Both the position numbers and the translations under genes were made by a program. Below are positions 1-64,000 of a DNA stretch of 64,000 nt, one piece after another; position 1 is the first letter of the stretch; every line of letters begins with the position of its first letter. The DNA is from Oxalobacteraceae bacterium (GTDB lineage: Bacteria > Pseudomonadota > Gammaproteobacteria > Burkholderiales > Burkholderiaceae_D): NCBI GenBank assembly GCA_030698225.1, contig JAUYNR010000087.1, positions 1 through 64,000 of the forward strand, written 5' to 3'. The notes under the pieces are model-generated. The model had not been told where the DNA came from and did no database searches. It worked only from the letters and a program-made list of their open reading frames with translations.

Positions 1-85
1 CTGCCGCATACAGACGCCGTTGACGTTCATCGAGAACACTTTCAAGCGATTTATATCGAGCTGCAATTAACGCATCATTATCCAT
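1..85 (-). CDS. Partial ORF, N-terminus resembling an ISAzo13-family transposase (runs off window edge)
   Basis: Reverse strand reads MDNDALIAARYKSLESVLDERQRRLYAA..., similar to ISAzo13-type transposase N-termini (recalled, not searched). Confidence 0.5.
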   Translation of the reverse strand, partial: MDNDALIAARYKSLESVLDERQRRLYAA

Positions 86-136
86 GCGACAAGTTTACGC
101 GAAAACAAAACAACCAAGTAATTATTTAATGAGTCC

Positions 137-841
137 TTAGGGCAGCGGCGCGTTCAATTGCGCCAGCCGTTCGGTGCTGCCGACGTCGGTCCAGTCGCCC
201 CGGTATACCTCGCCGCCGACCTGGCCGCGCGCCGCATATTCGCGCAGCAGCGGCGCCAGCTTGGCGCAGGCGCCGGCTTCGATCGCATCGAACATTTCGG
301 GCCAGTAGACGCCGATGCCGGAGAAGGTATAGCGCGGTTCGCCGTCGTTGGCGACCGCATACAGGTTCAGCGCGAAGTCGCCTTCCGGATGGTGCGCAGG
401 ATTTTTCACTAGATACAGCCAGGCCAGGTCGCGCCGGTCGGCGGCATAGGGCTGGCCCCACATGTCGGCTTCCGCCAGCGTGTCCTTGACCTGGGTAAAG
501 TCGAAATGGGGGCAAAAGATATCGGCGGCAAGCGCCACGAACGGCGCATCGCCCAGCAGATGGCGGGCATGCGCGACGCCGCCGGCGGTTTCCAGCGCGG
601 TGCCTTCGGCCGAATAGGCGATGCTGGCGCCGAATTTCGCGCCGTCGCCGAGCGCATCCTCGATCATGTTGCCCAGGTGCGCATGGTTGATGACGATCTC
701 GGTAATGCCGGCGCGCACCAGGTTGTGGATGTGCCAGACAATCAGCGGGCGGCCGCGCACTTTCAGCAGCGGCTTGGGGCAGGTATCGGTCAGCGGGCGC
801 ATCCGCTCGCCGCGCCCGGCGGCAAAAATCATTGCTTTCAT
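137..841 (-). CDS. murU: Nucleotidyltransferase, MurU-like (N-acetylmuramate-1-phosphate uridylyltransferase)
   Basis: MKAMIFAAGRGERMRPLTDTCPKPLLKVRGRPLI signature; next to amgK-like kinase. Confidence 0.85.
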   Translation of the reverse strand: MKAMIFAAGRGERMRPLTDTCPKPLLKVRGRPLIVWHIHNLVRAGITEIVINHAHLGNMIEDALGDGAKFGASIAYSAEGTALETAGGVAHARHLLGDAPFVALAADIFCPHFDFTQVKDTLAEADMWGQPYAADRRDLAWLYLVKNPAHHPEGDFALNLYAVANDGEPRYTFSGIGVYWPEMFDAIEAGACAKLAPLLREYAARGQVGGEVYRGDWTDVGSTERLAQLNAPLP

Positions 842-931
842 GGTTGCTTCATTTTAGTAATTTATGGAGTATTATTTTTAACGCAATGAATATATGCGTA
901 AAACAGTATGTTTTTGCATATACTATACATA

Positions 932-1981
932 TCAGAAAGTGTATCCGACCTGCGGCGGCTGCTGTTCCAGCATGTTGAGCAAGCGCACCAGCGGCGCCAG
1001 TTCGCGGTAACGGCGCGCGGTCTTGAGCACGTATTCCCGCACCAGCGGAATATCCTTCAGGTAAGCGTCCTTGCCGTCGCGGTAATTCAGGCGGGCGAAG
1101 ATGCCGAGCACCTTCAGATGGCGCTGCAAGCCCATGAATTCGAAATCACGGTAAAAGCTGTCGATGTCCGGATTGACCGGCAGGCCGGCGCGCCGGGCTT
1201 TTTCCCAGTAGCGAATCGCCCAGTCCAGCACCATTTCCTCATCCCACTCGATATAGGCGTCGCGCAGCAGCGACACCAGGTCGTAGGTGAGCGGGCCGTA
1301 CACCGCATCCTGGAAGTCCAGAATGCCGGGATTGCCCTGCGCCAGAACCATCAGGTTGCGCGAATGGTAGTCGCGGTGTACGAACACTTGCGGTTGCGCC
1401 AGATTATTCGCCAGCAAGACCTCGAACACCTTGTCCAGGTCAGCCTGCTGGGCAGCGGTGAGCGTTGCGCCGAGGTGGCGGCCGAGATACCAGTCGGGAA
1501 ACAGCGTCAGTTCGCGCAACAGCAGCGCACGGTCGTATTCCGGCAACAGATCCGGCCGGCTTTGGCTTTGCAGCCGGATCAGCGCATCGATCGCATCCAG
1601 GTACAGTGCATGCGCGGTATCGCTGTTGAGCTGATGCAAATAAGTGACCGATCCCAGGTCGGACAGCAGCAGGAAGCCGCGTTCGGGGTCGGCCGCCAGC
1701 ACCTGCGGCACCGTGATGCCGGTCTGGCCGAACAGCTCGGCGACATGGATGAAGGGCTGCACATCCTCTTGCGGCGGCGGTGCATCCATCACGATGGCAG
1801 TACCGCCATCGGGCGTGTCGACCCGGAAATAGCGCCGGAAGCTGGCGTCGCTGGAGGCGGCGCGCAGCGTATGCGGCAGGGTCGGGGTGGCGGCCAGCGT
1901 GCTCAGCCATTGGGTTAGCTGGGTAAAGCGCAGATCGGATGGCGTGTGCAAAGTCGTTGCTAAGGTTGTATCTAAGGACAT
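932..1981 (-). CDS. amgK: Aminoglycoside phosphotransferase-family kinase, AmgK-like
   Basis: VHRDYHSRNLMVL and GILDFQDAVYGPLTYDLVSLLRD kinase motifs; adjacent to murU; start chosen at MSLDTTL. Confidence 0.85.
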   Translation of the reverse strand: MSLDTTLATTLHTPSDLRFTQLTQWLSTLAATPTLPHTLRAASSDASFRRYFRVDTPDGGTAIVMDAPPPQEDVQPFIHVAELFGQTGITVPQVLAADPERGFLLLSDLGSVTYLHQLNSDTAHALYLDAIDALIRLQSQSRPDLLPEYDRALLLRELTLFPDWYLGRHLGATLTAAQQADLDKVFEVLLANNLAQPQVFVHRDYHSRNLMVLAQGNPGILDFQDAVYGPLTYDLVSLLRDAYIEWDEEMVLDWAIRYWEKARRAGLPVNPDIDSFYRDFEFMGLQRHLKVLGIFARLNYRDGKDAYLKDIPLVREYVLKTARRYRELAPLVRLLNMLEQQPPQVGYTF

Positions 1982-2077
1982 AAAGCAGCCTGGGAATCCA
2001 TTGAGGGTATGAGTTCCCATATAATAAGGGATTCAATTCAAAAAATCGCCTGCCATGGTCATTCACCCGCTTCGCTC

Positions 2078-4324
2078 ATGAGTAGGCATACCGCATCACA
2101 ACAGCCGCACCACCGGCTCAACATGCTGGCAGCAGCGATTGCGCTGGCATATCTGCCACTGCTGTCTTATGCGCAGGGTCTGCCCAATCCGACCCGCAGC
2201 CGGGCGATTGAAGAAAGCCAGCCGGCCGAAATTAGCGCCGAGACCATGACCGGACGGCCCGACCGCGAACTGCAACTCGAGCGCGAGGTCGAAATCCGGC
2301 GCGGCCAGACCACCATCAAGGCCGATTACGCGCTGTACCTGCAAGTCGAGGACGAAGTCACCGCTTCCGGCAATATCTGGATCAAGCGCTTCGGCGATCT
2401 GTACCGGGGCGAACAGTTAAAGCTCAACCTGAGTTCGGGTGCCGGCTATGTCATTCATCCCGAATACCGGCTGCAGATGAATAACGCGCAGGGGCATGCG
2501 CAGCGCATCGATTTCGAGAACCACGAGCGCGCGGTGGTCAGCCAGGGCACCTACAGCACCTGCGAAGGCCCGGACCCGGACTGGTATCTGAAAGCCGACA
2601 CCTTGCGCCTGGACACCGGGCGCGATGTCAGCACCGCCTCGAAGGCGGTGGTGTTTTTCAAGGGCGTGCCGATCATGGGCGTGCCGTGGATGTCGTTTCC
2701 GCTGTCGAGTGCGCGCAAATCGGGCGTATTGCCGCCGACCATAGGCGCCACCTCCAAAGGGGGGCTGGAACTGGAAGTGCCGTATTATTTCAATATCGCG
2801 CCGAACCGCGATCTGACGCTGTTTCCCAAAATCATCAGCCGGCGCGGTATACAACTCGGCGCGGAGGGCCGTTATCTGGAGCCGAACTATGCCGGCACGA
2901 CCAGGATCGAGGTCTTGCCGGACGATCAGCTAACCAACACCAACCGCTATTCGCTGGCATCGATTCACAATCAGACGCTAACTCCCCGGCTGTCATTCGG
3001 GTGGAACCTGAACCGGGCTTCCGACGATGATTATCCAAGCGATTTTTCAAAGACCATCACCGCCAGTTCGCAGCGACTGTTGCCGCGCGACCTATATACC
3101 AGCTATTCCGGCAGCTACTGGAATGCGGCCGCCAGGATAACCAGCTACCAGTTGCTGCAAGACCCGCTGGTGCCGATTGCGCGGCCGTTCGACCGCTTGC
3201 CGCAATTGACCTTGCATGCCGGACGGGAAGACGTGCAGGGTGGCTTCGACTGGGCGTTCGATGGGGATTTTTCACGCTTTTCCCTGCCGGATCAAGAGTT
3301 GCGCGGCAGGCCGCGCGGCGACCGGCTGGTGCTCAATCCGCAAATCAGTTATCCGGTACTGCGGCCCGGTTATTTCATCACGCCCAAACTGTCGCTGCAC
3401 GCCACCAGTTATCAGCTCGATGCGCCTGTGGGCAGCGCGTCGCCGGCGTCATCGCTGACGCGCACGCTGCCGACCTTTTCACTCGATAGCGGACTGATGT
3501 TCGAGCGCGACACCACATTTTTCGGCCAGCAAGCCACGCAAACGCTGGAGCCGCGCCTGTTCTACGTATATACGCCGTTCCGCGATCAAAGCCTATTTCC
3601 GAATTTCGATACTGCGGAAGCAACCTTCAATTACGCCCAGATTTTCAGCGAGAACCGTTATTCAGGCTCGGACCGCATCAGCGATGCCAACCAGGTCACC
3701 GCTGCGCTGACCTCGCGCTACCTGGACCCGAACGGGGCCGAGCGTTTGCGGCTGTCGCTGGGGCAGCGTTTTTACATCAGTACGCCGCGCGTGACGCTTG
3801 CCGGCGGCGCCAGCCAGGAAAGCCGCTCAGACCTGCTGCTGGCTGCCAGCGGCCGCGTCACCGGCGCGCTGCGCCTGGACAGCGCGCTGCAGTACAGCGT
3901 CAATCAGAGTAATCTGTCGAGCAGCCACGTCGGCGTCCAATGGCTGCCGGCGCCGAAAAAGGTGCTGAACGCCGACTACCGCTACGCGCGCAAGAGCAGT
4001 TCCGTACCCGACTTGCTAAAGCAGGTTCAACTGTCCGGCCAGTGGCCGTTGTCGGACCGGGTATACGCGGTCGGCCGGGTCAGTTATTCGGTGCCGGACA
4101 ACAAGCTGGTCGATAGCCTGTTCGGTATGGAATACAAGGAAGACTGCTGGATTTTCCGGGTAGTGGCGCAACGCATTACCACCGCGACCGCAAAGGCTAA
4201 TTCGACCATCTTTATCCAGCTGGAATTGAACGGACTATCCAGTTTGGGCTCCAATCCGCTGGGAGCGCTGCGCCAAAACATTCCCGGCTACCAGTTGGTG
4301 AATGATCCCGTAGTAAGCAATTAA
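2078..4324 (+). CDS. lptD: LPS-assembly protein LptD
   Basis: Signal peptide, OstA-like domain, GVLPPTIGATSKGGLELEVPYYFNIAPNRD; upstream of surA. Confidence 0.95.
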   Translation: MSRHTASQQPHHRLNMLAAAIALAYLPLLSYAQGLPNPTRSRAIEESQPAEISAETMTGRPDRELQLEREVEIRRGQTTIKADYALYLQVEDEVTASGNIWIKRFGDLYRGEQLKLNLSSGAGYVIHPEYRLQMNNAQGHAQRIDFENHERAVVSQGTYSTCEGPDPDWYLKADTLRLDTGRDVSTASKAVVFFKGVPIMGVPWMSFPLSSARKSGVLPPTIGATSKGGLELEVPYYFNIAPNRDLTLFPKIISRRGIQLGAEGRYLEPNYAGTTRIEVLPDDQLTNTNRYSLASIHNQTLTPRLSFGWNLNRASDDDYPSDFSKTITASSQRLLPRDLYTSYSGSYWNAAARITSYQLLQDPLVPIARPFDRLPQLTLHAGREDVQGGFDWAFDGDFSRFSLPDQELRGRPRGDRLVLNPQISYPVLRPGYFITPKLSLHATSYQLDAPVGSASPASSLTRTLPTFSLDSGLMFERDTTFFGQQATQTLEPRLFYVYTPFRDQSLFPNFDTAEATFNYAQIFSENRYSGSDRISDANQVTAALTSRYLDPNGAERLRLSLGQRFYISTPRVTLAGGASQESRSDLLLAASGRVTGALRLDSALQYSVNQSNLSSSHVGVQWLPAPKKVLNADYRYARKSSSVPDLLKQVQLSGQWPLSDRVYAVGRVSYSVPDNKLVDSLFGMEYKEDCWIFRVVAQRITTATAKANSTIFIQLELNGLSSLGSNPLGALRQNIPGYQLVNDPVVSN

Positions 4325-4356
4325 TCAACTCCGCAATCCATCAACACGAAAATACC

Positions 4357-5763
4357 ATGAGCGAATCTCAACCTATGCGTAATCGTAATGCGAACAAGTC
4401 GGCGCCACTGCTGGCGATACTCCTGCTGAGCCTGACTTTGGGCGCGCCTGCCGCCGTCCGGGCGCAGGTCAAGAGTGCCCCCGCAGCTAAAATCGCTGCA
4501 GCGGAAGCGAAAAATGCCGGCCAGCCGCAGTTGGTGGACGCCATCGTTGCGGTCGTCAACAATGACGTCATCACCCGCCTGGAGCTCGAGCAGCGCCTGC
4601 GCACGGTCGAGGCCCGGGCCCTCAAGAAGGGCATCAACCTGCCGCCGCGGGCTGAATTCCAGCCGCAGTTGCTGGAACAAATGATTCTTGAGCGGGCCCA
4701 GATGCAGCTTGCCAAGGATGCCGGAATCCAGGTCGACGACATCATGCTGGACCGCGCCATCAGCCGGATTGCCGAACAAAACAAAATGACCCAGCAGAAA
4801 TTCCGCGACGAGTTGGAGCGTGAAGGGATTGCGTTTGCGCAGTTCCGTGAAGAAATCCGGCAACAAATCGTCATGCAGCGGCTGCGCGAGCGCGAGGTCG
4901 ACAGCAAGATCCAGGTGGCCGAATCGGAAATCGATAACTATCTCGGCGCCGAAAAAAATACCGCGCAGGCCCGGCAGGAGTTGCAACTGGCCCAGATCTT
5001 GGTACGCATCCCTGAAAACGCTTCGCCCGAGCAAATCGCCGAGCGCGAGAAGCGTGCCCAATCGGCACTGCAGCAACTCAAATCGGGCGGCGACTTTGCC
5101 AAGGTGTCGGCCAGCTTTTCCGACGCCAGCGAGGCGCTCACCGGCGGCGAGCTGGGCTGGCGCAGCCAGGATCGTCTGCCCAAGCTCTTCCTCGATGGGG
5201 TCGCGAATCTGAGCCCGGGCCAGGTATCGGCAATACTTCGGAGCGCGAATGGATTTCACATCCTGAAACTAGTCGCCAAGCGCGACGCGGCCAAGTCCGA
5301 TGCCAGCGCTCCGGCGGTGCAGCAGACCCATGCGCAGCACATCCTGATCAAGATCAATCAGGCGGTGCCGGCCAATGAAGCGCGCCGCAAGCTCACCGAG
5401 CTGAAGCAGCGTCTGGACAACAAGGCAGCTACGTTTGAGGACCTGGCCAAACTCTTTTCCAACGATTTGTCGGCATCCAAGGGCGGCGATCTGGGCTGGC
5501 TGTATCCGGGCGACACGGTGCCGGAATTCGAGCGCGTGATGGATGCACTGCAGCCCGGGCAGGTCAGCGAACCGATCGAGTCACCGTTCGGTTTTCACCT
5601 GATCAAGGTGCTTGAGCGCAAGACGGATGCAGTCTCGCAGGAGCGCCAGCGCAGTGCCGCCCGCACCGCCATTCGCGAGATCAAGATCGAAGAAGCGGCG
5701 CATGACTGGGAGCGCCAGGTGCGCGACCGCGCCTATGTCGAACTCCGCACGGACGAGAAGTGA
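4357..5763 (+). CDS. surA: Peptidylprolyl isomerase / chaperone SurA
   Basis: N-terminal SurA domain plus two parvulin domains; lptD-surA-pdxA-rsmA synteny. Confidence 0.95.
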
Positions 5764-6797
5764 TGCCTGCTGTCAAGCGCCCCACGCTGGCAATCACCAC
5801 CGGCGAACCGGCCGGCATCGGCCCTGAAATCTCGCTCAAGGCCGCCTGGGCCTTGCGCGCCGAGATCAGGGCGGTATTGATCGGCGATGCGGCATTCCTG
5901 GCCATGATCGCGGACGATATCGATCCGGCCATCAGCCTGGTCTCACTCTCCTTGCGCGCGCTGCGCAACAACGGCTTGCCGGATTTTCCGCCGGACCGGC
6001 TGGTGGTCATCGACTGCCCGCTGGCAGCGCATGTGGTGCCGGGGCAGCTTGATCCGAAAAACGGGCGCGCGGTGCTGCAGACTCTGGATATCGCGATCGA
6101 AGGCGTGCAAAGGGGCTGGTTCGACGCGATTGTCACCGCACCGTTGCAAAAAAGCACCATCAATGATGCCGGCATTCCATTCACCGGCCATACCGAATAC
6201 CTGGCCCACCAGACTCATACCCCGCAGGTGGTGATGATGCTGGCCGGCGGCACTGCGCCGCATTTGCGGGTGGCGCTGGCAACCACCCATCTGGCGCTGA
6301 AAGACGTACCTGCGGCGATCACGGTGCAGAGCCTGAGTCGCACGCTGGAAATCATCCACACCGATTTGCAGCGCAAGTTCGGTTTAAAGCGGCCACGGAT
6401 CCTGGTCGCCGGCCTGAACCCGCACGCGGGCGAAAGCGGCTATCTGGGCCGCGAAGAAATCGACATAATCGTGCCGGTAATTCAGGCCGCGCAAGCCAGG
6501 GGGATGCAGGTCAGCGGCCCGTATCCGGCCGACACCGTGTTCCAGCCCAAGTATCTGCAGGACGCCGATTGCGTGCTGGCGATGTACCACGACCAGGGTT
6601 TGCCGGTGTTGAAATTCGCCAGCTTCGGCCAGGGCGTCAACATCACGCTCGGCCTGCCTCTGATTCGCACCTCGGTCGATCACGGCACCGCCCTCGATCT
6701 GGCGGCCAAAGGCGTCGGTCATTCCGATTGCGCCAGCATGGTCAAGGCCATGCAAGCCGCGGCCCGGATGGTGGCCTGCTCAGGCAAATCGCCCTAA
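5763..6797 (+). CDS. pdxA: 4-hydroxythreonine-4-phosphate dehydrogenase
   Basis: [39 protein letters not shown] overlaps surA stop. Confidence 0.95.
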
Positions 6798-6830
6798 CGG
6801 ATACGCATGTCCATCATGGGCAAAGGCATT

Positions 6831-7062
6831 GTCCTCGAAAGACACGAAAGGCACGAAAAAAATCGGTAATGGGTAAAGCAGGAGCTGGGGTGGCCACGCT
6901 GAAATAAACGACGTTCTTGTAGGAGCGCACCCGGGCGCGAACAGCTGTAGCTAACCATGAGCCGGTCGCGCCCAGGTGCGCTCCTACAAAAAACCGTGCG
7001 TCAGCCCAGTAGCGAAGCGCATCATGCCGTTAACCACTTTCGTGCTTTTCGTGTCTTTCGTG
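6831..7062. repeat. Imperfect inverted repeat flanking the REP (CGAAAGACACGAAAGGCACGAAA ... TTTCGTGCTTTTCGTGTCTTTCG)
   Basis: Left arm near 6834-6860, right arm near 7036-7061, reverse-complementary with few mismatches. Confidence 0.7.
6919..6987. repeat. REP/BIME type-1 copy
   Basis: GTAGGAGCGCACCCGGGCGCGAAC...GGTCGCGCCCAGGTGCGCTCCTAC. Confidence 0.9.
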
Positions 7063-7105
7063 GACGGTACGTAACAGCAGATCCAAATAATAAAAGATTG
7101 CATTA

Positions 7106-7873
7106 ATGAAACATATCCCCCGCAAGCGCTTCGGCCAGAACTTCCTGACCGATAAATTCGTGCTGTCGCGCATCGTCGATGTGATTGACCCCCAGCCGGA
7201 CGACGCGATGGTCGAGGTCGGCCCCGGCCTGGGTGCGATGACGCGCCTGTTGCTGGAGCCGCTGCAGCAGATGCACGTGGTCGAACTCGACCGCGATCTG
7301 GTGGCGCGGCTGCAAAAGAGCTTCGACCCGGCCAAACTCATCGTCCACGCCGGCGACGCGCTGCAATTCGATTTCTCGCAGATCCCGCTCCAGCCTGGCC
7401 AGAAGTTGCGCATCGTCGGCAACCTGCCGTACAACATCTCCAGCCCGCTGCTGTTTCATTTCGCGAAATTCGCGCAGCAGGTCGAAGACCAGCATTTCAT
7501 GCTGCAAAAGGAAGTGGTCGAGCGCATGGTCGCCGCGCCCGGCGGCAAGACTTACGGCCGGCTGTCGGTGATGCTGCAATGGCGTTACCGGATGGAATTG
7601 CTGTTCATCGTGCCGCCGACCGCATTCGAGCCGCCGCCGCGGGTCGAGTCCGCGATCGTGCGCATGATCCCGATTGCGCAACCGTTGCCGTGCGACGCCG
7701 ACAAGCTCAGCGCAGTGGTGCTGAAGGCGTTCTCACAACGCCGCAAGGTGATCCGCAACTGCCTGGCCGGCATGTTCACTGAAGCCGATCTGATCGAAGC
7801 CGGCGTCGATCCGCAAACCCGGCCCGAGACCGTGCCTTTGGAACAATACGTGGCGCTGGCGAATCGGCTGTAA
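7106..7873 (+). CDS. rsmA: 16S rRNA (adenine1518/1519-N6)-dimethyltransferase
   Basis: [34 protein letters not shown]. Confidence 0.97.
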
Positions 7874-7887
7874 TTGCATAAAACACA

Positions 7888-7947
7888 GAGTATTTTTGCT
7901 TTCCGTATATTTTATATGCGGAAAGTGCCATGTTTTTTGGCATACTC
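7888..7947. terminator. AT-rich imperfect palindrome between convergent rsmA and gloA; possible bidirectional terminator
   Basis: GAGTATTTTTGCTTTCCGTATATTTTATATGCGGAAAGTGCCATGTTTTTTGGCATACTC; similar elements elsewhere in window. Confidence 0.5.
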
Positions 7948-8028
7948 AAGTTTTTTTATTATTAATCGAGCGTTGCAGGCGACGGGTCACTTTACTTGTG
8001 CCTGCAAGCGTTCGAAAATCCTTCTCGA

Positions 8029-8439
8029 TTATCGCAGTCCGCTTCCTCCCGCATCGGCCTTGCGCTCGATCAATTCGACCTTGTAGCCGTCCGGGTCCTG
8101 CACGAACGCGATCACCGTGCTGCCGCCCTTGACCGGGCCGGCTTCACGGGTGACGTTGCCGCCGGCGGCCTTGACCGCAGCGCAGGCTTTTTCGGCATCC
8201 TCGACCGCGATCGCGATATGGCCGTAGGCGCTGCCGATCTCGTATTTTTCCACCCCGTAGTTGTAGGTCAGTTCCAGCTCCGCGTGTTCCGGATTGCTGC
8301 CGTAGCCGACGAAGGCAAGCGTGTATCGATATTCCGGGTTGTCGCTGGTGCGCAGCAGGCGCATGCCGAGCACCTTGGTATAAAAATCGATAGCGCGTTG
8401 CAGGTCGCCGACGCGGAGCATGGTGTGAAGTATGCGCAT
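8029..8439 (-). CDS. gloA: Lactoylglutathione lyase (glyoxalase I)
   Basis: [30 protein letters not shown]...[10 protein letters not shown]. Confidence 0.95.
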
Positions 8440-8693
8440 GATGCTGTTCCTTTGATTGGAAGGGCTTGTTACTTTAACCGATACGTACTGTCCACGAAAG
8501 ACACCAGCAAAGCCGACTATGCAGTTGGCACATCAATCAAGAGCGAATTGGTGCAGAGTGGTATGAATGGTATGAAAAAACGGAGTATGACAGCCTTCCG
8601 CGTGGCTTGTTGTCAGTCAATGCTTGTGTAATGCCTCACATAATCGTGGCAGCGGCCAGCGGTGTGGGCCGGCAAAACTGCTAAAATACGGCC

Positions 8694-9359
8694 ATGCACA
8701 AGCTCAGCAAAAATCCCAAAATGCACGCCTCGCCTGGCTCGTCCCAGGTCGGTTCCGGTTTATCCGGTCATCCCATCGTCATGACCCTCAACGAGCTTAA
8801 TCTGGCGAATCATTTCCTGATCGCAATGCCATCGATGTCCGACCCGGTTTTCAGCGGCACCGTGGTGTATCTGTGCGAGCACAATAGCCAGGGCGCGCTC
8901 GGCATGGTGATCAATAAAGCGACTGACATGTGCATCGACGATCTGCTCGACCGGGTCGAGTTGCAGGGAGAGAAGGCGCCCGAATTTCTGGCGCTGGCCG
9001 ACCAGCCGGTGATGTTCGGTGGTCAGGTCCAGGAAGATCGCGGCTTCGTGCTGCACACGCCGGGCGACGCCTATTCGTCCACCCTGAAAGTGACCGAGCA
9101 GATCGCCTTCACGACGTCGCGCGACATTCTCGAGGCGATCGCAACCGGGCATGGCCCGAGCCGGTTCCTGATCAGCGTCGGCTATTCGGGCTGGGGCGCC
9201 GGCCAGCTTGAAGGCGAAATCGCCGGCAACGCGTGGCTGACGGTTGAGGCCGATCCGGCCATCCTGTTCGATCTGCCGCTGGAGCAGCGCTACACAGCCG
9301 CCATCAGACTGCTCGGCATCGACCCGCTGATGCTGGCGCCCGAAGCCGGCCATGCGTAA
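8694..9359 (+). CDS. YqgE/AlgH family protein
   Basis: LANHFLIAMPSMSDPVFSGTVVYLCEHNSQGALGMVINKA; next to ruvX; true start may be 8781. Confidence 0.92.
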   Translation: MHKLSKNPKMHASPGSSQVGSGLSGHPIVMTLNELNLANHFLIAMPSMSDPVFSGTVVYLCEHNSQGALGMVINKATDMCIDDLLDRVELQGEKAPEFLALADQPVMFGGQVQEDRGFVLHTPGDAYSSTLKVTEQIAFTTSRDILEAIATGHGPSRFLISVGYSGWGAGQLEGEIAGNAWLTVEADPAILFDLPLEQRYTAAIRLLGIDPLMLAPEAGHA

Positions 9360-9370
9360 CTGAGCGCACA

Positions 9371-9760
9371 GTGGAAACCGTGCTGGCGTTCGATTTCGGC
9401 CTCAAGCGTATCGGTGTCGCGGTCGGCAATACCCTGCTGCGACAGGCGCAGCCGCTGGCGGTGATTGCGGCGGCCACCAATGCGGCCAAATTTGCCGCGA
9501 TCGCCACCGTGCTCAAGGAGTGGCAACCGTCGCGCTGCGTGGTCGGCCTGCCGCTGCATCCGGACGGTGCCGAGCACGAAATGACCGTGCGCTGCCGCCG
9601 TTTCGCCAATCAGCTGCACGGCCGCTTCGCACTCGAAACCGCGCTGGTGGACGAACGCTATTCTTCCGCAGTACTGGAAGCCAAACGCGGGGAGCTGATC
9701 GATTCGCGCTCCGCAGCCATTATCTTGCAACAATACTTCGATGAAACAATCTCTTCCTGA
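9371..9760 (+). CDS. ruvX: Putative pre-16S rRNA nuclease / Holliday junction resolvase-like RuvX (YqgF)
   Basis: VLAFDFGLKRIGVAVGNTL; GTG start. Confidence 0.92.
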   Translation: METVLAFDFGLKRIGVAVGNTLLRQAQPLAVIAAATNAAKFAAIATVLKEWQPSRCVVGLPLHPDGAEHEMTVRCRRFANQLHGRFALETALVDERYSSAVLEAKRGELIDSRSAAIILQQYFDETISS

Positions 9761-10301
9761 AACCGGCGCAGCAGCGCCGCAGCTGCAAGCGCCCGATGCC
9801 GAAGCGCTCTACAAAATCCTGGCCGGGCAGATCAAGGCTGCGATTGCGCAGATGGACACGCCGACTGGCGCTCTGGCGCTGGTCGGCATCCATTCCGGCG
9901 GCGCCTGGCTGGCCGCACGGCTGGCGGCCGATCTGCAATTGAGCGAGCGGCTCGGCTTTATCGACGTCTCCTTTTACCGCGACGATTACGCGGCCAAGGG
10001 CTTGCATGCGGAAGTCAAGCCGACCCAGATCCCGTTTTCGGTCGATGGAGCGGTCATCCTGCTGGTCGATGACGTGCTGTACACCGGGCGCACCACGCGC
10101 GCCGCGATCAATGAATTGTTCGATTACGGCCGTCCGGCAAGAATCCTGCTGGCCGCACTGGTCGACCGCGGCGGGCGCGAACTGCCGATCGCCGCCGATT
10201 TTGTCGCCGATACCGTGCAACTGGCCGCCAGCCAGTCGCTGCTGCTGCAACGCACCGAAGATGGTCACCTCACGCTCAATCTCACCACACGCCATGCATA
10301 A
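9741..10301 (+). CDS. pyrR: Bifunctional pyr operon regulator / uracil phosphoribosyltransferase
   Basis: [32 protein letters not shown] motif; upstream of pyrB. Confidence 0.93.
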
Positions 10302-11253
10302 TCCGCAACTGAACAAAAACGGCGAGCTGCAGCATTTGCTCACCATCGAAGGCCTGCCGAAACCGATCCTCAACCATATTCTCGATACCGCTTCTTCGTT
10401 CGTCAGCGTGTCGGACCGCGAAGTCAAGAAAGTGCCGCTGATGCGCGGCAAAAGCGTGTTCAACCTGTTCTTCGAGAACTCGACCCGCACCCGCACCACC
10501 TTCGAGATCGCCGCCAAGCGGCTGTCGGCCGACGTGATCAACCTGAACATCTCGGCTTCCAGCGCCAGCAAGGGCGAATCGCTGCTCGACACCATCGACA
10601 ACCTGGCGGCGATGCATGCCGACATGTTCGTGGTGCGCCACGGCCAGTCCGGTGCGCCGCACCTGATCGCCGCCCATCTGGGCCGGATCAACCATCATCA
10701 TGTGCACGTGGTCAATGCCGGCGACGGCCGTCACGCCCATCCGACCCAGGGTTTGCTGGACATGTACACGATCCGCCACTACAAGAAGGATTTCAGCAAC
10801 CTGACGGTGGCGATCGTCGGCGACATCCTGCACAGCCGCGTGGCGCGCTCCGACATCCACGCGCTGACCACGCTGGGGGTGCCGGAAATCCGCGCGATCG
10901 CGCCGCTGACCCTGCTGCCGGGCGGCCTGGAGCAAATGGGCGTGCGCGTCTTCACCGACATCAATGCCGGCTTGAAAGGGGTCGACGTGATCATCATGCT
11001 GCGGCTGCAAAGCGAACGCATGACCGGCGCCTTGCTGCCTTCCGCGCAAGAGTATTTCAAGAGCTACGGACTGACCCCGGAACGGCTGGCGCTGGCCAAG
11101 CCGGACGCGATCGTGATGCACCCGGGCCCGATGAACCGCGGGGTCGAAATCGACTCGGCAGTGGCCGACGGCACCCAGGCGGTCATTCTGCCGCAAGTCA
11201 CGTTCGGGATTGCGGTGCGGATGGCGGTGATGGGGATTTTGGCGGGAAACTAA
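10294..11253 (+). CDS. pyrB: Aspartate carbamoyltransferase catalytic subunit
   Basis: [34 protein letters not shown] overlaps pyrR stop. Confidence 0.96.
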
Positions 11254-11274
11254 CGTGAAAGTCGCATAGCGGCT

Positions 11275-11328
11275 CACTTCGCTCCCCTCTCCCGCTCGCG
11301 GGAGAGGGGTTGGGGGAGAGGGCGGCCA
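11275..11328. repeat. CTCCCCTCTCCC-N-GGGAGAGGGG repeat
   Basis: CTCCCCTCTCCCGCTCGCGGGAGAGGGGTTGGGGGAGAGGGCGGCC; related copies near 22694, 49087, 54739, 61125. Confidence 0.8.
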
Positions 11329-11370
11329 TGGTCGTCAGAGCCGTATCAAAGGTTGCAGAACAAGGTAAAA

Positions 11371-12666
11371 ATGAAACTCCACATCAAGAATGGCCATCTG
11401 GTCGATCCGGCCAACGGGATCGACGCCAAAAAAGACATCTGCATCGCCGCCGGCAAGATCGTCGGCATTCATGCGCCCGGTGGCGCGCCGGCGGATTTTG
11501 CTGCCGACAAAGTCATCGATGCCAGCGGCCTGATCGTAGCGCCGGGCTTGGTCGACCTCAGCGCGCGCCTGCGCGAGCCCGGATACGAATACAAGGCCAC
11601 GCTCGAATCCGAAATGCAGGCTGCGATGCAGGGCGGCGTCACCAGTCTGGTCTGCCCGCCGGACACCGATCCGGTGCTCGACGAGCCGGGTCTGGTCGAA
11701 ATGCTCAAGTACCGCGCCAAATCGCTGAATCAGGCCCACGTCTATCCGCTGGGCGCGCTGACCGTCGGCCTGAAAGGGCAGGCGCTGACCGAGATGGCGG
11801 AGTTGACCGAGGCCGGCTGCATCGGTTTTTCGCAAGCTTTCGAGCCGATTCAGGACACCAATGTGCTGCTGCGCGCGATGCAATATGCGAAAACTTTCGG
11901 TTACTCGTTGTGGCTGCGCCCGCAGGATGCGCACCTGGGCCACGGCGGCATTGCCCATAGCGGTCCGATTGCTGCCCGGCTGGGCTTGTCGGGGATTCCG
12001 GTGATTGCCGAAACCGTCGCCGTGCACACCATTTTCGAACTGATGCGCGCCACCGGCGCGCGCGTGCACCTGTGCCGGATGTCGTCCGCCGCCGGTCTGG
12101 AGCTGGTGCGCGCGGCCAAGCGCGAAGGGCTGCCGGTCACCTGCGACGTCGGCGTGCACCACATCCACTTAACCGAGATGGATATCGGTTTTTTCGACTC
12201 CAACGCGCGCATGTTGCCGCCGCTGCGCTCACAGCGCGACCGCGATGCGATTCGCCGGTGCCTGCTGGACGGCACCATCGACGCGATCTGTTCCGACCAC
12301 ACGCCGGTCGACGATGATGAAAAAATGTTGCCCTTCGGCGAAGCCACGCCCGGCGCGACCGGACTTGAGCTGCTGCTGTCGCTGACGCTGAAATGGGCCG
12401 AAGAATGTGTCGCGCCGCCAGCGCAGGCAATCAGCCGGGCGATTGCCAAAATCACCACCGATGCCGCCAGGGCCGGCGCCCTGGCCTGCGGCCAGTTAAG
12501 CGTCGGCAGCGTGGCCGACCTGTGCCTGTTCGACCCGGATGCGCGCTGGACGGTCGAAGCCGGTGCGCTGGCCAGCCAGGGCAAGCACACGCCTTTCCTC
12601 GGTTACGAGATGCTCGGCCAGGTTCAGGCCACGATTGTCGCCGGCCATCTGGCGTTCCAGCGCTGA
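11371..12666 (+). CDS. Dihydroorotase-like protein (PyrC'/PyrX type, probably non-catalytic)
   Basis: Dihydroorotase fold after pyrB, but the expected DxHxHxREPG metal motif reads DLSARLREPG. Confidence 0.85.
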   Translation: MKLHIKNGHLVDPANGIDAKKDICIAAGKIVGIHAPGGAPADFAADKVIDASGLIVAPGLVDLSARLREPGYEYKATLESEMQAAMQGGVTSLVCPPDTDPVLDEPGLVEMLKYRAKSLNQAHVYPLGALTVGLKGQALTEMAELTEAGCIGFSQAFEPIQDTNVLLRAMQYAKTFGYSLWLRPQDAHLGHGGIAHSGPIAARLGLSGIPVIAETVAVHTIFELMRATGARVHLCRMSSAAGLELVRAAKREGLPVTCDVGVHHIHLTEMDIGFFDSNARMLPPLRSQRDRDAIRRCLLDGTIDAICSDHTPVDDDEKMLPFGEATPGATGLELLLSLTLKWAEECVAPPAQAISRAIAKITTDAARAGALACGQLSVGSVADLCLFDPDARWTVEAGALASQGKHTPFLGYEMLGQVQATIVAGHLAFQR

Positions 12667-12739
12667 TCAGGGTTATAACAGTGTGATTTTGTAGATGCTC
12701 TGTTAAAAATCAAGCCTTTTCAAGTTGAAACTGCAGCGC

Positions 12740-12807
12740 CGTAGGTGCGAATTTATTCGCACTTTTAATTATTCTGTGCAAATTAGTGCGAATAAATTCG
12801 CACCTAC
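12740..12807. repeat. Inverted repeat GTAGGTGCGAATTTATTCGCAC ... GTGCGAATAAATTCGCACCTAC
   Basis: Near-perfect inverted arms; related copy at 22592-22663. Confidence 0.85.
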
Positions 12808-12846
12808 TAAGAATTTCGTGGCAATTGATGTTGAGACTAAAATTGG

Positions 12847-12903
12847 TGGAGTATGGCTTAAAACACTGCATTTTCCGCATATGTTCATTGCGACTTAAAA
12901 AAT
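12847..12903. repeat. AT-rich dispersed repeat (TGGAGTATGGCTTAAAACACTGCATTTTCCGCATAT...)
   Basis: Shares GGAGTAT, TTTTCCGCATAT and AAAAC blocks with 865-930, 7888-7947, 15922-15984, 57280-57350, 61058-61093. Confidence 0.45.
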
Positions 12904-12944
12904 ACAACAGCGGGTATATCGATAGACCCAAGGGCCGGCCGAAG

Positions 12945-13691
12945 ATGATCGCTTACCAATATTTACGGGTTTCCGCGCACCTGCTGGTGGGCTTGTGGAC
13001 CTGCGCGGTGGTCTTTCCGCGCACCGATGCGGCCGGTCGCGAGCGCCGCATCAAGCGCTGGTCGGGGCAGTTGCTGTCGATTTGCGGGGTGCAGCTGGAA
13101 GTGCGGCATCCGGCGGATGGGCAGCAGTTGCGACAAGTACCTAACGCGATGATTGTCGCCAACCATATTTCGTGGCTGGATATTTTCGTCATCAATACCC
13201 ACCAGCCGTGCCGCTTCGTGGCCAAAGCCGATGTGCGCGACTGGCCGCTGATCGGCTGGCTCAGCAGCAAGGCCGGCACGGTGTTTCTGGCGCGCGGCAA
13301 CCGGCGCGATGTCAGGCGGATTTATGCAGGACTGGTGGATGCGGTCCATGCCGGCGAGCGCGTCGCATTCTTCCCGGAAGGCACCACCACCGAGCAGGGC
13401 AAGCTGCTGCCGTTCCATGCCAACCTGTTCGAGGCGGCAATTGAAGCGGCGGTGCCGCTGCAGCCGTATGCGCTGCGCTATCTGGATGCCAGCGGCGCGC
13501 CGCATCCGGCAGTCGCTTTCATCGGCGACATGAGCTTTGCGCAAAGCATCTCCGCAATTCTGAAGGCGCGCCAGATCAGGGCGGAACTGGTGCGGCTGCC
13601 GGTCATCGAAACCACCGGCGCGCACCGGCGCGAACTCGCGCAGGCTTCCAGATCGGCAGTGGCGCAAGCGCTGGGGCACAAGGAGTCGTAG
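12945..13691 (+). CDS. plsC: 1-acyl-sn-glycerol-3-phosphate acyltransferase
   Basis: VANHISWLDIFVI (HX4D) and FFPEGTTTEQGKLLPFHANLFEAA. Confidence 0.92.
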   Translation: MIAYQYLRVSAHLLVGLWTCAVVFPRTDAAGRERRIKRWSGQLLSICGVQLEVRHPADGQQLRQVPNAMIVANHISWLDIFVINTHQPCRFVAKADVRDWPLIGWLSSKAGTVFLARGNRRDVRRIYAGLVDAVHAGERVAFFPEGTTTEQGKLLPFHANLFEAAIEAAVPLQPYALRYLDASGAPHPAVAFIGDMSFAQSISAILKARQIRAELVRLPVIETTGAHRRELAQASRSAVAQALGHKES

Positions 13692-13701
13692 GGCCGGCGC
13701 A

Positions 13702-14520
13702 TCAGCCCGGCTTTTGGCATTGCGGGCAATCGACCTGGATCACGCTGCGGTCTTCCAGGCATACCGCGGTCAGCTTGCCGCCCCAGACGCAGCCGGTATC
13801 GAGCGCGATCAGGTTCGGGCGCTGCACCAGGCCCAGGGTCGACCAATGGCCGAATATCACCGTCACATCCGCGCTGCGTCGGTTCGGCACATCGAACCAG
13901 GGCAGTGTGCCGGGCAACGCGCTTGCCAGCCCTTCCTTGGTGGCTAAATCCATCGTGCCGTCCGGCGTGCAAAAGCGGATCCGGGTCAGGATATTGACAA
14001 TGCAGCGCAGGCGATCGGTGCCGGTCAACGCATCGTCCCATCGTTCCGGTGCATTGCCGTACATTTCCCGCAGAAAATCGACCCAGTCCGGCCCGCGCAG
14101 CGCGGTTTCGACTTCGTGCGCCAGAGCTAGCGTTTGTTCGGCACTCCACTGCGGCGCGACTCCCGCATGCACCAGCAAATGGCCGTCCTGCAGGATCGCC
14201 AGCGGCTGCCGGCGCAGCCAGTCGAGCAGCGCATCGCGGTCCGGCGCCTGCAGTATCGGGTCCAGCGTATCGGAGCGGTGTGCCGGGCGGATGCCCTGCG
14301 ACACCGCCAGCAAGTGCAAGTCGTGATTGCCCAGTACCGTCCTGGCGCGCTCGCCCAGATCTTTTACAGTGCGTAAAGCAGCCAGCGAATCCGGCCCGCG
14401 ATTGACCAGATCGCCGGCCAGCAAAATGGTTGGCGCCGGCGACGCAGCATCAATGCGCGCGATTAGTTCCAGCAACGGGCGCTGGCAACCCTGGATGTCG
14501 CCGATTACGTAAGTGTTCAT
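13702..14520 (-). CDS. apaH: Symmetrical bis(5'-nucleosyl)-tetraphosphatase
   Basis: [47 protein letters not shown]. Confidence 0.96.
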
Positions 14521-14662
14521 AAGGTATGGGGCATGTCTGAATGGGCGGTAGTGCAGGCACAAAGACCTGCGCTACCGGTTCGTTTTCGCAGTGAAGATAG
14601 TGCATTTTCACTTAAAATGATGCGCTGCGATAAAATAACAGATTGGCATCAAGGATAAACAC

Positions 14663-15715
14663 ATGATATTAGTCACTGGCGGCGCCGGTTTTATCGGCGC
14701 AAATTTCGTACTCGACTGGCTGGCGCAAAGCGATGAGCCGGTCATCAATCTCGACAAGCTGACCTACGCCGGCAACCTGAACAACCTTGCCAGCCTGCGC
14801 GACGATCCGCGCCATATCTTTGTCAAGGGCGACATCGCTGATAGCGCGCTGGTGGCCAGCCTGCTGGCCACCCATCAGCCGCGCGCGGTGCTGCACTTTG
14901 CTGCCGAAAGCCATGTCGACCGCTCGATCCACGGCCCGGCCGCCTTCATCGAAACCAACGTCAACGGCACCTTCGCGCTGCTGGAAGCGGTGCGCGCTTA
15001 CTGGTCCGGCTTGCCGGAGGCCGACAAAACAGCGTTTCGCTTCCTGCACGTCTCCACCGACGAGGTGTACGGCACGCTCGGCCCGGATGACGCGCCGTTT
15101 ACCGAGACCACCGCTTATGCGCCGAACAGCCCGTACTCGGCATCCAAGGCCGCATCCGACCATCTGGTGCGCGCCTATCACCACACCTACGGCTTGCCGA
15201 CGCTGACCACCAATTGCTCCAACAACTACGGTCCGTACCATTTTCCGGAAAAGCTGATCCCGCTGATCATCACCAACGCCCGCGCCGGCAAAGCGCTGCC
15301 GGTCTACGGCGACGGCCAGCAGGTGCGCGACTGGCTGTATGTGAGCGACCACTGCGCGGCGATTCGCCGCGTGCTCTCAGCAGGGCGCTTGGGGGAAACT
15401 TATAACATCGGCGGCTGGAATGAAATGGCCAACCTTGATGTCGTGAACACGTTGTGCGACATTCTCGATCAGATCGATCCCAAGGCGGGCGGCAGCTATC
15501 GCGAGCAGATCACCTACGTCGCCGACCGCCCCGGCCACGACCGCCGCTATGCGATCGATGCCCGCAAGATCGAACGCGAACTCGGCTGGACGCCGGCCGA
15601 AACCTTCGAGACCGGCATCAGAAAAACCGTCCAGTGGTATCTGGACCACCAGGAATGGGTGCGCGACGTGCAGTCCGGCGATTACCTCAAATGGGTGGAA
15701 AAGCAGTACGGTTAA
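14663..15715 (+). CDS. rfbB: dTDP-glucose 4,6-dehydratase
   Basis: [54 protein letters not shown]. Confidence 0.97.
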
Positions 15716-15776
15716 TGCATCTCCAGTGGGTATTATTCAGTCGGCACATCAATCAAGAGCAAAGATGTGCGGTTCT

Positions 15777-15834
15777 GTAGGAGCGGACCTGGCCGCGACC
15801 GGGCGCAAACAGTCGCGGCCAGGTCCGCTCCTAC
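15777..15834. repeat. REP type-2 copy
   Basis: GTAGGAGCGGACCTGGCCGCGACCGGGCGCAAACAGTCGCGGCCAGGTCCGCTCCTAC. Confidence 0.9.
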
Positions 15835-15878
15835 AGAAAACTGTTCCAGCCCTGAGGTTTCTTATAGGATGGTGAGCT

Positions 15879-15905
15879 CGCAGGATGGGCTTCACCCATC
15901 CTGCG
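15879..15905. repeat. Hairpin CGCAGGATGGG-CTTCA-CCCATCCTGCG
   Basis: Perfect 11-bp stem with 5-nt loop. Confidence 0.75.
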
Positions 15906-15988
15906 GCCCCTTGTGCGACACATATACTCATCATATCAACATGGTTTCCCGCATATAAACATTAGCAATTTTTAATATACTCCATATT

Positions 15989-16876
15989 ATGACTCTTCAA
16001 CGCAAAGGCATCATCCTGGCCGGTGGCTCTGGCATCCGGCTGTACCCGGTCACGCTGTCGGTCTCCAAGCAATTGCTGCCGGTGTACGACAAGCCGATGA
16101 TTTATTACCCGCTGACCACGCTGATGCTGGCCGGCATGCGCGACATCCTGATCATCTCGACCCCGCAAGACACGCCGCGCTTTCAGGAGTTGCTGGGCGA
16201 TGGCAGCCAATGGGGCATCCATCTCAGCTATGCGGTGCAACCGACGCCGGAGGGTCTGGCGCAAGCCTTCATCATCGGCCGCAACTTCATCGGCGACCAC
16301 CCTTCAGCGCTGATCCTGGGCGACAACATCTATTACGGCCACGATTTCGAGGCGCAACTGCGTAAAGTTACCGAGCGGACCAACGGTTCCACCATCTTCG
16401 CCTACCATGTCCAAGACCCGGAACGTTATGGTGTGGTCGAGTTCGACACCAACCGCCGTGCGGTCAGCATCGAAGAGAAACCGAACCAGCCAAAATCCAA
16501 TTACGCGGTCACCGGCCTGTACTTCTATGACCGCCAGGTGTGCGACATCGCCGCCCACATCAAGCCATCGGCCCGCGGCGAGCTGGAAATCACCGATGTC
16601 AACCGGGTCTACCTGGAACACAAGCAGCTCAATGTCGAACTGATGGGACGCGGCATGGCATGGCTCGACACCGGCACCCATGAATCGCTGCTGGAAGCGG
16701 GCCAATTCATCGCAACCATTGAAAACCGTCAGGGCCTGAAGGTCGCCTGCCCGGAAGAGATTGCCTACCGCAAAGGCTATATCGACGCGGCAAAACTCGA
16801 AAGCCTGGCGCAGCCACTGAAAAAGAATGGATACGGCCAATACCTGCTGCGCTTATTGAATGAGAAAATATACTAA
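15989..16876 (+). CDS. rfbA: Glucose-1-phosphate thymidylyltransferase
   Basis: [37 protein letters not shown]. Confidence 0.97.
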
Positions 16877-16880
16877 TCTT

Positions 16881-17426
16881 ATGCAAATCCAGGCCACCGC
16901 GATACCGGACGTCCTCATCATCGAACCCAAAGTCTTCGGCGACGAGCGCGGATTCTTTTTTGAGAGCTTCAATGAACGCCGCTTCACTGAACTGACCGGC
17001 GTCAAGACCAATTTCGTACAGGACAACCACTCCAAATCCGCCAAAAACGTGCTGCGCGGCCTGCATTACCAGATCCAGCAGCCGCAAGGCAAGCTGGTGC
17101 GGGTGGTCGCCGGCGAAGTGTTCGATGTCGCCGTCGATATTCGTAAAAGCTCGCCCACCTTCGGCCACTGGGTCGGCGTGACGCTCTCCGCCGACAACAA
17201 GCGCCAACTGTGGATTCCCGCAGGTTTCGCGCACGGTTTCGTCGTCACCAGCGCATCGGCGGAATTTCTGTACAAGACCACCGACTACTGGGCGCCGGAA
17301 TTCGAGCGCAGCATCCTGTGGAACGACCCGGCCATCGGCATTCAATGGCCGATGGATGCGGAACCGCTGCTGTCCGGCAAGGACAAAGTAGGTAAACTGC
17401 TGGCAGAGGCTGAAGTCTTCGCATGA
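16881..17426 (+). CDS. rfbC: dTDP-4-dehydrorhamnose 3,5-epimerase
   Basis: VLIIEPKVFGDERGFFFESFNERRF, VQDNHSKSAKNVLRGLHYQ. Confidence 0.97.
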   Translation: MQIQATAIPDVLIIEPKVFGDERGFFFESFNERRFTELTGVKTNFVQDNHSKSAKNVLRGLHYQIQQPQGKLVRVVAGEVFDVAVDIRKSSPTFGHWVGVTLSADNKRQLWIPAGFAHGFVVTSASAEFLYKTTDYWAPEFERSILWNDPAIGIQWPMDAEPLLSGKDKVGKLLAEAEVFA

Positions 17427-17461
17427 CAATCCAGTTCATCGTCAAAATCCCCACGTACCTT

Positions 17462-17532
17462 GTAGGAGCGCACCCGGGCGCGAAAGCAGTCGCCAGACTG
17501 CTGCCGTCGGTCGCGCCCGGGTGCGCTCCTAC
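17462..17532. repeat. REP/BIME type-1 copy
   Basis: GTAGGAGCGCACCCGGGCGCGAAAGCAGTCGCCAGACTGCTGCCGTCGGTCGCGCCCGGGTGCGCTCCTAC. Confidence 0.95.
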
Positions 17533-17563
17533 AAAATCCGTCATCCATTTCATGTAAGTTAAA

Positions 17564-17980
17564 ATGAAAATGACCCCCAACGCACCTCGTCCGGAAGACA
17601 CTGCGGCGCTGGAACAGCTGCGCGACGTCTGTCGTGCAAACGACCAGTTGGAAATTGCCGTACTCATCGGCAGCCGTGCAAGCGGGTGCAGCCACGAGGG
17701 TAGTGACTGGGACATCGCCATTCAGTGGCATAGGCAGAGTGTGCCAGAGCAACAATTCGGCCTGGCAGAACAACTGCGCCATCAAATTGCGCAACAACTG
17801 AAGATCGACAGTGCACAAATCGACTTGATCGATATGCCCACCGCGCGGCTGGCGATGCGTGCCGTTATTGCCGAAGAAGGCATCCCTCTGAAGACGGACA
17901 CGCTGGCATGGCACCATTTTCTCACCCGCACCTGGGCCGAGTTGGAACAACTGGAGTGGGAGCGACAACATGCGTCTTGA
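17564..17980 (+). CDS. MntA-like nucleotidyltransferase (MNT) antitoxin
   Basis: LIGSRASGCSHEGSDWDIAIQW (GSxxSG...SDxD motif); overlaps a HEPN ORF downstream. Confidence 0.85.
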   Translation: MKMTPNAPRPEDTAALEQLRDVCRANDQLEIAVLIGSRASGCSHEGSDWDIAIQWHRQSVPEQQFGLAEQLRHQIAQQLKIDSAQIDLIDMPTARLAMRAVIAEEGIPLKTDTLAWHHFLTRTWAELEQLEWERQHAS

Positions 17981-18401
17981 TTTATACCAGCAAGAAACAG
18001 CCACGATCGCAGCCCTGCAGGGTGGCTTGCTTGATGAGGCAGCACAAAAACTGCAAGCAGGCCAAACACTCAGCGCACTGGAGCAAAACGGTGTGCTGCA
18101 TGCTTTACAAATCCTGATCGAAAACGCCATCGGAAAGGCCAAGCATCTGCTAAAAGCGTCTGATCAGACGGTGCCGGTTTCTGCCTACGATGCCTTTCTT
18201 TTGCTGGCGCAAGCCAAATTAATAGCAGCATCAGAAACGCCACAATGGAACAACGCCGTAGGCCTGCGCAACAAAATTGTGCATGATTACATGAACTTGC
18301 GGATGGATATTGTCCTTGCACTGGTGGTGCAACAGCAATACCGATTCATAGTGAATTTTTTACAAGCGCCGATACCCAGCCAACTTAGCACGAAGAAATA
18401 A
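17970..18401 (+). CDS. HepT-like HEPN ribonuclease toxin
   Basis: GLRNKIVHDYMN (RX4-6H motif RNKIVH), all-helical, translationally overlapped with MNT gene. Confidence 0.85.
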   Translation: MRLDLYQQETATIAALQGGLLDEAAQKLQAGQTLSALEQNGVLHALQILIENAIGKAKHLLKASDQTVPVSAYDAFLLLAQAKLIAASETPQWNNAVGLRNKIVHDYMNLRMDIVLALVVQQQYRFIVNFLQAPIPSQLSTKK

Positions 18402-18461
18402 GACGTAATTGCAATACAAGAAATTGTCATAAAAAATCAAAGCAGAACATAAAACCTTAAT

Positions 18462-18532
18462 GTAGGAGCGCACCCGGGCGCGAAAGCAGTTGCCAGACTG
18501 CAGCCGTCGGTCGCGCCCCGGTGCGCTCCTAC
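18462..18532. repeat. REP/BIME type-1 copy
   Basis: GTAGGAGCGCACCCGGGCGCGAAAGCAGTTGCCAGACTGCAGCCGTCGGTCGCGCCCCGGTGCGCTCCTAC. Confidence 0.95.
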
Positions 18533-18710
18533 AAAGACAAGACCACCCGCAAACGAAACTCCAGCCCGCAAGTCCCAAAGCCGAGCAGTGCGGAAGTTCG
18601 AGAGAAAAGGATGGAAATGGTTAATGTTAGATATGACTCAATTCTCCGACTTTTTTACACTATTGAATAATAAAGTCGCGACTTTATTGCATTTGTTGTA
18701 CGCTTAGTCC

Positions 18711-19844
18711 ATGAAACGCTATCTCGACGAATTGGTATTGAAAGATTTGACCACCAAGATGGTGGTGTTGACTGGCCCACGGCAGGTGGGGAAAACTACG
18801 CTTGCTCGTCAGTTGATGCAGTTGTTCGGGAATGCGCAATACCTCAACTGGGATGTGTTGCCGGACCGGAGTGTGTTGCAGCGCCAGTCATGGAATCCGC
18901 GTGCCAAGCTGCTCGTCATGGATGAGATTCACAAAATGCGCGACTGGAAGGCGTGGCTGAAGGGTGTCGTGGACGGGCGTTCGCCCGAGCAGGCACTGCT
19001 GGTGACGGGTAGTGCGCGCATGGAAACATTTCGGCAGGGGGGCGATTCACTGGCGGGTCGTTATTTTGCTTTCCGCCTGCATCCGTTTTCGGTGCGCGAG
19101 TGGTGTGAACAGCAGCATGTGGAGCCCGCCGATGCATTGGATCATTTGTTGGAAAGAGGCGGCTTTCCCGAGCCGTGCCTGGCTAGTGACGCAGTACAGG
19201 CCGATCGCTGGCGTGCACAGTATTTCAACGATCTGATTCGGGAAGATGTGCTGGAGTTTTCACGCCTGCAAGAGATTAATACGATGCGTCTGTTTGTGGA
19301 GTTGTTGCGCGAACGGGTGGGGTCGCCACTTTCCTTGGCATCCATGGCGCGCGATCTGGCGGTTTCACCCGCGACATTGAAACGCTATCTGGATATTCTG
19401 CAGGCGTTGTTTATCGTTTTTACCGTTCAGCCCTGGCATCACAACATTGCCCGCGCTATTTTGCAAAGCCCTAAAGTGTATTTTTTTGATACGGGCTTGG
19501 TTCGAGGTGACCAGGGTGTGCGCCTGGAAAATGCGGTAGCGGGAATGCTGCAAAAGCATGTACATTTTTTACAGGATGGCGCGGGAAGAACGGCTGGCCT
19601 GCATTACATTCGCACCAAGGATGGTACGGAAGTAGATTTCGCGCTCAGCGAAGAAGGAAAGCTGACACAAATGATTGAATGCAAGTTGGGCGACAACAAG
19701 CCGCATCGCGGCTTGCTACGATTTGCTGAACAGTTTCCCGATGCGCAGGCTGTGCAGATAGTTTATGGCTTGCGCCAAGAAGAGTTCCGCAACGGCATCA
19801 GAATTACTGATGCAGCTAACTGGCTTATGGGCTTGTCGGCATGA
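18711..19844 (+). CDS. AAA+ ATPase with C-terminal DUF4143-type domain
   Basis: Walker A LTGPRQVGKTTLARQLM, Walker B LLVMDEIHKMRDWKAWLKG, C-terminal RTKDGTEVDFALSEEGKL. Confidence 0.88.
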   Translation: MKRYLDELVLKDLTTKMVVLTGPRQVGKTTLARQLMQLFGNAQYLNWDVLPDRSVLQRQSWNPRAKLLVMDEIHKMRDWKAWLKGVVDGRSPEQALLVTGSARMETFRQGGDSLAGRYFAFRLHPFSVREWCEQQHVEPADALDHLLERGGFPEPCLASDAVQADRWRAQYFNDLIREDVLEFSRLQEINTMRLFVELLRERVGSPLSLASMARDLAVSPATLKRYLDILQALFIVFTVQPWHHNIARAILQSPKVYFFDTGLVRGDQGVRLENAVAGMLQKHVHFLQDGAGRTAGLHYIRTKDGTEVDFALSEEGKLTQMIECKLGDNKPHRGLLRFAEQFPDAQAVQIVYGLRQEEFRNGIRITDAANWLMGLSA

Positions 19845-19923
19845 TGCGGGTAGGGTTACACCACCAATTCGTGCATGTATAATCACCGACTCTCATGCTG
19901 CACCGCAAAATTAAATCTACCCG

Positions 19924-20043
19924 ATGACCCGCATCCTACTAACAGGCAAAATCGGCCAGGTCGGCTACGAAATGGAGTGCAGCCTGCAGTGCCTGGGCGA
20001 AATCATCGCCCCAAACCGCACCGCCAAAATACCTACGTACTCT
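19924..20043 (+). pseudogene. Truncated rmlD/rfbD 5' fragment (copy 1), interrupted by REP after about 33 codons
   Basis: MTRILLTGKIGQVGYEMECSLQCLGEIIAPNR matches the N-terminus of the intact copy at 23256; REP begins at 20044. Confidence 0.9.
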
Positions 20044-20114
20044 GTAGGAGCGCACCCGGGCGCGAACGCAGTTGCCAGACTGCTGCCGTCGGTCGCGCCC
20101 GGGTGCGCTCCTAC
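20044..20114. repeat. REP/BIME type-1 copy
   Basis: GTAGGAGCGCACCCGGGCGCGAACGCAGTTGCCAGACTGCTGCCGTCGGTCGCGCCCGGGTGCGCTCCTAC. Confidence 0.95.
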
Positions 20115-20179
20115 ACAAAACGCAATGCTTAATTTTGCGCAAGTCCGGTAGTTCGATGTTGTAGAAATGAAAGCTCAAC

Positions 20180-20615
20180 ATGAAAACAATCACTTCAACG
20201 CTGGCGGCGGGCGAGAAAACATCCCAGCCGATAGATGCGTTGCTCAAAGATGTGCTGGCGCATTTTCCGCAAATTGTCCTTGCTGTGCTGTTTGGTTCTG
20301 TGGCGCTGGGTCGCCAACGGCCGGACAAGCGATCTGGACATTGCTGTTGCTGCCGCCCAGCCACTGACGCCAGACGAAAAAATAGCCATCATCGGCGCCT
20401 TGGCCGAGCGTACCGGGCGACCGATAGATCTGATCGATCTGAAAGGTGTGTCCGAACCATTGCTCGGACAGGTGGTACGACATGGCAGAAGAATACTGGG
20501 CAGCGATACGCACTACGGCGCACTGATTAATCGGCATCTGCTTGAACAGGCAGATTTCATGCCTTATCGTTCCAGAGTGCTTGCAGAAAGGCGGAGATCA
20601 TGGATCGGGAAGTAG
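20180..20615 (+). pseudogene. Frameshifted MNT nucleotidyltransferase (antitoxin of second MNT/HEPN pair)
   Basis: Frame 1 encodes ...VLFGSVALGR; the following SDLDIAVAAAQPLTPDEK is in a second frame (ORF 20235-20615). Confidence 0.8.
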
Positions 20616-21007
20616 TAGAACAAAAACTGGAATTTTTGCGGCGGTGCTTGCAACGAATAGAAACAAAGTGTCCGCCAGATCCGGAAACTTTAATGACGGA
20701 CCTGGATCTTCAGGACATTGTCGCGCTTAATCTCAGCCGTGCGGTACAAATCTGTGTTGATATCGGCGCGCATTTGATCGCAGGAATGGATGTTCCAGCA
20801 CCGGATACCATGGGACAAACTTTCGACATATTGGCGCAAGCAGGACAGTTGAGCGATGCACTGGCAACCAGCCTCAAGAAAGCAGAGGGCTTCCGAAATA
20901 TTGCTGTTCACAATTACGAGAGTATTAACTGGATCATCGTGCATAGCAGTGTGCGATATCACCTTGCTGATTTTGCAGAGTTCGCCAAGGTGGTTGCTGC
21001 GCGATGA
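20600..21007 (+). CDS. HepT-like HEPN toxin (second pair)
   Basis: GFRNIAVHNYESI motif; same architecture as 39322-39738. Confidence 0.85.
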   Translation: MDREVVEQKLEFLRRCLQRIETKCPPDPETLMTDLDLQDIVALNLSRAVQICVDIGAHLIAGMDVPAPDTMGQTFDILAQAGQLSDALATSLKKAEGFRNIAVHNYESINWIIVHSSVRYHLADFAEFAKVVAAR

Positions 21008-21031
21008 AACCCATTCCAGCTTCAACCCCCT

Positions 21032-21621
21032 TTGCTTGCCGATGTGCGCCATCTGATCGATGCAGCGCGGCAACGGGTGGCCAGTGCGGTCAATGCAGAA
21101 CTTACCCAGCTTTACTGGCAAATCGGCCGCCGCATCAGCACCGAACTGCTACAGGGGCAGCGGGCTGAATACGGCAAGCAGGCGGTGGCCGAACTGGCGC
21201 GGCAACTCACGGCCGAATTCGGCAAGGGCTGGAGCGAGCAACAATTGCGTCACTGCATGCGTTTGGCCGAGATTTTCGCGGATGGTCAAATTCTCTCCAC
21301 AGTGCGGAGAGAATTGTCCTGGTCACATCTTAAGACGCTGATCTACATCGACGCCCCCTCAAACGTGACTTCTACCTCGAAATTTGCCGCGTCGAGCGCT
21401 GGAGCGTGCGGCAACTGCAAGAACGCATCAATTCCCTGCTTTTCGAGCGCACCGCTATCTCGAAAAAGCCTGAAGAAACCATCAAACAAGATCTCAAGCA
21501 ACCCAGAGAGCAAGGCCAGCTCTCGCCCGACCTCACTTTTCGCGACCCTTATGTGCTGGACTTTCTTGGCCTGTCCGACAGCAGAGCGGTGAAAGATTTT
21601 GAGCAAACAACAAGAAAATAA
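21032..21621 (+). pseudogene. DUF1016 (YhcG-type) protein, frameshifted and C-terminally truncated
   Basis: LLADVRHLIDAARQRVASAVNAELTQLYWQIG in frame 1, then RINSLLFERTAISKKPEETIKQDLK...DLTFRDPYVLDFLGL in another frame; stops without the C-terminal domain. Confidence 0.8.
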
Positions 21622-21753
21622 TTTAGGATGGGAATCTGGAGGGAATGTTGCAATGCAAGACCTGACCCCATAATGACACCATGATCCCGGCTCGGACCTC
21701 GGACCTCGGTTCGTGAGTACGGTTTCCCGGTTGGTGCCGACGATCTGCATTTT

Positions 21754-22470
21754 TTGTTCGATGACGACGCAACGCTCAAGGGCCATCCTGACTATCGTGC
21801 AGCGAAGGCTGGCGACCAGGTTGCGGCCGTTAACGTAGTTTGGGATCTTGCGGTTGACTTTCTTGTCAAAGTTGTCGAGAAGCTACCACGAGACGTGATT
21901 TATGTGGCGCCGTTTGCACGCGAAGCCACCGGCGACAACGCTATCCCCCAAGTGCTCGCTGCGGCCTGCGCAGCAATTACGGGTGGCAAAGTTGACAACG
22001 GAATTGTGCAGGTGACACGGGTATTTCACACCGGCGCCGACCCGATGGAGCGACTGAGCTTGCGTGCGCAATTCGAAGGTGAAGTGATCGCCGGAGAGCG
22101 CTATGTTTTAGTTGACGACGTGATTAGCATGGGTGGGACCCTTGCAGAGCTCGCTGACTACGTCCAACGAGCTGGCGGTGTGGTCACGGCGGTCGTTACA
22201 CTCGTAAACGCCGGGCGGATCAAGGCCCTGTGCGCCGCACCCAAGGTAATCAAAAAACTTCAAGAGAGGTATCAAAATGAAATTCTTAACATCTTCGGCA
22301 TCCAACCCAGCGCCCTCACAGCCAACGAAGCCCAGTATCTTGTTGGTTTCAGAACGGCTGACGAGATCAGAAATCGACTTGCTAAGGCAAGAAAAGAAAT
22401 CCATCTCCGATTATGCTCAAAAGGCATTCGCTGGGCGGCTGAGCGCACAGATGCGGACGAAGTAAACTGA
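21754..22470 (+). CDS. Phosphoribosyltransferase-domain protein, possibly N-terminally truncated
   Basis: PRPP-binding loop YVLVDDVISMGGTLAELADYV; only a TTG start, and the reading frame extends upstream without an ATG. Confidence 0.65.
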   Translation: MFDDDATLKGHPDYRAAKAGDQVAAVNVVWDLAVDFLVKVVEKLPRDVIYVAPFAREATGDNAIPQVLAAACAAITGGKVDNGIVQVTRVFHTGADPMERLSLRAQFEGEVIAGERYVLVDDVISMGGTLAELADYVQRAGGVVTAVVTLVNAGRIKALCAAPKVIKKLQERYQNEILNIFGIQPSALTANEAQYLVGFRTADEIRNRLAKARKEIHLRLCSKGIRWAAERTDADEVN

Positions 22471-22591
22471 GCACGCGTAAATGCCTGTGCAACTGAGGGA
22501 GTAAGTACGCCCTACGCTATGCGACTTGCGGCCTTCACTGTGCCCCGTGAAAATTAGCAGCGATTATCTCCATGGCGATGCCATTGCGTTG

Positions 22592-22663
22592 CAGGCGCGA
22601 ATTCATTCGCACAAGCCCGCACAGAAAAATCAAAAATGCGAATAAATTCGCACCTACAACCCT
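22592..22663. repeat. Second copy of GTGCGAATTNATTCGCAC inverted repeat
   Basis: GCAGGCGCGAATTCATTCGCACAAG...AAATGCGAATAAATTCGCACCTAC. Confidence 0.75.
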
Positions 22664-22689
22664 ACGCCATGCGGCCTTCCGATCTTGCC

Positions 22690-22732
22690 TTGCTCCCCTC
22701 TCCCACTTGTGGGAGAGGGGCCGGGTAGAGTG
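22690..22732. repeat. CTCCCCTCTCCC repeat copy
   Basis: CTCCCCTCTCCCACTTGTGGGAGAGGGGCCGGGTAGAG. Confidence 0.75.
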
Positions 22733-22879
22733 CGGTCGAGTGAGGTGAACGCCAAAGCGCAATGAAAAAGCCCGCGCAGCAATGCCCAGCATAAAAACAA
22801 GCACCCGCACCCAACAAGCTTCATGCAAATTGTAATTATTCCGTTCGCTATAAGAGAAGTCCAAACTGAAGAGTTTTTT

Positions 22880-22922
22880 GTAGGAGCGCACCCGGGCGCG
22901 AAGCAGCCGCCAGACTGCAGCT
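22880..22922. repeat. Truncated (5' half) REP type-1 copy
   Basis: GTAGGAGCGCACCCGGGCGCGAAGCAGCCGCCAGACTGCAGC, no second arm. Confidence 0.85.
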
Positions 22923-23038
22923 TTTAATGTTAATCGCCCCAGCCAAACCCCCCACAAAACACACCCCCACCATAATTCACCAACTCCCCGCATGTATAAT
23001 CACCCCTCGCATATTGCACAGCAAAACGAAACACCCCC

Positions 23039-23157
23039 ATGATCCGCATCCTATTAACAGGCAAAACCGGGCAGGTCGGCTACGAGCTAGAGCGCAGCCT
23101 GCAAGGCCTGGGCGAAATCATTGCCCTAACTCGCCCGCCAAAACTCCTGCGCACCCT
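23039..23157 (+). pseudogene. Truncated rmlD/rfbD 5' fragment (copy 2), interrupted by REP
   Basis: MIRILLTGKTGQVGYELERSLQGLGEIIAL then divergence, REP begins 23158; upstream leader resembles copy 1 leader. Confidence 0.9.
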
Positions 23158-23229
23158 GTAGGAGCGCACCCGGGCGCGAAAGCAGTCGTCAGACTGCTGC
23201 CGTTGGTCGCGCCCGGGTGCGCTCCCCAC
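23158..23229. repeat. REP/BIME type-1 copy
   Basis: GTAGGAGCGCACCCGGGCGCGAAAGCAGTCGTCAGACTGCTGCCGTTGGTCGCGCCCGGGTGCGCTCCCCAC. Confidence 0.92.
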
Positions 23230-23255
23230 ATCACCGCAAAATTAAAATACACATC

Positions 23256-24128
23256 ATGACTCGCATCCTACTAACAGGCAAAACCGGCCAAGTCGGCTAC
23301 GAACTGGAGCGCAGCCTGCAAGGCTTGGGTGAAATCATCGCCCTCGACCGCAGCCAGATGGACCTCGCTAACCTCGACCAGGTGCGCGACGTCATCCGCC
23401 AAATCAAGCCCAACCTCATCATCAATCCCGCCGCCTACACCGCGGTGGACAAGGCCGAAAGCGAGCCCGATCTCGCGATGCGCATCAACGGCGAAGCCCC
23501 CGGCGTGATGGCAGAAGAAGCCAAAAAGCTCGGCGCAGCGATGATCCACTACAGCACCGATTACGTCTTCGACGGCACCAAAACTACGCCTTACCTGGAA
23601 ACTGACCCAACTTGCCCCATTAACGTCTATGGCGTAACCAAGCTGGCAGGCGAGCAAGCGATCCAGGCCGCTGGCATCCCGCACCTGATCCTGCGCACCA
23701 GCTGGGTATACGGCATGCGCGGCAACAATTTCTTGTGCACCATCCTGCGGCTGGCACAAGAGCGCGAAGAACTGCGCATCGTCGCCGACCAGCACGGCGC
23801 ACCCACTTGGTGCCGCACCATCGCCGACACCACTGCCCACATCGTAGCGCTGGCCAAAGGCGCGCAAGATGCGCAGGAATGGTGGCAGGAGCGGTCGGGG
23901 ATTTATCATCTGACTGCGCAAGGGCAGACCACGTGGTTTGAATTTACGCAGGCGATTTTGGAAAATGCAGCGATTGCCAAGAAGTCAGTTCTGATCCCTA
24001 TAACGACCCAGGAATATCCGTTACCGGCGAAACGGCCGACATATTCAATCCTGTCATGCGAACGGCTTATGAATACGTTTTGTGGATTGCCGGAATGGGA
24101 AAATGCTTTAAGGCTATGCCAAAATTAG
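23256..24128 (+). CDS. rfbD: dTDP-4-dehydrorhamnose reductase (intact copy)
   Basis: MTRILLTGKTGQVGYELERSLQGLGEIIALDRSQMDL, YSTDYVFDGT, YGVTKLAGEQAI. Confidence 0.96.
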   Translation: MTRILLTGKTGQVGYELERSLQGLGEIIALDRSQMDLANLDQVRDVIRQIKPNLIINPAAYTAVDKAESEPDLAMRINGEAPGVMAEEAKKLGAAMIHYSTDYVFDGTKTTPYLETDPTCPINVYGVTKLAGEQAIQAAGIPHLILRTSWVYGMRGNNFLCTILRLAQEREELRIVADQHGAPTWCRTIADTTAHIVALAKGAQDAQEWWQERSGIYHLTAQGQTTWFEFTQAILENAAIAKKSVLIPITTQEYPLPAKRPTYSILSCERLMNTFCGLPEWENALRLCQN

Positions 24129-24220
24129 CCAGATAGCAGATTAAAAAGATCACTCAATGGTAATTAATTGACTCATACCATCAAATATTATCGAGATTAA
24201 ATAGTCATTTATGCAATCGT

Positions 24221-25696
24221 ATGCTTATTAGAAACACGCTTTACAATTTATTAGGCTTGGGACTGCCGCTGTTGGTCGCGATAGGATCCATGCCTGTGCT
24301 TATTCACAGCCTCGGGGATGCCCGTTTTGGTGTGCTTACACTCATCTGGGCCGTGGTCAGCTATTTCGGACTGTTCGACCTGGGTCTTGGCCGCGCGCTC
24401 ACGCAACAGCTATCCGTTTTGATCGCTGAAAAACGCGAGCATGATATTCCTCCATTGGTATATACAAGCTTTTTATTGTTAGCCGGATTAGGGATGTTTG
24501 CAGGCGTACTCATGTGGTGGGGAGCGACATGGGGAGCTCAACGCATCTTCTATAACGGCGATACTACTGAAATCGTCGGGTCCATCCGCGTGATGGCGGT
24601 GGGCATGCCCTTTATTGTGCTTACATCAGCACTACGAGGCATTCTGGAGGCAAAATCGGCGTTCGGCATCATCAATCTGATTCGGCTGCCGATGGGCATT
24701 TTTACCTTTATAGGTCCACTAGTGGTTGTACTTTGGTATAAAAATGACCTGGCTGCAATTACGGTAGTTCTCACCTTGGGTAGGGTAGTCGCGTGTGTCG
24801 TTCATGCTTATTATGTTGTGCGCACATTACCGGGAATTTTCGATGATAGGCGCTATAGCCCGGAGTTAGTTAAAACATTATTGGTGTCCGGTGGCTGGAT
24901 GACCGTCAGTAACATCATCAGTCCTTTGATGGGGTATCTGGATCGCTTTCTTATTGGAGTAACGATTTCAGCTGCCGCAGTAGCATACTATGTAACGCCA
25001 AATGAAATGATGACAAAATTATGGATTATTCCTAGTGCACTTACTGCAGTTCTTTTTCCAAAATTTGCTCTTGATATTGCAAGCAACAGCTCAAATTCAG
25101 CCAAATTATTTAAACAGGCAGTGTCTTTACTTTTCTTAATAATTTATCCGTTAACTTTGTTTTGTGCATTATTTTCTAAAGAGATTTTGCAAATATGGAT
25201 TGGACATGCTTTTGCAGCTCAAAGCTATGTGGTAATGCAAATATTTGCATTCGGCATATTGATAAACTGTCTTGCACATATTCCTTTCGTACTTATCCAG
25301 AGTGCAGGTAAATCTAAAATAACTGCAATAATCCATGTGGTTGAGTTTATTCCATTTGCAATTATATTGTGGCTATTTTCAACTAATTTTGGAATATTGG
25401 GAGCTGCCTTAGCTTGGTTGCTGAGGATGATGGTCGATACAGTAATTATGTTTACATTCGTAGGAAGTGTCATCAAAAAAGAAAAGTACCAATATGTAAA
25501 AATCATATTTTTGGGATGCTTAGTAGTTCCATCGTTTCTTGCGGGAGGTTTGTCTATGCCTTTGATCAAAGGCGCTATTTTTCTATTTACTTGCGGACTG
25601 GCAGTTTTATATTCTTGGTATTTTATTGCTACAAAAGAAGAGCGTTATTGGTTAGCGCAAAAAATGAAACTGACTTTAAATTATAATAAGCTATGA
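24221..25696 (+). CDS. Wzx-type oligosaccharide flippase
   Basis: Multi-TM, LGLGLPLLVAIGSMPVLIHSLGDARFGVLTLIWAVVSYFGLFDLGLGRALTQ. Confidence 0.88.
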   Translation: MLIRNTLYNLLGLGLPLLVAIGSMPVLIHSLGDARFGVLTLIWAVVSYFGLFDLGLGRALTQQLSVLIAEKREHDIPPLVYTSFLLLAGLGMFAGVLMWWGATWGAQRIFYNGDTTEIVGSIRVMAVGMPFIVLTSALRGILEAKSAFGIINLIRLPMGIFTFIGPLVVVLWYKNDLAAITVVLTLGRVVACVVHAYYVVRTLPGIFDDRRYSPELVKTLLVSGGWMTVSNIISPLMGYLDRFLIGVTISAAAVAYYVTPNEMMTKLWIIPSALTAVLFPKFALDIASNSSNSAKLFKQAVSLLFLIIYPLTLFCALFSKEILQIWIGHAFAAQSYVVMQIFAFGILINCLAHIPFVLIQSAGKSKITAIIHVVEFIPFAIILWLFSTNFGILGAALAWLLRMMVDTVIMFTFVGSVIKKEKYQYVKIIFLGCLVVPSFLAGGLSMPLIKGAIFLFTCGLAVLYSWYFIATKEERYWLAQKMKLTLNYNKL

Positions 25697-26610
25697 ACAA
25701 CAGTCGTTCCTATCCTCTTGTATCAATTATTACACCTGCATACAATCAAGCTGAGTTTTTAGTGGCAACTATTCAAAGTGTGCTATCTCAGAGTTATCCA
25801 AATATAGAATACATTGTTCTTGACGATGGCTCAACGGACCATACACAGGATATATTAAAAAAATATGATGGAAAAATCCGCTGGGAAAGTCATGAAAATA
25901 TGGGACAGGCGAAGACGTTGAACAGAGGTTGGGAAATGTCTAAGGGCGAAGTTTTGAGTTATTTGAGCTCTGATGATCTATTGGATGAGCATGCAATAAG
26001 AAATTTGATGGAAAAATACGTAGGTGATTCATTAATAATTTTTGGCGCCTATCGTTTAATAGACCAGACGGGTCAAAAAATAAAAACAAAAAAAACCATA
26101 TTTCATGGCTACAAAGATATGGTTCATAATTTTAATTGCCCAATTGGCCCCGGGGCAGTCTTTAGTCGCGATCTTTTCCTGGATTCCGGCGGCTGGAATC
26201 AAAATTTTAGGCAAATACCAGATTATGATTTTTGGATTCGTGCTGGCAGGCATGCAAAATTTATAAAAATAGATGAAGAAATTGCCAGCTTCAGAGTGCA
26301 TACTGGATCGCAAACCTTCGCTAGTTCGACTGCTAACAAGTCTGATGAATCAATTGTCTGTATTAATCAGCTATTTGATAAGAGTGAGGACCTAGAGATA
26401 AAATTTAATAAAAAAATGTCGTTGGCTTCGGCATATGTATATTCGTCATGCCTTCATTTTAGATCTGGTAGATACATTGAGTCTATTGAACGACTCATTC
26501 AGTCAATATTGTATGGTGGTTATTATGCATTTTCATTAAGAAATGTTACTAGATTTTTTGGCTCTTTTTATTCAATATTTAAATATAAATATATTGAAAA
26601 AAATAAGTGA
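25693..26610 (+). CDS. Glycosyltransferase family 2
   Basis: VSIITPAYNQAEFLVATIQSVLSQSYPNIEYIVLDDGSTDHT. Confidence 0.93.
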   Translation: MNNSRSYPLVSIITPAYNQAEFLVATIQSVLSQSYPNIEYIVLDDGSTDHTQDILKKYDGKIRWESHENMGQAKTLNRGWEMSKGEVLSYLSSDDLLDEHAIRNLMEKYVGDSLIIFGAYRLIDQTGQKIKTKKTIFHGYKDMVHNFNCPIGPGAVFSRDLFLDSGGWNQNFRQIPDYDFWIRAGRHAKFIKIDEEIASFRVHTGSQTFASSTANKSDESIVCINQLFDKSEDLEIKFNKKMSLASAYVYSSCLHFRSGRYIESIERLIQSILYGGYYAFSLRNVTRFFGSFYSIFKYKYIEKNK

Positions 26611-26755
26611 AATTAAATTTAAAGTTGGGAAAGTATGAATTTCCGATGATAAATTTTAAATTTTCAGTATTAATGTGTTGCATATAACTATGTCCAGTTT
26701 TAACTGTAATGCTAAGTTTTTGTGAAAATTAAAAGGTTAAGATAAATTATATATT

Positions 26756-27796
26756 ATGCAATATACTATTCTGCTTTTCGTCTTAATTTTTTTGCATGTA
26801 CTTGATTATAGTAAAGCGGATAGGCGAACTTTATTAATTGGCAGCATTATTTTGTTGTCTTCTTTTGCGGTTGTATACAGTCAGACCGGTAGTATTGATT
26901 ATGATGGCTATAAATCTTACTTCGACTGTATCGGAATACCAGATTGCTCATCGGAGTTAAGTGTTGAATATGGCTTTAAGTTAATTGTTAATGTATTTCA
27001 AGTTATTTTTGGCGATAACTTTTGGTTGTTTATATCTAGTTACTCTGTTCTGGCAATAATAATAAAATTGTATTTCTTGAAGAAATACTCGCCTTATTTT
27101 ATGTTGTCTGTATTTTTTTATTTTTGTTATAATTTTTTAATGCACGATATGACTCAAGTGCGAGTTGGAATTTCTCTGGCATTTTTTTGGCTCGCGATTG
27201 ATAAATATTGTGAGCGATTACCCTGGAAGTCTTTTGGATTTTTTCTTCTGGCCGTATTAATGCATACTTCTGCACTGGTTGGTGGAATCATATATTTGTT
27301 AAGCAGAGAATCATTTAGTAAGAGATTCTATTATCTTTTGATTCCTGTATCTTATATTATTTCTTTTTCTGTAAATAGAGAATATTTGTTATCTTTACCA
27401 TCAATATTTTTTCCTGATTCAAGGTTATCTATATATTCGGCAGGTTTTGAAAATGAAATATGGGCATTTAATCCAATTAGTCCCACAATCATTATTTTTC
27501 TTGTTGCTAATATTTTATTGATGATAAAAATACAAATGAAAGAATCTAGCGCTATTGAAATTATATCTTGTAAGCTAGGATTTTTTGCCGTTGCAGCATT
27601 TTCTTTAACCTATTGGGTTCCAGCCCTCGGTATAAGGGCTTTTGAGTATTTGAATAGTCTATATCCGTTAGTGTTTGTGTTTGCAATTAAAAAATATAAT
27701 AATAAATATATATATGCGTTATTTTTTTTGTTTGGTTTGTTTTACTGGGAAAACAATTTAATTAATCATGAAATAATGCTTGATTTTTTTATTTAA
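26756..27796 (+). CDS. EpsG/Wzy-like polysaccharide polymerase
   Basis: Multi-TM, DYDGYKSYF, MTQVRVGISLAFFWLAI typical of EpsG-family proteins; AT-rich. Confidence 0.75.
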   Translation: MQYTILLFVLIFLHVLDYSKADRRTLLIGSIILLSSFAVVYSQTGSIDYDGYKSYFDCIGIPDCSSELSVEYGFKLIVNVFQVIFGDNFWLFISSYSVLAIIIKLYFLKKYSPYFMLSVFFYFCYNFLMHDMTQVRVGISLAFFWLAIDKYCERLPWKSFGFFLLAVLMHTSALVGGIIYLLSRESFSKRFYYLLIPVSYIISFSVNREYLLSLPSIFFPDSRLSIYSAGFENEIWAFNPISPTIIIFLVANILLMIKIQMKESSAIEIISCKLGFFAVAAFSLTYWVPALGIRAFEYLNSLYPLVFVFAIKKYNNKYIYALFFLFGLFYWENNLINHEIMLDFFI

Positions 27797-27799
27797 TTT

Positions 27800-28936
27800 A
27801 TGAAAATAATTCATGTTGTTGAATCTTTGGCGAGTGCGGGTGGCGGTTTGCCAGCGGCAGTAAAGTCACTTATAAAATTACAGCAATCTTTTAATTATAA
27901 AGTGATCTGTGCGGTAACGGGGTTGGCAACACCTAATAATGAGTTCGATAAGAATACTGTATTCAATTTGAGAGATAGCTCTATTCTTAGTAGTATTTTT
28001 AACTTAAATAAATTATGTCTGTCAATAAAACGTCATCATTATGATTTTGTGCATATACATGGGGTGTGGAATTTAACCTATCTTGTGATATGCATTACAT
28101 GCAGATTAGCAGGAGTTAAATACGTTGTTACTACCCACGGGCAATTACTGTCAACAATATTGGAATCTGACTCAATTCAAAAGCGTTTGAAGAAAAAAAT
28201 TTATTATCAATTGTTTGCACGTCAAATTTTACAAGGAGCATTCAAAATTCATGTTTCTAGCGAAAATGAACGTTCAGAATTTTCTTTGAATAAAATACTT
28301 TCAAAAAAAATTGTATTGATTCCTCATATAATGGATGATATTTTTTTTGATATTAAACTGGATCGCGATAGTAGTCATTTTCATGCTGATAAAACTCCAG
28401 AGTTTAAAGATATATTGTTTGTTGGTCGACTAGATGTCAGAAAGGGTATTCTAGATTTGATCGATGGCTTTGCTTCTTCTGGCCTATCTCTTGATTGGCG
28501 TCTAAGAATTGTGGGTCCTAACAGCGATCCTGATTTTATGAAATTGATGTTGAGGAAAATTTCGTCTATTGGAATGGTAGAACGTATCTTAATTGAAAAG
28601 CCAATATATGGTGATTTGAGAATTGATTTATATTTGAGTTGCTATGTATTTTGTCTTCCTTCGTATTCTGAGGCCCCTGGTCTTGTAAATATCGAAGCGG
28701 CTCTCGTTGGACGCCCTGTAATTACTACTCCCTATACCGGATTGCTTGATATAAAGGAATTTGGCGGTGTCTTATGTGATACAGGTCAAGAATCAATTGG
28801 CTTGGCCTTAAGGGAAGTGGCTAGTTGGACAGAGAATGAATATTTTTCTCGATCTAAGAGAATTCAGTCATGGGCTAAATCAGAATTTTCTTTGGATATT
28901 ATTTTGCCTAGATGGAAAAAATTTTACACGCAATAA
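27800..28936 (+). CDS. Glycosyltransferase family 4/1
   Basis: DILFVGRLDVRKGILDLIDGF, PSYSEAPGLVNIEAALVGRPVITT. Confidence 0.88.
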   Translation: MKIIHVVESLASAGGGLPAAVKSLIKLQQSFNYKVICAVTGLATPNNEFDKNTVFNLRDSSILSSIFNLNKLCLSIKRHHYDFVHIHGVWNLTYLVICITCRLAGVKYVVTTHGQLLSTILESDSIQKRLKKKIYYQLFARQILQGAFKIHVSSENERSEFSLNKILSKKIVLIPHIMDDIFFDIKLDRDSSHFHADKTPEFKDILFVGRLDVRKGILDLIDGFASSGLSLDWRLRIVGPNSDPDFMKLMLRKISSIGMVERILIEKPIYGDLRIDLYLSCYVFCLPSYSEAPGLVNIEAALVGRPVITTPYTGLLDIKEFGGVLCDTGQESIGLALREVASWTENEYFSRSKRIQSWAKSEFSLDIILPRWKKFYTQ

Positions 28937-28990
28937 ATTTTTATTTCTCTAATAAATTAAAACTAAATATTTTATTATGAATAATTTTTA

Positions 28991-30220
28991 ATGAAAATCC
29001 TTATTGTCAGTCAATATTTTTGGCCAGAAAATTTTCGCATCAATGATTTGGTCAAGGCATTGTTGGATAAAGGAATCAACGTCGATGTGGTCACCGGGCA
29101 GCCAAACTATCCGGGCGGACGGATATTCGACGGTTATCGGGCCGGGAATTTCGGCAAACAATCGTGGGGCGACGCGACGGTTTACCGCTTGCCAATGGCG
29201 CCGCGTGGGCGCGGCTCAGCGGTACGGTTGATATGCAATTATTTGTCATTCGTGATCAGCGGCATTTTGCTGGCACCATTTGCGCTGCGACGCAAACGAG
29301 TCGACGTTGTGTTCGTTTATGCGATCTCACCAATTTTGCAGGCGATCCCGGCGATTCTGATTAAATGGATCAAGGGTGCAAAGCTGGTGATCTGGGTACA
29401 GGATTTGTGGCCGGAGAGCCTGGAGGCGACAGGCTTCGTACGCAATCGATGGGCGTTGGCGATGGTGCGGGTCTTGGTGCGCTGGATTTATCGACACGCC
29501 GATCTGATACTGGTGCAGTCAGAAGCGTTCATTGCTCCAGTCGCTGCGCTTGCAGATGCTGGAAAAATTTGTTATTACCCGAATTCTGCTGATGATGTTT
29601 TCACGTCTTCATCTGTGGATGATGAGTGCCAGATTCCCGAACTGGGAAACGGATTTTCGGTTGTGTTTGCCGGAAATCTAGGCACAGCCCAAGCGGTCGA
29701 TACGATTATCGATGCAGCCGAGCTTTTAAAAGACAGGCCGGAAATCCGCATTATTTTAGTTGGCAGTGGCAGCCGTGCAGCCTGGCTGCAAAGCCAGGTC
29801 GAGCAACGCGGTTTGAGCAATGTACTACTGGCGGGACAGTATCCACTGAGTGCCATGCCTGCAATATTGCGCGGTGCGAGTGTGTTGTTGGTAACGCTTA
29901 AGGACGAGGCCATTTTTTATCATACGGTACCCAGCAAGGTGCAGGCGTACTTGGCAGCGGGGCGGCCTATCGTCGCCTGTCTGAACGGTGAAGGGGCGCG
30001 AATCATCGCACTAGCTGAGGCGGGTGTCTGTTGTCCGGCAGAGGATGCTGTTGCACTAGCGCAAGCCATTGCATCGCTGTATCAGATGTCTGAGGAAGAT
30101 CGGTCGCAATTGGGTAAAAATGGTCAGCGTTATTTTGAGCAGTACTTTGATAGCAACATGCTTACACAAACATTAATAAGCCATTTTGAGAAAGTGCGGG
30201 TAAGTGGGCGTCAGCAATGA
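28991..30220 (+). CDS. Glycosyltransferase family 4, WbuB-like
   Basis: MKILIVSQYFWPENFRINDLVKALLDKGINVDVVTGQPNYPGG; next to nucleotide-sugar genes. Confidence 0.82.
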   Translation: MKILIVSQYFWPENFRINDLVKALLDKGINVDVVTGQPNYPGGRIFDGYRAGNFGKQSWGDATVYRLPMAPRGRGSAVRLICNYLSFVISGILLAPFALRRKRVDVVFVYAISPILQAIPAILIKWIKGAKLVIWVQDLWPESLEATGFVRNRWALAMVRVLVRWIYRHADLILVQSEAFIAPVAALADAGKICYYPNSADDVFTSSSVDDECQIPELGNGFSVVFAGNLGTAQAVDTIIDAAELLKDRPEIRIILVGSGSRAAWLQSQVEQRGLSNVLLAGQYPLSAMPAILRGASVLLVTLKDEAIFYHTVPSKVQAYLAAGRPIVACLNGEGARIIALAEAGVCCPAEDAVALAQAIASLYQMSEEDRSQLGKNGQRYFEQYFDSNMLTQTLISHFEKVRVSGRQQ

Positions 30221-30276
30221 TGCTTTATTGATTGTTTATTTTTTTAAATATTTGTCCGTGTGATTAGGGAATTGTC

Positions 30277-31131
30277 ATGAAAGTTTTAGTGTTGGGTGTA
30301 TCCGGCATGCTGGGGAATGCCATTTTCAGGTATTTTTCAGAAAGCAGAGATTATGAAGTCTTTGGCTCGGCACGGAGCAGCGCTGTACAGCGTGCATTTG
30401 CACCGGAATTGGCTAACAGAATTATGGTCGGAACTGATGTTGATAATCCGGATTCTCTCGCGCTTTTGTTTGCTAAAGTCAAACCGAATGTAGTGGTCAA
30501 CTGTATTGGCTTGATCAAGCAGTTGGCTGAAGCCAATGATCCATTGCAGGCGATACCGATTAATTCTTTATTGCCGCACCGCTTGGCCCGCTTATGTGAA
30601 ATAGCAGGGGCTAGGCTTGTTCACATCAGTACCGATTGTGTATTTTCCGGCAGTAAAGGCAATTATCATGAAGCCGATCAATCGGATGCAAAAGATTTGT
30701 ACGGACGTTCCAAATATTTAGGCGAGGTTGACTATCCGCATGCAATCACCTTGCGCACATCCATTATTGGACATGAGTTAGGTAGCGCCAATGGGCTAGT
30801 TGGTTGGTTCCTGTCGCAACAGGGAACAGTCAACGGTTTCACAAAAGCGATCTTTTCCGGATTCCCAACGATTGAATTGGCACACATCATCCGGGATGTC
30901 GTCTTGCCGCAGCCTCAATTATCCGGTTTATATCATGTCGCATCTGAACCTATTTCAAAATATGATTTGTTGAAACTGGTGGCGCAGGTATACGGGAAAA
31001 AGATAGAAATTTTGCCTGAGAATAAATTCACGCTGGACCGGTCATTGAGTGCGGAAAAATTCAAATTGGCATCAGGTTACACGCCACCTGCCTGGCCAGT
31101 GCTGGTTAAAAAAATGTTCAATTTTAAATAA
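30277..31131 (+). CDS. RmlD-like SDR reductase for a 2-acetamido-2,6-dideoxy-L-hexose (QnlB/WbvR-like)
   Basis: MKVLVLGVSGMLGNAIFRYF, VHISTDCVFSG, YGRSKYLGEV; 284 aa, no cupin domain. Confidence 0.75.
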   Translation: MKVLVLGVSGMLGNAIFRYFSESRDYEVFGSARSSAVQRAFAPELANRIMVGTDVDNPDSLALLFAKVKPNVVVNCIGLIKQLAEANDPLQAIPINSLLPHRLARLCEIAGARLVHISTDCVFSGSKGNYHEADQSDAKDLYGRSKYLGEVDYPHAITLRTSIIGHELGSANGLVGWFLSQQGTVNGFTKAIFSGFPTIELAHIIRDVVLPQPQLSGLYHVASEPISKYDLLKLVAQVYGKKIEILPENKFTLDRSLSAEKFKLASGYTPPAWPVLVKKMFNFK

Positions 31132-31145
31132 TTAAGGAGTCTTTT

Positions 31146-32156
31146 GTGTTTGCAAATAAAGTCTTGATGATTACGGGCGGTACGGGCTCATTCGGTAATG
31201 CTGTTTTAAAGCGTTTCTTATCTACTGATGTGCGTGAAATTCGTATTTTCAGCCGTGATGAAAAAAAGCAAGAAGATATGCGAATAAAGCTTAATAATTC
31301 GAAGTTGAAATTCTATATCGGAGATGTTCGCAACTACGACAGTATTCATGAAGCCATGCAAGGTGTCGATTACGTTTTCCATGCAGCAGCATTAAAGCAG
31401 GTTCCTTCATGTGAGTTTTACCCGATGGAGGCAGTGCGAACAAACGTATTGGGTACCGAAAATGTATTAAATGCCGCGGTTGCAAACAAGGTTGAACGAT
31501 TAATTGTATTGAGTACAGATAAGGCTGTTTATCCGATCAATGCTATGGGTATTTCCAAAGCCATGATGGAAAAACTGATGGTGGCAAAATCGAGAGTGCG
31601 TGTATCTGGCGAGACAGTAATATGTGCTACCCGCTACGGTAATGTTATGGCGTCCAGAGGTTCAGTGATTCCACTTTTTGTCGGTCAGTTAAAGGATGGC
31701 AAGCCGGTGACGATTACCGATCCGAACATGACTCGTTTTTTAATGTCACTCGACGATTCAGTAGAATTGGTCTTGCATGCTTTCGAACATGGTAAGCAAG
31801 GCGATATTTTCATTCAAAAAGCCCCGGCATCTACGGTCAGTGATCTTGCAACGGCACTGAAAGAACTTTTTTCGAAGACAAATGAAATCCGCGTCATTGG
31901 CACGCGGCATGGTGAAAAATTATACGAATCGTTAGTATCCCGTGAAGAGATGGCGAAGGCGGAGGATATGGGCGGTTACTTCCGTATTCCTGCTGACAAC
32001 CGCGACTTGAATTACAACAAATATTTTATCGAGGGTGAAACCAAAATCTCCGAGTTGGATGACTATACTTCGCACAATACTGAGCGGCTTACCATCGAGC
32101 AAGTCAAAGAAATTTTGTTAAAGCTTGATTTTATTAAAGAGCAAGTCAATGCGTAA
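31146..32156 (+). CDS. UDP-GlcNAc 4,6-dehydratase/5-epimerase (FnlA/WbjB/CapE-like)
   Basis: LMITGGTGSFGNAVLKRFLSTDVREIRIFSRDEKKQEDMR. Confidence 0.9.
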   Translation: MFANKVLMITGGTGSFGNAVLKRFLSTDVREIRIFSRDEKKQEDMRIKLNNSKLKFYIGDVRNYDSIHEAMQGVDYVFHAAALKQVPSCEFYPMEAVRTNVLGTENVLNAAVANKVERLIVLSTDKAVYPINAMGISKAMMEKLMVAKSRVRVSGETVICATRYGNVMASRGSVIPLFVGQLKDGKPVTITDPNMTRFLMSLDDSVELVLHAFEHGKQGDIFIQKAPASTVSDLATALKELFSKTNEIRVIGTRHGEKLYESLVSREEMAKAEDMGGYFRIPADNRDLNYNKYFIEGETKISELDDYTSHNTERLTIEQVKEILLKLDFIKEQVNA

Positions 32157-33273
32157 GATCATGACCATAGTCGGGACGCGCCCCGAATTGATAAAAATGA
32201 GCCGCGTGATCGCGGAGCTTGAAAAACATACGCAGCATATTCTGGTCCATACCGGGCAGAATTACGATTACGAGTTGAACCAGATATTTTTTGATGATCT
32301 GGAAATCCGTAAGCCGGATTATTTTTTGGAGGCAGCGGGGGCGAATGCTGCACAAACCATCGCGCAGGTGATCATGAAGGCGGACGAGGTTCTTGAGATT
32401 GAGAAACCAGACGCCTTACTGCTCTATGGCGATACCAATTCCTGCCTGGCAATCATTGCCGCGAAGCGTCGTAAAATTCCGGTATTTCATATGGAAGCTG
32501 GCAATCGATGCTTCGATCAGCGTGTGCCCGAGGAGTTGAACCGCAAGGTATTGGATCATTTATCCGATATCAATATGGTTTTGACTGAACATGCGCGCCG
32601 TTATTTGATTGCGGAAGGCATTAAGGCAGAGACCATCATCAAGACCGGTTCGCATATGCGAGAGGTACTTGATTTTTATAAGCCCAAGATTGATCGATCT
32701 GATGTTGTTTCGCGTTTGTCCTTAGAGCCTAAAAAATTCTTCCTGGTCAGTGCGCATCGAGAAGAAAACGTGGATTCTCCAGAGTCTTTGCGGGATTTGC
32801 TCGGCACACTCGATGCGCTGGTGAATAAATACAATTATCCAGTACTTGTTTCCACACATCCCAGGACATTGAAGCGTTTGGAAGAAATGGACTATGGTTC
32901 CATGGATAAAAGAATTATTTTTTCCAAACCATTTGGCTTTGTGGATTATATCAAGCTTCAAATGCAGGCATTTTGCGTGCTCTCCGATAGTGGCACGATT
33001 ACGGAAGAAACTTCCTTATTGAATTTGTCGGCAGTCACCATCCGCAATGCCCATGAACGTCCGGAAGGTATGGATGTTGGCACCTTGATCATGTGTGGCT
33101 TGAAGAAAGAGCGTGTGATTGAGGCTATTGAAATCGTTACTTCCCAACATACTGAAAAATCACCGCCCGTTTTACCTGTGGCTGACTATGAGAATCCGCA
33201 TGTGTCAAAGCAGGTGCTTAGGGTCGTTACCAGTTATATTGATTACATTAATCGTGTTGTCTGGTCAAAATAA
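32149..33273 (+). CDS. UDP-GlcNAc 2-epimerase (non-hydrolysing; FnlC/WbjD-like)
   Basis: MTIVGTRPELIKMSRVIAELEKHTQHILVHTGQNYDYELNQIFF; follows FnlA-like gene. Confidence 0.9.
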   Translation: MRKIMTIVGTRPELIKMSRVIAELEKHTQHILVHTGQNYDYELNQIFFDDLEIRKPDYFLEAAGANAAQTIAQVIMKADEVLEIEKPDALLLYGDTNSCLAIIAAKRRKIPVFHMEAGNRCFDQRVPEELNRKVLDHLSDINMVLTEHARRYLIAEGIKAETIIKTGSHMREVLDFYKPKIDRSDVVSRLSLEPKKFFLVSAHREENVDSPESLRDLLGTLDALVNKYNYPVLVSTHPRTLKRLEEMDYGSMDKRIIFSKPFGFVDYIKLQMQAFCVLSDSGTITEETSLLNLSAVTIRNAHERPEGMDVGTLIMCGLKKERVIEAIEIVTSQHTEKSPPVLPVADYENPHVSKQVLRVVTSYIDYINRVVWSK

Positions 33274-33335
33274 TTTTCCTTATGGTCTCTATTGCAATAG
33301 GCTCGCACAGTAATTTTTATGGATTTGATGCTTAA

Positions 33336-34274
33336 ATGACTAAAATTCTGGTGACGGGCGCAAGTGGTTTTGTAGGGAGTGTTCTTTGTGATACCTTGCA
33401 TGCGCGTAACATATATTTTGTTCCAGCCGTACGTATTGCCAAGAGTAATGATCAATTTTCTGTTGGTGAATTGAATGCTGCTACAAAATGGGGAAATGCT
33501 TTAGCTGGATGTAAAGCAGTCATACATTTGGCTGCGCGTGTTCATGTGATGAACGACACATCAAGTGATCCACTTGCAGCTTTCCGTGCCATGAATGTTG
33601 ACGCAACATTGAATTTGGCGAAACAGGCAGTTCAGTGCGGCGTCAAACGCTTTGTATTTATAAGCAGCGTCAAGGTAAACGGTGAAGAAACCACCAGCAA
33701 GCCATTTACCGCTTTCGACGAACCTGCACCACTTGATCCTTATGGGCAGTCAAAGCTTGAAGCGGAAATTGCGCTGATGGAGTTGGCGCGTACTACTGGT
33801 CTTGAGGTCGTCATTGTTCGTCCGCCCCTGGTGTATGGTCCAGGCGTGCGTGCAAACTTTCTTAAGTTAATGCAGTTGGTAAAAATGGGTGTGCCTCTAC
33901 CATTGGGGGCTATTCATAACCGCAGAAGCATGGTGGCACTGGTTAATCTGGTTGATTTGCTGATTACCTGCACGCATCATCCGGCCGCAGCGGGGCAGAC
34001 GTTTATGGTGTCGGATGATAATGATGTGAGCATTTCAGAATTGCTCCGTATGCTTGCCCGTGCCATGGGAAAGCGATCCTTGTTATTGCCCATACCTGCC
34101 GGAATAATTGCCGGCACTGCTGCCATTTTGGGTAAATCTGCAGTGGCGAGTCGATTATTGGGCTCGTTGCAAGTTGATATTAATCATACCAAATCAACAT
34201 TGGGCTGGAAGCCTGTTATCACTATGCAAGAATCGCTTAATAAAACCGTAGCACATTTTCTTGCACATCATTGA
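33336..34274 (+). CDS. NAD-dependent epimerase/dehydratase (UDP-hexose 4-epimerase-like)
   Basis: ILVTGASGFVGSVLCDTL, DPYGQSKLEAEIAL, RPPLVYGPGVRANFLKLM. Confidence 0.85.
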   Translation: MTKILVTGASGFVGSVLCDTLHARNIYFVPAVRIAKSNDQFSVGELNAATKWGNALAGCKAVIHLAARVHVMNDTSSDPLAAFRAMNVDATLNLAKQAVQCGVKRFVFISSVKVNGEETTSKPFTAFDEPAPLDPYGQSKLEAEIALMELARTTGLEVVIVRPPLVYGPGVRANFLKLMQLVKMGVPLPLGAIHNRRSMVALVNLVDLLITCTHHPAAAGQTFMVSDDNDVSISELLRMLARAMGKRSLLLPIPAGIIAGTAAILGKSAVASRLLGSLQVDINHTKSTLGWKPVITMQESLNKTVAHFLAHH

Positions 34275-34285
34275 TTGGCTTGGGT

Positions 34286-34846
34286 ATGAAAAGATTATTT
34301 GATTTTTTTTTGGCTTTATTTGCACTGCTGATTTTATTGATACCACTTGTTTTGGTGGCGGTTATCGTTAAATTGACATCCAGTGGCCCTATCGTCTATT
34401 GGTCTGATCGCGTAGGGCGGCATAATAAGATTTTCAGAATGCCGAAATTCAGGACGATGCGCGTCGATACGCCGGCTGTGGCTACGCATCTTTTATCTGA
34501 TCCGAAACAGTTTCTGACACCGGTCGGTTCTTTTTTGCGTAAATCGAGTCTGGATGAGTTGCCGCAGCTTTGGAGTATTGTCAAAGGTGATATGAGTTTT
34601 GTTGGCCCGCGTCCGGCATTGTTCAATCAGGATGATCTGGTGGCATTGCGTACCCAATGTGGGGTTGATAAGGTGTTGCCGGGGCTGACCGGGTGGGCGC
34701 AGATTAATGGCAGGGATGAATTGCCTATTCCGGATAAAGTTAAGCTGGATGTCGATTATGTACTTCGACAATCGTTTGGATTGGATTTGAAAATACTCTT
34801 TCTGACGTTTTTGAAGGTGGTGCGTCGGGATGGGGTGACGCATTGA
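34286..34846 (+). CDS. Undecaprenyl-phosphate sugar-1-phosphate transferase
   Basis: [73 protein letters not shown]. Confidence 0.92.
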
Positions 34847-34859
34847 GATTGTTGATTTT

Positions 34860-34928
34860 GTAGGAGCGCACCCGGGCGCGATAGGTCGTGGCAGAGTTGA
34901 GGTTGGTCGCGCCCGGGTGCGCTCCCAC
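34860..34928. repeat. REP/BIME type-1 copy (subvariant with GGTCGTGGCAGAGTTGA spacer)
   Basis: GTAGGAGCGCACCCGGGCGCGATAGGTCGTGGCAGAGTTGAGGTTGGTCGCGCCCGGGTGCGCTCCCAC. Confidence 0.93.
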
Positions 34929-34957
34929 AGTGCACGTTTTATTTGGATTGATTATTG

Positions 34958-36940
34958 ATGTTGAAACCGCTATTGGATGTTTCCCGTTTTCAAAAACAGA
35001 TCATCGCTGCTACGGTGGATTTGTTTTGCTTGCCGCTGGCCTTTTGCGTGGCAGTCTGGTTGCGTTATGACGGTTTCAATATTGTGTCTCTGCAGCCGTA
35101 CACCTGGATGATTCTTGCTGCGCCTCTGATATCTATTCCGATTTTCATCAGGCTGGGTTTGTATCGCGCGGTTATTCGTTTTATCGATCACAAGATTGTC
35201 TATGTGGCGGTGATCGGGGTGACGCTTTCGGTGGTGGTGTTGGTTTCTTTGGCGGCATTTTCTACCCACATGATTGGGGTGTCGCGCGGCGTATTCGGCA
35301 TTTACTGGGTGAGTGCGATCCTGTATGTCGCTGCCAGCCGGTTTGTGGCGCGTAGTTATCTTGTGCATGCCAGCGGTATTAGCGGCGGCACCTGTGTGGC
35401 GATTTATGGTGCGGGTGGCGCGGGCAATCAACTGGCAAGTGCTTTGAAGCATACAAGCGATTTCCGGCCGGTGGCTTTTATCGATGACAAGAAAGAGCTG
35501 CAGGGTGCAACGATAGCCGGCATCAAAGTGTACGCGTTCAATGCTTTGCAGCAGTTGATTATCAAGCGGGACATCAAGGAGGTTTTGCTGGCGATGCCGT
35601 CGCTGAACAAGGCGCAGCAGAAGCATATTCTCGAACGGCTGGCGCCGCTGAAGTTGAAAATCAAGGTGACGCCGCCGCTTACGGCACTGGTCAACGGCAA
35701 AGGAGTGGTGCATCTGGAGGATGTGCGCGAGATCGAGATCGAGGATTTGCTCGGGCGCGACCAGGTCGCGCCTGATCCGCGCCTGATCGCTGCGTGCATC
35801 ACCGGCAAGTCGGTGATGGTGAGCGGAGCCGGGGGCTCGATCGGATCGGAGTTGTGCCGCCAGATATTACGCCAGCAGCCGGCCAGGCTGATTCTGCTGG
35901 AGATGTCGGAGTTTGCGCTGTATACGATCGAGCAAGAGTTGCGTTTGCTGCAAAAGAAGTTGGGCAGCACGGCGGAGCTGATGCCTTTTCTCGGCTCGGT
36001 ACTGGAGGGCGAGAAGTGTCAGCGCATCATGCGCACTTTTGCGGTGGAGACGGTTTACCATGCAGCCGCTTACAAGCATGTGCCGCTGGTCGAACATAAT
36101 CCGATCGAGGGTATTCGCAATAACGTCTTTGGCACGCTCAGCATTGCGCAGGCGGCGATGAGCGTCGGGGTGAATAACTTTGTGCTGATTTCCACCGATA
36201 AGGCGGTGCGTCCGACCAATGTGATGGGCGCCACCAAGCGCCTGTCGGAGCTGGTTTTGCAGGCATTCGCCCGGCAGCAATGTGCGAAGCTGCTCCATGG
36301 GCAAGCGCATACGCGTTTCTGCATGGTGCGGTTTGGCAATGTGCTGGGCTCGTCGGGTTCGGTGGTGCCGCTGTTTCGAAAGCAGATTCTGGCGGGTGGC
36401 CCGATCACGCTGACGCATCCGGAAATCACGCGTTATTTCATGACGATCCCGGAAGCGGCGCAACTAGTGTTGCAGGCCGGTTCGATGGGCGAGGGCGGTG
36501 ATGTCTTCGTGCTGGATATGGGGCAGCCGGTCAAGATCATGGATCTGGCCACGCAGATGGTGCGCTTGAGCGGGCTGGAGGTCAAAAGCGAAGCGACCCC
36601 TGAAGGCACGATCGAGCTGCATCACGTCGGCCTGCGCCCGGGCGAGAAATTGTATGAAGAATTGCTGATCGGCGATAACGTCGAAGGCACCGATCACCCG
36701 TTGATCATGTGTGCGCAAGAAGCAGAAATCCCTTGGCCGGAGTTGCAGGGGCTGTTGCAGGAGTTGGCGAATGCTTGTGAGCGCTTTGATTTTGCAGAGA
36801 TCAGGGTGTTGTTGCACCGCGCAGTGGGTGAATATGCACCGCAGTGCGGGATTGAGGATTTCATCTGGCGCGAACAGAGTAAGTCATCGACAGTGCCTGT
36901 GCCTGTGATGTTGCATAAAAATCGGATAGGGGCTTTGTAG
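34958..36940 (+). CDS. WbpM/CapD-like nucleotide-sugar 4,6-dehydratase (membrane-bound)
   Basis: N-terminal TM segments, VMVSGAGGSIGSELCRQIL, YHAAAYKHVPLVEHNPIEGIRNNVFGT. Confidence 0.93.
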   Translation: MLKPLLDVSRFQKQIIAATVDLFCLPLAFCVAVWLRYDGFNIVSLQPYTWMILAAPLISIPIFIRLGLYRAVIRFIDHKIVYVAVIGVTLSVVVLVSLAAFSTHMIGVSRGVFGIYWVSAILYVAASRFVARSYLVHASGISGGTCVAIYGAGGAGNQLASALKHTSDFRPVAFIDDKKELQGATIAGIKVYAFNALQQLIIKRDIKEVLLAMPSLNKAQQKHILERLAPLKLKIKVTPPLTALVNGKGVVHLEDVREIEIEDLLGRDQVAPDPRLIAACITGKSVMVSGAGGSIGSELCRQILRQQPARLILLEMSEFALYTIEQELRLLQKKLGSTAELMPFLGSVLEGEKCQRIMRTFAVETVYHAAAYKHVPLVEHNPIEGIRNNVFGTLSIAQAAMSVGVNNFVLISTDKAVRPTNVMGATKRLSELVLQAFARQQCAKLLHGQAHTRFCMVRFGNVLGSSGSVVPLFRKQILAGGPITLTHPEITRYFMTIPEAAQLVLQAGSMGEGGDVFVLDMGQPVKIMDLATQMVRLSGLEVKSEATPEGTIELHHVGLRPGEKLYEELLIGDNVEGTDHPLIMCAQEAEIPWPELQGLLQELANACERFDFAEIRVLLHRAVGEYAPQCGIEDFIWREQSKSSTVPVPVMLHKNRIGAL

Positions 36941-37108
36941 GCGCATCGCAATGGCGGCATGAATACGGTTTTTTTGTAGGGGATACGGTGTGGTTTTTGG
37001 TGCTAGATATTCACTCCCCTTCGCTGGGGAGGTAGCGTTCATAGTGGGCTGAACTTGTAGTTTTCGATCCGACCAGTATTAGTTTTAATTATTTTAGAGT
37101 GAAATATT

Positions 37109-38323
37109 ATGCAGAAAGATTCATTTATTACCCAGAATAGAGATCCACAAGTACTTGAAATTTCCCTGCTGGATGTGCTGGCAACTATTTGGCGTTCGCG
37201 CTGGATGGTGCTGATAGTTACCAGCCTGGTGGCCATTTGTGGTGTGGTGGGCGCTTTGTATGTTGGGAAATACAGGAGCGAAGGTTTTTTTCAGTTTGGC
37301 GGCGCCATTCCTACTAAAGAATATAACGCAGGTGGATCAGGAATTACTTTGTCGGACTACAAACGGTTTGCTGCATCGTATACAACCAGTGAACGGTTCG
37401 CAGAGTATGTGCAGGACAAAAAACTGGATTCAGCTGCCGGTATTGACGATTTGCGCAAAGCCTTTGTTTCGCGTGGTGGAATTGCGAAATCGATTGAACC
37501 GGTTTATCCGTTTACTAAACTGGATGCCAAGAATTTGATGGATCAGCCGAAGGACAGTAGTAATAATGTCATTGGTTTGCAGATTAATGTCGAAAGTGCC
37601 AATTCGCAAACAGCGCAACAAATGGTTGGTTTTCTCGGCCATTACGTAATGGATAGCATTGTTTATTTAATCTATTCGGATACGTTGCGATTCAAGCAAA
37701 GCGAAATCTCGGCGAAGCTCATAAGGCTCGATAATTCCATCATTTACAACAAAGAGAAACTGGAAGAGTATCGTCGCAAAGGCGCAGACTTGAAGCAAAT
37801 TCTGACTCGGTATCCGAGCTCGTCAAATCAGCAGTCACAACAGGTTGTGTCGGTCACCGAAGACAGCGCGCGCTATCTCTCTCCAGTGACGCAATTGGTA
37901 ACGACGGAGGTCCAAACATCGGAAGCCAATGAGCTAATTGTGAAAACGAAGCGCGAGCAGCAGCAAGCCATATTGTTGCAGGAGTATTACAAAAACGCAA
38001 AAGCCCTACTGGAAAGTACGAAGTCAGGCGAAACCGTATTGCGTGGTCTTGAGCCGGTCAAGGATCGCGTCTTCAAGGATAAGAATCTGGATGATGAAGT
38101 GGTAAAGGAAGTTTACAACGTGATCACGATGGACAACCAAAACGCCATTAACGTGTATCTCGAAAAAAGCCGTTTTATTGCCGGTCCGACCTTGCCCTCC
38201 AGATCATCCTCGCGTCCGGCACTGGTATTGGCCGGTAGTCTGATATTTGGATTATTTTTGTCGATGATATTGGTGTTCGGTCGCAATTGGTGGCGCGAGA
38301 ATAAAACTAAAATATGCGGTTGA
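37109..38323 (+). CDS. Wzz-family chain-length determinant protein
   Basis: N-terminal ISLLDVLATIWRSRWMVLIVTSLVAI and C-terminal PALVLAGSLIFGLFLSMILVF TM segments; locus context. Confidence 0.78.
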   Translation: MQKDSFITQNRDPQVLEISLLDVLATIWRSRWMVLIVTSLVAICGVVGALYVGKYRSEGFFQFGGAIPTKEYNAGGSGITLSDYKRFAASYTTSERFAEYVQDKKLDSAAGIDDLRKAFVSRGGIAKSIEPVYPFTKLDAKNLMDQPKDSSNNVIGLQINVESANSQTAQQMVGFLGHYVMDSIVYLIYSDTLRFKQSEISAKLIRLDNSIIYNKEKLEEYRRKGADLKQILTRYPSSSNQQSQQVVSVTEDSARYLSPVTQLVTTEVQTSEANELIVKTKREQQQAILLQEYYKNAKALLESTKSGETVLRGLEPVKDRVFKDKNLDDEVVKEVYNVITMDNQNAINVYLEKSRFIAGPTLPSRSSSRPALVLAGSLIFGLFLSMILVFGRNWWRENKTKICG

Positions 38324-38371
38324 GAATCGCCGGATTAGTTTTGTGCACCTGAAGGCTCTCCTGCCCGGGTG

Positions 38372-38422
38372 TTTCTGACGGTGATGCGTCGGGATGGGGT
38401 GATGCTTGAGATTGTTGATTTA
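38372..38422. pseudogene. Remnant duplicate of the 3' end of the sugar transferase gene (source 34799-34859)
   Basis: TTTCTGACGGTGATGCGTCGGGATGGGGTGATGCTTGAGATTGTTGATTTA versus TTTCTGACG(TTTTTGAAG)GTGGTGCGTCGGGATGGGGTGACGCATTGAGATTGTTGATTTT. Confidence 0.85.
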
Positions 38423-38491
38423 GTAGGAGCGCACCCGGGCGCGACAGGTCGTGGCAGAGTTGATGTTGATCGTGCCCGGGTACGCTCCTAC
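38423..38491. repeat. REP/BIME type-1 copy (same subvariant as 34860)
   Basis: GTAGGAGCGCACCCGGGCGCGACAGGTCGTGGCAGAGTTGATGTTGATCGTGCCCGGGTACGCTCCTAC. Confidence 0.93.
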
Positions 38492-38583
38492 GGGGTTCTT
38501 TGTGATTTTTATACAGCGCTCCTTTTGCATGCTGAGGGCATGCTTCAGGCGCGATTGGTTGCTTAATCGTTTAGGGAGTTTTC

Positions 38584-38904
38584 ATGGATTTATCAAAATT
38601 GTCATTGACAGATTTGCGTGCATTACAGGACCAGCTCAAGCAGGAAATCAAGAAGCGTGAACAGCAGGACCTGGTCAAGGCGCGCGAGCAGATCATGGCG
38701 ATTGCGCAAAGCGTGGGGATGCCGCTCAAGGAGTTGATGGGCAGTCAGGCGCGCGCGGCCAAGGCCGGTGCGGTGGTGAAGGTGGCAGTGCGGTATCGGC
38801 ATCCGGCCGATGCATCGCTGCAATGGACCGGGCGCGGGCGCCAGCCGAAATGGATCCAGGATTGGCTTGCATCGAGCCAGTCGCTGGATGCACTGAAGGT
38901 ATAG
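38584..38904 (+). CDS. H-NS-family histone-like protein
   Basis: N-terminal coiled coil LTDLRALQDQLKQEIKKREQQDLVKAREQI; C-terminal VAVRYRHPADASLQWTGRGRQPKWIQDWL. Confidence 0.92.
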   Translation: MDLSKLSLTDLRALQDQLKQEIKKREQQDLVKAREQIMAIAQSVGMPLKELMGSQARAAKAGAVVKVAVRYRHPADASLQWTGRGRQPKWIQDWLASSQSLDALKV

Positions 38905-38912
38905 CAACGAAT

Positions 38913-39332
38913 ATGTCTTCTGCACATCGAGATAGGGCCGAACTTGCACTGCGTATGCTGCGGGGGGCATTGCCCGGATTGCGCGCAGTGTATCGCTTCG
39001 GCTCGTCGGGGTCGGTGTATGAGACGCCGCAGAGCGATCTCGATCTGGCTGTATGGTGTCTGCCTGCGGTGCCGGACGACGCTTTATGGTGGTTGGCGCA
39101 GGATCTCGCCGCCCAGTGCGGGCGGGATGTCGATTTGGTGAATCTGAATACGGCCAGCACGGTGATGCGTCATCAGATCGTCACAACCGGGGAGCGGCTT
39201 TTTGCGGTTCCGCCGTTAATTGATATCGAATTGTTCGAAACGCATGTTTTGTCTGAGTATGCGTCATTGAATGAACGCCGGGCTCTTATATTGCAGGATG
39301 TACTGGAGTCGGGGGTGGTGTATGGCAGATGA
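38913..39332 (+). CDS. MNT-domain nucleotidyltransferase (antitoxin of third pair)
   Basis: YRFGSSGSVYETPQSDLDLAVW; 8 bp after the H-NS-like stop; overlaps HEPN ORF. Confidence 0.85.
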   Translation: MSSAHRDRAELALRMLRGALPGLRAVYRFGSSGSVYETPQSDLDLAVWCLPAVPDDALWWLAQDLAAQCGRDVDLVNLNTASTVMRHQIVTTGERLFAVPPLIDIELFETHVLSEYASLNERRALILQDVLESGVVYGR

Positions 39333-39738
39333 CGTTATTTTGAACAAGGTTGCTATCATTCAGCGTTGCCTGGGGCGGATCCAGGATGAATATTGCAATC
39401 ATGAAGACGAACTGGAAACCAATTTTACCCGTCAGGATTCGATTGTGTTGAATGTGCAGCGAGCCTGTGAGGCATCGATTGATTTGGCGATGCATCTGGT
39501 GCGGATATACAAGCTTGGCATTCCGCAAGACAGCCGTGCGGCATTTGCGATGCTGGCGGAGCAAGGCCTGATTCCGGTTGAGTTGTCCAGCCGCTTGCAG
39601 GCGATGACCGGTTTCCGTAATGTTGCTGTGCATGATTACCAGAAACTAAGTCTGGCAGTATTGCGCGGCATTCTGAATGATCGTCTGAGTGACTTCAGTT
39701 CCTTTTCAACTATTGCGCTAGGGTTGACAAAGGCATGA
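39322..39738 (+). CDS. HepT-like HEPN toxin (third pair)
   Basis: GFRNVAVHDYQKL (RNVAVH); resembles 20600-21007. Confidence 0.87.
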   Translation: MADDVILNKVAIIQRCLGRIQDEYCNHEDELETNFTRQDSIVLNVQRACEASIDLAMHLVRIYKLGIPQDSRAAFAMLAEQGLIPVELSSRLQAMTGFRNVAVHDYQKLSLAVLRGILNDRLSDFSSFSTIALGLTKA

Positions 39739-39861
39739 TGGATATGAACTTTGCAGGGTAGACCATGCTCAACATAATGTGACGGATGTTTCGTGCACAC
39801 GGGGCGCTCTACAAAATGACATATTTTTGTGTAAATTTCATTTCAACAATCCAATTAAAAA

Positions 39862-41238
39862 ATGCTCACTCTCTCAAAAACCATTTTCAAAGCCTATGAC
39901 ATCCGCGGCATCGTCGGCAAGACGCTGGATGCCGCTATCGCACACCAGATTGGCCATGCTTTTGGCTCTGCGGTGCGCTCCAAAGGCGAGCAAACCGTGG
40001 TCATCGGGCGCGACGGCCGGCTGTCCGGTCCGGAACTGACGGCAGCACTGGCTGCCGGCCTGCAAGCGGCCGGCGTGGATGTGATCGACCTCGGCGTGGT
40101 TGCTACGCCGATGGTGTATTTCGGCACCCATGTGCTGGATGCGCAGTCCGGCGTGATGGTCACCGGCAGCCATAATCCGCCCGATTACAACGGTTTCAAG
40201 ATGGTGCTGAGCGGCGAGGCAATTTACGGCGAGACGATTTTGGCGCTGCATCAAGCGATCGTGGACGACAATTTCACGCATGGAAGCGGCAGCTATCGCA
40301 CCCACGACATCGGCGACGCATATTTGCAGCGCATTGTTAGCGACGTGAAACCGGCGCGGCCGATCAAGATCGCGATCGACTGCGGCAATGGCGTGGCCGG
40401 CGCATACGCCGGGGATTTGTACCGTGCGATGGGCTGTGAAGTGATCGAACTGTTTTGCGAAGTCGATGGCACTTTCCCCAACCATCATCCGGACCCCGCG
40501 CATCCGGAAAATCTGCAGGATCTGATTAAATGCTTGCAAGAAACCGATGCGGAAATCGGACTTGCTTTCGATGGCGACGGCGACCGCCTGGGTGTGGTGA
40601 CCAAGGATGGTCAGATCATCTATCCGGACCGCCAGCTGATGCTGTTTGCCGCCGACGTGCTGACGCGCCATCCGGGGCGCGAGATTCTGTACGACGTCAA
40701 ATGCACGCGCCACATCGCGGCGTGGGTCAAGGCGCACGGCGGCGTGCCGCTGATGTGGAAGACCGGGCATTCGCTGGTCAAGGCCAAGATGCGCGAAACC
40801 GGCGCGCCGCTGGGCGGCGAGATGAGCGGTCACCTGTTCTTCAAGGATCGCTGGTACGGTTTTGACGACGGCATGTACGCCGGTGCGCGCTTGCTGGAGT
40901 TGCTCACGCGGGTAGACGATCCTTCCGCGGTGCTGAACGCGTTGCCGCAATCGATCAGTACCCCGGAGCTGCAACTGGCGCTGGCGGAAGGCGAGAACTT
41001 CAGCCTGATCGAGAAATTGCAGCGCGATGCGCGCTTCCCGGATGCCGAGCAGATCATTACGATCGATGGCCTGCGGGTCGAGTATGCGGACGGTTTCGGC
41101 CTGGCGCGCTCGTCGAATACCACGCCGGTGGTGGTGATGCGCTTCGAGGCGGAATCGCAAGCGGCGCTGGCCCGTATCCAGGCGGAATTCAAACGGGTGA
41201 TTCTGGACGCCAAGCCGGATGCGGTGTTGCCGTTTTAG
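39862..41238 (+). CDS. Phosphomannomutase/phosphoglucomutase
   Basis: FKAYDIRGIVGKTL, VMVTGSHNPPDYNGFKMV, LAFDGDGDRLGVV, GEMSGHLFFKDRW. Confidence 0.96.
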   Translation: MLTLSKTIFKAYDIRGIVGKTLDAAIAHQIGHAFGSAVRSKGEQTVVIGRDGRLSGPELTAALAAGLQAAGVDVIDLGVVATPMVYFGTHVLDAQSGVMVTGSHNPPDYNGFKMVLSGEAIYGETILALHQAIVDDNFTHGSGSYRTHDIGDAYLQRIVSDVKPARPIKIAIDCGNGVAGAYAGDLYRAMGCEVIELFCEVDGTFPNHHPDPAHPENLQDLIKCLQETDAEIGLAFDGDGDRLGVVTKDGQIIYPDRQLMLFAADVLTRHPGREILYDVKCTRHIAAWVKAHGGVPLMWKTGHSLVKAKMRETGAPLGGEMSGHLFFKDRWYGFDDGMYAGARLLELLTRVDDPSAVLNALPQSISTPELQLALAEGENFSLIEKLQRDARFPDAEQIITIDGLRVEYADGFGLARSSNTTPVVVMRFEAESQAALARIQAEFKRVILDAKPDAVLPF

Positions 41239-41341
41239 GGTTGCGGCAGTTTTATATATACTGGCATTGGTATTTTCAAAGTGGCAATCAGTATCTGCGC
41301 AAACTGTATTGTTTTTTAATATACCCTGCCAATATTGAAGC

Positions 41342-41403
41342 TGTCGCGCCCGGGTGCGCTGCTACAAAGACTTCCACACTTGTAGGAGCGCACCCGGGCG
41401 CGA
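41342..41403. repeat. Two REP half-sites in opposite orientation upstream of the RAYT gene
   Basis: TCGCGCCCGGGTGCGCTGCTACA then TGTAGGAGCGCACCCGGGCGCGAC. Confidence 0.9.
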
Positions 41404-41432
41404 CCGGACTGTGATCAACTGCGGTGTTCGCC

Positions 41433-41930
41433 ATGACACAAACATCCGATCAGCCGGAAATAACTACAAAGTATCCAGGCGAAGGCCATGTGGCATTACG
41501 GCATGGTCGGGTGTCAATGACAGGCCAGATATACCATGTGTCAACGGCAACAGTTGGTCGATCCAGATTATTTGATGACTTTACGGCCGGCTGCGCCGCC
41601 GCTCGGTGTTTCGAGAGCCGTGCCGCGTTGGGTGATGCGCAAATGCTGGCGTGGGTGCTGATGCCGGATCACGTGCATTGGCTGATTGGTTTGGGCGAAC
41701 GATATACTCTTGATATTCTTGTCAGTCGTCTTAAAGCGACAAGTGCCCGCAGTGTTAATCAAATATCACATCGAGCCGGTGCGGTGTGGTCGCGGGCATA
41801 CCACGACCACGCGCTGCGCGGCGATGAGGATGTGGCGTCTGTTGCGCGTTATATCGTTGCCAATCCCTTGCGCGCCGGGTTGGTGAAATCGGTGGCACAT
41901 TATCCGTTCTGGAACGCGGTGTTTTTGTAG
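41433..41930 (+). mobile_element. REP-associated tyrosine transposase (RAYT, IS200/IS605-like Y1 HUH)
   Basis: LAWVLMPDHVHWLIGL (HUH), VARYIVANPLRAGL (catalytic Tyr region), flanked on both sides by the window's REP. Confidence 0.92.
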
Positions 41931-42067
41931 GAGCGCACCCGGGCGCGACAGGTGTGCGACGGGCTGCATAAGGCGCTGATGAATAAATTGTATCTGGAGC
42001 CGGTGTGTCGCTTGTTCGCCCGGATTGCGTGAGCCGCGGGTGATCGCGCCCGGGTGCGCTCCTACAG
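41927..42067. repeat. REP pair with long spacer downstream of RAYT; its GTAG supplies the RAYT stop codon
   Basis: TTTTTGTAGGAGCGCACCCGGGCGCGACAGG ... TGATCGCGCCCGGGTGCGCTCCTAC. Confidence 0.92.
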
Positions 42068-42117
42068 GAATGCGGTTGATCGTACTCCTGCAGGGTTTTG
42101 ATTGAATTGGATTTGCA

Positions 42118-43419
42118 TTGAACATACTGATGCTACGGGCCTACTCCCTGGCATGGTGGCTTGCCATGCCTGCGGTGCTGGCGCGGCTGTGGTGGCGCGG
42201 CCGCAGGGAGTCCGGCTATCGGCAGCATTTGGCCGAGCGCTTCGGATGGTATCCCGGCGCGGCGCTGACCGGCCATAAGGTTTTATGGCTGCATGCGGTG
42301 TCGGTCGGCGAGACGCGCGCAGCCGAGCCGCTGATCGATGCCTTGCTGGCAGCCTATCCTGAACACACGATTTTACTCACCCACATGACGCCCACCGGAC
42401 GCGCCACCGGCCGGGCGCTGTTTGCCAAATATGGGTCGCGCGTGCTGCAGAGCTACCTGCCATACGATACCGGCTGGATGGCGGCGCGCTTCCTGCGCCA
42501 TTTCTCGCCGCAGATTTGCCTGCTGATGGAAACCGAGGTCTGGCCGAACCTGATTGCGCAGTGCATGGCGCAGCGGGTGCCGGTGGCATTGCTCAATGCC
42601 CGGCTGTCGGCGCGTTCGATGCGTCGGGCGCAGCGTTTTTCCGGCTTGATGCGCGCGGCGGCGCAGGGCCTGTCGTGCGTGGCGGCGCAGACGCCGGCAG
42701 ATGCAGCGCGCCTGCAGCAGATCGGCGCGCGCAACGTGCAAGTCACCGGCAGCATCAAGTTCGACGTGCTGCCGCCCGGCGCTGCGCTGGCGTTGGGGGA
42801 CGTTCTGCGCGCGCAGATCGGCACGCGCCCGGTGCTGCTGTGCGCCAGCACCCGGGATGGGGAAGAGGCGCTGCTTCTCGACGCGCTGCAAGCTGCCGGC
42901 GAAGCCTGCGGCGAGATGCTGCTGTTGCTGGTGCCGCGCCACCCGCAGCGCTTCGATGCGGTGGCGCAACTGGTGAAGGCGCGCGGCCTGGTCCTGCGGC
43001 GCCGTTCGTCGCTGAATGCTGCAATGGCAGGGGAACCGATAGCGCCGCAGGTGCGGGTGCTGCTGGGCGATTCGATGGGAGAGATGTTTGCCTATTACGC
43101 GGCTTGCGACGTCGCCTTCATCGGCGGCAGCCTGCTGCCGCTGGGCGGGCAGAATCTGATCGAAGCTTGCGCGCTGGGCAAGCCGGTGCTGACCGGGCCG
43201 CATACCTTCAATTTTGCCGACGTGACCGAACAGGCGATCGCCGCCGGTGCCGCGCGGCGCGTCGCCGATGCCGCCGCATTGCTGCGCGAAGCAGCGGTTT
43301 TATTGTCGGATACAAAGCAGCGGGAGTCGGCCGGATGCGCAGCGCTTGCTTTTGCGCAGCGCCATCGCGGCGCCACCAGGCGTACGCTGGCGCTGCTGCG
43401 GGCGCTGATTTCGGGGTGA
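42118..43419 (+). CDS. waaA: 3-deoxy-D-manno-octulosonic acid transferase
   Basis: LWLHAVSVGETRAAEPLIDALL, FIGGSLLPLGGQNLIEACALGKPVLTGPHTFNF. Confidence 0.95.
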   Translation: MNILMLRAYSLAWWLAMPAVLARLWWRGRRESGYRQHLAERFGWYPGAALTGHKVLWLHAVSVGETRAAEPLIDALLAAYPEHTILLTHMTPTGRATGRALFAKYGSRVLQSYLPYDTGWMAARFLRHFSPQICLLMETEVWPNLIAQCMAQRVPVALLNARLSARSMRRAQRFSGLMRAAAQGLSCVAAQTPADAARLQQIGARNVQVTGSIKFDVLPPGAALALGDVLRAQIGTRPVLLCASTRDGEEALLLDALQAAGEACGEMLLLLVPRHPQRFDAVAQLVKARGLVLRRRSSLNAAMAGEPIAPQVRVLLGDSMGEMFAYYAACDVAFIGGSLLPLGGQNLIEACALGKPVLTGPHTFNFADVTEQAIAAGAARRVADAAALLREAAVLLSDTKQRESAGCAALAFAQRHRGATRRTLALLRALISG

Positions 43420-43421
43420 CA

Positions 43422-43475
43422 GTAGTGCAGGCCTCCGTGCCTGTGCCGGGCCGCTGGCACGGAGGCCTGCACTAC
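43422..43475. repeat. Palindromic repeat GTAGTGCAGGCCTCCGTGCC...GGCACGGAGGCCTGCACTAC
   Basis: 20-bp inverted arms; near-identical to 54154-54201. Confidence 0.92.
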
Positions 43476-43483
43476 CGGAAGAC

Positions 43484-44059
43484 TTAAAAACCCAGCCGCG
43501 CACCCGCTCCAAGCAAGGTGGCCGCGCCCAGAACTGCGAAGATTGCCGCTGCAATCCGGTGCACCAGCTGCACCGGCATTTTTTCGGCAATCCGGTTGCC
43601 CAGAAAAACCGCCGGCACATTGGCGATCATCATGCCCAGCGTGGTGCCGGCCACCACGGTGAAGAACGCTTGATACTGCGCGGCCAGCGCGATCGTCGCG
43701 ACCTGCGTCTTGTCGCCCATTTCAGCCAGGAAAAAGGCGACCAGCGTGGCGCCGAAGACGCTTGATCGGGCGAATCTGGCATCGCCTTCATCAAATTTGT
43801 CCGGGATCAGGGTCCAGATCGCCATTGCGATGAATGAGATGCCCAGCACCCAGCGCAGGGTTTCTGGCACCATCAGCGTGGTAATCCAGGCCCCGAGCGC
43901 GCCGGCGAAGCCGTGATTGGCAAGCGTGGCGACCAGTATGCCGAGCACGATCGGAACCGGTTTTTTGTATTTTGCGGCGAGGATGAACGCGAGGATCTGC
44001 GTCTTGTCGCCGACTTCGGCCAGGGCTACGATCCCGGTCGAGATGAGAAATGCTTCCAA
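43484..44059 (-). CDS. TMEM165/GDT1 (UPF0016) family membrane protein, putative cation exporter
   Basis: Two EVGDKTQ/EMGDKTQ motifs, LAEVGDKTQILAFILAAKYKK and LAEMGDKTQVATIALAAQY. Confidence 0.92.
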   Translation of the reverse strand: MEAFLISTGIVALAEVGDKTQILAFILAAKYKKPVPIVLGILVATLANHGFAGALGAWITTLMVPETLRWVLGISFIAMAIWTLIPDKFDEGDARFARSSVFGATLVAFFLAEMGDKTQVATIALAAQYQAFFTVVAGTTLGMMIANVPAVFLGNRIAEKMPVQLVHRIAAAIFAVLGAATLLGAGARLGF

Positions 44060-44114
44060 TTGATGTTCCCGGAATAACTTGATAGGTTGGCGCTGAGCGC
44101 AGCGGCGTGGTTTT

Positions 44115-44183
44115 GTAGGAGCGCACCCGGGCGCGACAGGATTGCCTATAGTGACCGATGGTCGCGCCCGGGTGCGCTCCTAC
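44115..44183. repeat. REP/BIME type-1 copy
   Basis: GTAGGAGCGCACCCGGGCGCGACAGGATTGCCTATAGTGACCGATGGTCGCGCCCGGGTGCGCTCCTAC. Confidence 0.95.
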
Positions 44184-44216
44184 AGAGACCCGAACAGTTA
44201 TGCGCTCAGCACCGGA

Positions 44217-46790
44217 TCAGCCTTTTTCTGCGCAGCGTTTCGCAATATATGCCAGCGCGTCCTCCACCTGGTCGATCAGGATCAGGCACAGGTCGCCGGC
44301 TGACAGGCTGGCCAGCGCGGTATCGATGGCGACGAATTCGCCATGCACTTCCTTGACCGACCCGGTGCGTTTCGCCTGTGCCAGGCCGCCGCGCAGCAAA
44401 GCCATCACTTCGCCGTCAGCGCGGCCGCGCTGGCATTGGTCTTCATACAGGATGACTTCGTCGAACGCGTCTCCCAGAATCTCGGTTTGGCGGCGGATGT
44501 CGTGGTCGCGCCGGTCGCCGGCAGCGCTGATGACGACCGAGCGACGCTGCGATGGCATGTTCCCGACTGCTGCCACCAGCGCTGCAATCGCATCCGGATT
44601 GTGGCCGTAGTCGGCAATCACGGTGGCGTCGTTGAAGGTGAACAGGTTGAATCTTCCCGGCGCGCTGTGGGCGTCGCTGATGAAGCTGTTCAAGCCGGCA
44701 CGGATGATGTCCCAAGCCAGCCCCAGGCCCCAGGCGGCGCCAATCGCCGCCATCGCATTTTCGACCTGAAAGCCGATGGCGCCGTTGCCGGTCAGCGGAA
44801 TCTGCGCCAGATCGATCCGATATGTGTCAGGGCCTTGTGCGGCGACAATCGCGCCCTCTTCCAGATACACCACGCGCAGTCCCTGGGCGCGGTGGGTCGC
44901 AATCAGCGGATGCTGGTGATGAATGGCGAAATAGGTTATCGCGCCGGGGCAATTGGCTGCCATCTCGGCTACCAGCGGATCGGCTGCATTGAGCACCGCT
45001 ACCCCGCCGGGCGCGACGTTTTCGACTATCACCCGCTTGACCACCGCCAGGTCTTCCACGGTACTGATGAAGCTCAAGCCGAGGTGGTCGCCAATGCCGA
45101 TATTGGTCACCACCGCCACATTGCAGCGATCGAAGCCCAGCCCTTCGCGCAAGATGCCGCCGCGTGCGGTTTCGAACACGGCGGCGTCCACATCGGGATG
45201 CATCAATACGTTGCGCGCACTGCGCGGACCGCTGCAGTCGCCGCTGTCGATGCGCTTGCCTTCGATATACACGCCATCGGTGCTGGTCAAGCCGACCCGG
45301 TATTGGTTGGTTTTCAGGATGTGCGCAATCAGTCTTGCGGTGGTGGTTTTGCCGTTGGTGCCGGCCACTGCGACTACCGGAATGCGGCCATCGTCGCCCT
45401 CGCGATACATGCTTGCGATGATCGCTTCGCCGACCGGACGGCCTTTGCCGAACGAAGGCTGCAGATGCATCCGCAAGCCGGGCGCGGCGTTGACTTCGAC
45501 GATCCCGCCGCCTTGATCCTGCAGCGGCTTGAGTACGGTTTCGCACACCACGTCGACGCCGCAAATGTCGAGTCCTACCATCTGCGCAGCTTCAATCGCG
45601 CGCGCCGCCAGTTCCGGATGCACGTCGTCGGTGACGTCGGTTGCGCTGCCGCCGGTGGAGAGGTTGGCATTGTTGCGCAGCACCACCGGCTCGCCTATCG
45701 GAGGAATGCTGTGGATCGTGTAGCCATGGGCGGCCAGGGTTGCCATGGTGATGCTGTCGATCCTGATCTTGGTCAGTGACGTGGCGTGGCCGTCGCCGCG
45801 GCGCGGGTCGAGGTTGACCTGATCGATCAGTTCGCCGATGTTGTGAATGCCGTCGCCGATGACTTGCGGCGGCGCGCGGCGGGCCGCGGCGACCAATTGA
45901 TTGCCGATCACCAGCAGGCGGAAATCATGGCCGGGCAGATAGCGCTCGACGATCACATCGGAGCTGATTGCATATGCGACAGCGAAGGCCGCCAGCACTT
46001 CCTCGCGGGTCCTGATATTGACCGCGACCCCTTTGCCCTGGTTGCCGTCGCGCGGCTTGACTACCACCGGGCCGCCGATTTCTGCTGCGGCCTGCCAGGC
46101 TTCTTCCGGATTCGATACCGACCTGCCTTGCGGCACCGGCACTCCTGCCGCATGCAGCAACATCTTGGTCAGGTCCTTGTCTTGCGCAATCGCTTCGGCA
46201 ATCGCGCTGGTGCGGTCGGTTTCAGCGGCCTGAATGCGGCGCTGCCGGCTGCCCCAGCCGAACTGCACCATGCTGCCTTCGGTCAGGCGTCGGTACGGAA
46301 TGCCGCGTGCGACTGCTGCCTGCACTATGGCGCCGGTGCTGGGTCCCAGCCGCACGTCTTCATCGAGCTCGCGCAGGCTGGCCAGCGCTTGCGCCAGATC
46401 GAACGGCGTGTCCGCAACCGCAGCGTCGCACAGCGTTTGGGCCAGCGTGAATGCAAGCCGGCCGACTGCTTCCTCGCTGTATTCGACCACCACCTGATAG
46501 GTTCCCGGGTCGATTGTTTGCACTGAACGGCTGAAGGTGACCGGGCATCCGGCCTGCGCCTGCAGGCCGAGTGTCGCGGCTTCCAGAGCATGCGCCATCG
46601 AGCACGGATCTTGCTGGTGCACCGTCCCGAGAAATTCTATGGCGGGAAAACGTGCGCGCAGCCTGGCTTCGAAACCGGGAATGTCGGCGATTGAATGCTC
46701 GGTATCGAGGCAGCACACAATTGCTTCGATTGACGTGTGGCGACTCCAGAGGTTGGGGCCGCGCAATGCGCGAATACGCGATATTTCCAT
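44217..46790 (-). CDS. cphA: Cyanophycin synthetase CphA
   Basis: MEISRIRALRGPNLWSRHTSIEAIV, ATP-grasp GGPVVVKPRDGNQGKGVAVNI, Mur-ligase P-loop VAVAGTNGKTTTARLIAHIL. Confidence 0.95.
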   Translation of the reverse strand: MEISRIRALRGPNLWSRHTSIEAIVCCLDTEHSIADIPGFEARLRARFPAIEFLGTVHQQDPCSMAHALEAATLGLQAQAGCPVTFSRSVQTIDPGTYQVVVEYSEEAVGRLAFTLAQTLCDAAVADTPFDLAQALASLRELDEDVRLGPSTGAIVQAAVARGIPYRRLTEGSMVQFGWGSRQRRIQAAETDRTSAIAEAIAQDKDLTKMLLHAAGVPVPQGRSVSNPEEAWQAAAEIGGPVVVKPRDGNQGKGVAVNIRTREEVLAAFAVAYAISSDVIVERYLPGHDFRLLVIGNQLVAAARRAPPQVIGDGIHNIGELIDQVNLDPRRGDGHATSLTKIRIDSITMATLAAHGYTIHSIPPIGEPVVLRNNANLSTGGSATDVTDDVHPELAARAIEAAQMVGLDICGVDVVCETVLKPLQDQGGGIVEVNAAPGLRMHLQPSFGKGRPVGEAIIASMYREGDDGRIPVVAVAGTNGKTTTARLIAHILKTNQYRVGLTSTDGVYIEGKRIDSGDCSGPRSARNVLMHPDVDAAVFETARGGILREGLGFDRCNVAVVTNIGIGDHLGLSFISTVEDLAVVKRVIVENVAPGGVAVLNAADPLVAEMAANCPGAITYFAIHHQHPLIATHRAQGLRVVYLEEGAIVAAQGPDTYRIDLAQIPLTGNGAIGFQVENAMAAIGAAWGLGLAWDIIRAGLNSFISDAHSAPGRFNLFTFNDATVIADYGHNPDAIAALVAAVGNMPSQRRSVVISAAGDRRDHDIRRQTEILGDAFDEVILYEDQCQRGRADGEVMALLRGGLAQAKRTGSVKEVHGEFVAIDTALASLSAGDLCLILIDQVEDALAYIAKRCAEKG

Positions 46791-46861
46791 GAATATTTCC
46801 TTGTGTGCACCGGCGATGCGTCGCCGCAGCGATAGTCTGGATACAGCGTTGATGTGCAGCG

Positions 46862-49042
46862 TTACTGTGCTGCGCTGCCGAAGTCGAAGGTCTGGATGCC
46901 GGCGCGGATCAGTTCGCCCGCAATCCCCAGCGCCCAGGCGGCAGCCACCGCGGCCTGAATGTTTTGCGTGACAAAAGGCCGCTGCCCGGGATCCGGAAAG
47001 GCGATCGTGCCGAGATCGAGGACCGCAGTCTGGTTCATGCCGGTCGCCAGCACCACGTGGCCGTTGTCGACGAATACGCAGCGCCCGCCCTTGGCACGAT
47101 GCGCGGCCAGCACCGGGAGTTCCCAGGAATTGCTGAAGAAAATCACGCTGCCGTCGCACAAGGCCGCCATCTCCGCCACCAGCGGATCGGCCGCATTGAG
47201 TACCGCCACCCCTTCCGGCAGCACCAGGTCGACCTGGGTGCGTGCAACGTTGACGATTTGTCCGGCGTCATCGATATGCAGTTCCGGCATGCTGTCGTCG
47301 GCGGCGATATTGGTGACTACGCCGACCTGGCAGCGGTCGTACGCCAGGCCTTCTGTCAGAATGGTGCGCCAGCCGTTTTCAAAAACCGCGGCGTCGACCG
47401 AGCGGTTCAGCAGAATCCGGTGCGTTGCCTGCCAGTTCGCGCAGTCGCTGGTTTCGACTGCTCTTTCGCGCAAATACAAACCGTCGCTGCAGGCCAGCCC
47501 GACATGCGCGCCGTGCAGGTGCAGCAACCGTGCGATCAGGCGCGCCACCATGGTCTTGCCGGCGCTGCCGGTGACGCCAACGACCGGAATCCGGCCGCTG
47601 CCGTTTTGCGCGGGCGGGAACAGGTGGTCGACGATCGCCTGTCCGACCGGACGGGCCGGGCCGTCGGCCGGCTTCAGGTGCATCAGCAAGCCGGGTCCGG
47701 CGTTGACTTCGACGATGGCGCCGCCTTGCTCCGCCAGCGGACGGCCGATGTCGGCGGCGACCAGATCGACGCCGGCGATATCGAGTCCGACGATGCGCGC
47801 AGCCAGCGCGACGGCAGCCGCCACTTCCGGATGCACTGAATCGGTGACGTCGAAGGCGACATTGCCATTGCGCTGGACCAGTACCGTGGCGCCGGCCGGC
47901 GGCACCGCATCGGGGCTGAAACCCTGGCGCGACAGCTCCAGCCGTACCGCCGGGTCTTCATCGACCAGCACCAGATTGAGCGGGTGATCTTCGGTGGTGC
48001 CGCGACGCGGATCGGTATTGATTTGGCTGTCTATCAGTTGCGTGATGCTGGCTATGCCGTCGCCGGTTACCGATGCGGTTTCGCCACGCGCGGCAGCCAC
48101 CACCTTGCCGCCGATAACCAGCAGCCGGTGCTCGTTGCCGGCCACGAAGCGCTCGACGATGACCGCGCTGCCTTCGTCGGCCGCCAATCGGAACGCCGCC
48201 TCGATGTCGCTGCGGGTTTTCAGGTCGGTCGAGACGCCGCGCCCGTGGTTGCCGTCCGAAGGCTTGACCACTACCGGCAAGCCGATGTCTTGCGCCGCTT
48301 CCCACGCATCCTCGATGTTTTCTGCGATGCATCCTTTGGGCACCGGTACCCCGCACGATTGCAGCAGGCTTTTGGTCAAGTCCTTGTCGCTCGATATGCT
48401 TTCGGCAATCGCGCTGGTGGCATCGGTTTCCGCAGTCCAGATGCGGCGCTGGCTGGCGCCGTACCCGAGTTGCACCAGATTGCCGTCCGTGAGCCGTATC
48501 GACGGGATGCCTCTTGCGGTTGCGGCATCGACGATGCAGGCAGTGCTGGGGCCCAGCGCCACCGAGTCGAGGATTGCCTGCAGTTGCGCCACCGCAGCGC
48601 CGACATCGAACGATTGATCCTCGATTGCCGCCATCACCAGGTCGCGCGCCGCCACCAGCGCGGCCCGGCTGACCGGCTCGTGCCGGGCGCGCACCGCAAT
48701 CTTGTAGACGCCGCGCTGCCCGGTCTGGCGCGCCTTGCCGAAACCGCTTTGCATGCCGGCCAGGTTTTGCAGCTCGATCATCACGTGTTCGATGATGTGC
48801 GCGGGCCAGGTGCCGTCGCGCAGCCGCTGCAGGAAGCCGCCGCGCTCGCCGATCCCGCAGCGGTGCTCGATCAGCCCCGGCAGCCATGCCGTCAGGCGCT
48901 CGCAGAATCCGGGGATCGTGTTCGAGGGTGCATCTTCCAGGTCGTTGATGTCGACCCAGGCTTCCAGTACCGGACGATAGGTCCATATGTTCGGGCCGCG
49001 CAATGACAGCACATTGACGATGTCGATATTATTTTTATTCAT
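46862..49042 (-). CDS. Second cyanophycin synthetase-like protein CphA'
   Basis: VLSLRGPNIWTYRPVLEAWVDI, LPVVVKPSDGNHGRGVSTDL; altered P-loop VVGVTGSAGKTMVARLIARLL and a shorter C-terminus than CphA. Confidence 0.93.
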   Translation of the reverse strand: MNKNNIDIVNVLSLRGPNIWTYRPVLEAWVDINDLEDAPSNTIPGFCERLTAWLPGLIEHRCGIGERGGFLQRLRDGTWPAHIIEHVMIELQNLAGMQSGFGKARQTGQRGVYKIAVRARHEPVSRAALVAARDLVMAAIEDQSFDVGAAVAQLQAILDSVALGPSTACIVDAATARGIPSIRLTDGNLVQLGYGASQRRIWTAETDATSAIAESISSDKDLTKSLLQSCGVPVPKGCIAENIEDAWEAAQDIGLPVVVKPSDGNHGRGVSTDLKTRSDIEAAFRLAADEGSAVIVERFVAGNEHRLLVIGGKVVAAARGETASVTGDGIASITQLIDSQINTDPRRGTTEDHPLNLVLVDEDPAVRLELSRQGFSPDAVPPAGATVLVQRNGNVAFDVTDSVHPEVAAAVALAARIVGLDIAGVDLVAADIGRPLAEQGGAIVEVNAGPGLLMHLKPADGPARPVGQAIVDHLFPPAQNGSGRIPVVGVTGSAGKTMVARLIARLLHLHGAHVGLACSDGLYLRERAVETSDCANWQATHRILLNRSVDAAVFENGWRTILTEGLAYDRCQVGVVTNIAADDSMPELHIDDAGQIVNVARTQVDLVLPEGVAVLNAADPLVAEMAALCDGSVIFFSNSWELPVLAAHRAKGGRCVFVDNGHVVLATGMNQTAVLDLGTIAFPDPGQRPFVTQNIQAAVAAAWALGIAGELIRAGIQTFDFGSAAQ

Positions 49043-49081
49043 GTATATGAATGAATCGTGAGGCGTTCAACATTAAAGCTG

Positions 49082-49190
49082 CGTAACGATTCACTTCGCT
49101 CCATTCCCGGCGGGCGGGAGAGGGAGCGGCGGGTGAGGCGGCCATCGCGCTTTCATGTATTTGTTGGGATGGCATTTTCGCCATGGCCGT
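49082..49190. repeat. GGGAGAGGG repeat copy with extended 3' flank
   Basis: CTTCGCTCC...GGCGGGAGAGGGAGCGGCGGGTGAGGCGGCCATCGCGCTTTCAT...GGCATTTTCGCCATGGCCGTT; matches 54735-54862. Confidence 0.7.
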
Positions 49191-49388
49191 TAAAAAAGCA
49201 AAAAATGAATACGAATAAAACAGCTTTAACGCGGCTGGCGGGATTTGGTTTACCGTGCTGAAAAGAAAATTTGTACGAATGCGAAATACCGGCAAACAAC
49301 CGCGATGCTTTGGATATACTTGGCGCAAATTGACGTTAGTAGTTACTTGTCTCCTTTTGAAAAGTTTTTAAATCGAAGCAGTTTCTGT

Positions 49389-49457
49389 GTAGGAGCGCAC
49401 CCGGGCGCGACCGGATTGCCAATAGCACCCGGTGATCGCGCCCGGGTGCGCTCCTAC
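49389..49457. repeat. REP/BIME type-1 copy
   Basis: GTAGGAGCGCACCCGGGCGCGACCGGATTGCCAATAGCACCCGGTGATCGCGCCCGGGTGCGCTCCTAC. Confidence 0.95.
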
Positions 49458-49567
49458 AAAGCCACGCCACTGCACTTTTGACAGAACTGATATGCGACGG
49501 AACAATTACCGTTAAAAGACAATAAATCCACCCACCGCCCGCCCATTTCGCATTGCCTGCCGCTTCA

Positions 49568-51856
49568 ATGAAAACTGCCTCGCCGCTATCGTTATCGAAA
49601 AAATATCAACTGCCTGCCGCCTGGCAGCATGACCTGCATTCCCAACTGGCCGCGAATGAAGCCATGCTGGCGCACTGCGAACTCGATCTCGATGCGCAAT
49701 TGCGTTTCGTGCCGGGCATCGTGGTGGTCAGCAACCTGCGGCTGCTGTTCAAAAGCCGCGACGACGCCGCATGGCAGGAATGGCGGTACCGGCCCGATCT
49801 GACCCTGCTGCACCACGACCATGCGGGCGTGGGCAGCCTGGAGCTGCACGATGGCGATGCCCGGCTGGCCTGCTGGCGCTACACGCTGGGCCATAACCCG
49901 GACGCGATGCGGCTGATAGCCCAGTTCGTCCAGCACTGCGATGCGGCGGTGTCCGGGCAGCCGGTGGCCGAACCCGAGCAGGCCGTGTGCCCGAGCTGCA
50001 ACGCGATTCTGGAGCCGGGGCAGGAAGAATGTCCGATCTGCAGCCCGGAAGCCGCTGTTGCGCCGTCGAGCTGGACCCTGTTTCGGCTGTGGCGCTTCGC
50101 CCGGCCTTACAACGGCCAGTTGCTGCTGGGGTTTTTGCTGACGCTGGCCTCCACCGCTGCGACCCTGGTGCCGCCTTACCTGACCATGCCGCTGATGGAC
50201 AATGTGCTGATTCCGTACCAGAACGGGGCGCCGATCGACGTCGATCTGGTCGCGCTGTATCTGGGCGGCCTGTTCGGCTCGGCCTTGCTGGCCTGGCTGC
50301 TGGGCTGGGCCCGCACTTACATTCTGGCGCTGGTGTCCGAGCGCATCGGCGCCGACTTGCGCACCAGCACCTACGAACACCTGCTGCGGCTGTCGCTCGA
50401 ATATTTCGGCGGCAAGCGCACCGGCGACCTGATGACGCGGATCGGCTCCGAAACCGACCGCATCTGCGTGTTCCTGTCGCTGCACCTGCTGGACTTCGCC
50501 ACCGACGTGCTGATGATCGTGATGACGGCGGCGATCCTGATTTCGATCAACCCGTGGCTGGCGCTGGTGACGCTGGTGCCGTTGCCGTTCATCGCCTGGA
50601 TGATCCATGTAGTGCGCAACAAATTGCGCTACGGCTTCGAAAAAATCGACCGCATCTGGTCCGAAGTGACCAATGTGCTGGCCGATACGATTCCCGGCAT
50701 CCGCGTGGTCAAGGCGTTTGCGCAGGAAAAACGCGAGGCCGCGCGCTTTCGCGAAGCCAACAACCACAATCTCGCAATCAACGACCGGGTCAACAAGATC
50801 TGGTCGCTGTTTTCGCCGACCGTGGGCTTTTTGACTGAAATCGGCTTGCTGGTGGTGTGGGCGGTCGGCATCTGGCAAGTCGCGCACGGGATGATCACGG
50901 TCGGCGTGCTGACCGCTTTCCTGGCCTACATCAGCCGCTTCTATACCCGGCTCGATTCGATGAGCCGGATCGTCTCGGTGACGCAGAAGGCCGCGGCCGG
51001 CGCCAAGCGCATCTTCGATATCCTCGACCATGTATCGAGCGTGCCGGAAGCGGCCAATCCGGTCCACCTGACGCAGGTCGAAGGCCGCATCGAGATCAAA
51101 AATGTCGGTTTCCGCTACGGCAACCGGGCGGTGATCCGCGATCTCGACCTGGTCATCAAGCCGGGCGAGATGATCGGCCTGGTCGGTCACAGCGGTTCCG
51201 GCAAGAGCACGCTGGTCAACCTGATCTGCCGTTTTTACGATGTTTCGTCTGGCGCGATCCTGGTCGACGGGGTCGACATCCGCTCGCTGCCGATCTCCGA
51301 ATACCGCAGCAACATCGGTCTGGTGCTGCAGGAGCCGTTCCTGTTCTTTGGCACCATCGCCGACAATATCGCCTACGGCAAGCCGGCTGCCAGCCGGGCC
51401 CAGATCATAGCCGCCGCGCGCGCCGCCAATGCGCATGAATTCATCCTGCGGCTGCCGCACGGCTACGATTCGATGGTCGGCGAGCGCGGCCAGACCCTGT
51501 CCGGCGGCGAGCGGCAGCGGATCTCGATTGCGCGCGCGCTGCTGATCGATCCGCATATCCTGATCATGGATGAGGCCACCTCTTCGGTCGATACCACCAC
51601 CGAACGCGAGATCCAGAAGGCGCTGGACAACCTGGTGCGCGGCCGCACCACGATCGCGATCGCGCACCGCTTATCCACGCTGCGCCAGGCCGACCGGCTG
51701 GTGGTGCTGGATCGCGGCCAGATCGTCGAAGTCGGCAAGCACGATGAGCTGCTGGCGCGCCAGGGCGCCTACTATCGGCTGTATCAGGCCCAGGCGCGCC
51801 AGGCCGAGCAAGACCGGCTGGAACACAGCGCGGAACTCGAGGAAAGCATCGCATGA
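49568..51856 (+). CDS. ABC transporter (fused permease/ATPase), cyanophycin-cluster-associated type
   Basis: Zinc-ribbon-like CPSCNAILEPGQEECPIC before the TM domain; LVGHSGSGKSTLVNLICRFYD, LSGGERQRISIARALLIDPHILIMDEATSSVD; adjacent to cphA pair and DUF1854. Confidence 0.9.
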   Translation: MKTASPLSLSKKYQLPAAWQHDLHSQLAANEAMLAHCELDLDAQLRFVPGIVVVSNLRLLFKSRDDAAWQEWRYRPDLTLLHHDHAGVGSLELHDGDARLACWRYTLGHNPDAMRLIAQFVQHCDAAVSGQPVAEPEQAVCPSCNAILEPGQEECPICSPEAAVAPSSWTLFRLWRFARPYNGQLLLGFLLTLASTAATLVPPYLTMPLMDNVLIPYQNGAPIDVDLVALYLGGLFGSALLAWLLGWARTYILALVSERIGADLRTSTYEHLLRLSLEYFGGKRTGDLMTRIGSETDRICVFLSLHLLDFATDVLMIVMTAAILISINPWLALVTLVPLPFIAWMIHVVRNKLRYGFEKIDRIWSEVTNVLADTIPGIRVVKAFAQEKREAARFREANNHNLAINDRVNKIWSLFSPTVGFLTEIGLLVVWAVGIWQVAHGMITVGVLTAFLAYISRFYTRLDSMSRIVSVTQKAAAGAKRIFDILDHVSSVPEAANPVHLTQVEGRIEIKNVGFRYGNRAVIRDLDLVIKPGEMIGLVGHSGSGKSTLVNLICRFYDVSSGAILVDGVDIRSLPISEYRSNIGLVLQEPFLFFGTIADNIAYGKPAASRAQIIAAARAANAHEFILRLPHGYDSMVGERGQTLSGGERQRISIARALLIDPHILIMDEATSSVDTTTEREIQKALDNLVRGRTTIAIAHRLSTLRQADRLVVLDRGQIVEVGKHDELLARQGAYYRLYQAQARQAEQDRLEHSAELEESIA

Positions 51857-52320
51857 ACGACTTTACTTTAGAGCGCAATGCGTTCGGCCAGCTGGTATTC
51901 GGCGCGCCCGGGGAGGACCAGAGTCAAGTCGGGGTGGTGCCGGTGCGCGCATTTCCGATCGCCGCGCCCGATGACGGGATTGCGATCGTCAGCAGCGACG
52001 GGCGCGAACTGGCCTGGATCGAGCAACTGAGCGATTTGCCCGAGCCCGTGCGGATCTTGCTGGAGCAGGAGCTGGCCAGCCGCGAGTTCTTGCCGCAGAT
52101 CCTGAAGATCCGGCATGTGTCGGCGTTCGCCACCCCCAGCACCTGGCAGGTCGACACCGACCGCGGCGCCACCAGCTTCGTGCTCAAGGGAGAAGAAGAC
52201 ATCCGCCGCATCGGCCCGGACGGGCTGATCGTCGCCGACAACCACGGTGTCCAGTATCTGGTGCGCGACCTGCGGGCGCTGGATCATGGCAGCCGCAAGC
52301 TGCTGGACCGGTTCTTGTAG
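51853..52320 (+). CDS. DUF1854-family protein (cyanophycin-cluster-associated)
   Basis: FTLERNAFGQLVFGAPGEDQSQVGVVPVRAFPIAAPDDGIAIVSSDGRELAWIEQL; overlaps ABC gene stop. Confidence 0.85.
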   Translation: MNDFTLERNAFGQLVFGAPGEDQSQVGVVPVRAFPIAAPDDGIAIVSSDGRELAWIEQLSDLPEPVRILLEQELASREFLPQILKIRHVSAFATPSTWQVDTDRGATSFVLKGEEDIRRIGPDGLIVADNHGVQYLVRDLRALDHGSRKLLDRFL

Positions 52321-52371
52321 CGCTGCGGTTGATAGCCGGCATGCCAATCAAGTGCGAAGCCCTGCGGTTCT

Positions 52372-52454
52372 GGAGCGGACCCGGCCGCGACCGGCTCTTA
52401 CCCGACTCCGATATCAGTCCTTTCAGGACTGTTCGCGCCCGGGTGCGCTCCTAC
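52372..52454. repeat. Hybrid REP (type-2 left arm, type-1 right arm)
   Basis: GGAGCGGACCCGGCCGCGACCGG ... TTCGCGCCCGGGTGCGCTCCTAC. Confidence 0.85.
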
Positions 52455-52553
52455 AAAAAACTGTTTATAGGCTGGGTATGCAGAAAAACATATCATTTTC
52501 CGCTTGTATTTAAAGGCTATAAAATAATACATGCATATGTATTATTTTCTGTC

Positions 52554-54131
52554 TCAAGCCGCTGCCAGCAAACTGTCCAGCCGGTCCCAACTGTCGATTA
52601 AATCTGCAAAGCCGTTGCTGCCGGCCCGACTCTCGAATACCACGGCGTGCGCCAACTCGACCGGTGATAGCGGCTGTTGCACGCTGGCGAGCTTTTCCAG
52701 CACTGCAATGTCGGCTTCCGACGGGTCGGTGCCGAGCGCGCTGCGCTGCCGGATGCGCTGCTGCAGGGTCGCTGCATCGGCCCGGGTCGATGCGATCACG
52801 AACGGCAGCGCCATCTGCTGCGCGAGTTGGCCGAACTCGGCCCGCTCTTGCTGCCGCAGGAACGCGGCGTCGATGATCACCGTCCAGCCCGCCGCCAGCA
52901 ACTGGCGCGCGGTTTGCTGCAGATGGGCATAGGTTTTCCGGGTTGCCGCTGCGCTGTAAATATCCTGGTCTGTGTTGCTGCGGTCGAGGGCCGCAAGGCC
53001 GAACAGGCGCTTGCGCTCGACGTCGGAGCGCAGCCGGATCGCCTGCCGGCGCACCAGCAGTTCCAGCGCCAGCGTGCTTTTGCCGGAACCGGGCAAGCCG
53101 TGGGTGATGATCAGCGCCCCGCGCCGGGTGCGCAGCAGCGTTGCGGCCAGGTCCAGGTAGCTGCGGCCGCTGGCCAGCGCCTGCGCCGCATCGGCCTGCG
53201 ACAGGCCGGGCTGGCCGATGCGGATGGCGCTTACCTTGGCGCGCACTGTGGCGCGGCCGGCCAGGTAGAAGCGCAGCAGCGCAACGCCCGCATAGTCGCC
53301 GGTGATTTCCAGATAGGCATTCAGCAGCCGAAACGCGAGTCCGCCGTGCTGGCGGTGGATCAGGTCCATCATCGGAAAAGCGAGTTCGTTGATGACGTCG
53401 ATCCAGCGCAAACCGGGATCGAATTCGAGGCAGTCGAACGGCACCGGTTGATCGTCGAGCAGCACGATATTGCCCAGGTGCAGGTCGCCGTGGCATTCGC
53501 GCACGAAACCATCGTGGCGGCGCTGTTCGAACAGCGGCCGGCAGGCGGAAAATTCGGCTTCGGTGGCCTGCTGCAACGCTTGTAATGTGCTGCGCGCACC
53601 GCCGTCGCCCAGCAGCGCACCCAGTTGTTCGAAATTCTGCCGGCTGACGGCCAGAATGGCGTCGGCAGTGCCGAACGCGCTGGCCGGGTCGGCCGGCGCC
53701 AGGCTGGCGTGAAAGCGCGCCAGTACCGCGGCCAGGCGGTCGATATGCGGGGCGCGCAACTGGCCGGCTGCCAGCATCACGTCCATCTGGGCGGAACCAT
53801 CGAAACGGCGCATCCTGACCGCGTATTCAAGCGCCGGCAAGCCGCCCAGCAACGGCGCATCGACACTGCCGCCGATCGGAACCACATCGAGATACAGTTC
53901 CGGCGCCAGCCGCCGGTTGAGCCGAATTTCTTCCTCGCAATAGAATTCCCGTTTGGCCAGCGTGCTGAAATCGAGAAAGCCCAGATCGAGCGCCTTCTTG
54001 ATCTTGTATGCGGTGTCGCCGCTGAGCAGAATCCATGAAATATGGGTTTCAATCAACTCCATCTGCTGCCGCTGCAGCGCGTGGATGAGCTGCAATTGCT
54101 GGCTCAGCGCGGCTGGTGGCTTGTTTGGCAT
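52554..54131 (-). CDS. Bifunctional aminoglycoside phosphotransferase-like / AAA ATP-binding protein
   Basis: VRECHGDLHLGNIVLLDDQPVPFDCLEFDP kinase motif plus P-loop ITHGLPGSGKSTLALELL. Confidence 0.88.
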   Translation of the reverse strand: MPNKPPAALSQQLQLIHALQRQQMELIETHISWILLSGDTAYKIKKALDLGFLDFSTLAKREFYCEEEIRLNRRLAPELYLDVVPIGGSVDAPLLGGLPALEYAVRMRRFDGSAQMDVMLAAGQLRAPHIDRLAAVLARFHASLAPADPASAFGTADAILAVSRQNFEQLGALLGDGGARSTLQALQQATEAEFSACRPLFEQRRHDGFVRECHGDLHLGNIVLLDDQPVPFDCLEFDPGLRWIDVINELAFPMMDLIHRQHGGLAFRLLNAYLEITGDYAGVALLRFYLAGRATVRAKVSAIRIGQPGLSQADAAQALASGRSYLDLAATLLRTRRGALIITHGLPGSGKSTLALELLVRRQAIRLRSDVERKRLFGLAALDRSNTDQDIYSAAATRKTYAHLQQTARQLLAAGWTVIIDAAFLRQQERAEFGQLAQQMALPFVIASTRADAATLQQRIRQRSALGTDPSEADIAVLEKLASVQQPLSPVELAHAVVFESRAGSNGFADLIDSWDRLDSLLAAA

Positions 54132-54153
54132 CGCATGTTTCCTGGCTAATTAA

Positions 54154-54201
54154 GTAGTGCAGGCCTCCGTGCCTGCATGCAGGCACGGAGGCCTGCACTA
54201 C
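54154..54201. repeat. Perfect 48-bp palindrome
   Basis: GTAGTGCAGGCCTCCGTGCCTGCA|TGCAGGCACGGAGGCCTGCACTAC, 24-bp arms, no loop. Confidence 0.97.
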
Positions 54202-54206
54202 TTGAA

Positions 54207-54659
54207 TCAATGCTTGATCGCGTCTGCTGCGGCGCCATTGAGCGGCCGTGCCGGCACTTGCAGTGCGATGGTTTGGCGCTGCTTGTCCTTGCCTTCGACC
54301 ACCAGCGTCAGCGGCACCAGGTCGCCGGCCTTGATTTGCTGTTTCAGGTTGACCAGCATGATGTGATAACCGCCCGGCTTCAGATCGACAGGCTTGCCTG
54401 CCGGCAAGTCCAGGCCGGGAACCGCACGCATCCGCATGATGTTGTTTGCCATCGACATTTGATGGATTTCGACCACGCCGGCTGCCGGCGAGCGCACTTC
54501 GACCAGGCGCGCATCCTGTCTGGCGCTCAGTTGCATGAAGGCGCCTGTGGTCTTCTGCTGCTGCACGGTGGCGCGCACCCACGGGTCTTTGACCTCGACC
54601 TGGGCCAGCGCGGCAGTGGCGGAAAGTGCGAGCAGGGAAGCAAGAATCACATGTTTCAC
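54207..54659 (-). CDS. Copper chaperone PCu(A)C family protein
   Basis: Signal peptide, MQLSARQDARLVEVRSPAAGVVEIHQMSMANNIMRMRAV...GGYHIMLVNLKQ. Confidence 0.92.
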   Translation of the reverse strand: MKHVILASLLALSATAALAQVEVKDPWVRATVQQQKTTGAFMQLSARQDARLVEVRSPAAGVVEIHQMSMANNIMRMRAVPGLDLPAGKPVDLKPGGYHIMLVNLKQQIKAGDLVPLTLVVEGKDKQRQTIALQVPARPLNGAAADAIKH

Positions 54660-54734
54660 GGGTTTCCTTTATGGCGGGCCCGACTGCGCAGTGCAGTCGG
54701 TGCCGATTCAAACATACAAGACGCGCAGCGACTT

Positions 54735-54862
54735 GCTTTGCTCCCTTCTCCCGGCATGGCTTTTCCTGGTGCCCGAATCGCCATGCGATTCGCCTGCGGG
54801 AGAAGGGGAGGGCGGCCAAGGCGCTTTCATTCAGCGTGGCATTTTCGCCATCGCCGTTGGCA
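54735..54862. repeat. CTCCCTTCTCCC repeat with long loop and extended flank
   Basis: CTCCCTTCTCCCG...GCGGGAGAAGGGGAGGGCGGCCAAGGCGCTTTCATTCAGCGTGGCATTTTCGCCATCGCCGTT. Confidence 0.75.
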
Positions 54863-54925
54863 GGAGTCTTTGCGCGTGTCGCACGCCGAAGGATACCGCA
54901 TGCGGGATTTTGCGGCGCGGGCGCG

Positions 54926-55156
54926 TCAGCGCAGCGCCGCGTTCAGATGGTCGACGATCTCGGCCCAGTCGGCATCTTCCAGAATTTCTTCGCGCAAGAA
55001 TGCGGCTTGGGCCGGGGTCCAGAACGGCGCATCGGCCAGTGCGACATCGGCCGCCAGCGGCGCATGGGTGACGATGAAGCGGTCGATCGCCTCGGGCTCG
55101 GTGGGCAGGCCGAGCTGCTTGAACAGTTCCTCGAGCGGGTGTACCGGTTGTTCCAT
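54926..55156 (-). CDS. DUF2789-family protein
   Basis: HPLEELFKQLGLPTEPEAIDRFIVTHAPL...ADWAEIVDHLNAALR. Confidence 0.85.
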   Translation of the reverse strand: MEQPVHPLEELFKQLGLPTEPEAIDRFIVTHAPLAADVALADAPFWTPAQAAFLREEILEDADWAEIVDHLNAALR

Positions 55157-55180
55157 GACAGTCTCCTGGTGGATTGATTT

Positions 55181-55498
55181 TCAATGCGCGCTGCGGCGCT
55201 TGAGCTGGGTTTTCAGTGCCGCGACTTCATCCAGCAGGTCCAGCGCCAGCGCAGCCCCGGCCGGATTGATTTCGAGGTCGCGCATCAGCCGCATCGTCAG
55301 CCGTGCGCGCTGCAGCGCCGCGCCGCCAAAGCGCCACTCCTGCGGCTGCTGGCCGCGCGGCTCCAGTATCCCTTCCAGCACCCACAGCGTAAGCTGCTCC
55401 TGCGGCGCATCGCAAGCCTGGGACAGCTCAACCAGGGTCAGCTCGATTTCATCGTCGACCACCTGGGCTTGCAGATAGGTCGTAGTCGTTTGGTTCAT
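55181..55498 (-). CDS. cbpM: Chaperone modulator CbpM
   Basis: MerR-like small protein directly upstream of the terminator-proximal block, adjacent to cbpA. Confidence 0.88.
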   Translation of the reverse strand: MNQTTTTYLQAQVVDDEIELTLVELSQACDAPQEQLTLWVLEGILEPRGQQPQEWRFGGAALQRARLTMRLMRDLEINPAGAALALDLLDEVAALKTQLKRRSAH

Positions 55499-55510
55499 CG
55501 CGAATTTTCC

Positions 55511-56467
55511 TTACAGTTGCAGATGGGCGCGCGGGTTGAACTCGAAGGCTTGCGCCATCGCGCGGTAGGCCTCCTTGGCGCGCTCGTTGTCGGCGCTCGG
55601 CAGCGCGATCGTCAGCACCGCGTACAGATCGCCGGCCGGGTTGCCGGGAATGCCTTTGCCTTTCAGGCGCAGCTTGCGCCCGGCGCTGGAGCCGGCAGGA
55701 ATGGCCAGCTGCACCGAACCCGCGGGCGTCGGGGCGGTGACGCTGCCGCCGAGCGCGGCTTCCCAGGGCGCCAGCGGCAAATCGAAATAGACGTCGCGGC
55801 CGTCGACCCGATAGTGCGGGTGCGCTCGGAATACGATCTCCAGGTACAGGTCGCCGGCCGGCCCGCCGCCGAGCCCCGGCCCGCCCTGGCCGGAGAGTCG
55901 CAAATGCTGGCCTTCGCGCACGCCTTTCGGGATCTGGATGTCGAGCGTGCGTTCGCGGGTGACGACATGGCCCTGGGCGTCCGTTGCCGGCATCCGTAGC
56001 GAAATGCTGCGCCGCGCCCCGTGGTAGGCGTCCTTCAGGTCGATTTCAACCTTCGCATGGTGATCCTGGCCCTGCGCACGCATGGTCTGGCGCGCCGCAT
56101 GCGGGTGCCCGCGCCCGGTCCGGCGGCCGAACAACGCTTCGAAAAAATCACTGTAATCGGCGCCATCACCGGCCCCGCCCCCCATGTCGCGGCCGCTGAA
56201 TTCGAAACCGGCATCCCAGTTCGGCGGCGGCTGGAATTCCTGCCCGCTCTGCCATTGGCTGCCGACCTGGTCGTAGGCGGCGCGGGTTTCCGGGTCCTTG
56301 AGCACCTTGTACGCTTCGCCCATCTCCTTGAAGCGCGCTTCCGCGTCGGCTTCCTTGCTGACATCCGGATGGTATTTGCGCGCCAGCTTGCGATATGCGC
56401 TCTTGATCTCATCCTGGGTCGCAGTGCGCGGCACCCCGAGGCTGGCGTAATAGTCTTTGTATTTCAT
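55511..56467 (-). CDS. cbpA: DnaJ-family curved DNA-binding protein CbpA
   Basis: MKYKDYYASLGVPRTATQDEIKSAYRKLARKYHPDVSK J-domain with HPD; DnaJ C-terminal domains. Confidence 0.94.
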   Translation of the reverse strand: MKYKDYYASLGVPRTATQDEIKSAYRKLARKYHPDVSKEADAEARFKEMGEAYKVLKDPETRAAYDQVGSQWQSGQEFQPPPNWDAGFEFSGRDMGGGAGDGADYSDFFEALFGRRTGRGHPHAARQTMRAQGQDHHAKVEIDLKDAYHGARRSISLRMPATDAQGHVVTRERTLDIQIPKGVREGQHLRLSGQGGPGLGGGPAGDLYLEIVFRAHPHYRVDGRDVYFDLPLAPWEAALGGSVTAPTPAGSVQLAIPAGSSAGRKLRLKGKGIPGNPAGDLYAVLTIALPSADNERAKEAYRAMAQAFEFNPRAHLQL

Positions 56468-56552
56468 CGGTCGAAGCGTCCCCGGGCGGCGTTAAGAGAA
56501 TTCAATATTGAAATTAGCGCATGTCGTCTCTGCGCTGCTTGCGTTGCATCAA

Positions 56553-57251
56553 TCACACCACCGCACCGAACAGCTTGCCGACGCCGGCGGTGATCGCCAT
56601 CGCCAGCGCACCCCAAAAAGCCACCCGCAGCGCGGCCTGCGGTACCGGCGCGCCGCCGGTGCGGGCGCCGAGCGCGCCCAGCGCAGTCAGGCACACCAGC
56701 GAGGTGCCGGCTACCAGCGGCACCAGCAGCGGCAGCGGGGCCAGCAACGTCGTCAGCAGCGGCAGGGCGGCGCCGGCGGCGAAGGTGGCGGCCGAGGTCA
56801 GCGCGGCCTGCACCGGGCGCGCGCGGGCGAGCCTGGAAATGCCGAGTTCGTCGCGCGCATGGGCGCCCAGCGCGTCATGCTGCATCAGCTGCTGCGCCAC
56901 CTGCGCGGCCAGTTCATGGGTCAGCCCGCGGTGCATGTAGATGGCGGTCAGTTCTTGCTGTTCGTGCTCAGGTTGCTCGGCCAGTTCGACCCGTTCGCGC
57001 TCCAGGTCGGCCTGTTCGGTGTCGGACTGCGAGCTGACCGAGACGTATTCGCCGGCCGCCATCGACATCGCTCCCGCCACCAGGCCGGCCACGCCGGCCA
57101 GCAGCAGCTCGCTGCGCCCGGCACTGGCGGCGGCAATCCCGACCATCAGGCTGGCAGTGGAGACGATGCCGTCGTTGGCCCCCAGCACCGCCGCGCGCAG
57201 CCAGCCGATGCGGTCGGTGCGGTGTCGTTCGCGGTGCTTGGCGTGGCGCAT
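56553..57251 (-). CDS. VIT1/CCC1 family iron/manganese transporter
   Basis: GWLRAAVLGANDGIVSTASLMVGIAAAS, GAMSMAAGEYVSVSSQSD. Confidence 0.93.
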   Translation of the reverse strand: MRHAKHRERHRTDRIGWLRAAVLGANDGIVSTASLMVGIAAASAGRSELLLAGVAGLVAGAMSMAAGEYVSVSSQSDTEQADLERERVELAEQPEHEQQELTAIYMHRGLTHELAAQVAQQLMQHDALGAHARDELGISRLARARPVQAALTSAATFAAGAALPLLTTLLAPLPLLVPLVAGTSLVCLTALGALGARTGGAPVPQAALRVAFWGALAMAITAGVGKLFGAVV

Positions 57252-57354
57252 GTCGGGCCTTCACTGTTGGTAATATTGATGGAGTATGCTTAAAAATAGG
57301 ATAATTACCGCAGATAAATAAAGCGGTATTGAAAATACATGCCTTTGTATGCTC

Positions 57355-58002
57355 TCAGAGCGTCGAAGTGAATTCCGACGGCGCCGGCCGCGCATGCTGC
57401 GGCTTGCGGCGGTTGACGGTGCCGATGTTGACGAAGCATGCCGGATGCTCGCCGATGGTCAGCGCAAATAATGTGCGCATGTGCGCCGATGTCATCGCCT
57501 GGCCGCTGGTGAGGCCGGCGCCGAAACCCATCGCATGCGCCGACAGCAGCATGTTCTGCAGCGCGCAGCCCAGCGACACCATCCGTTCCAGCGCCGGAAT
57601 ATCCGGCTCGGCCGGCCCCAGCCGGGCCACGGCCAGCAGCAGCAGCGGCGCGCGGTGCGCCTTTTCGCGCGCGGCCGCAATCTGCTCGGGGGTGGCGTCG
57701 GGGTCGCGCTCGATCAGCGCCTGCGCGAACACTTCGCCCAGCAGCGCACGCTTGTGCTGCGGGATGATGACGAAGCGCCACGGATGCAGCTGGCCGTGGT
57801 CCGGTGCTGCTGCGGCGGCGGCCAGCAATTGTTCGAGTTGCGCCGGACTCGGGCCCGGTGCTGCCAGGCGTTTCGGCGAAATGTTCTGGCGCGAGTGAAT
57901 CAATGCCTGGGCGGCGTCGCACAACTCCTCTGCCGATACCGCTGGCGGGGCGCCATCTGCGGCGGCAGCATTGTGCATCGGTGCTGCGATCGGTAGTTTC
58001 AT
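57355..58002 (-). CDS. Nitroreductase family protein
   Basis: LIHSRQNISPKRL, AAAAPDHGQLHPWRFVII, ALQNMLLSAHAMGFGAGLTSG. Confidence 0.9.
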   Translation of the reverse strand: MKLPIAAPMHNAAAADGAPPAVSAEELCDAAQALIHSRQNISPKRLAAPGPSPAQLEQLLAAAAAAPDHGQLHPWRFVIIPQHKRALLGEVFAQALIERDPDATPEQIAAAREKAHRAPLLLLAVARLGPAEPDIPALERMVSLGCALQNMLLSAHAMGFGAGLTSGQAMTSAHMRTLFALTIGEHPACFVNIGTVNRRKPQHARPAPSEFTSTL

Positions 58003-58220
58003 GAGCATTTCCCTGCAATCGTGCAAACCTGAAAACCCGATTCTGCATTATCGGGCTGGCGCGCGCAATCGATCGCGGTCCGTTTTGCCTGCAGCCGAGG
58101 CAAGGCATGCTAAATTCTTGCTTGCAAGAATGTTGTCAACCTTTCCAGGAGAACCATCATGCGCTGCCATATTCCTCTTTTCCCGCAATGCGGGCGCGCC
58201 GCCGAGTTGCGGAGCCGGCA

Positions 58221-59093
58221 ATGAAGCTGCCCGTGTTGCGGCGCATGCCGGCGCTGCTGCTGTTGCTGTCGTTGGGCGGCGTGCTGCATCCGGGGCCGCT
58301 GGCGTATGCGGCTGAAGCTGCAGCGCCGCTGGTGCTGCTGGCGCAGGATTTCAGTGATGCGATCGACCCCGGCGCCTACCTGGTGAGCGAAAAACTCGAT
58401 GGCGTGCGCGCGCTGTGGGATGGCAACAGCTTGCGCTTTCGCAGCGGCAGGATGATCCGGGCGCCCGACTGGTTTATTGCCGGCCTGCCGGCCCACCCGC
58501 TGGACGGCGAGCTGTGGATGGGGCGGCGCAATTTCGACCGGCTGTCGGCGGCAGTGCGGCGCGACAGTCCGCGCGATGCCGAGTGGCATCAGATCAGCTA
58601 TCAAGTGTTCGAGTGGCCGCAAGCGCCCGGCACTTTCAGCGAGCGGCTGGCGGCGCTGCAGCTGAGTATTGCGCGCGCCAATCTGGGCCGGCTGCAATTG
58701 GTGCCGCAACAGCGCATCGCCAGTCGCCAGGCGCTGCACGCCCGCCTGCAGCAGGTGGTGCGCGCCGGCGGCGAGGGCCTGATGCTGCACCGCGCCGATG
58801 CGCTCTGGCAAACCGGGCGCAGCGATGCGCTGCTGAAACTCAAGCCGCAGCATGATGCCGAGGCCAGGGTCGTGGCCCATTTGCCGGGGAAAGGGAAGTA
58901 CCAGGGCATGTGCGGCGCCTTGCTGATGGAAAGTCCCGACGGCCAGCGCTTCCGGTTGGGCAGCGGCATGAGCGACGCGCAGCGCCGCGCGCCGCCGCCG
59001 GTCGGCAGCGTGGTGACCTACCGTTACCGCGAACGCACGCCGGCCGGCTTGCCGCGCTTTGCCAGCTTCCTGCGGGTGCGCGCGCCGGAGTAA
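58221..59093 (+). CDS. ATP-dependent DNA ligase with signal peptide (Lig E-like, periplasmic)
   Basis: Hydrophobic N-terminal signal, SEKLDGVRALWDG (KxDG active site), EGLMLHRADALWQTGRSDALLKLKPQHDAEARVV. Confidence 0.9.
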   Translation: MKLPVLRRMPALLLLLSLGGVLHPGPLAYAAEAAAPLVLLAQDFSDAIDPGAYLVSEKLDGVRALWDGNSLRFRSGRMIRAPDWFIAGLPAHPLDGELWMGRRNFDRLSAAVRRDSPRDAEWHQISYQVFEWPQAPGTFSERLAALQLSIARANLGRLQLVPQQRIASRQALHARLQQVVRAGGEGLMLHRADALWQTGRSDALLKLKPQHDAEARVVAHLPGKGKYQGMCGALLMESPDGQRFRLGSGMSDAQRRAPPPVGSVVTYRYRERTPAGLPRFASFLRVRAPE

Positions 59094-59343
59094 TCCTTGC
59101 GTTTTGGGAGGGCATGAGAAAAACCAGCGCCCGGCTGGTTTTTTTGTGTCCGGCACCGTCGCATCCGGTGCGGTTGTCATTCGAGCGTCACAATCCCCGC
59201 GTACATTTTCACATGTTGCGTTGCACAAGGACGCGTGCAAGCCTGCAAGCGAACCGGCGCTGCGGCAGAGCGTCGAAAACGCTGTTACTGATTCTTGTAC
59301 CGATTGAGGAGTTTCGAATATGCACGGTATTACCGGCAACAAA

Positions 59344-61020
59344 ATGAGTCTGAACAATTTTGCTATCAGTACCCGCCTGAGCGCCGGCTTTGCCGCGGTG
59401 CTGATCCTGATGCTGGCGATAGCCGGCCTGGGCATCGCCCGGCTGCAGGCGGTCGGCGAGGTGGCGCACACGATGTCGTCCGAAACCATGGTGGTCGAGC
59501 GTCTCGGCGCCGAATGGTTTACCGAGATAAGCGTCAATAGCGCGCGCACCGTAGCGGTGGCCAGGACCGATGAGCCGGAATCCCAGGATTATTTCAAGGA
59601 GCAAATCAAATCCACCAATGCCAGAATCGGCGCGATCCAAAAAAGCCTGGAGCCGATGATCGCATCAGCCCAAGGCAAGACATTGCTGCAGGATATCGCT
59701 GAAAAACGCCGGAAATATGAAGCTGTCGGCGGCGCCGTGCTGGAGCTGAAACGGACCGGCAGGAATGCGCTTGCCGACCAGATGATAGAGGAGAAATTCC
59801 TGCCGGCGGTGGCTGCCTATCTGCACAGTGCCCGCCAGCTGATTGCCTATCAACAAAGCCAGTCGCTGGCGCTGGCCAGCCAGGCCGACCGTCATTTCCA
59901 GGACGGCCGCATGCTGCTGGCGTCGCTCAGCGTGGCTGCGCTGTTGCTCGGGCTGGCGTGCGCGTGGCTGATCAGCCGTTCCATCTCGGGGCCGTTAAAC
60001 GCAGCGCTGCGGATTGCCCGGCGCGTCGCCGTCGGCGACCTGTCGGCGCAGATCGTGGTGACCGGCAAGGATGAAACCGGCCAGCTGCTGGCAGCGTTGC
60101 GCGACATGAATGCCGCGTTGCATCAAATTATCGGCAACGTCCGCCACAGCACCGACACCATCGCACTGGCATCGGGCGAAATCGCCTCCGGCAACCTCGA
60201 TCTGTCGGCGCGTACCGAAGAACAGGCCGGTTCGCTGCAGCAGACCGCCGCCTCGATGGAACAGCTGACTTCCACCGTCAGGCAAAATGCCGACAACGCG
60301 CGCCAGGCCAACCAGCTGGCGGTATCGGCCTCCGGCGTCGCAGTCAAGGGCGGTCAGATGGTGGCGCTGGTGGTCGACACCATGGGCTCGATCAAGGCCA
60401 GCTCCGGCAAGATCGCCGACATCATCGGCGTCATCGACGGCATCGCGTTCCAGACCAATATCCTGGCGCTGAATGCGGCGGTCGAAGCGGCGCGCGCCGG
60501 CGAACAGGGCCGTGGCTTCGCGGTGGTGGCCACCGAAGTGCGCAATCTGGCGCAGCGCAGCGCCAGCGCCGCGAAGGAAATCAAGGCGCTGATCGACGAC
60601 TCGGTGCAACAGGTCGATGCCGGCAGCGTGCTGGTCGGGCAGGCCGGCGCCACCATGGGCGAGATTGTCGCCAGCGTCAGGAAGGTGACCGACATCATGA
60701 GCGAGATCACCGCCGCCAGCCAGGAGCAAAGCGACGGCATCGAACAGGTCAACCAGGCGATCGGCCAGATGGATGATGTCACGCAGCAAAACGCCGCGCT
60801 GGTCGAACAGGCCGCCGCCGCCGCCGAAAGCCTGCAGGAGCAGGCCGCGTCGCTGGCGCAGGCGGTCAGCGTGTTCAGGCTGGGCAGCGAAACCCCGGCG
60901 CCGTCCGTTGCAGCGCGTGCACCGCAACGCGTAATCCGGCAGGCGGGCGGCAACCGCCTGGCGCGCGGGAAGCCGCTGGCGGGACCGGAAAAGAGGCTTC
61001 CAGCGGTCCTGTGCAGTTGA
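59344..61020 (+). CDS. Methyl-accepting chemotaxis protein
   Basis: HAMP domain, [55 protein letters not shown]. Confidence 0.96.
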
Positions 61021-61437
61021 ATATACGTATGTATGTATATTTAAAGTGGCAATGAAACAATGCGCAAATATCGTTGTTTTTGCATATACTCCAGATAATA
61101 TCCAAGTCTGCGGGAAAACTCCCTGTCCCGCTGGCGGGAGAGAGGTGGGGAGAGGGTGCACGCAATGGCCAGCGTGGCCCAAACAGCGCGCAACCTTGAC
61201 TCCTGCACCCGGCTTCATTGCCACGGTGGTTTCAGGCCGTGCCGTTACCAGGATCGCCTGCACCGGGAGTTTCCGTTATTCAGGGTTTGTTGCCGGATTC
61301 GCGTGGGCATTCGATGCCCCAATCAGGACTCCAGACTTGCCGACAAGCAAAACTCCGGCGTGATTAGCTTGATTGCGCCAGGGAAAGCCGTGATACTGGA
61401 TGGAAATAAATCAAATTTCTATCCTTTGGGAAACGCG

Positions 61438-62229
61438 ATGAATACATGGATGATGAATGGCGTTTTTGCCCTGTTTTTTTTCCTGGTAGCGACCGGCCTG
61501 TTTTTCTTTGTGGTAACAAGGGGCGCACTGCTGGTGCGCGGATTGTCATCGGGTTCAGGCAGTGAAAAGTCGCACGTGTATCCGATCTATTCGAACATGC
61601 GGCTGATCAAGCTGGTGGATTTTCAACCCATCATCTCCGCAATACTGCTGTTCCAATATCACGGCCTGGTTTCGAAGATTGTCTCCGGACTCGAGCGGTC
61701 CGACCTGAAGAACAAGAAAGTGCTGATCACCTCATGCGCATTCGGCAATGTGATTCCGAGAGTCGTTCAGGCAGCTCTCAATGCAGGCGCGGAGCGCGTC
61801 CTTATCGTCGATATCATTCACAATGAACTTGCGCATGCAAGGAGCAAGCTTGGCAATTTTTCCGGCAAGGTGGATTTCATCGAAGATAACGCCACGTCGA
61901 TGAAGCAGGAGGATGGCGTTGTCGACGCCAACGTCATATTCTTTCTGCTCCATGAACTGCCGCACCATCTGAAGGTGCAGGCGCTGAATGAGGCCGGACG
62001 CTTGCTGGCTCCGGGAGGAAAACTGTTTCTTGCGGAATTCCATCGACCGGAGCCGCGGGTGCTGCGCGCGCTGAGCTGGACCTACTTCAAGGTGTTCGAG
62101 CCGCTCGGTCTTACGCTCTGGAATACGCACGACCCGCTGATCTGTTTGGAAAACATCGGGGGATGGACGTGTGAGCGTACAACGTTCTTCTTCGGAAACT
62201 TCCAGATAATCACCGCAACAAAGCGATAG
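61438..62229 (+). CDS. Class I SAM methyltransferase-fold protein, RquA-like (rhodoquinone-type), membrane-anchored
   Basis: N-terminal TM segment; VYPIYSNMRLIKLVDFQPIISAILLFQYHGLVSKI, VLITSCAFGNVIPRVV, VIFFLLHELPHHLKVQALNEAGRLLAPGGKLFLAEFHRPEP. Confidence 0.55.
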   Translation: MNTWMMNGVFALFFFLVATGLFFFVVTRGALLVRGLSSGSGSEKSHVYPIYSNMRLIKLVDFQPIISAILLFQYHGLVSKIVSGLERSDLKNKKVLITSCAFGNVIPRVVQAALNAGAERVLIVDIIHNELAHARSKLGNFSGKVDFIEDNATSMKQEDGVVDANVIFFLLHELPHHLKVQALNEAGRLLAPGGKLFLAEFHRPEPRVLRALSWTYFKVFEPLGLTLWNTHDPLICLENIGGWTCERTTFFFGNFQIITATKR

Positions 62230-62234
62230 CCTCT

Positions 62235-62286
62235 GGCAGCGGACCCGGCCGCGGCCACTTGCGGTCGGGGCCGGGTCCGCTCCTGC
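62235..62286. repeat. REP type-2 degenerate copy
   Basis: GGCAGCGGACCCGGCCGCGGCCACTTGCGGTCGGGGCCGGGTCCGCTCCTGC. Confidence 0.8.
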
Positions 62287-62296
62287 GAACTTCCAT

Positions 62297-63373
62297 TTAG
62301 CGGTTCGCGCCGGCTTCGTACCAGGGTTTGCTCGCGTTTACCACCTTCACCACCAGCAGCATCACCGGCACTTCGATCAGCACGCCGACCACGGTCGCCA
62401 GCGCGGCGCCGGATTCGAAGCCGAACAGGCTGATCGCTGCCGCCACCGCCAGCTCGAAGAAATTGGAGGCGCCGATCAGCGCCGACGGGCAGGCCACCGA
62501 ATGCTTTTCCCCGACTTTGCGGTTGAGCCAGTAGGCCAGCGCCGAATTGAAGAAGACCTGGATCAGGATCGGCACCGCCAGCAGTGCAATCACCAGCGGC
62601 TGCTGCAGTATCGCGTCGCCCTGGAAGGCGAACAGCAGCACCAGAGTCAGCAGCAGCGCGGACACCGACCACGGCTGGATCTGGTGCAGCACCGCATCGA
62701 ACCTGGCTGTACCTTTGGCCAGCAGCGCGCGCCGGATCAGCTGGGCGATGATCACCGGCAGCACGATATACAGCACCACCGAGGTCAGCAGCGTGGCCCA
62801 CGGCACGATGATGCTGGATACGCCCAGCAGCAAAGCGACCAGCGGCGCGAACGCGAACACCATGATCAGGTCGTTGATCGCCACCTGCGACAGCGTGAAA
62901 TAGGGGTCGCCGCCGGTCAGACGGCTCCAGACGAACACCATCGCGGTGCAGGGCGCGGCCGCCAGCAGGATCAGGCCGGCGATGTAGGAGTCGATCTGCG
63001 CGCTGGGCAAATACGGTGCGAACCAGACCCGGATGAACAGCCAGCCCAGGAATGCCATCGAAAACGGCTTCACCGCCCAGTTGACGAACAGCGTGACGGC
63101 GATGCCCTTGCTGTGCTGGCGCACCTGATGCAATGCGCCGAAGTCGATCTTCAGCAGCATCGGGATGATCATCACCCAGATCAGCAGGCCGACCGGCAGG
63201 TTGACCTTGGCGACTTCCATCGCGCCGATCGCCTGGAACAGATTCGGCCAGCCCTGGCCGAGCGCGATTCCGGCCACGATGCACAGCGCGACCCAGGCCG
63301 TCAGGTAGCGCTCGAACAGATTCAGCGGCGCGCCGATTGCCTGTTTGAGGATGACTTCAGAGGGTGCAGACAT
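62297..63373 (-). CDS. Arsenite efflux transporter, ACR3 family
   Basis: LNLFERYLTAWVALCIVAGIALGQ, NWAVKPFSMAFLGWLFIR, AAPCTAMVFVWSRLTGGDP. Confidence 0.95.
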   Translation of the reverse strand: MSAPSEVILKQAIGAPLNLFERYLTAWVALCIVAGIALGQGWPNLFQAIGAMEVAKVNLPVGLLIWVMIIPMLLKIDFGALHQVRQHSKGIAVTLFVNWAVKPFSMAFLGWLFIRVWFAPYLPSAQIDSYIAGLILLAAAPCTAMVFVWSRLTGGDPYFTLSQVAINDLIMVFAFAPLVALLLGVSSIIVPWATLLTSVVLYIVLPVIIAQLIRRALLAKGTARFDAVLHQIQPWSVSALLLTLVLLFAFQGDAILQQPLVIALLAVPILIQVFFNSALAYWLNRKVGEKHSVACPSALIGASNFFELAVAAAISLFGFESGAALATVVGVLIEVPVMLLVVKVVNASKPWYEAGANR

Positions 63374-63391
63374 GAATGCTCCGGTAAAAAA

Positions 63392-63889
63392 TTATTGGCT
63401 TTGGCCCATCGCGTGCAATTGCTTTTGCAGCGACAGCCGATCAAGCTTGTCCAGCGGCAGGCTCAGGAACAACTGGATACGGTTGATGATTTCGATATGG
63501 GTGCGTATGAAAGCCCTGCGTATGGTTTCGTCGTCGCCTTCCACATGCGAAGGGTCGGCGAATCCCCAGTGTGCGGTGACCGGTTGTCCGGGCCAGATCG
63601 GGCAGACTTCGCCGGCGGCCTGATCGCATACGGTGAAAATGAAATCCATCTTCGGCGCGCCGGACACGGCAAACTCGTCCCAGCTCTTGCTGCGCAAAGT
63701 GCTGACGTCATAGTGGTTGTGTTGCAACAATTCCAGTGTCAGCGGGTGCACGTCGCCGCGCGGGTGGCTGCCCGCGCTGTAGGCGCGAAAGCGTGCTGCG
63801 CCGAGATGTTTCAGCACGGCCTCGGCAATGATGCTGCGCGCCGAGTTGCCGGTGCACAGGAACAGTACGTTGTAAATCTTGTCGCTCAT
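63392..63889 (-). CDS. arsC: Arsenate reductase (LMW-PTP-like ArsC)
   Basis: VLFLCTGNSARSIIAEAVLKHLG, TVCDQAAGEVCPIWPGQPVTAHWGFADPS. Confidence 0.95.
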   Translation of the reverse strand: MSDKIYNVLFLCTGNSARSIIAEAVLKHLGAARFRAYSAGSHPRGDVHPLTLELLQHNHYDVSTLRSKSWDEFAVSGAPKMDFIFTVCDQAAGEVCPIWPGQPVTAHWGFADPSHVEGDDETIRRAFIRTHIEIINRIQLFLSLPLDKLDRLSLQKQLHAMGQSQ

Positions 63890-64000
63890 GCTGTCTTTCC
63901 TTTGGCAATGTCCGGAGATGATGTATACGGTGTATGTCCAAGTTCCAGCAGGCGCACCACGCCGACCGGTTCCTCGGCCAGCAGCGGCACCAGCGCGGTG
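63886..64000 (-). CDS. C-terminal fragment of an upstream ars-operon gene (runs off window), family not resolved
   Basis: Reverse frame ...TALVPLLAEEPVGVVRLLELGHTPYTSSPDIAKGKTA-stop, overlapping arsC start as ATGA. Confidence 0.5.
   Translation of the reverse strand, partial: TALVPLLAEEPVGVVRLLELGHTPYTSSPDIAKGKTA

Follow-up and report, generated by a model that had tools for sequence, protein, structure and literature searches.

The 3' end of a sugar transferase (ST) gene, together with the REP behind it, occurs twice in the window, that is, the whole stretch of 64,000 nucleotides analysed here: once at the gene itself and again after wzz. The locus therefore raises the question of how a REP was repeated with a part of its neighbouring gene. 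The window corresponds to contig C113 in a genome of 4.18 Mb and 123 contigs. Two relatives of the same genus were informative, Glaciimonas sp. KJC.1 (G002, JABBOV010000003.1) and G003, while a genome of another genus (G024, locus on contig C374) served as the outgroup. The REP loci of the genome were gathered by search and region retrieval, giving 44 REP sites that were considered. The significance of the alignments of a short segment, here called Z, was assessed by the score against 1000 dinucleotide shuffles. The reading reached is a local duplication of the REP element with pieces of both its flanks, to which a probability of roughly 55% is given. The features are collected in Table 1.

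The recurrence of the ST 3' end, its short UTR and its REP after wzz, claimed in the preliminary description, was confirmed by genome search and pairwise alignment. When positions 34800-34928 were compared with the whole genome, the ST part was covered at two places only, namely 34800-34928 itself at 100% and 38371-38491 at 90% (E 4.6e-41); the remaining significant matches were REP sequence only. The non-REP flank alone was identical at 47/52 positions (E 2e-14 for a 175-nt target). Each REP here turned out to be a REPIN, a REP with an inverted REP, of 69 bp. GTAG...CTAC doublets of 67-71 bp were found; the retrieved regions of this genome contained 44 REP sites, and those of G002 and G003 contained more. 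The spacer AGGTCGTGGCAGAGTTGA, with up to 3 mismatches allowed, has two sites in the window where 0.03 would be expected, one in the ST REPIN and one in the post-wzz REPIN, so the spacer subvariant is indeed exclusive to the two copies in the window. The alignment starting at GTTTcTGAcGGTGaTGCG contained 5 differences over 52 nt and fitted without a 9-nt gap, which sets the ST-derived part at about 52 nt. The 9-nt deletion described earlier belongs to one of two possible alignments and is not obligatory.

Table 1. Features of the window, with position, strand and supporting evidence.
Feature	Position	Strand	Evidence
AT-rich motif copies	12848-12905; 61035-61092; 41270-41326; 869-924	+; -; -; -	
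AT-rich motif, weaker copy	57281-57338	+	
REPIN after rmlC, ancestral left flank of ~25 nt	17462..17532	.	alignment; G002 comparison
rmlD 5' fragment, rmlC-side flank and REPIN (first permuted unit)	19907..20114	+	alignment; G002 comparison
Second rmlD 5' fragment, rmlC-side flank and REPIN	23022..23228	+	directly upstream of intact rmlD
Sugar transferase (ST, Bac_transf), source gene of the fragment	34271..34846	+	PF02397, E 2.4e-58; syntenic in G002/G003 at ~86%
Source segment: last ~39 nt of ST, short UTR, REPIN	34808..34928	+	genome search and pairwise alignment
Ancestral REPIN (GTAGGAGCGCACCCGGGCGCGA ... TCGCGCCCGGGTGCGCTCCCAC)	34860..34928	.	REP at same place in G002; decayed in G003
capD-like polysaccharide biosynthesis protein, between both copies	34955..36940	+	PF02719, E 5.3e-122; 85% to G002/G003
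wzz-like chain length determinant	37109..38323	+	weak Wzz match; decayed remnant in G002/G003, intact in G024
Segment Z, ending in truncated REP right half (GCCCGGGTG)	38333..38370	+	matches DNA immediately right of ST REPIN in G002/G003
Duplicated ST 3' end, non-coding scrap	38371..38422	+	genome search and alignment
Derived REPIN copy, same spacer subvariant	38423..38491	.	alignment and spacer search
H-NS-like gene	38584..38904	+	PF00816; directly after wzz in G002/G003
MntA/HepT type VII toxin-antitoxin pair	38823..39738	+	NF047752 and NF047751 over cut-off; absent between H-NS and pgm in G002/G003
RAYT (REP-associated tyrosine transposase), intact	41424..41930	+	NF047646, 129.6 bits (cut-off 80); PDB 4er8 TnpA-REP, E 3.3e-7

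The direction of copying was read from synteny. Both G002 and G003 have the order epimerase-ST-REP-capD-wzz remnant-HNS-pgm, and their wzz-HNS gap of about 100 nt holds no ST end and no REPIN. As the extra fragment is missing there, the ST copy is the source and the post-wzz copy is derived; on gene order, the REPIN behind ST predates the other. The spacer between wzz and HNS in the two relatives gave no significant match to the ST ends (p 0.07-0.38), and positions 38492-38583 gave none to the relatives or to the DNA downstream of ST (p about 0.3-0.4). The copy is about 90% identical to the ST end of the window, compared with an ST divergence of about 14% between the window and the relatives, so the duplication most likely postdates the split from G002 and G003. 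The outgroup has the order capD-HNS-wzz-pgm, the order of wzz and H-NS thus differing between genera.

The derived copy carries more than the left flank. Positions 38333-38364 (GGATTAGTTTTGTGCACCTGAAGGCTCTCCTGC) align with GGAGTTAATGTTTGTTGCTTCTGAAGGCTCTTATGC, which in G002 adjoins the ST REPIN directly on its right, with none of 1000 shuffles reaching the score (p<0.001); the corresponding value for G003 was p 0.006. The match is short (33 nt, with a core of 16 nt), and the core 16-mer CTGAAGGCTCTYMTGC, allowing at most 1 mismatch, occurs once in this genome, left of the ST scrap, and once in G002, right of the ST REPIN. The new copy therefore reads Z match, truncated REP right half (GCCCGGGTG), ST scrap and REPIN. 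Z stands left of the ST scrap in the window, but in the relatives it follows the REPIN on the right; the inserted order Z / ST3' / REPIN is thus permuted relative to the ancestral ST3'-REPIN-Z. Such a right-flank, left-flank, REPIN succession has, judged from the sequence, the form of a tandem-duplication or circle junction. Beyond Z, G002 and G003 possess a second, decayed REP right half, while the ST locus of the window has a single REP right half and lacks Z. The earlier proposal that a REP was copied with roughly 50 nt of its left flank thus holds for the duplication with flank; its restriction of the unit to REP and left flank does not, as the ancestral right neighbour was carried too.

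Other REP copies with flanks from neighbouring genes were sought among the 44 REP sites, a check the preliminary description had recommended, and 3 loci (ST, rml and contig C95) showed duplications of gene-derived flanks. All these copies lie 0.2-3.6 kb from their source; the sole distant flank match, on contig C109, belongs to a copy of the whole rml locus. This second rmlB-A-C-D locus (C109:12845-17595) is 83-87% identical and has the compact rmlC-REPIN-rmlD arrangement. In it and in G002 the order is rmlC-~25 nt-REPIN-promoter-rmlD. The window reads rmlC-flank-REPIN, MntA/HepT, REPIN, ATPase and a unit of promoter-rmlD 5' end followed by rmlC-side flank and REPIN, then MntA/HepT, a half REP, the same kind of unit again and intact rmlD. 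The rml units share the right-flank, left-flank, REPIN topology of the ST case, in place. Given the rmlC-REPIN-rmlD order in G002 and on C109, the rmlD case, previously taken as a REP with an rmlD left flank, is better described as a tandem-type duplication, in place, of the DNA between rmlC and rmlD, the REPIN and the rmlD 5' end. At C95:3157/3358, a 201-nt tandem REPIN duplication with flanks has the simple tandem order. A REP-free duplication was observed in the same cluster of G003 (G003:C29:81008-81241), where 234 bp of epimerase 3' end and ST 5' end are repeated at 85%, followed by a galE-like gene; partial duplications in this cluster hence need no REP.

Most other shared REPIN flanks belong to a dispersed composite element with a type A flank on one side and a type B flank on the other, of about 50 nt each and both with GGCTGAA-like sequence at their ends (such as GTAAYTRTTCAGCC / GGCTGAAYARTTAC). 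Profiles built from the loci of this genome recovered A and B on opposite REPIN sides in G002 and G003. REPINs flanked by A/B were counted at 9 loci in this genome, 5 in G002 and 2 in G003. The dispersed unit thus seems to be an A-REPIN-B element of about 170 bp, often beside an AT-rich motif. This intergenic motif of about 60 nt (GGAGTATGnnnAAAAACATGGCATTTnCCGCATATATTCATTGCGACTTTAAAAATAC, often followed by AGTATATTT) was found mostly between genes in the copies examined, in any orientation, and 20 further copies were collected beyond those of the window. Its model gave at least about 150 matches in each of the 4 genomes of the genus and none in the 57 genomes outside it. In G001 the motif is present and no REPs were detected. 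No Rfam match was obtained for the sequences tested, the motif included. It may represent a new repeat or regulatory site specific to the genus.

An intact RAYT lies nearby, with REP halves around it at 41344, 41382, 41927 and 42044, and 2 further RAYT paralogues (46-47%) are present in the genome; a role of this RAYT in the duplication is possible. Both REP copies had been said to lead into an MNT/HEPN module, which proved incorrect: the ST REPIN leads into capD, and the post-wzz copy is followed by the H-NS gene before MntA/HepT. Because the H-NS-pgm gap of G002 and G003 measures only about 12 nt, this pair was also gained in the window. The window holds 3/4 of the HepT genes of the genome, each within an MntA/HepT pair (17564-18401, 20180-21007 and 38823-39738); the MntA of the second pair has a frameshifted look. 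The gaps that hold the pairs are lacking in G002, the third also in G003. One module lies 66 nt downstream of a REPIN, one between REPINs and one behind H-NS. A link of REPIN copying with MntA/HepT was considered and rejected, as the mutual identity of only 19-30% among the three modules indicates that they did not move with the REPIN as a unit; the pairs are probably independent gains.

The best account of these data is a local duplication of the REPIN with pieces of both flanks, the likeliest route being template switching, or tandem duplication with rearrangement, at palindromes. The ancestral order would have been ST-REPIN-Z-(decayed second REP half)-capD-wzz-HNS-pgm. In the lineage of the window, the space between wzz and HNS would have received a copied piece ordered Z / ST3' / REPIN, and the ST locus would afterwards have lost Z, probably when the two REP right halves recombined. 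The agent would be template switching during host replication or repair, or else a tandem duplication that was later rearranged, in either case set off at the REPIN palindromes; an origin there would explain why 3/4 junctions lie at REP edges. Simple tandem duplication is insufficient and a second step is needed, as the unit stands 3.5 kb from its source behind two genes. A local event is favoured because gene-derived flank copies stay near their source, and the host route because of this locality, the REP-free example and the permuted order. The data show the duplication itself, its direction, its absence from two relatives, the permuted order and the missing Z at the ST locus of the window; template switching as the agent and the order of the later events are what we infer. 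The short Z match, the divergence of the wzz-HNS spacer beyond a base-by-base reading of the empty site and the number of informative relatives, two, count against local duplication.

Movement by the transposase itself is the foremost rival and is held to be unlikely. The Y1 transposase 2.9 kb downstream would have moved a single-stranded DNA segment bounded by REPIN ends behind wzz, the Z-ST3'-REPIN piece being excised or copied from a tandem array, perhaps as a circle. This explanation stays viable through the junctions at REP edges and the closeness of the RAYT: the gene is intact and in the same region, TnpA-REP is able in vitro to cut next to REPs and to transfer strands (PMC8266576), the two outer borders of the inserted unit are REPIN edges, and the dispersed REPINs of the genus have flanks of about 50 nt on both sides, near the 52 nt found here. 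Those dispersed A and B flanks, however, are element-specific sequence and not neighbouring genes, the gene-derived copies are always local and none is dispersed, and the left border is without a GTAG-like target (the right border is the REPIN end, and the empty site has diverged). A broader version, in which REPIN-bounded segments of right flank, left flank and REPIN are actively excised, possibly as RAYT-made circles, and reinserted nearby with gene ends, is doubtful; if true, RAYT/REPIN systems would reshuffle pieces of genes in O-antigen clusters and open up intergenic sites there.

The fragment might instead have arrived by homologous recombination with a relative that already held it, importing the block wzz-Z-ST3'-REPIN-HNS-MntA/HepT. 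The identity of wzz (50-55%) and H-NS (75%) to G002/G003 is lower than that of capD and pgm (85-86%), the wzz/H-NS order is variable in the family, and the same gap additionally gained MntA/HepT. The low wzz identity is explained, however, by wzz being a decayed pseudogene in G002 and G003, and the ST fragment is closer to the ST of the window than to that of either relative; import would moreover merely shift the origin of the permuted unit to the donor, and it is considered rather unlikely. An insertion of wzz, or of capD-wzz, between the halves of an older contiguous tandem duplication had been named at the outset as the scenario that would remove the need for REP-linked copying. Formally, an insertion of this kind would produce the order REPIN / capD-wzz / Z-ST3'-REPIN. 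The scenario is contradicted by synteny, as both relatives have capD and the wzz remnant here in the same order without a second ST end, and the duplication is about 10% diverged, less than the distance to the relatives, which makes capD-wzz older than the duplication. This candidate was therefore rejected, its probability being very low.

The locus provides a polarised example, with source, derived copy and relatives lacking the copy, of a REPIN duplicating with a part of a neighbouring gene. It accounts for a gene scrap within an O-antigen-type cluster; without this account, the scrap might be mistaken for a degraded gene. The permuted junction offers a testable signature for template-switch duplication versus RAYT-mediated movement. 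The kind of event is ordinary and well supported and the structure is tidy and polarised, while its mechanism is what we infer.

A literature search for tandem duplications with REP endpoints gave no match. In the GTAG-type REP/RAYT system (REPtron; PMC2817692, PMC8266576), as here, GTAG-headed palindromes stand in inverted pairs with a neighbouring TnpA-REP-family gene, but the mobile unit described there is the REP/BIME or REPIN itself, and a part of a neighbouring gene falls outside its definition. The REP-free duplication of G003 resembles the present one in that a small piece of the same gene pair lies close to the intact copy, and differs in having no REP. In P. fluorescens SBW25, tandem clusters that take in flanking DNA are described as the most frequent higher-order arrangement of REPINs (Bertels and Rainey 2011, PMC3116915, Fig. 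S7). The window shares with them direct REPIN copies with 5'/3' flank stretches, a local setting, unrepeated DNA between the copies and a RAYT in the genome. The same left flank precedes the REPINs at 34860 and 38423 (47/52), and Z is present at the second copy, out of order. Unlike those clusters, which have a simple tandem order with a short unrepeated gap, capD and wzz (3.5 kb) stand between the units here, the second unit is permuted and the flank is a gene end. The event seems to be a further instance of a known process, the local duplication of REPINs with their flanks, as in the REPIN clusters of Pseudomonas, and not a new kind of mobile element.

Follow-up and report, generated by a model that had tools for sequence, protein, structure and literature searches.

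We analyzed a 64,000-nt stretch of DNA (here, the window) from the draft genome of a Glaciimonas-like bacterium (G000; 123 contigs, 92.65% complete, 2% contamination) and compared it with three congeners in the same genus (G001, G002, and G003), whose genomes are also drafts. The window contains a gene for a RAYT, a Y1 HUH tyrosine transposase, that lies between two pairs of REPs of one family (F1). Further F1 REPs are dispersed over the window, most of them as inverted pairs (REPINs), together with two units of a second family, F2 (Table 1). The RAYT open reading frame starts with an ATG at position 41433 or, alternatively, with a GTG at 41424 and ends with a TAG at 41928-41930, which gives a protein of 165 to 168 amino acids.

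Table 1. Positions of the RAYT gene, REPs, and REPINs in the window
Feature	Position	Strand	Remarks
RAYT gene, group-3 Y1 HUH tyrosine transposase	41433..41930	+	Assigned by profile, fold, and catalytic residues
Upstream REP, F1	41344..41365	-	1 mismatch
Upstream REP, F1	41382..41403	+	Exact
Downstream REP, F1	41927..41948	+	Exact; GTAG head holds RAYT stop 41928-41930
Downstream inverted REP, F1	42044..42065	-	Exact; 95-nt spacer
F1 REPIN, 69 nt	6919..6987
Variant F1-like REPIN, 58 nt	15777..15834		3 mismatches; TIR-like motif 48 nt leftward
F1 REPIN, 71 nt	17462..17532
F1 REPIN, 71 nt	18462..18532
F1 REPIN, 71 nt	20044..20114
F1 REP singlet	22880..22901	+	TIR-like motif 48 nt leftward
F1 REPIN, 71 nt	23158..23228
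F1 REPIN, 69 nt	34860..34928		Orthologous site in G002 also has a REPIN
F1 REPIN, 69 nt	38423..38491		Corresponding G002 interval without REP
F1 REPIN, 69 nt	44115..44183		Corresponding G002 interval without REP
F1 REPIN inside TIR composite	49389..49457		TIR copy at 49496-49509
F1 REP singlet	52433..52454	-
F2 REPIN (GTAGGTGCGAATTTATTCGCA)	12741..12807
F2 REPIN (22591-22657) plus ~47-nt arm before it	22544..22657		Arm matches the C110 RAYT gene at its 3′ end

A preliminary description of this DNA had identified the gene product as a Y1 HUH protein, and the assignment is borne out at each level that we examined. The protein scores 129.6 bits (7.9e-38) against the curated profile model NF047646, for which the cutoff is 80, and 29.4 bits against the IS200 model, which is below the cutoff of 55. 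It contains a Y1 transposase domain (Pfam Y1_Tnp), and the HUH histidines H80 and H82 and the catalytic tyrosine Y140 are invariant across 38 homologs. The best structure match to its AlphaFold2 model (pLDDT, 90.7) is TnpA-REP (PDB 4ER8; E = 4e-9), in agreement with a sequence search. By profile, fold, and catalytic residues, the open reading frame thus belongs to the group-3 RAYT/TnpA-REP family.

The relatives of the protein at 50 to 61% identity come from Pseudomonas, Stenotrophomonas, Luteimonas, and Methylovulum, with one in Desulfobulbus, and in the RAYT tree it groups among Lysobacteraceae, Pseudomonas, and Methylovulum proteins. G000 encodes two further group-3 RAYTs, on contigs C110 and C107, that are 46 to 47% identical to the window RAYT. 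The three proteins fall in separate clades, each with its own REP family, and the simplest reading of these sequences is that G000 gained its RAYTs horizontally on three independent occasions. The REP family of the third RAYT (on C107) is small: it has nine matches in the genome, six of which lie on this 44.7-kb contig. The window RAYT itself is present in one copy in the G000 genome, as expected of a gene that does not transpose itself. Compared with its ortholog in G002, it has a dN/dS of 0.12; the gene is under purifying selection, and the protein is therefore being kept.

The REPs next to the RAYT gene differ in part from what had been described. The supposed half-sites upstream are actually two complete 22-nt REPs, with their CTAC and GTAG heads pointing inward and 16 nt between them. 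The reported inverted pair of the same family 3′ of the gene is present, with both REPs exact, and its spacer is 95 nt long versus the usual 24 to 27 nt. As DNA, a lone F1 REP folds weakly, into a hairpin with a 4-bp stem (-4.3 kcal/mol), and the downstream pair folds strongly as a unit (151 nt; z = -7).

As also described previously, the RAYT stop codon consists of bases 2 to 4 of the GTAG in the first downstream REP. This fusion of gene and repeat is real but not unique to the locus. In a survey of 69 distinct group-3 RAYT loci, 20 terminate with a TAG inside a GTAG, and in 11 the sequence after the GTAG stop is found again as a REP within the locus; the latter include the second G000 RAYT as well as loci from Stenotrophomonas, Luteimonas, and Methylovulum. 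Previous studies have shown that GTAG REPs often supply the TAG stop of flanking open reading frames, that RAYT 3′ ends may overlap REPs (PMC3733652), and that REPs may sit directly 3′ of the RAYT stop codon (PMC2817692). Because 11 of the 69 RAYTs share the fusion and these studies report it, it is recurrent and already known. The overlap would then represent the usual tight abutment of a RAYT and its downstream REP, the GTAG head of which can act as a stop. Alternatively, the overlap could be a regulatory device in which REP structure at the stop limits RAYT translation, as its recurrence in 11 RAYTs may suggest and as REPs close to stop codons in E. coli reportedly lower translation. We find this decidedly improbable, as the overlap is not conserved: it is absent from most RAYTs, and in the G002 ortholog 15 nt separate the stop from the REP. 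Furthermore, the predicted fold of a 61-nt mRNA segment was no more stable than those of shuffled sequences (z = 0.81), and we rejected a translation-control structure at the stop on this ground, although the whole REP pair does form a strong hairpin beside this null result. No known RNA family matched at the gathering threshold.

Outside the RAYT locus, F1 REPs are numerous. Allowing up to three mismatches, we found 26 matches in the window (versus none in 100 dinucleotide shuffles), and the G000 genome holds 72 F1 REPs (versus none for a reversed-pattern control), mostly exact or with a single mismatch. Thirty of the 37 F1 units are plus-minus pairs, 29 of which span 68 to 71 nt. The units are thus dispersed, inverted REPs with a fixed short spacing, i.e., REPINs. 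An AT-rich stretch of ~60 nt beside several REPINs was rejected as part of the mobile unit because REP-free G000 sites and the orthologous G002 sites have it too. Near rhamnose-synthesis genes, three REPINs (at 17462, 20044, and 23158) have sequences on their left that are related to one another, which suggests local duplication events with a REPIN included.

The F1 units congregate around the RAYT. When the REPs flanking the RAYT itself and one variant unit are left out, 11 of 35 units fall on the RAYT contig, whose 69.9 kb represent 1.7% of the genome and on which 0.6 units are expected (P = 8e-12). Units are also found near the same site in G002 (3 of 15; P = 6e-4) and G003 (4 of 10; P = 2e-6), although the clusters of the three species share some sites and are therefore partly nonindependent. 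Because several of our tests were selected post hoc, their P values are descriptive. The REP family of the third RAYT is similarly local, with two of its four other units on the C107 contig. RAYT-proximal accumulation of REPs is known in Thauera and three marine gammaproteobacteria (Nunvar 2010, PMC2817692), and the F1 cluster is therefore a confirmation of the same phenomenon in a new genus. The clustering might instead reflect a permissive region, here an LPS/O-antigen locus with rearrangements, rather than proximity to the RAYT: several REPINs are located between rml and polysaccharide genes, related flanks recur together with REPINs, and the RAYT contig also contains two F2 units (P = 0.025). 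The enrichment of F1 is, however, far above that of F2, units of the third REP family gather around their cognate RAYT on a different contig, and REPs accumulate near RAYTs in other bacteria too. A permissive region is therefore a very unlikely explanation, and we favor proximity to the RAYT.

We then compared the RAYT and the F1 REPs across the genus. The preliminary description had suggested checking whether RAYT presence correlates with REP copy number, and F1 REP numbers do follow the RAYT in the four congeners: 72 in G000 and 30 in G002, which both carry the RAYT; 16 in G003, which has no close RAYT; and 0 in G001, which has none. This relation does not extend to F2 (see below). The other 56 genomes sampled, 32 of them from the same family, each gave no more than a single weak REP match, and none had a close RAYT; the F1 REP family is genus specific. 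In G002, the RAYT occupies the same site, between a phosphomannomutase gene and LPS core genes. The orthologous site in G003 (L087:8960-9690, contig C29) contains a RelB antitoxin and YafQ toxin pair in place of the RAYT, and the junction includes a stretch of 26 nt also found in G002, the last 12 nt of which belong to the upstream REP. At this locus, G002 and G003 are ~95% identical, versus roughly 82 to 87% for either against G000. As G002 and G003 are the closest relatives, the most parsimonious history is that the common ancestor of the three species carried the RAYT and that G003 then lost it. The preliminary description had also held that relatives with many REPs that never had the RAYT would contradict its role. 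For F1, G003 is not such a case because it retains the REP footprint at the orthologous site. Between the RAYT site and waaA, G002 and G003 carry a heptosyltransferase-like gene that is missing in G000 (window 42066-42170), where its start appears fused to waaA (open reading frame 42118-43419).

Many of the dispersed F1 copies are located inside a ~168-nt composite bounded by 14-nt terminal inverted repeats (TIRs) with the sequence GTAACTATTCAGCC. In three species, the F1 REPINs are flanked by conserved arms of ~48 nt that end outward in this sequence; the two arms of the composite differ from each other, and each is conserved. The distance from TIR to REP is 47 to 49 nt in most TIR-bearing units of the three species, and this constancy suggests a single composite rather than repeated chance insertions. 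At least one TIR arm (up to four mismatches) was found in 14 of 37 units in G000, 10 of 18 in G002, and 6 of 10 in G003, compared with 7.5% for shuffled arms. In G002, TIR-bearing units are absent near the RAYT (0 of 7, versus 10 of 11 far from it; P = 2.5e-4 by Fisher's test), and G000 (3 of 15 versus 11 of 22; P = 0.09) and G003 (1 of 4 versus 5 of 6; P = 0.19) show a trend in the same direction. At least five G000 units, together with their arms, are missing from the aligned G002 intervals, as judged from approximate alignments of diverged intergenic DNA, for which ~2.0 of the 3.8 Mb of G002 was read directly. TIR elements also occur without F1 REPs: there is an empty 40-nt form in G002 and a 103-nt form in the REP-free G001, and such elements in G000 hold other hairpins inside. 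We also noted an intergenic inverted-repeat family with GTAACTATTCAGCCCGCTATGG ends, 40 to 260 nt long and with varied inner hairpins, in G000 (L317, L323-L325, L330, and L333; window 49496-49509) and, there without REPs, in G001.

F1 may accordingly have spread by two routes, with the RAYT building the local cluster and many of the genome-wide copies traveling as passengers in the ~168-nt element, driven by another mover. The constant TIR-to-REP distance, the two distinct and conserved arms, and the G000 units missing with their arms from G002 are consistent with this reading, and the existence of REP-free TIR elements and the rarity of TIR-bearing units near the RAYT suggest that some of the genome-wide spread may have bypassed the RAYT. 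On the other hand, the near/far contrast is significant in G002 only, the alignments are rough, and REPINs may instead have entered preexisting palindromes, as in other GTAG families (PMC3733652). As a candidate MITE of a DDE transposon, the composite has 14-nt TIRs, but no autonomous transposon was seen (no TIR pair lay 1 to 2.5 kb apart among the TIR pairs listed), nor were clear target-site duplications at the composite. For the last two reasons, we retain the second route as a rival and not as a result, a plausible one that falls somewhat short of probable. As for the origin of the arms, nhmmer gave no match of the main F1 arms at any RAYT 3′ end, and we rejected them as homologs of the window RAYT 3′ end; only a few copies (L016 and L030) have an 18- to 20-nt REP-proximal match to it. 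Homology between the downstream arm in the window and arm A of the composite was likewise unconvincing (1 of 22 arms).

The second family gives a different picture. Of 50 F2 arms outside the RAYT locus, 11 match the terminal ~48 nt of the C110 RAYT gene, and the match extends to the REP head. None of 500 shuffles reached the match score, and among the F1 arms such a match is confined to the two located at the 3′ end of the F1 RAYT itself. Some F2 arms still encode RAYT ends in frame (e.g., KNIGNHPDRDAIRL-stop), and because RAYT proteins conserve this motif, the gene is the source and the arm its derivative. Dispersed F2 REPINs with such an arm were seen in three species (window 22544-22657, C10:209696 and C14:324328 in G002, and others). 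Nunvar reported RAYT 3′ ends captured in RAYT-adjacent BIMEs (PMC2817692), whereas here the 3′ ends are found on dispersed REPINs. An earlier proposal derives REPINs from the termini of an ancestral element (PMC3116915), and the sequences of the F2 arms support, but do not prove, the idea that REPINs arose from truncated REPtrons. In a broader version of this idea, the REPINs of the genus would be truncated REPtrons, the stop-REP fusion would mark the end of the ancestral mobile unit, and F1 would later have spread also inside the 168-nt element. The dispersing unit would be a RAYT 3′ end plus a REP pair, as seen in at least 11 F2 arms in three species; we put this version forward tentatively, as possible but on the unlikely side. 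F2 units do not cluster at their RAYT. Moreover, F2 REPs are more common in G002 (46) and G003 (54), in which the F2 RAYT was not found, than in G000 (29), in which it is present, and RAYT presence therefore does not always predict REP number.

Taken as a whole, the locus is very probably an intact REPtron, a group-3 RAYT between REPs of its own family, and this is the best explanation for the observations, including the local spread of REPINs. The earlier proposal of a candidate REPtron thus agrees with the profile, fold, and catalytic residues of the RAYT and with the F1 REPs on both of its sides. The RAYT would have been gained horizontally from gammaproteobacteria and retained under purifying selection in Glaciimonas. 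By analogy to characterized TnpA-REP, it would bind single-stranded, GTAG-headed REP hairpins and would cut and rejoin DNA beside them (at a CT dinucleotide), with single-stranded DNA containing GTAGGAGCGCACCCGGGCGCGA as the candidate substrate. Group-3 enzymes are known to cleave REPs in vitro (PMC8266576). REP pairs (REPINs of 68 to 71 nt) would be copied or moved mainly into DNA near the RAYT, leading to the cluster in the window; the preference for nearby targets is suggested by the map. Among the observations that speak against the REPtron explanation are the sites shared by the clusters of the three species, the lack of F2 clustering at its RAYT, the abundance of F2 without its RAYT, which makes RAYT presence no general predictor, and the weak folding of a lone REP. 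The preliminary description had further named the RAYT as the probable driver of the dispersed repeats. This role is well supported for the local F1 cluster but less secure for the distant copies, many of which lie in the TIR element that is also found REP-free.

Another view is that the RAYT has been domesticated for a host role and that the REPs are relics that are no longer mobilized. The gene is single copy and under purifying selection, as this view would have it, and RAYTs are generally regarded as genes that do not mobilize themselves (PMC2817692, PMC3116915). However, the near identity of most F1 copies in G000 and the several G000 sites that are empty in G002 point to activity after the species split, and we consider domestication unlikely.

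The locus resembles known group-3 REPtrons (Stenotrophomonas maltophilia REPtron Sm, Pseudomonas, and Thauera; PMC2817692, PMC8266576) in its Y1 HUH protein with a conserved C-terminal W-x-A-x-W-L, in the GTAG-headed REPs on both sides, and in the cognate REP family in the genome. Unlike in those systems, the REP stem is imperfect (4 bp with a 6-nt loop), the upstream heads point inward, and a sister species has lost the RAYT with a footprint left behind. The RAYT-proximal accumulation resembles that in Thauera, and a gammaproteobacterial ancestry in a betaproteobacterium is a further feature in common with these systems. Like the REPINs of Bertels and Rainey (2011, PMC3116915), the dominant F1 form is a miniature, nonautonomous, inverted REP doublet of 68 to 71 nt; unlike in those REPINs, many F1 copies are part of a longer composite with conserved ~48-nt arms, and in F2 one arm consists of a RAYT gene 3′ end. 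The use of the TAG of GTAG as a stop is shared with other GTAG REPs (Di Nocera 2013, PMC3733652), and dimers within longer palindromes are also known from A. variabilis GTAG-15 and T. roseum GTAG-23 (PMC3733652), but here REP-free host palindromes exist in the same genus, even in a REP-free species. The fold and catalytic residues are those of the group-2 E. coli TnpA-REP (PDB 4ER8), from which the protein differs in its sequence (22% identity) and REP type.

These findings bear on the origin of REPINs, for which derivation from the termini of an ancestral element has been proposed (PMC3116915), and on whether RAYTs drive the spread of REPINs. The genus comprises closely related species in which the RAYT is present, replaced with a footprint, or absent, as well as two REP families with opposite relations between RAYT and REPs. 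The TIR composite serves as a warning that REP copy number alone may not gauge RAYT activity, and REPINs that still bear RAYT coding ends would directly support the proposed origin of REPINs from the ends of an ancestral element.
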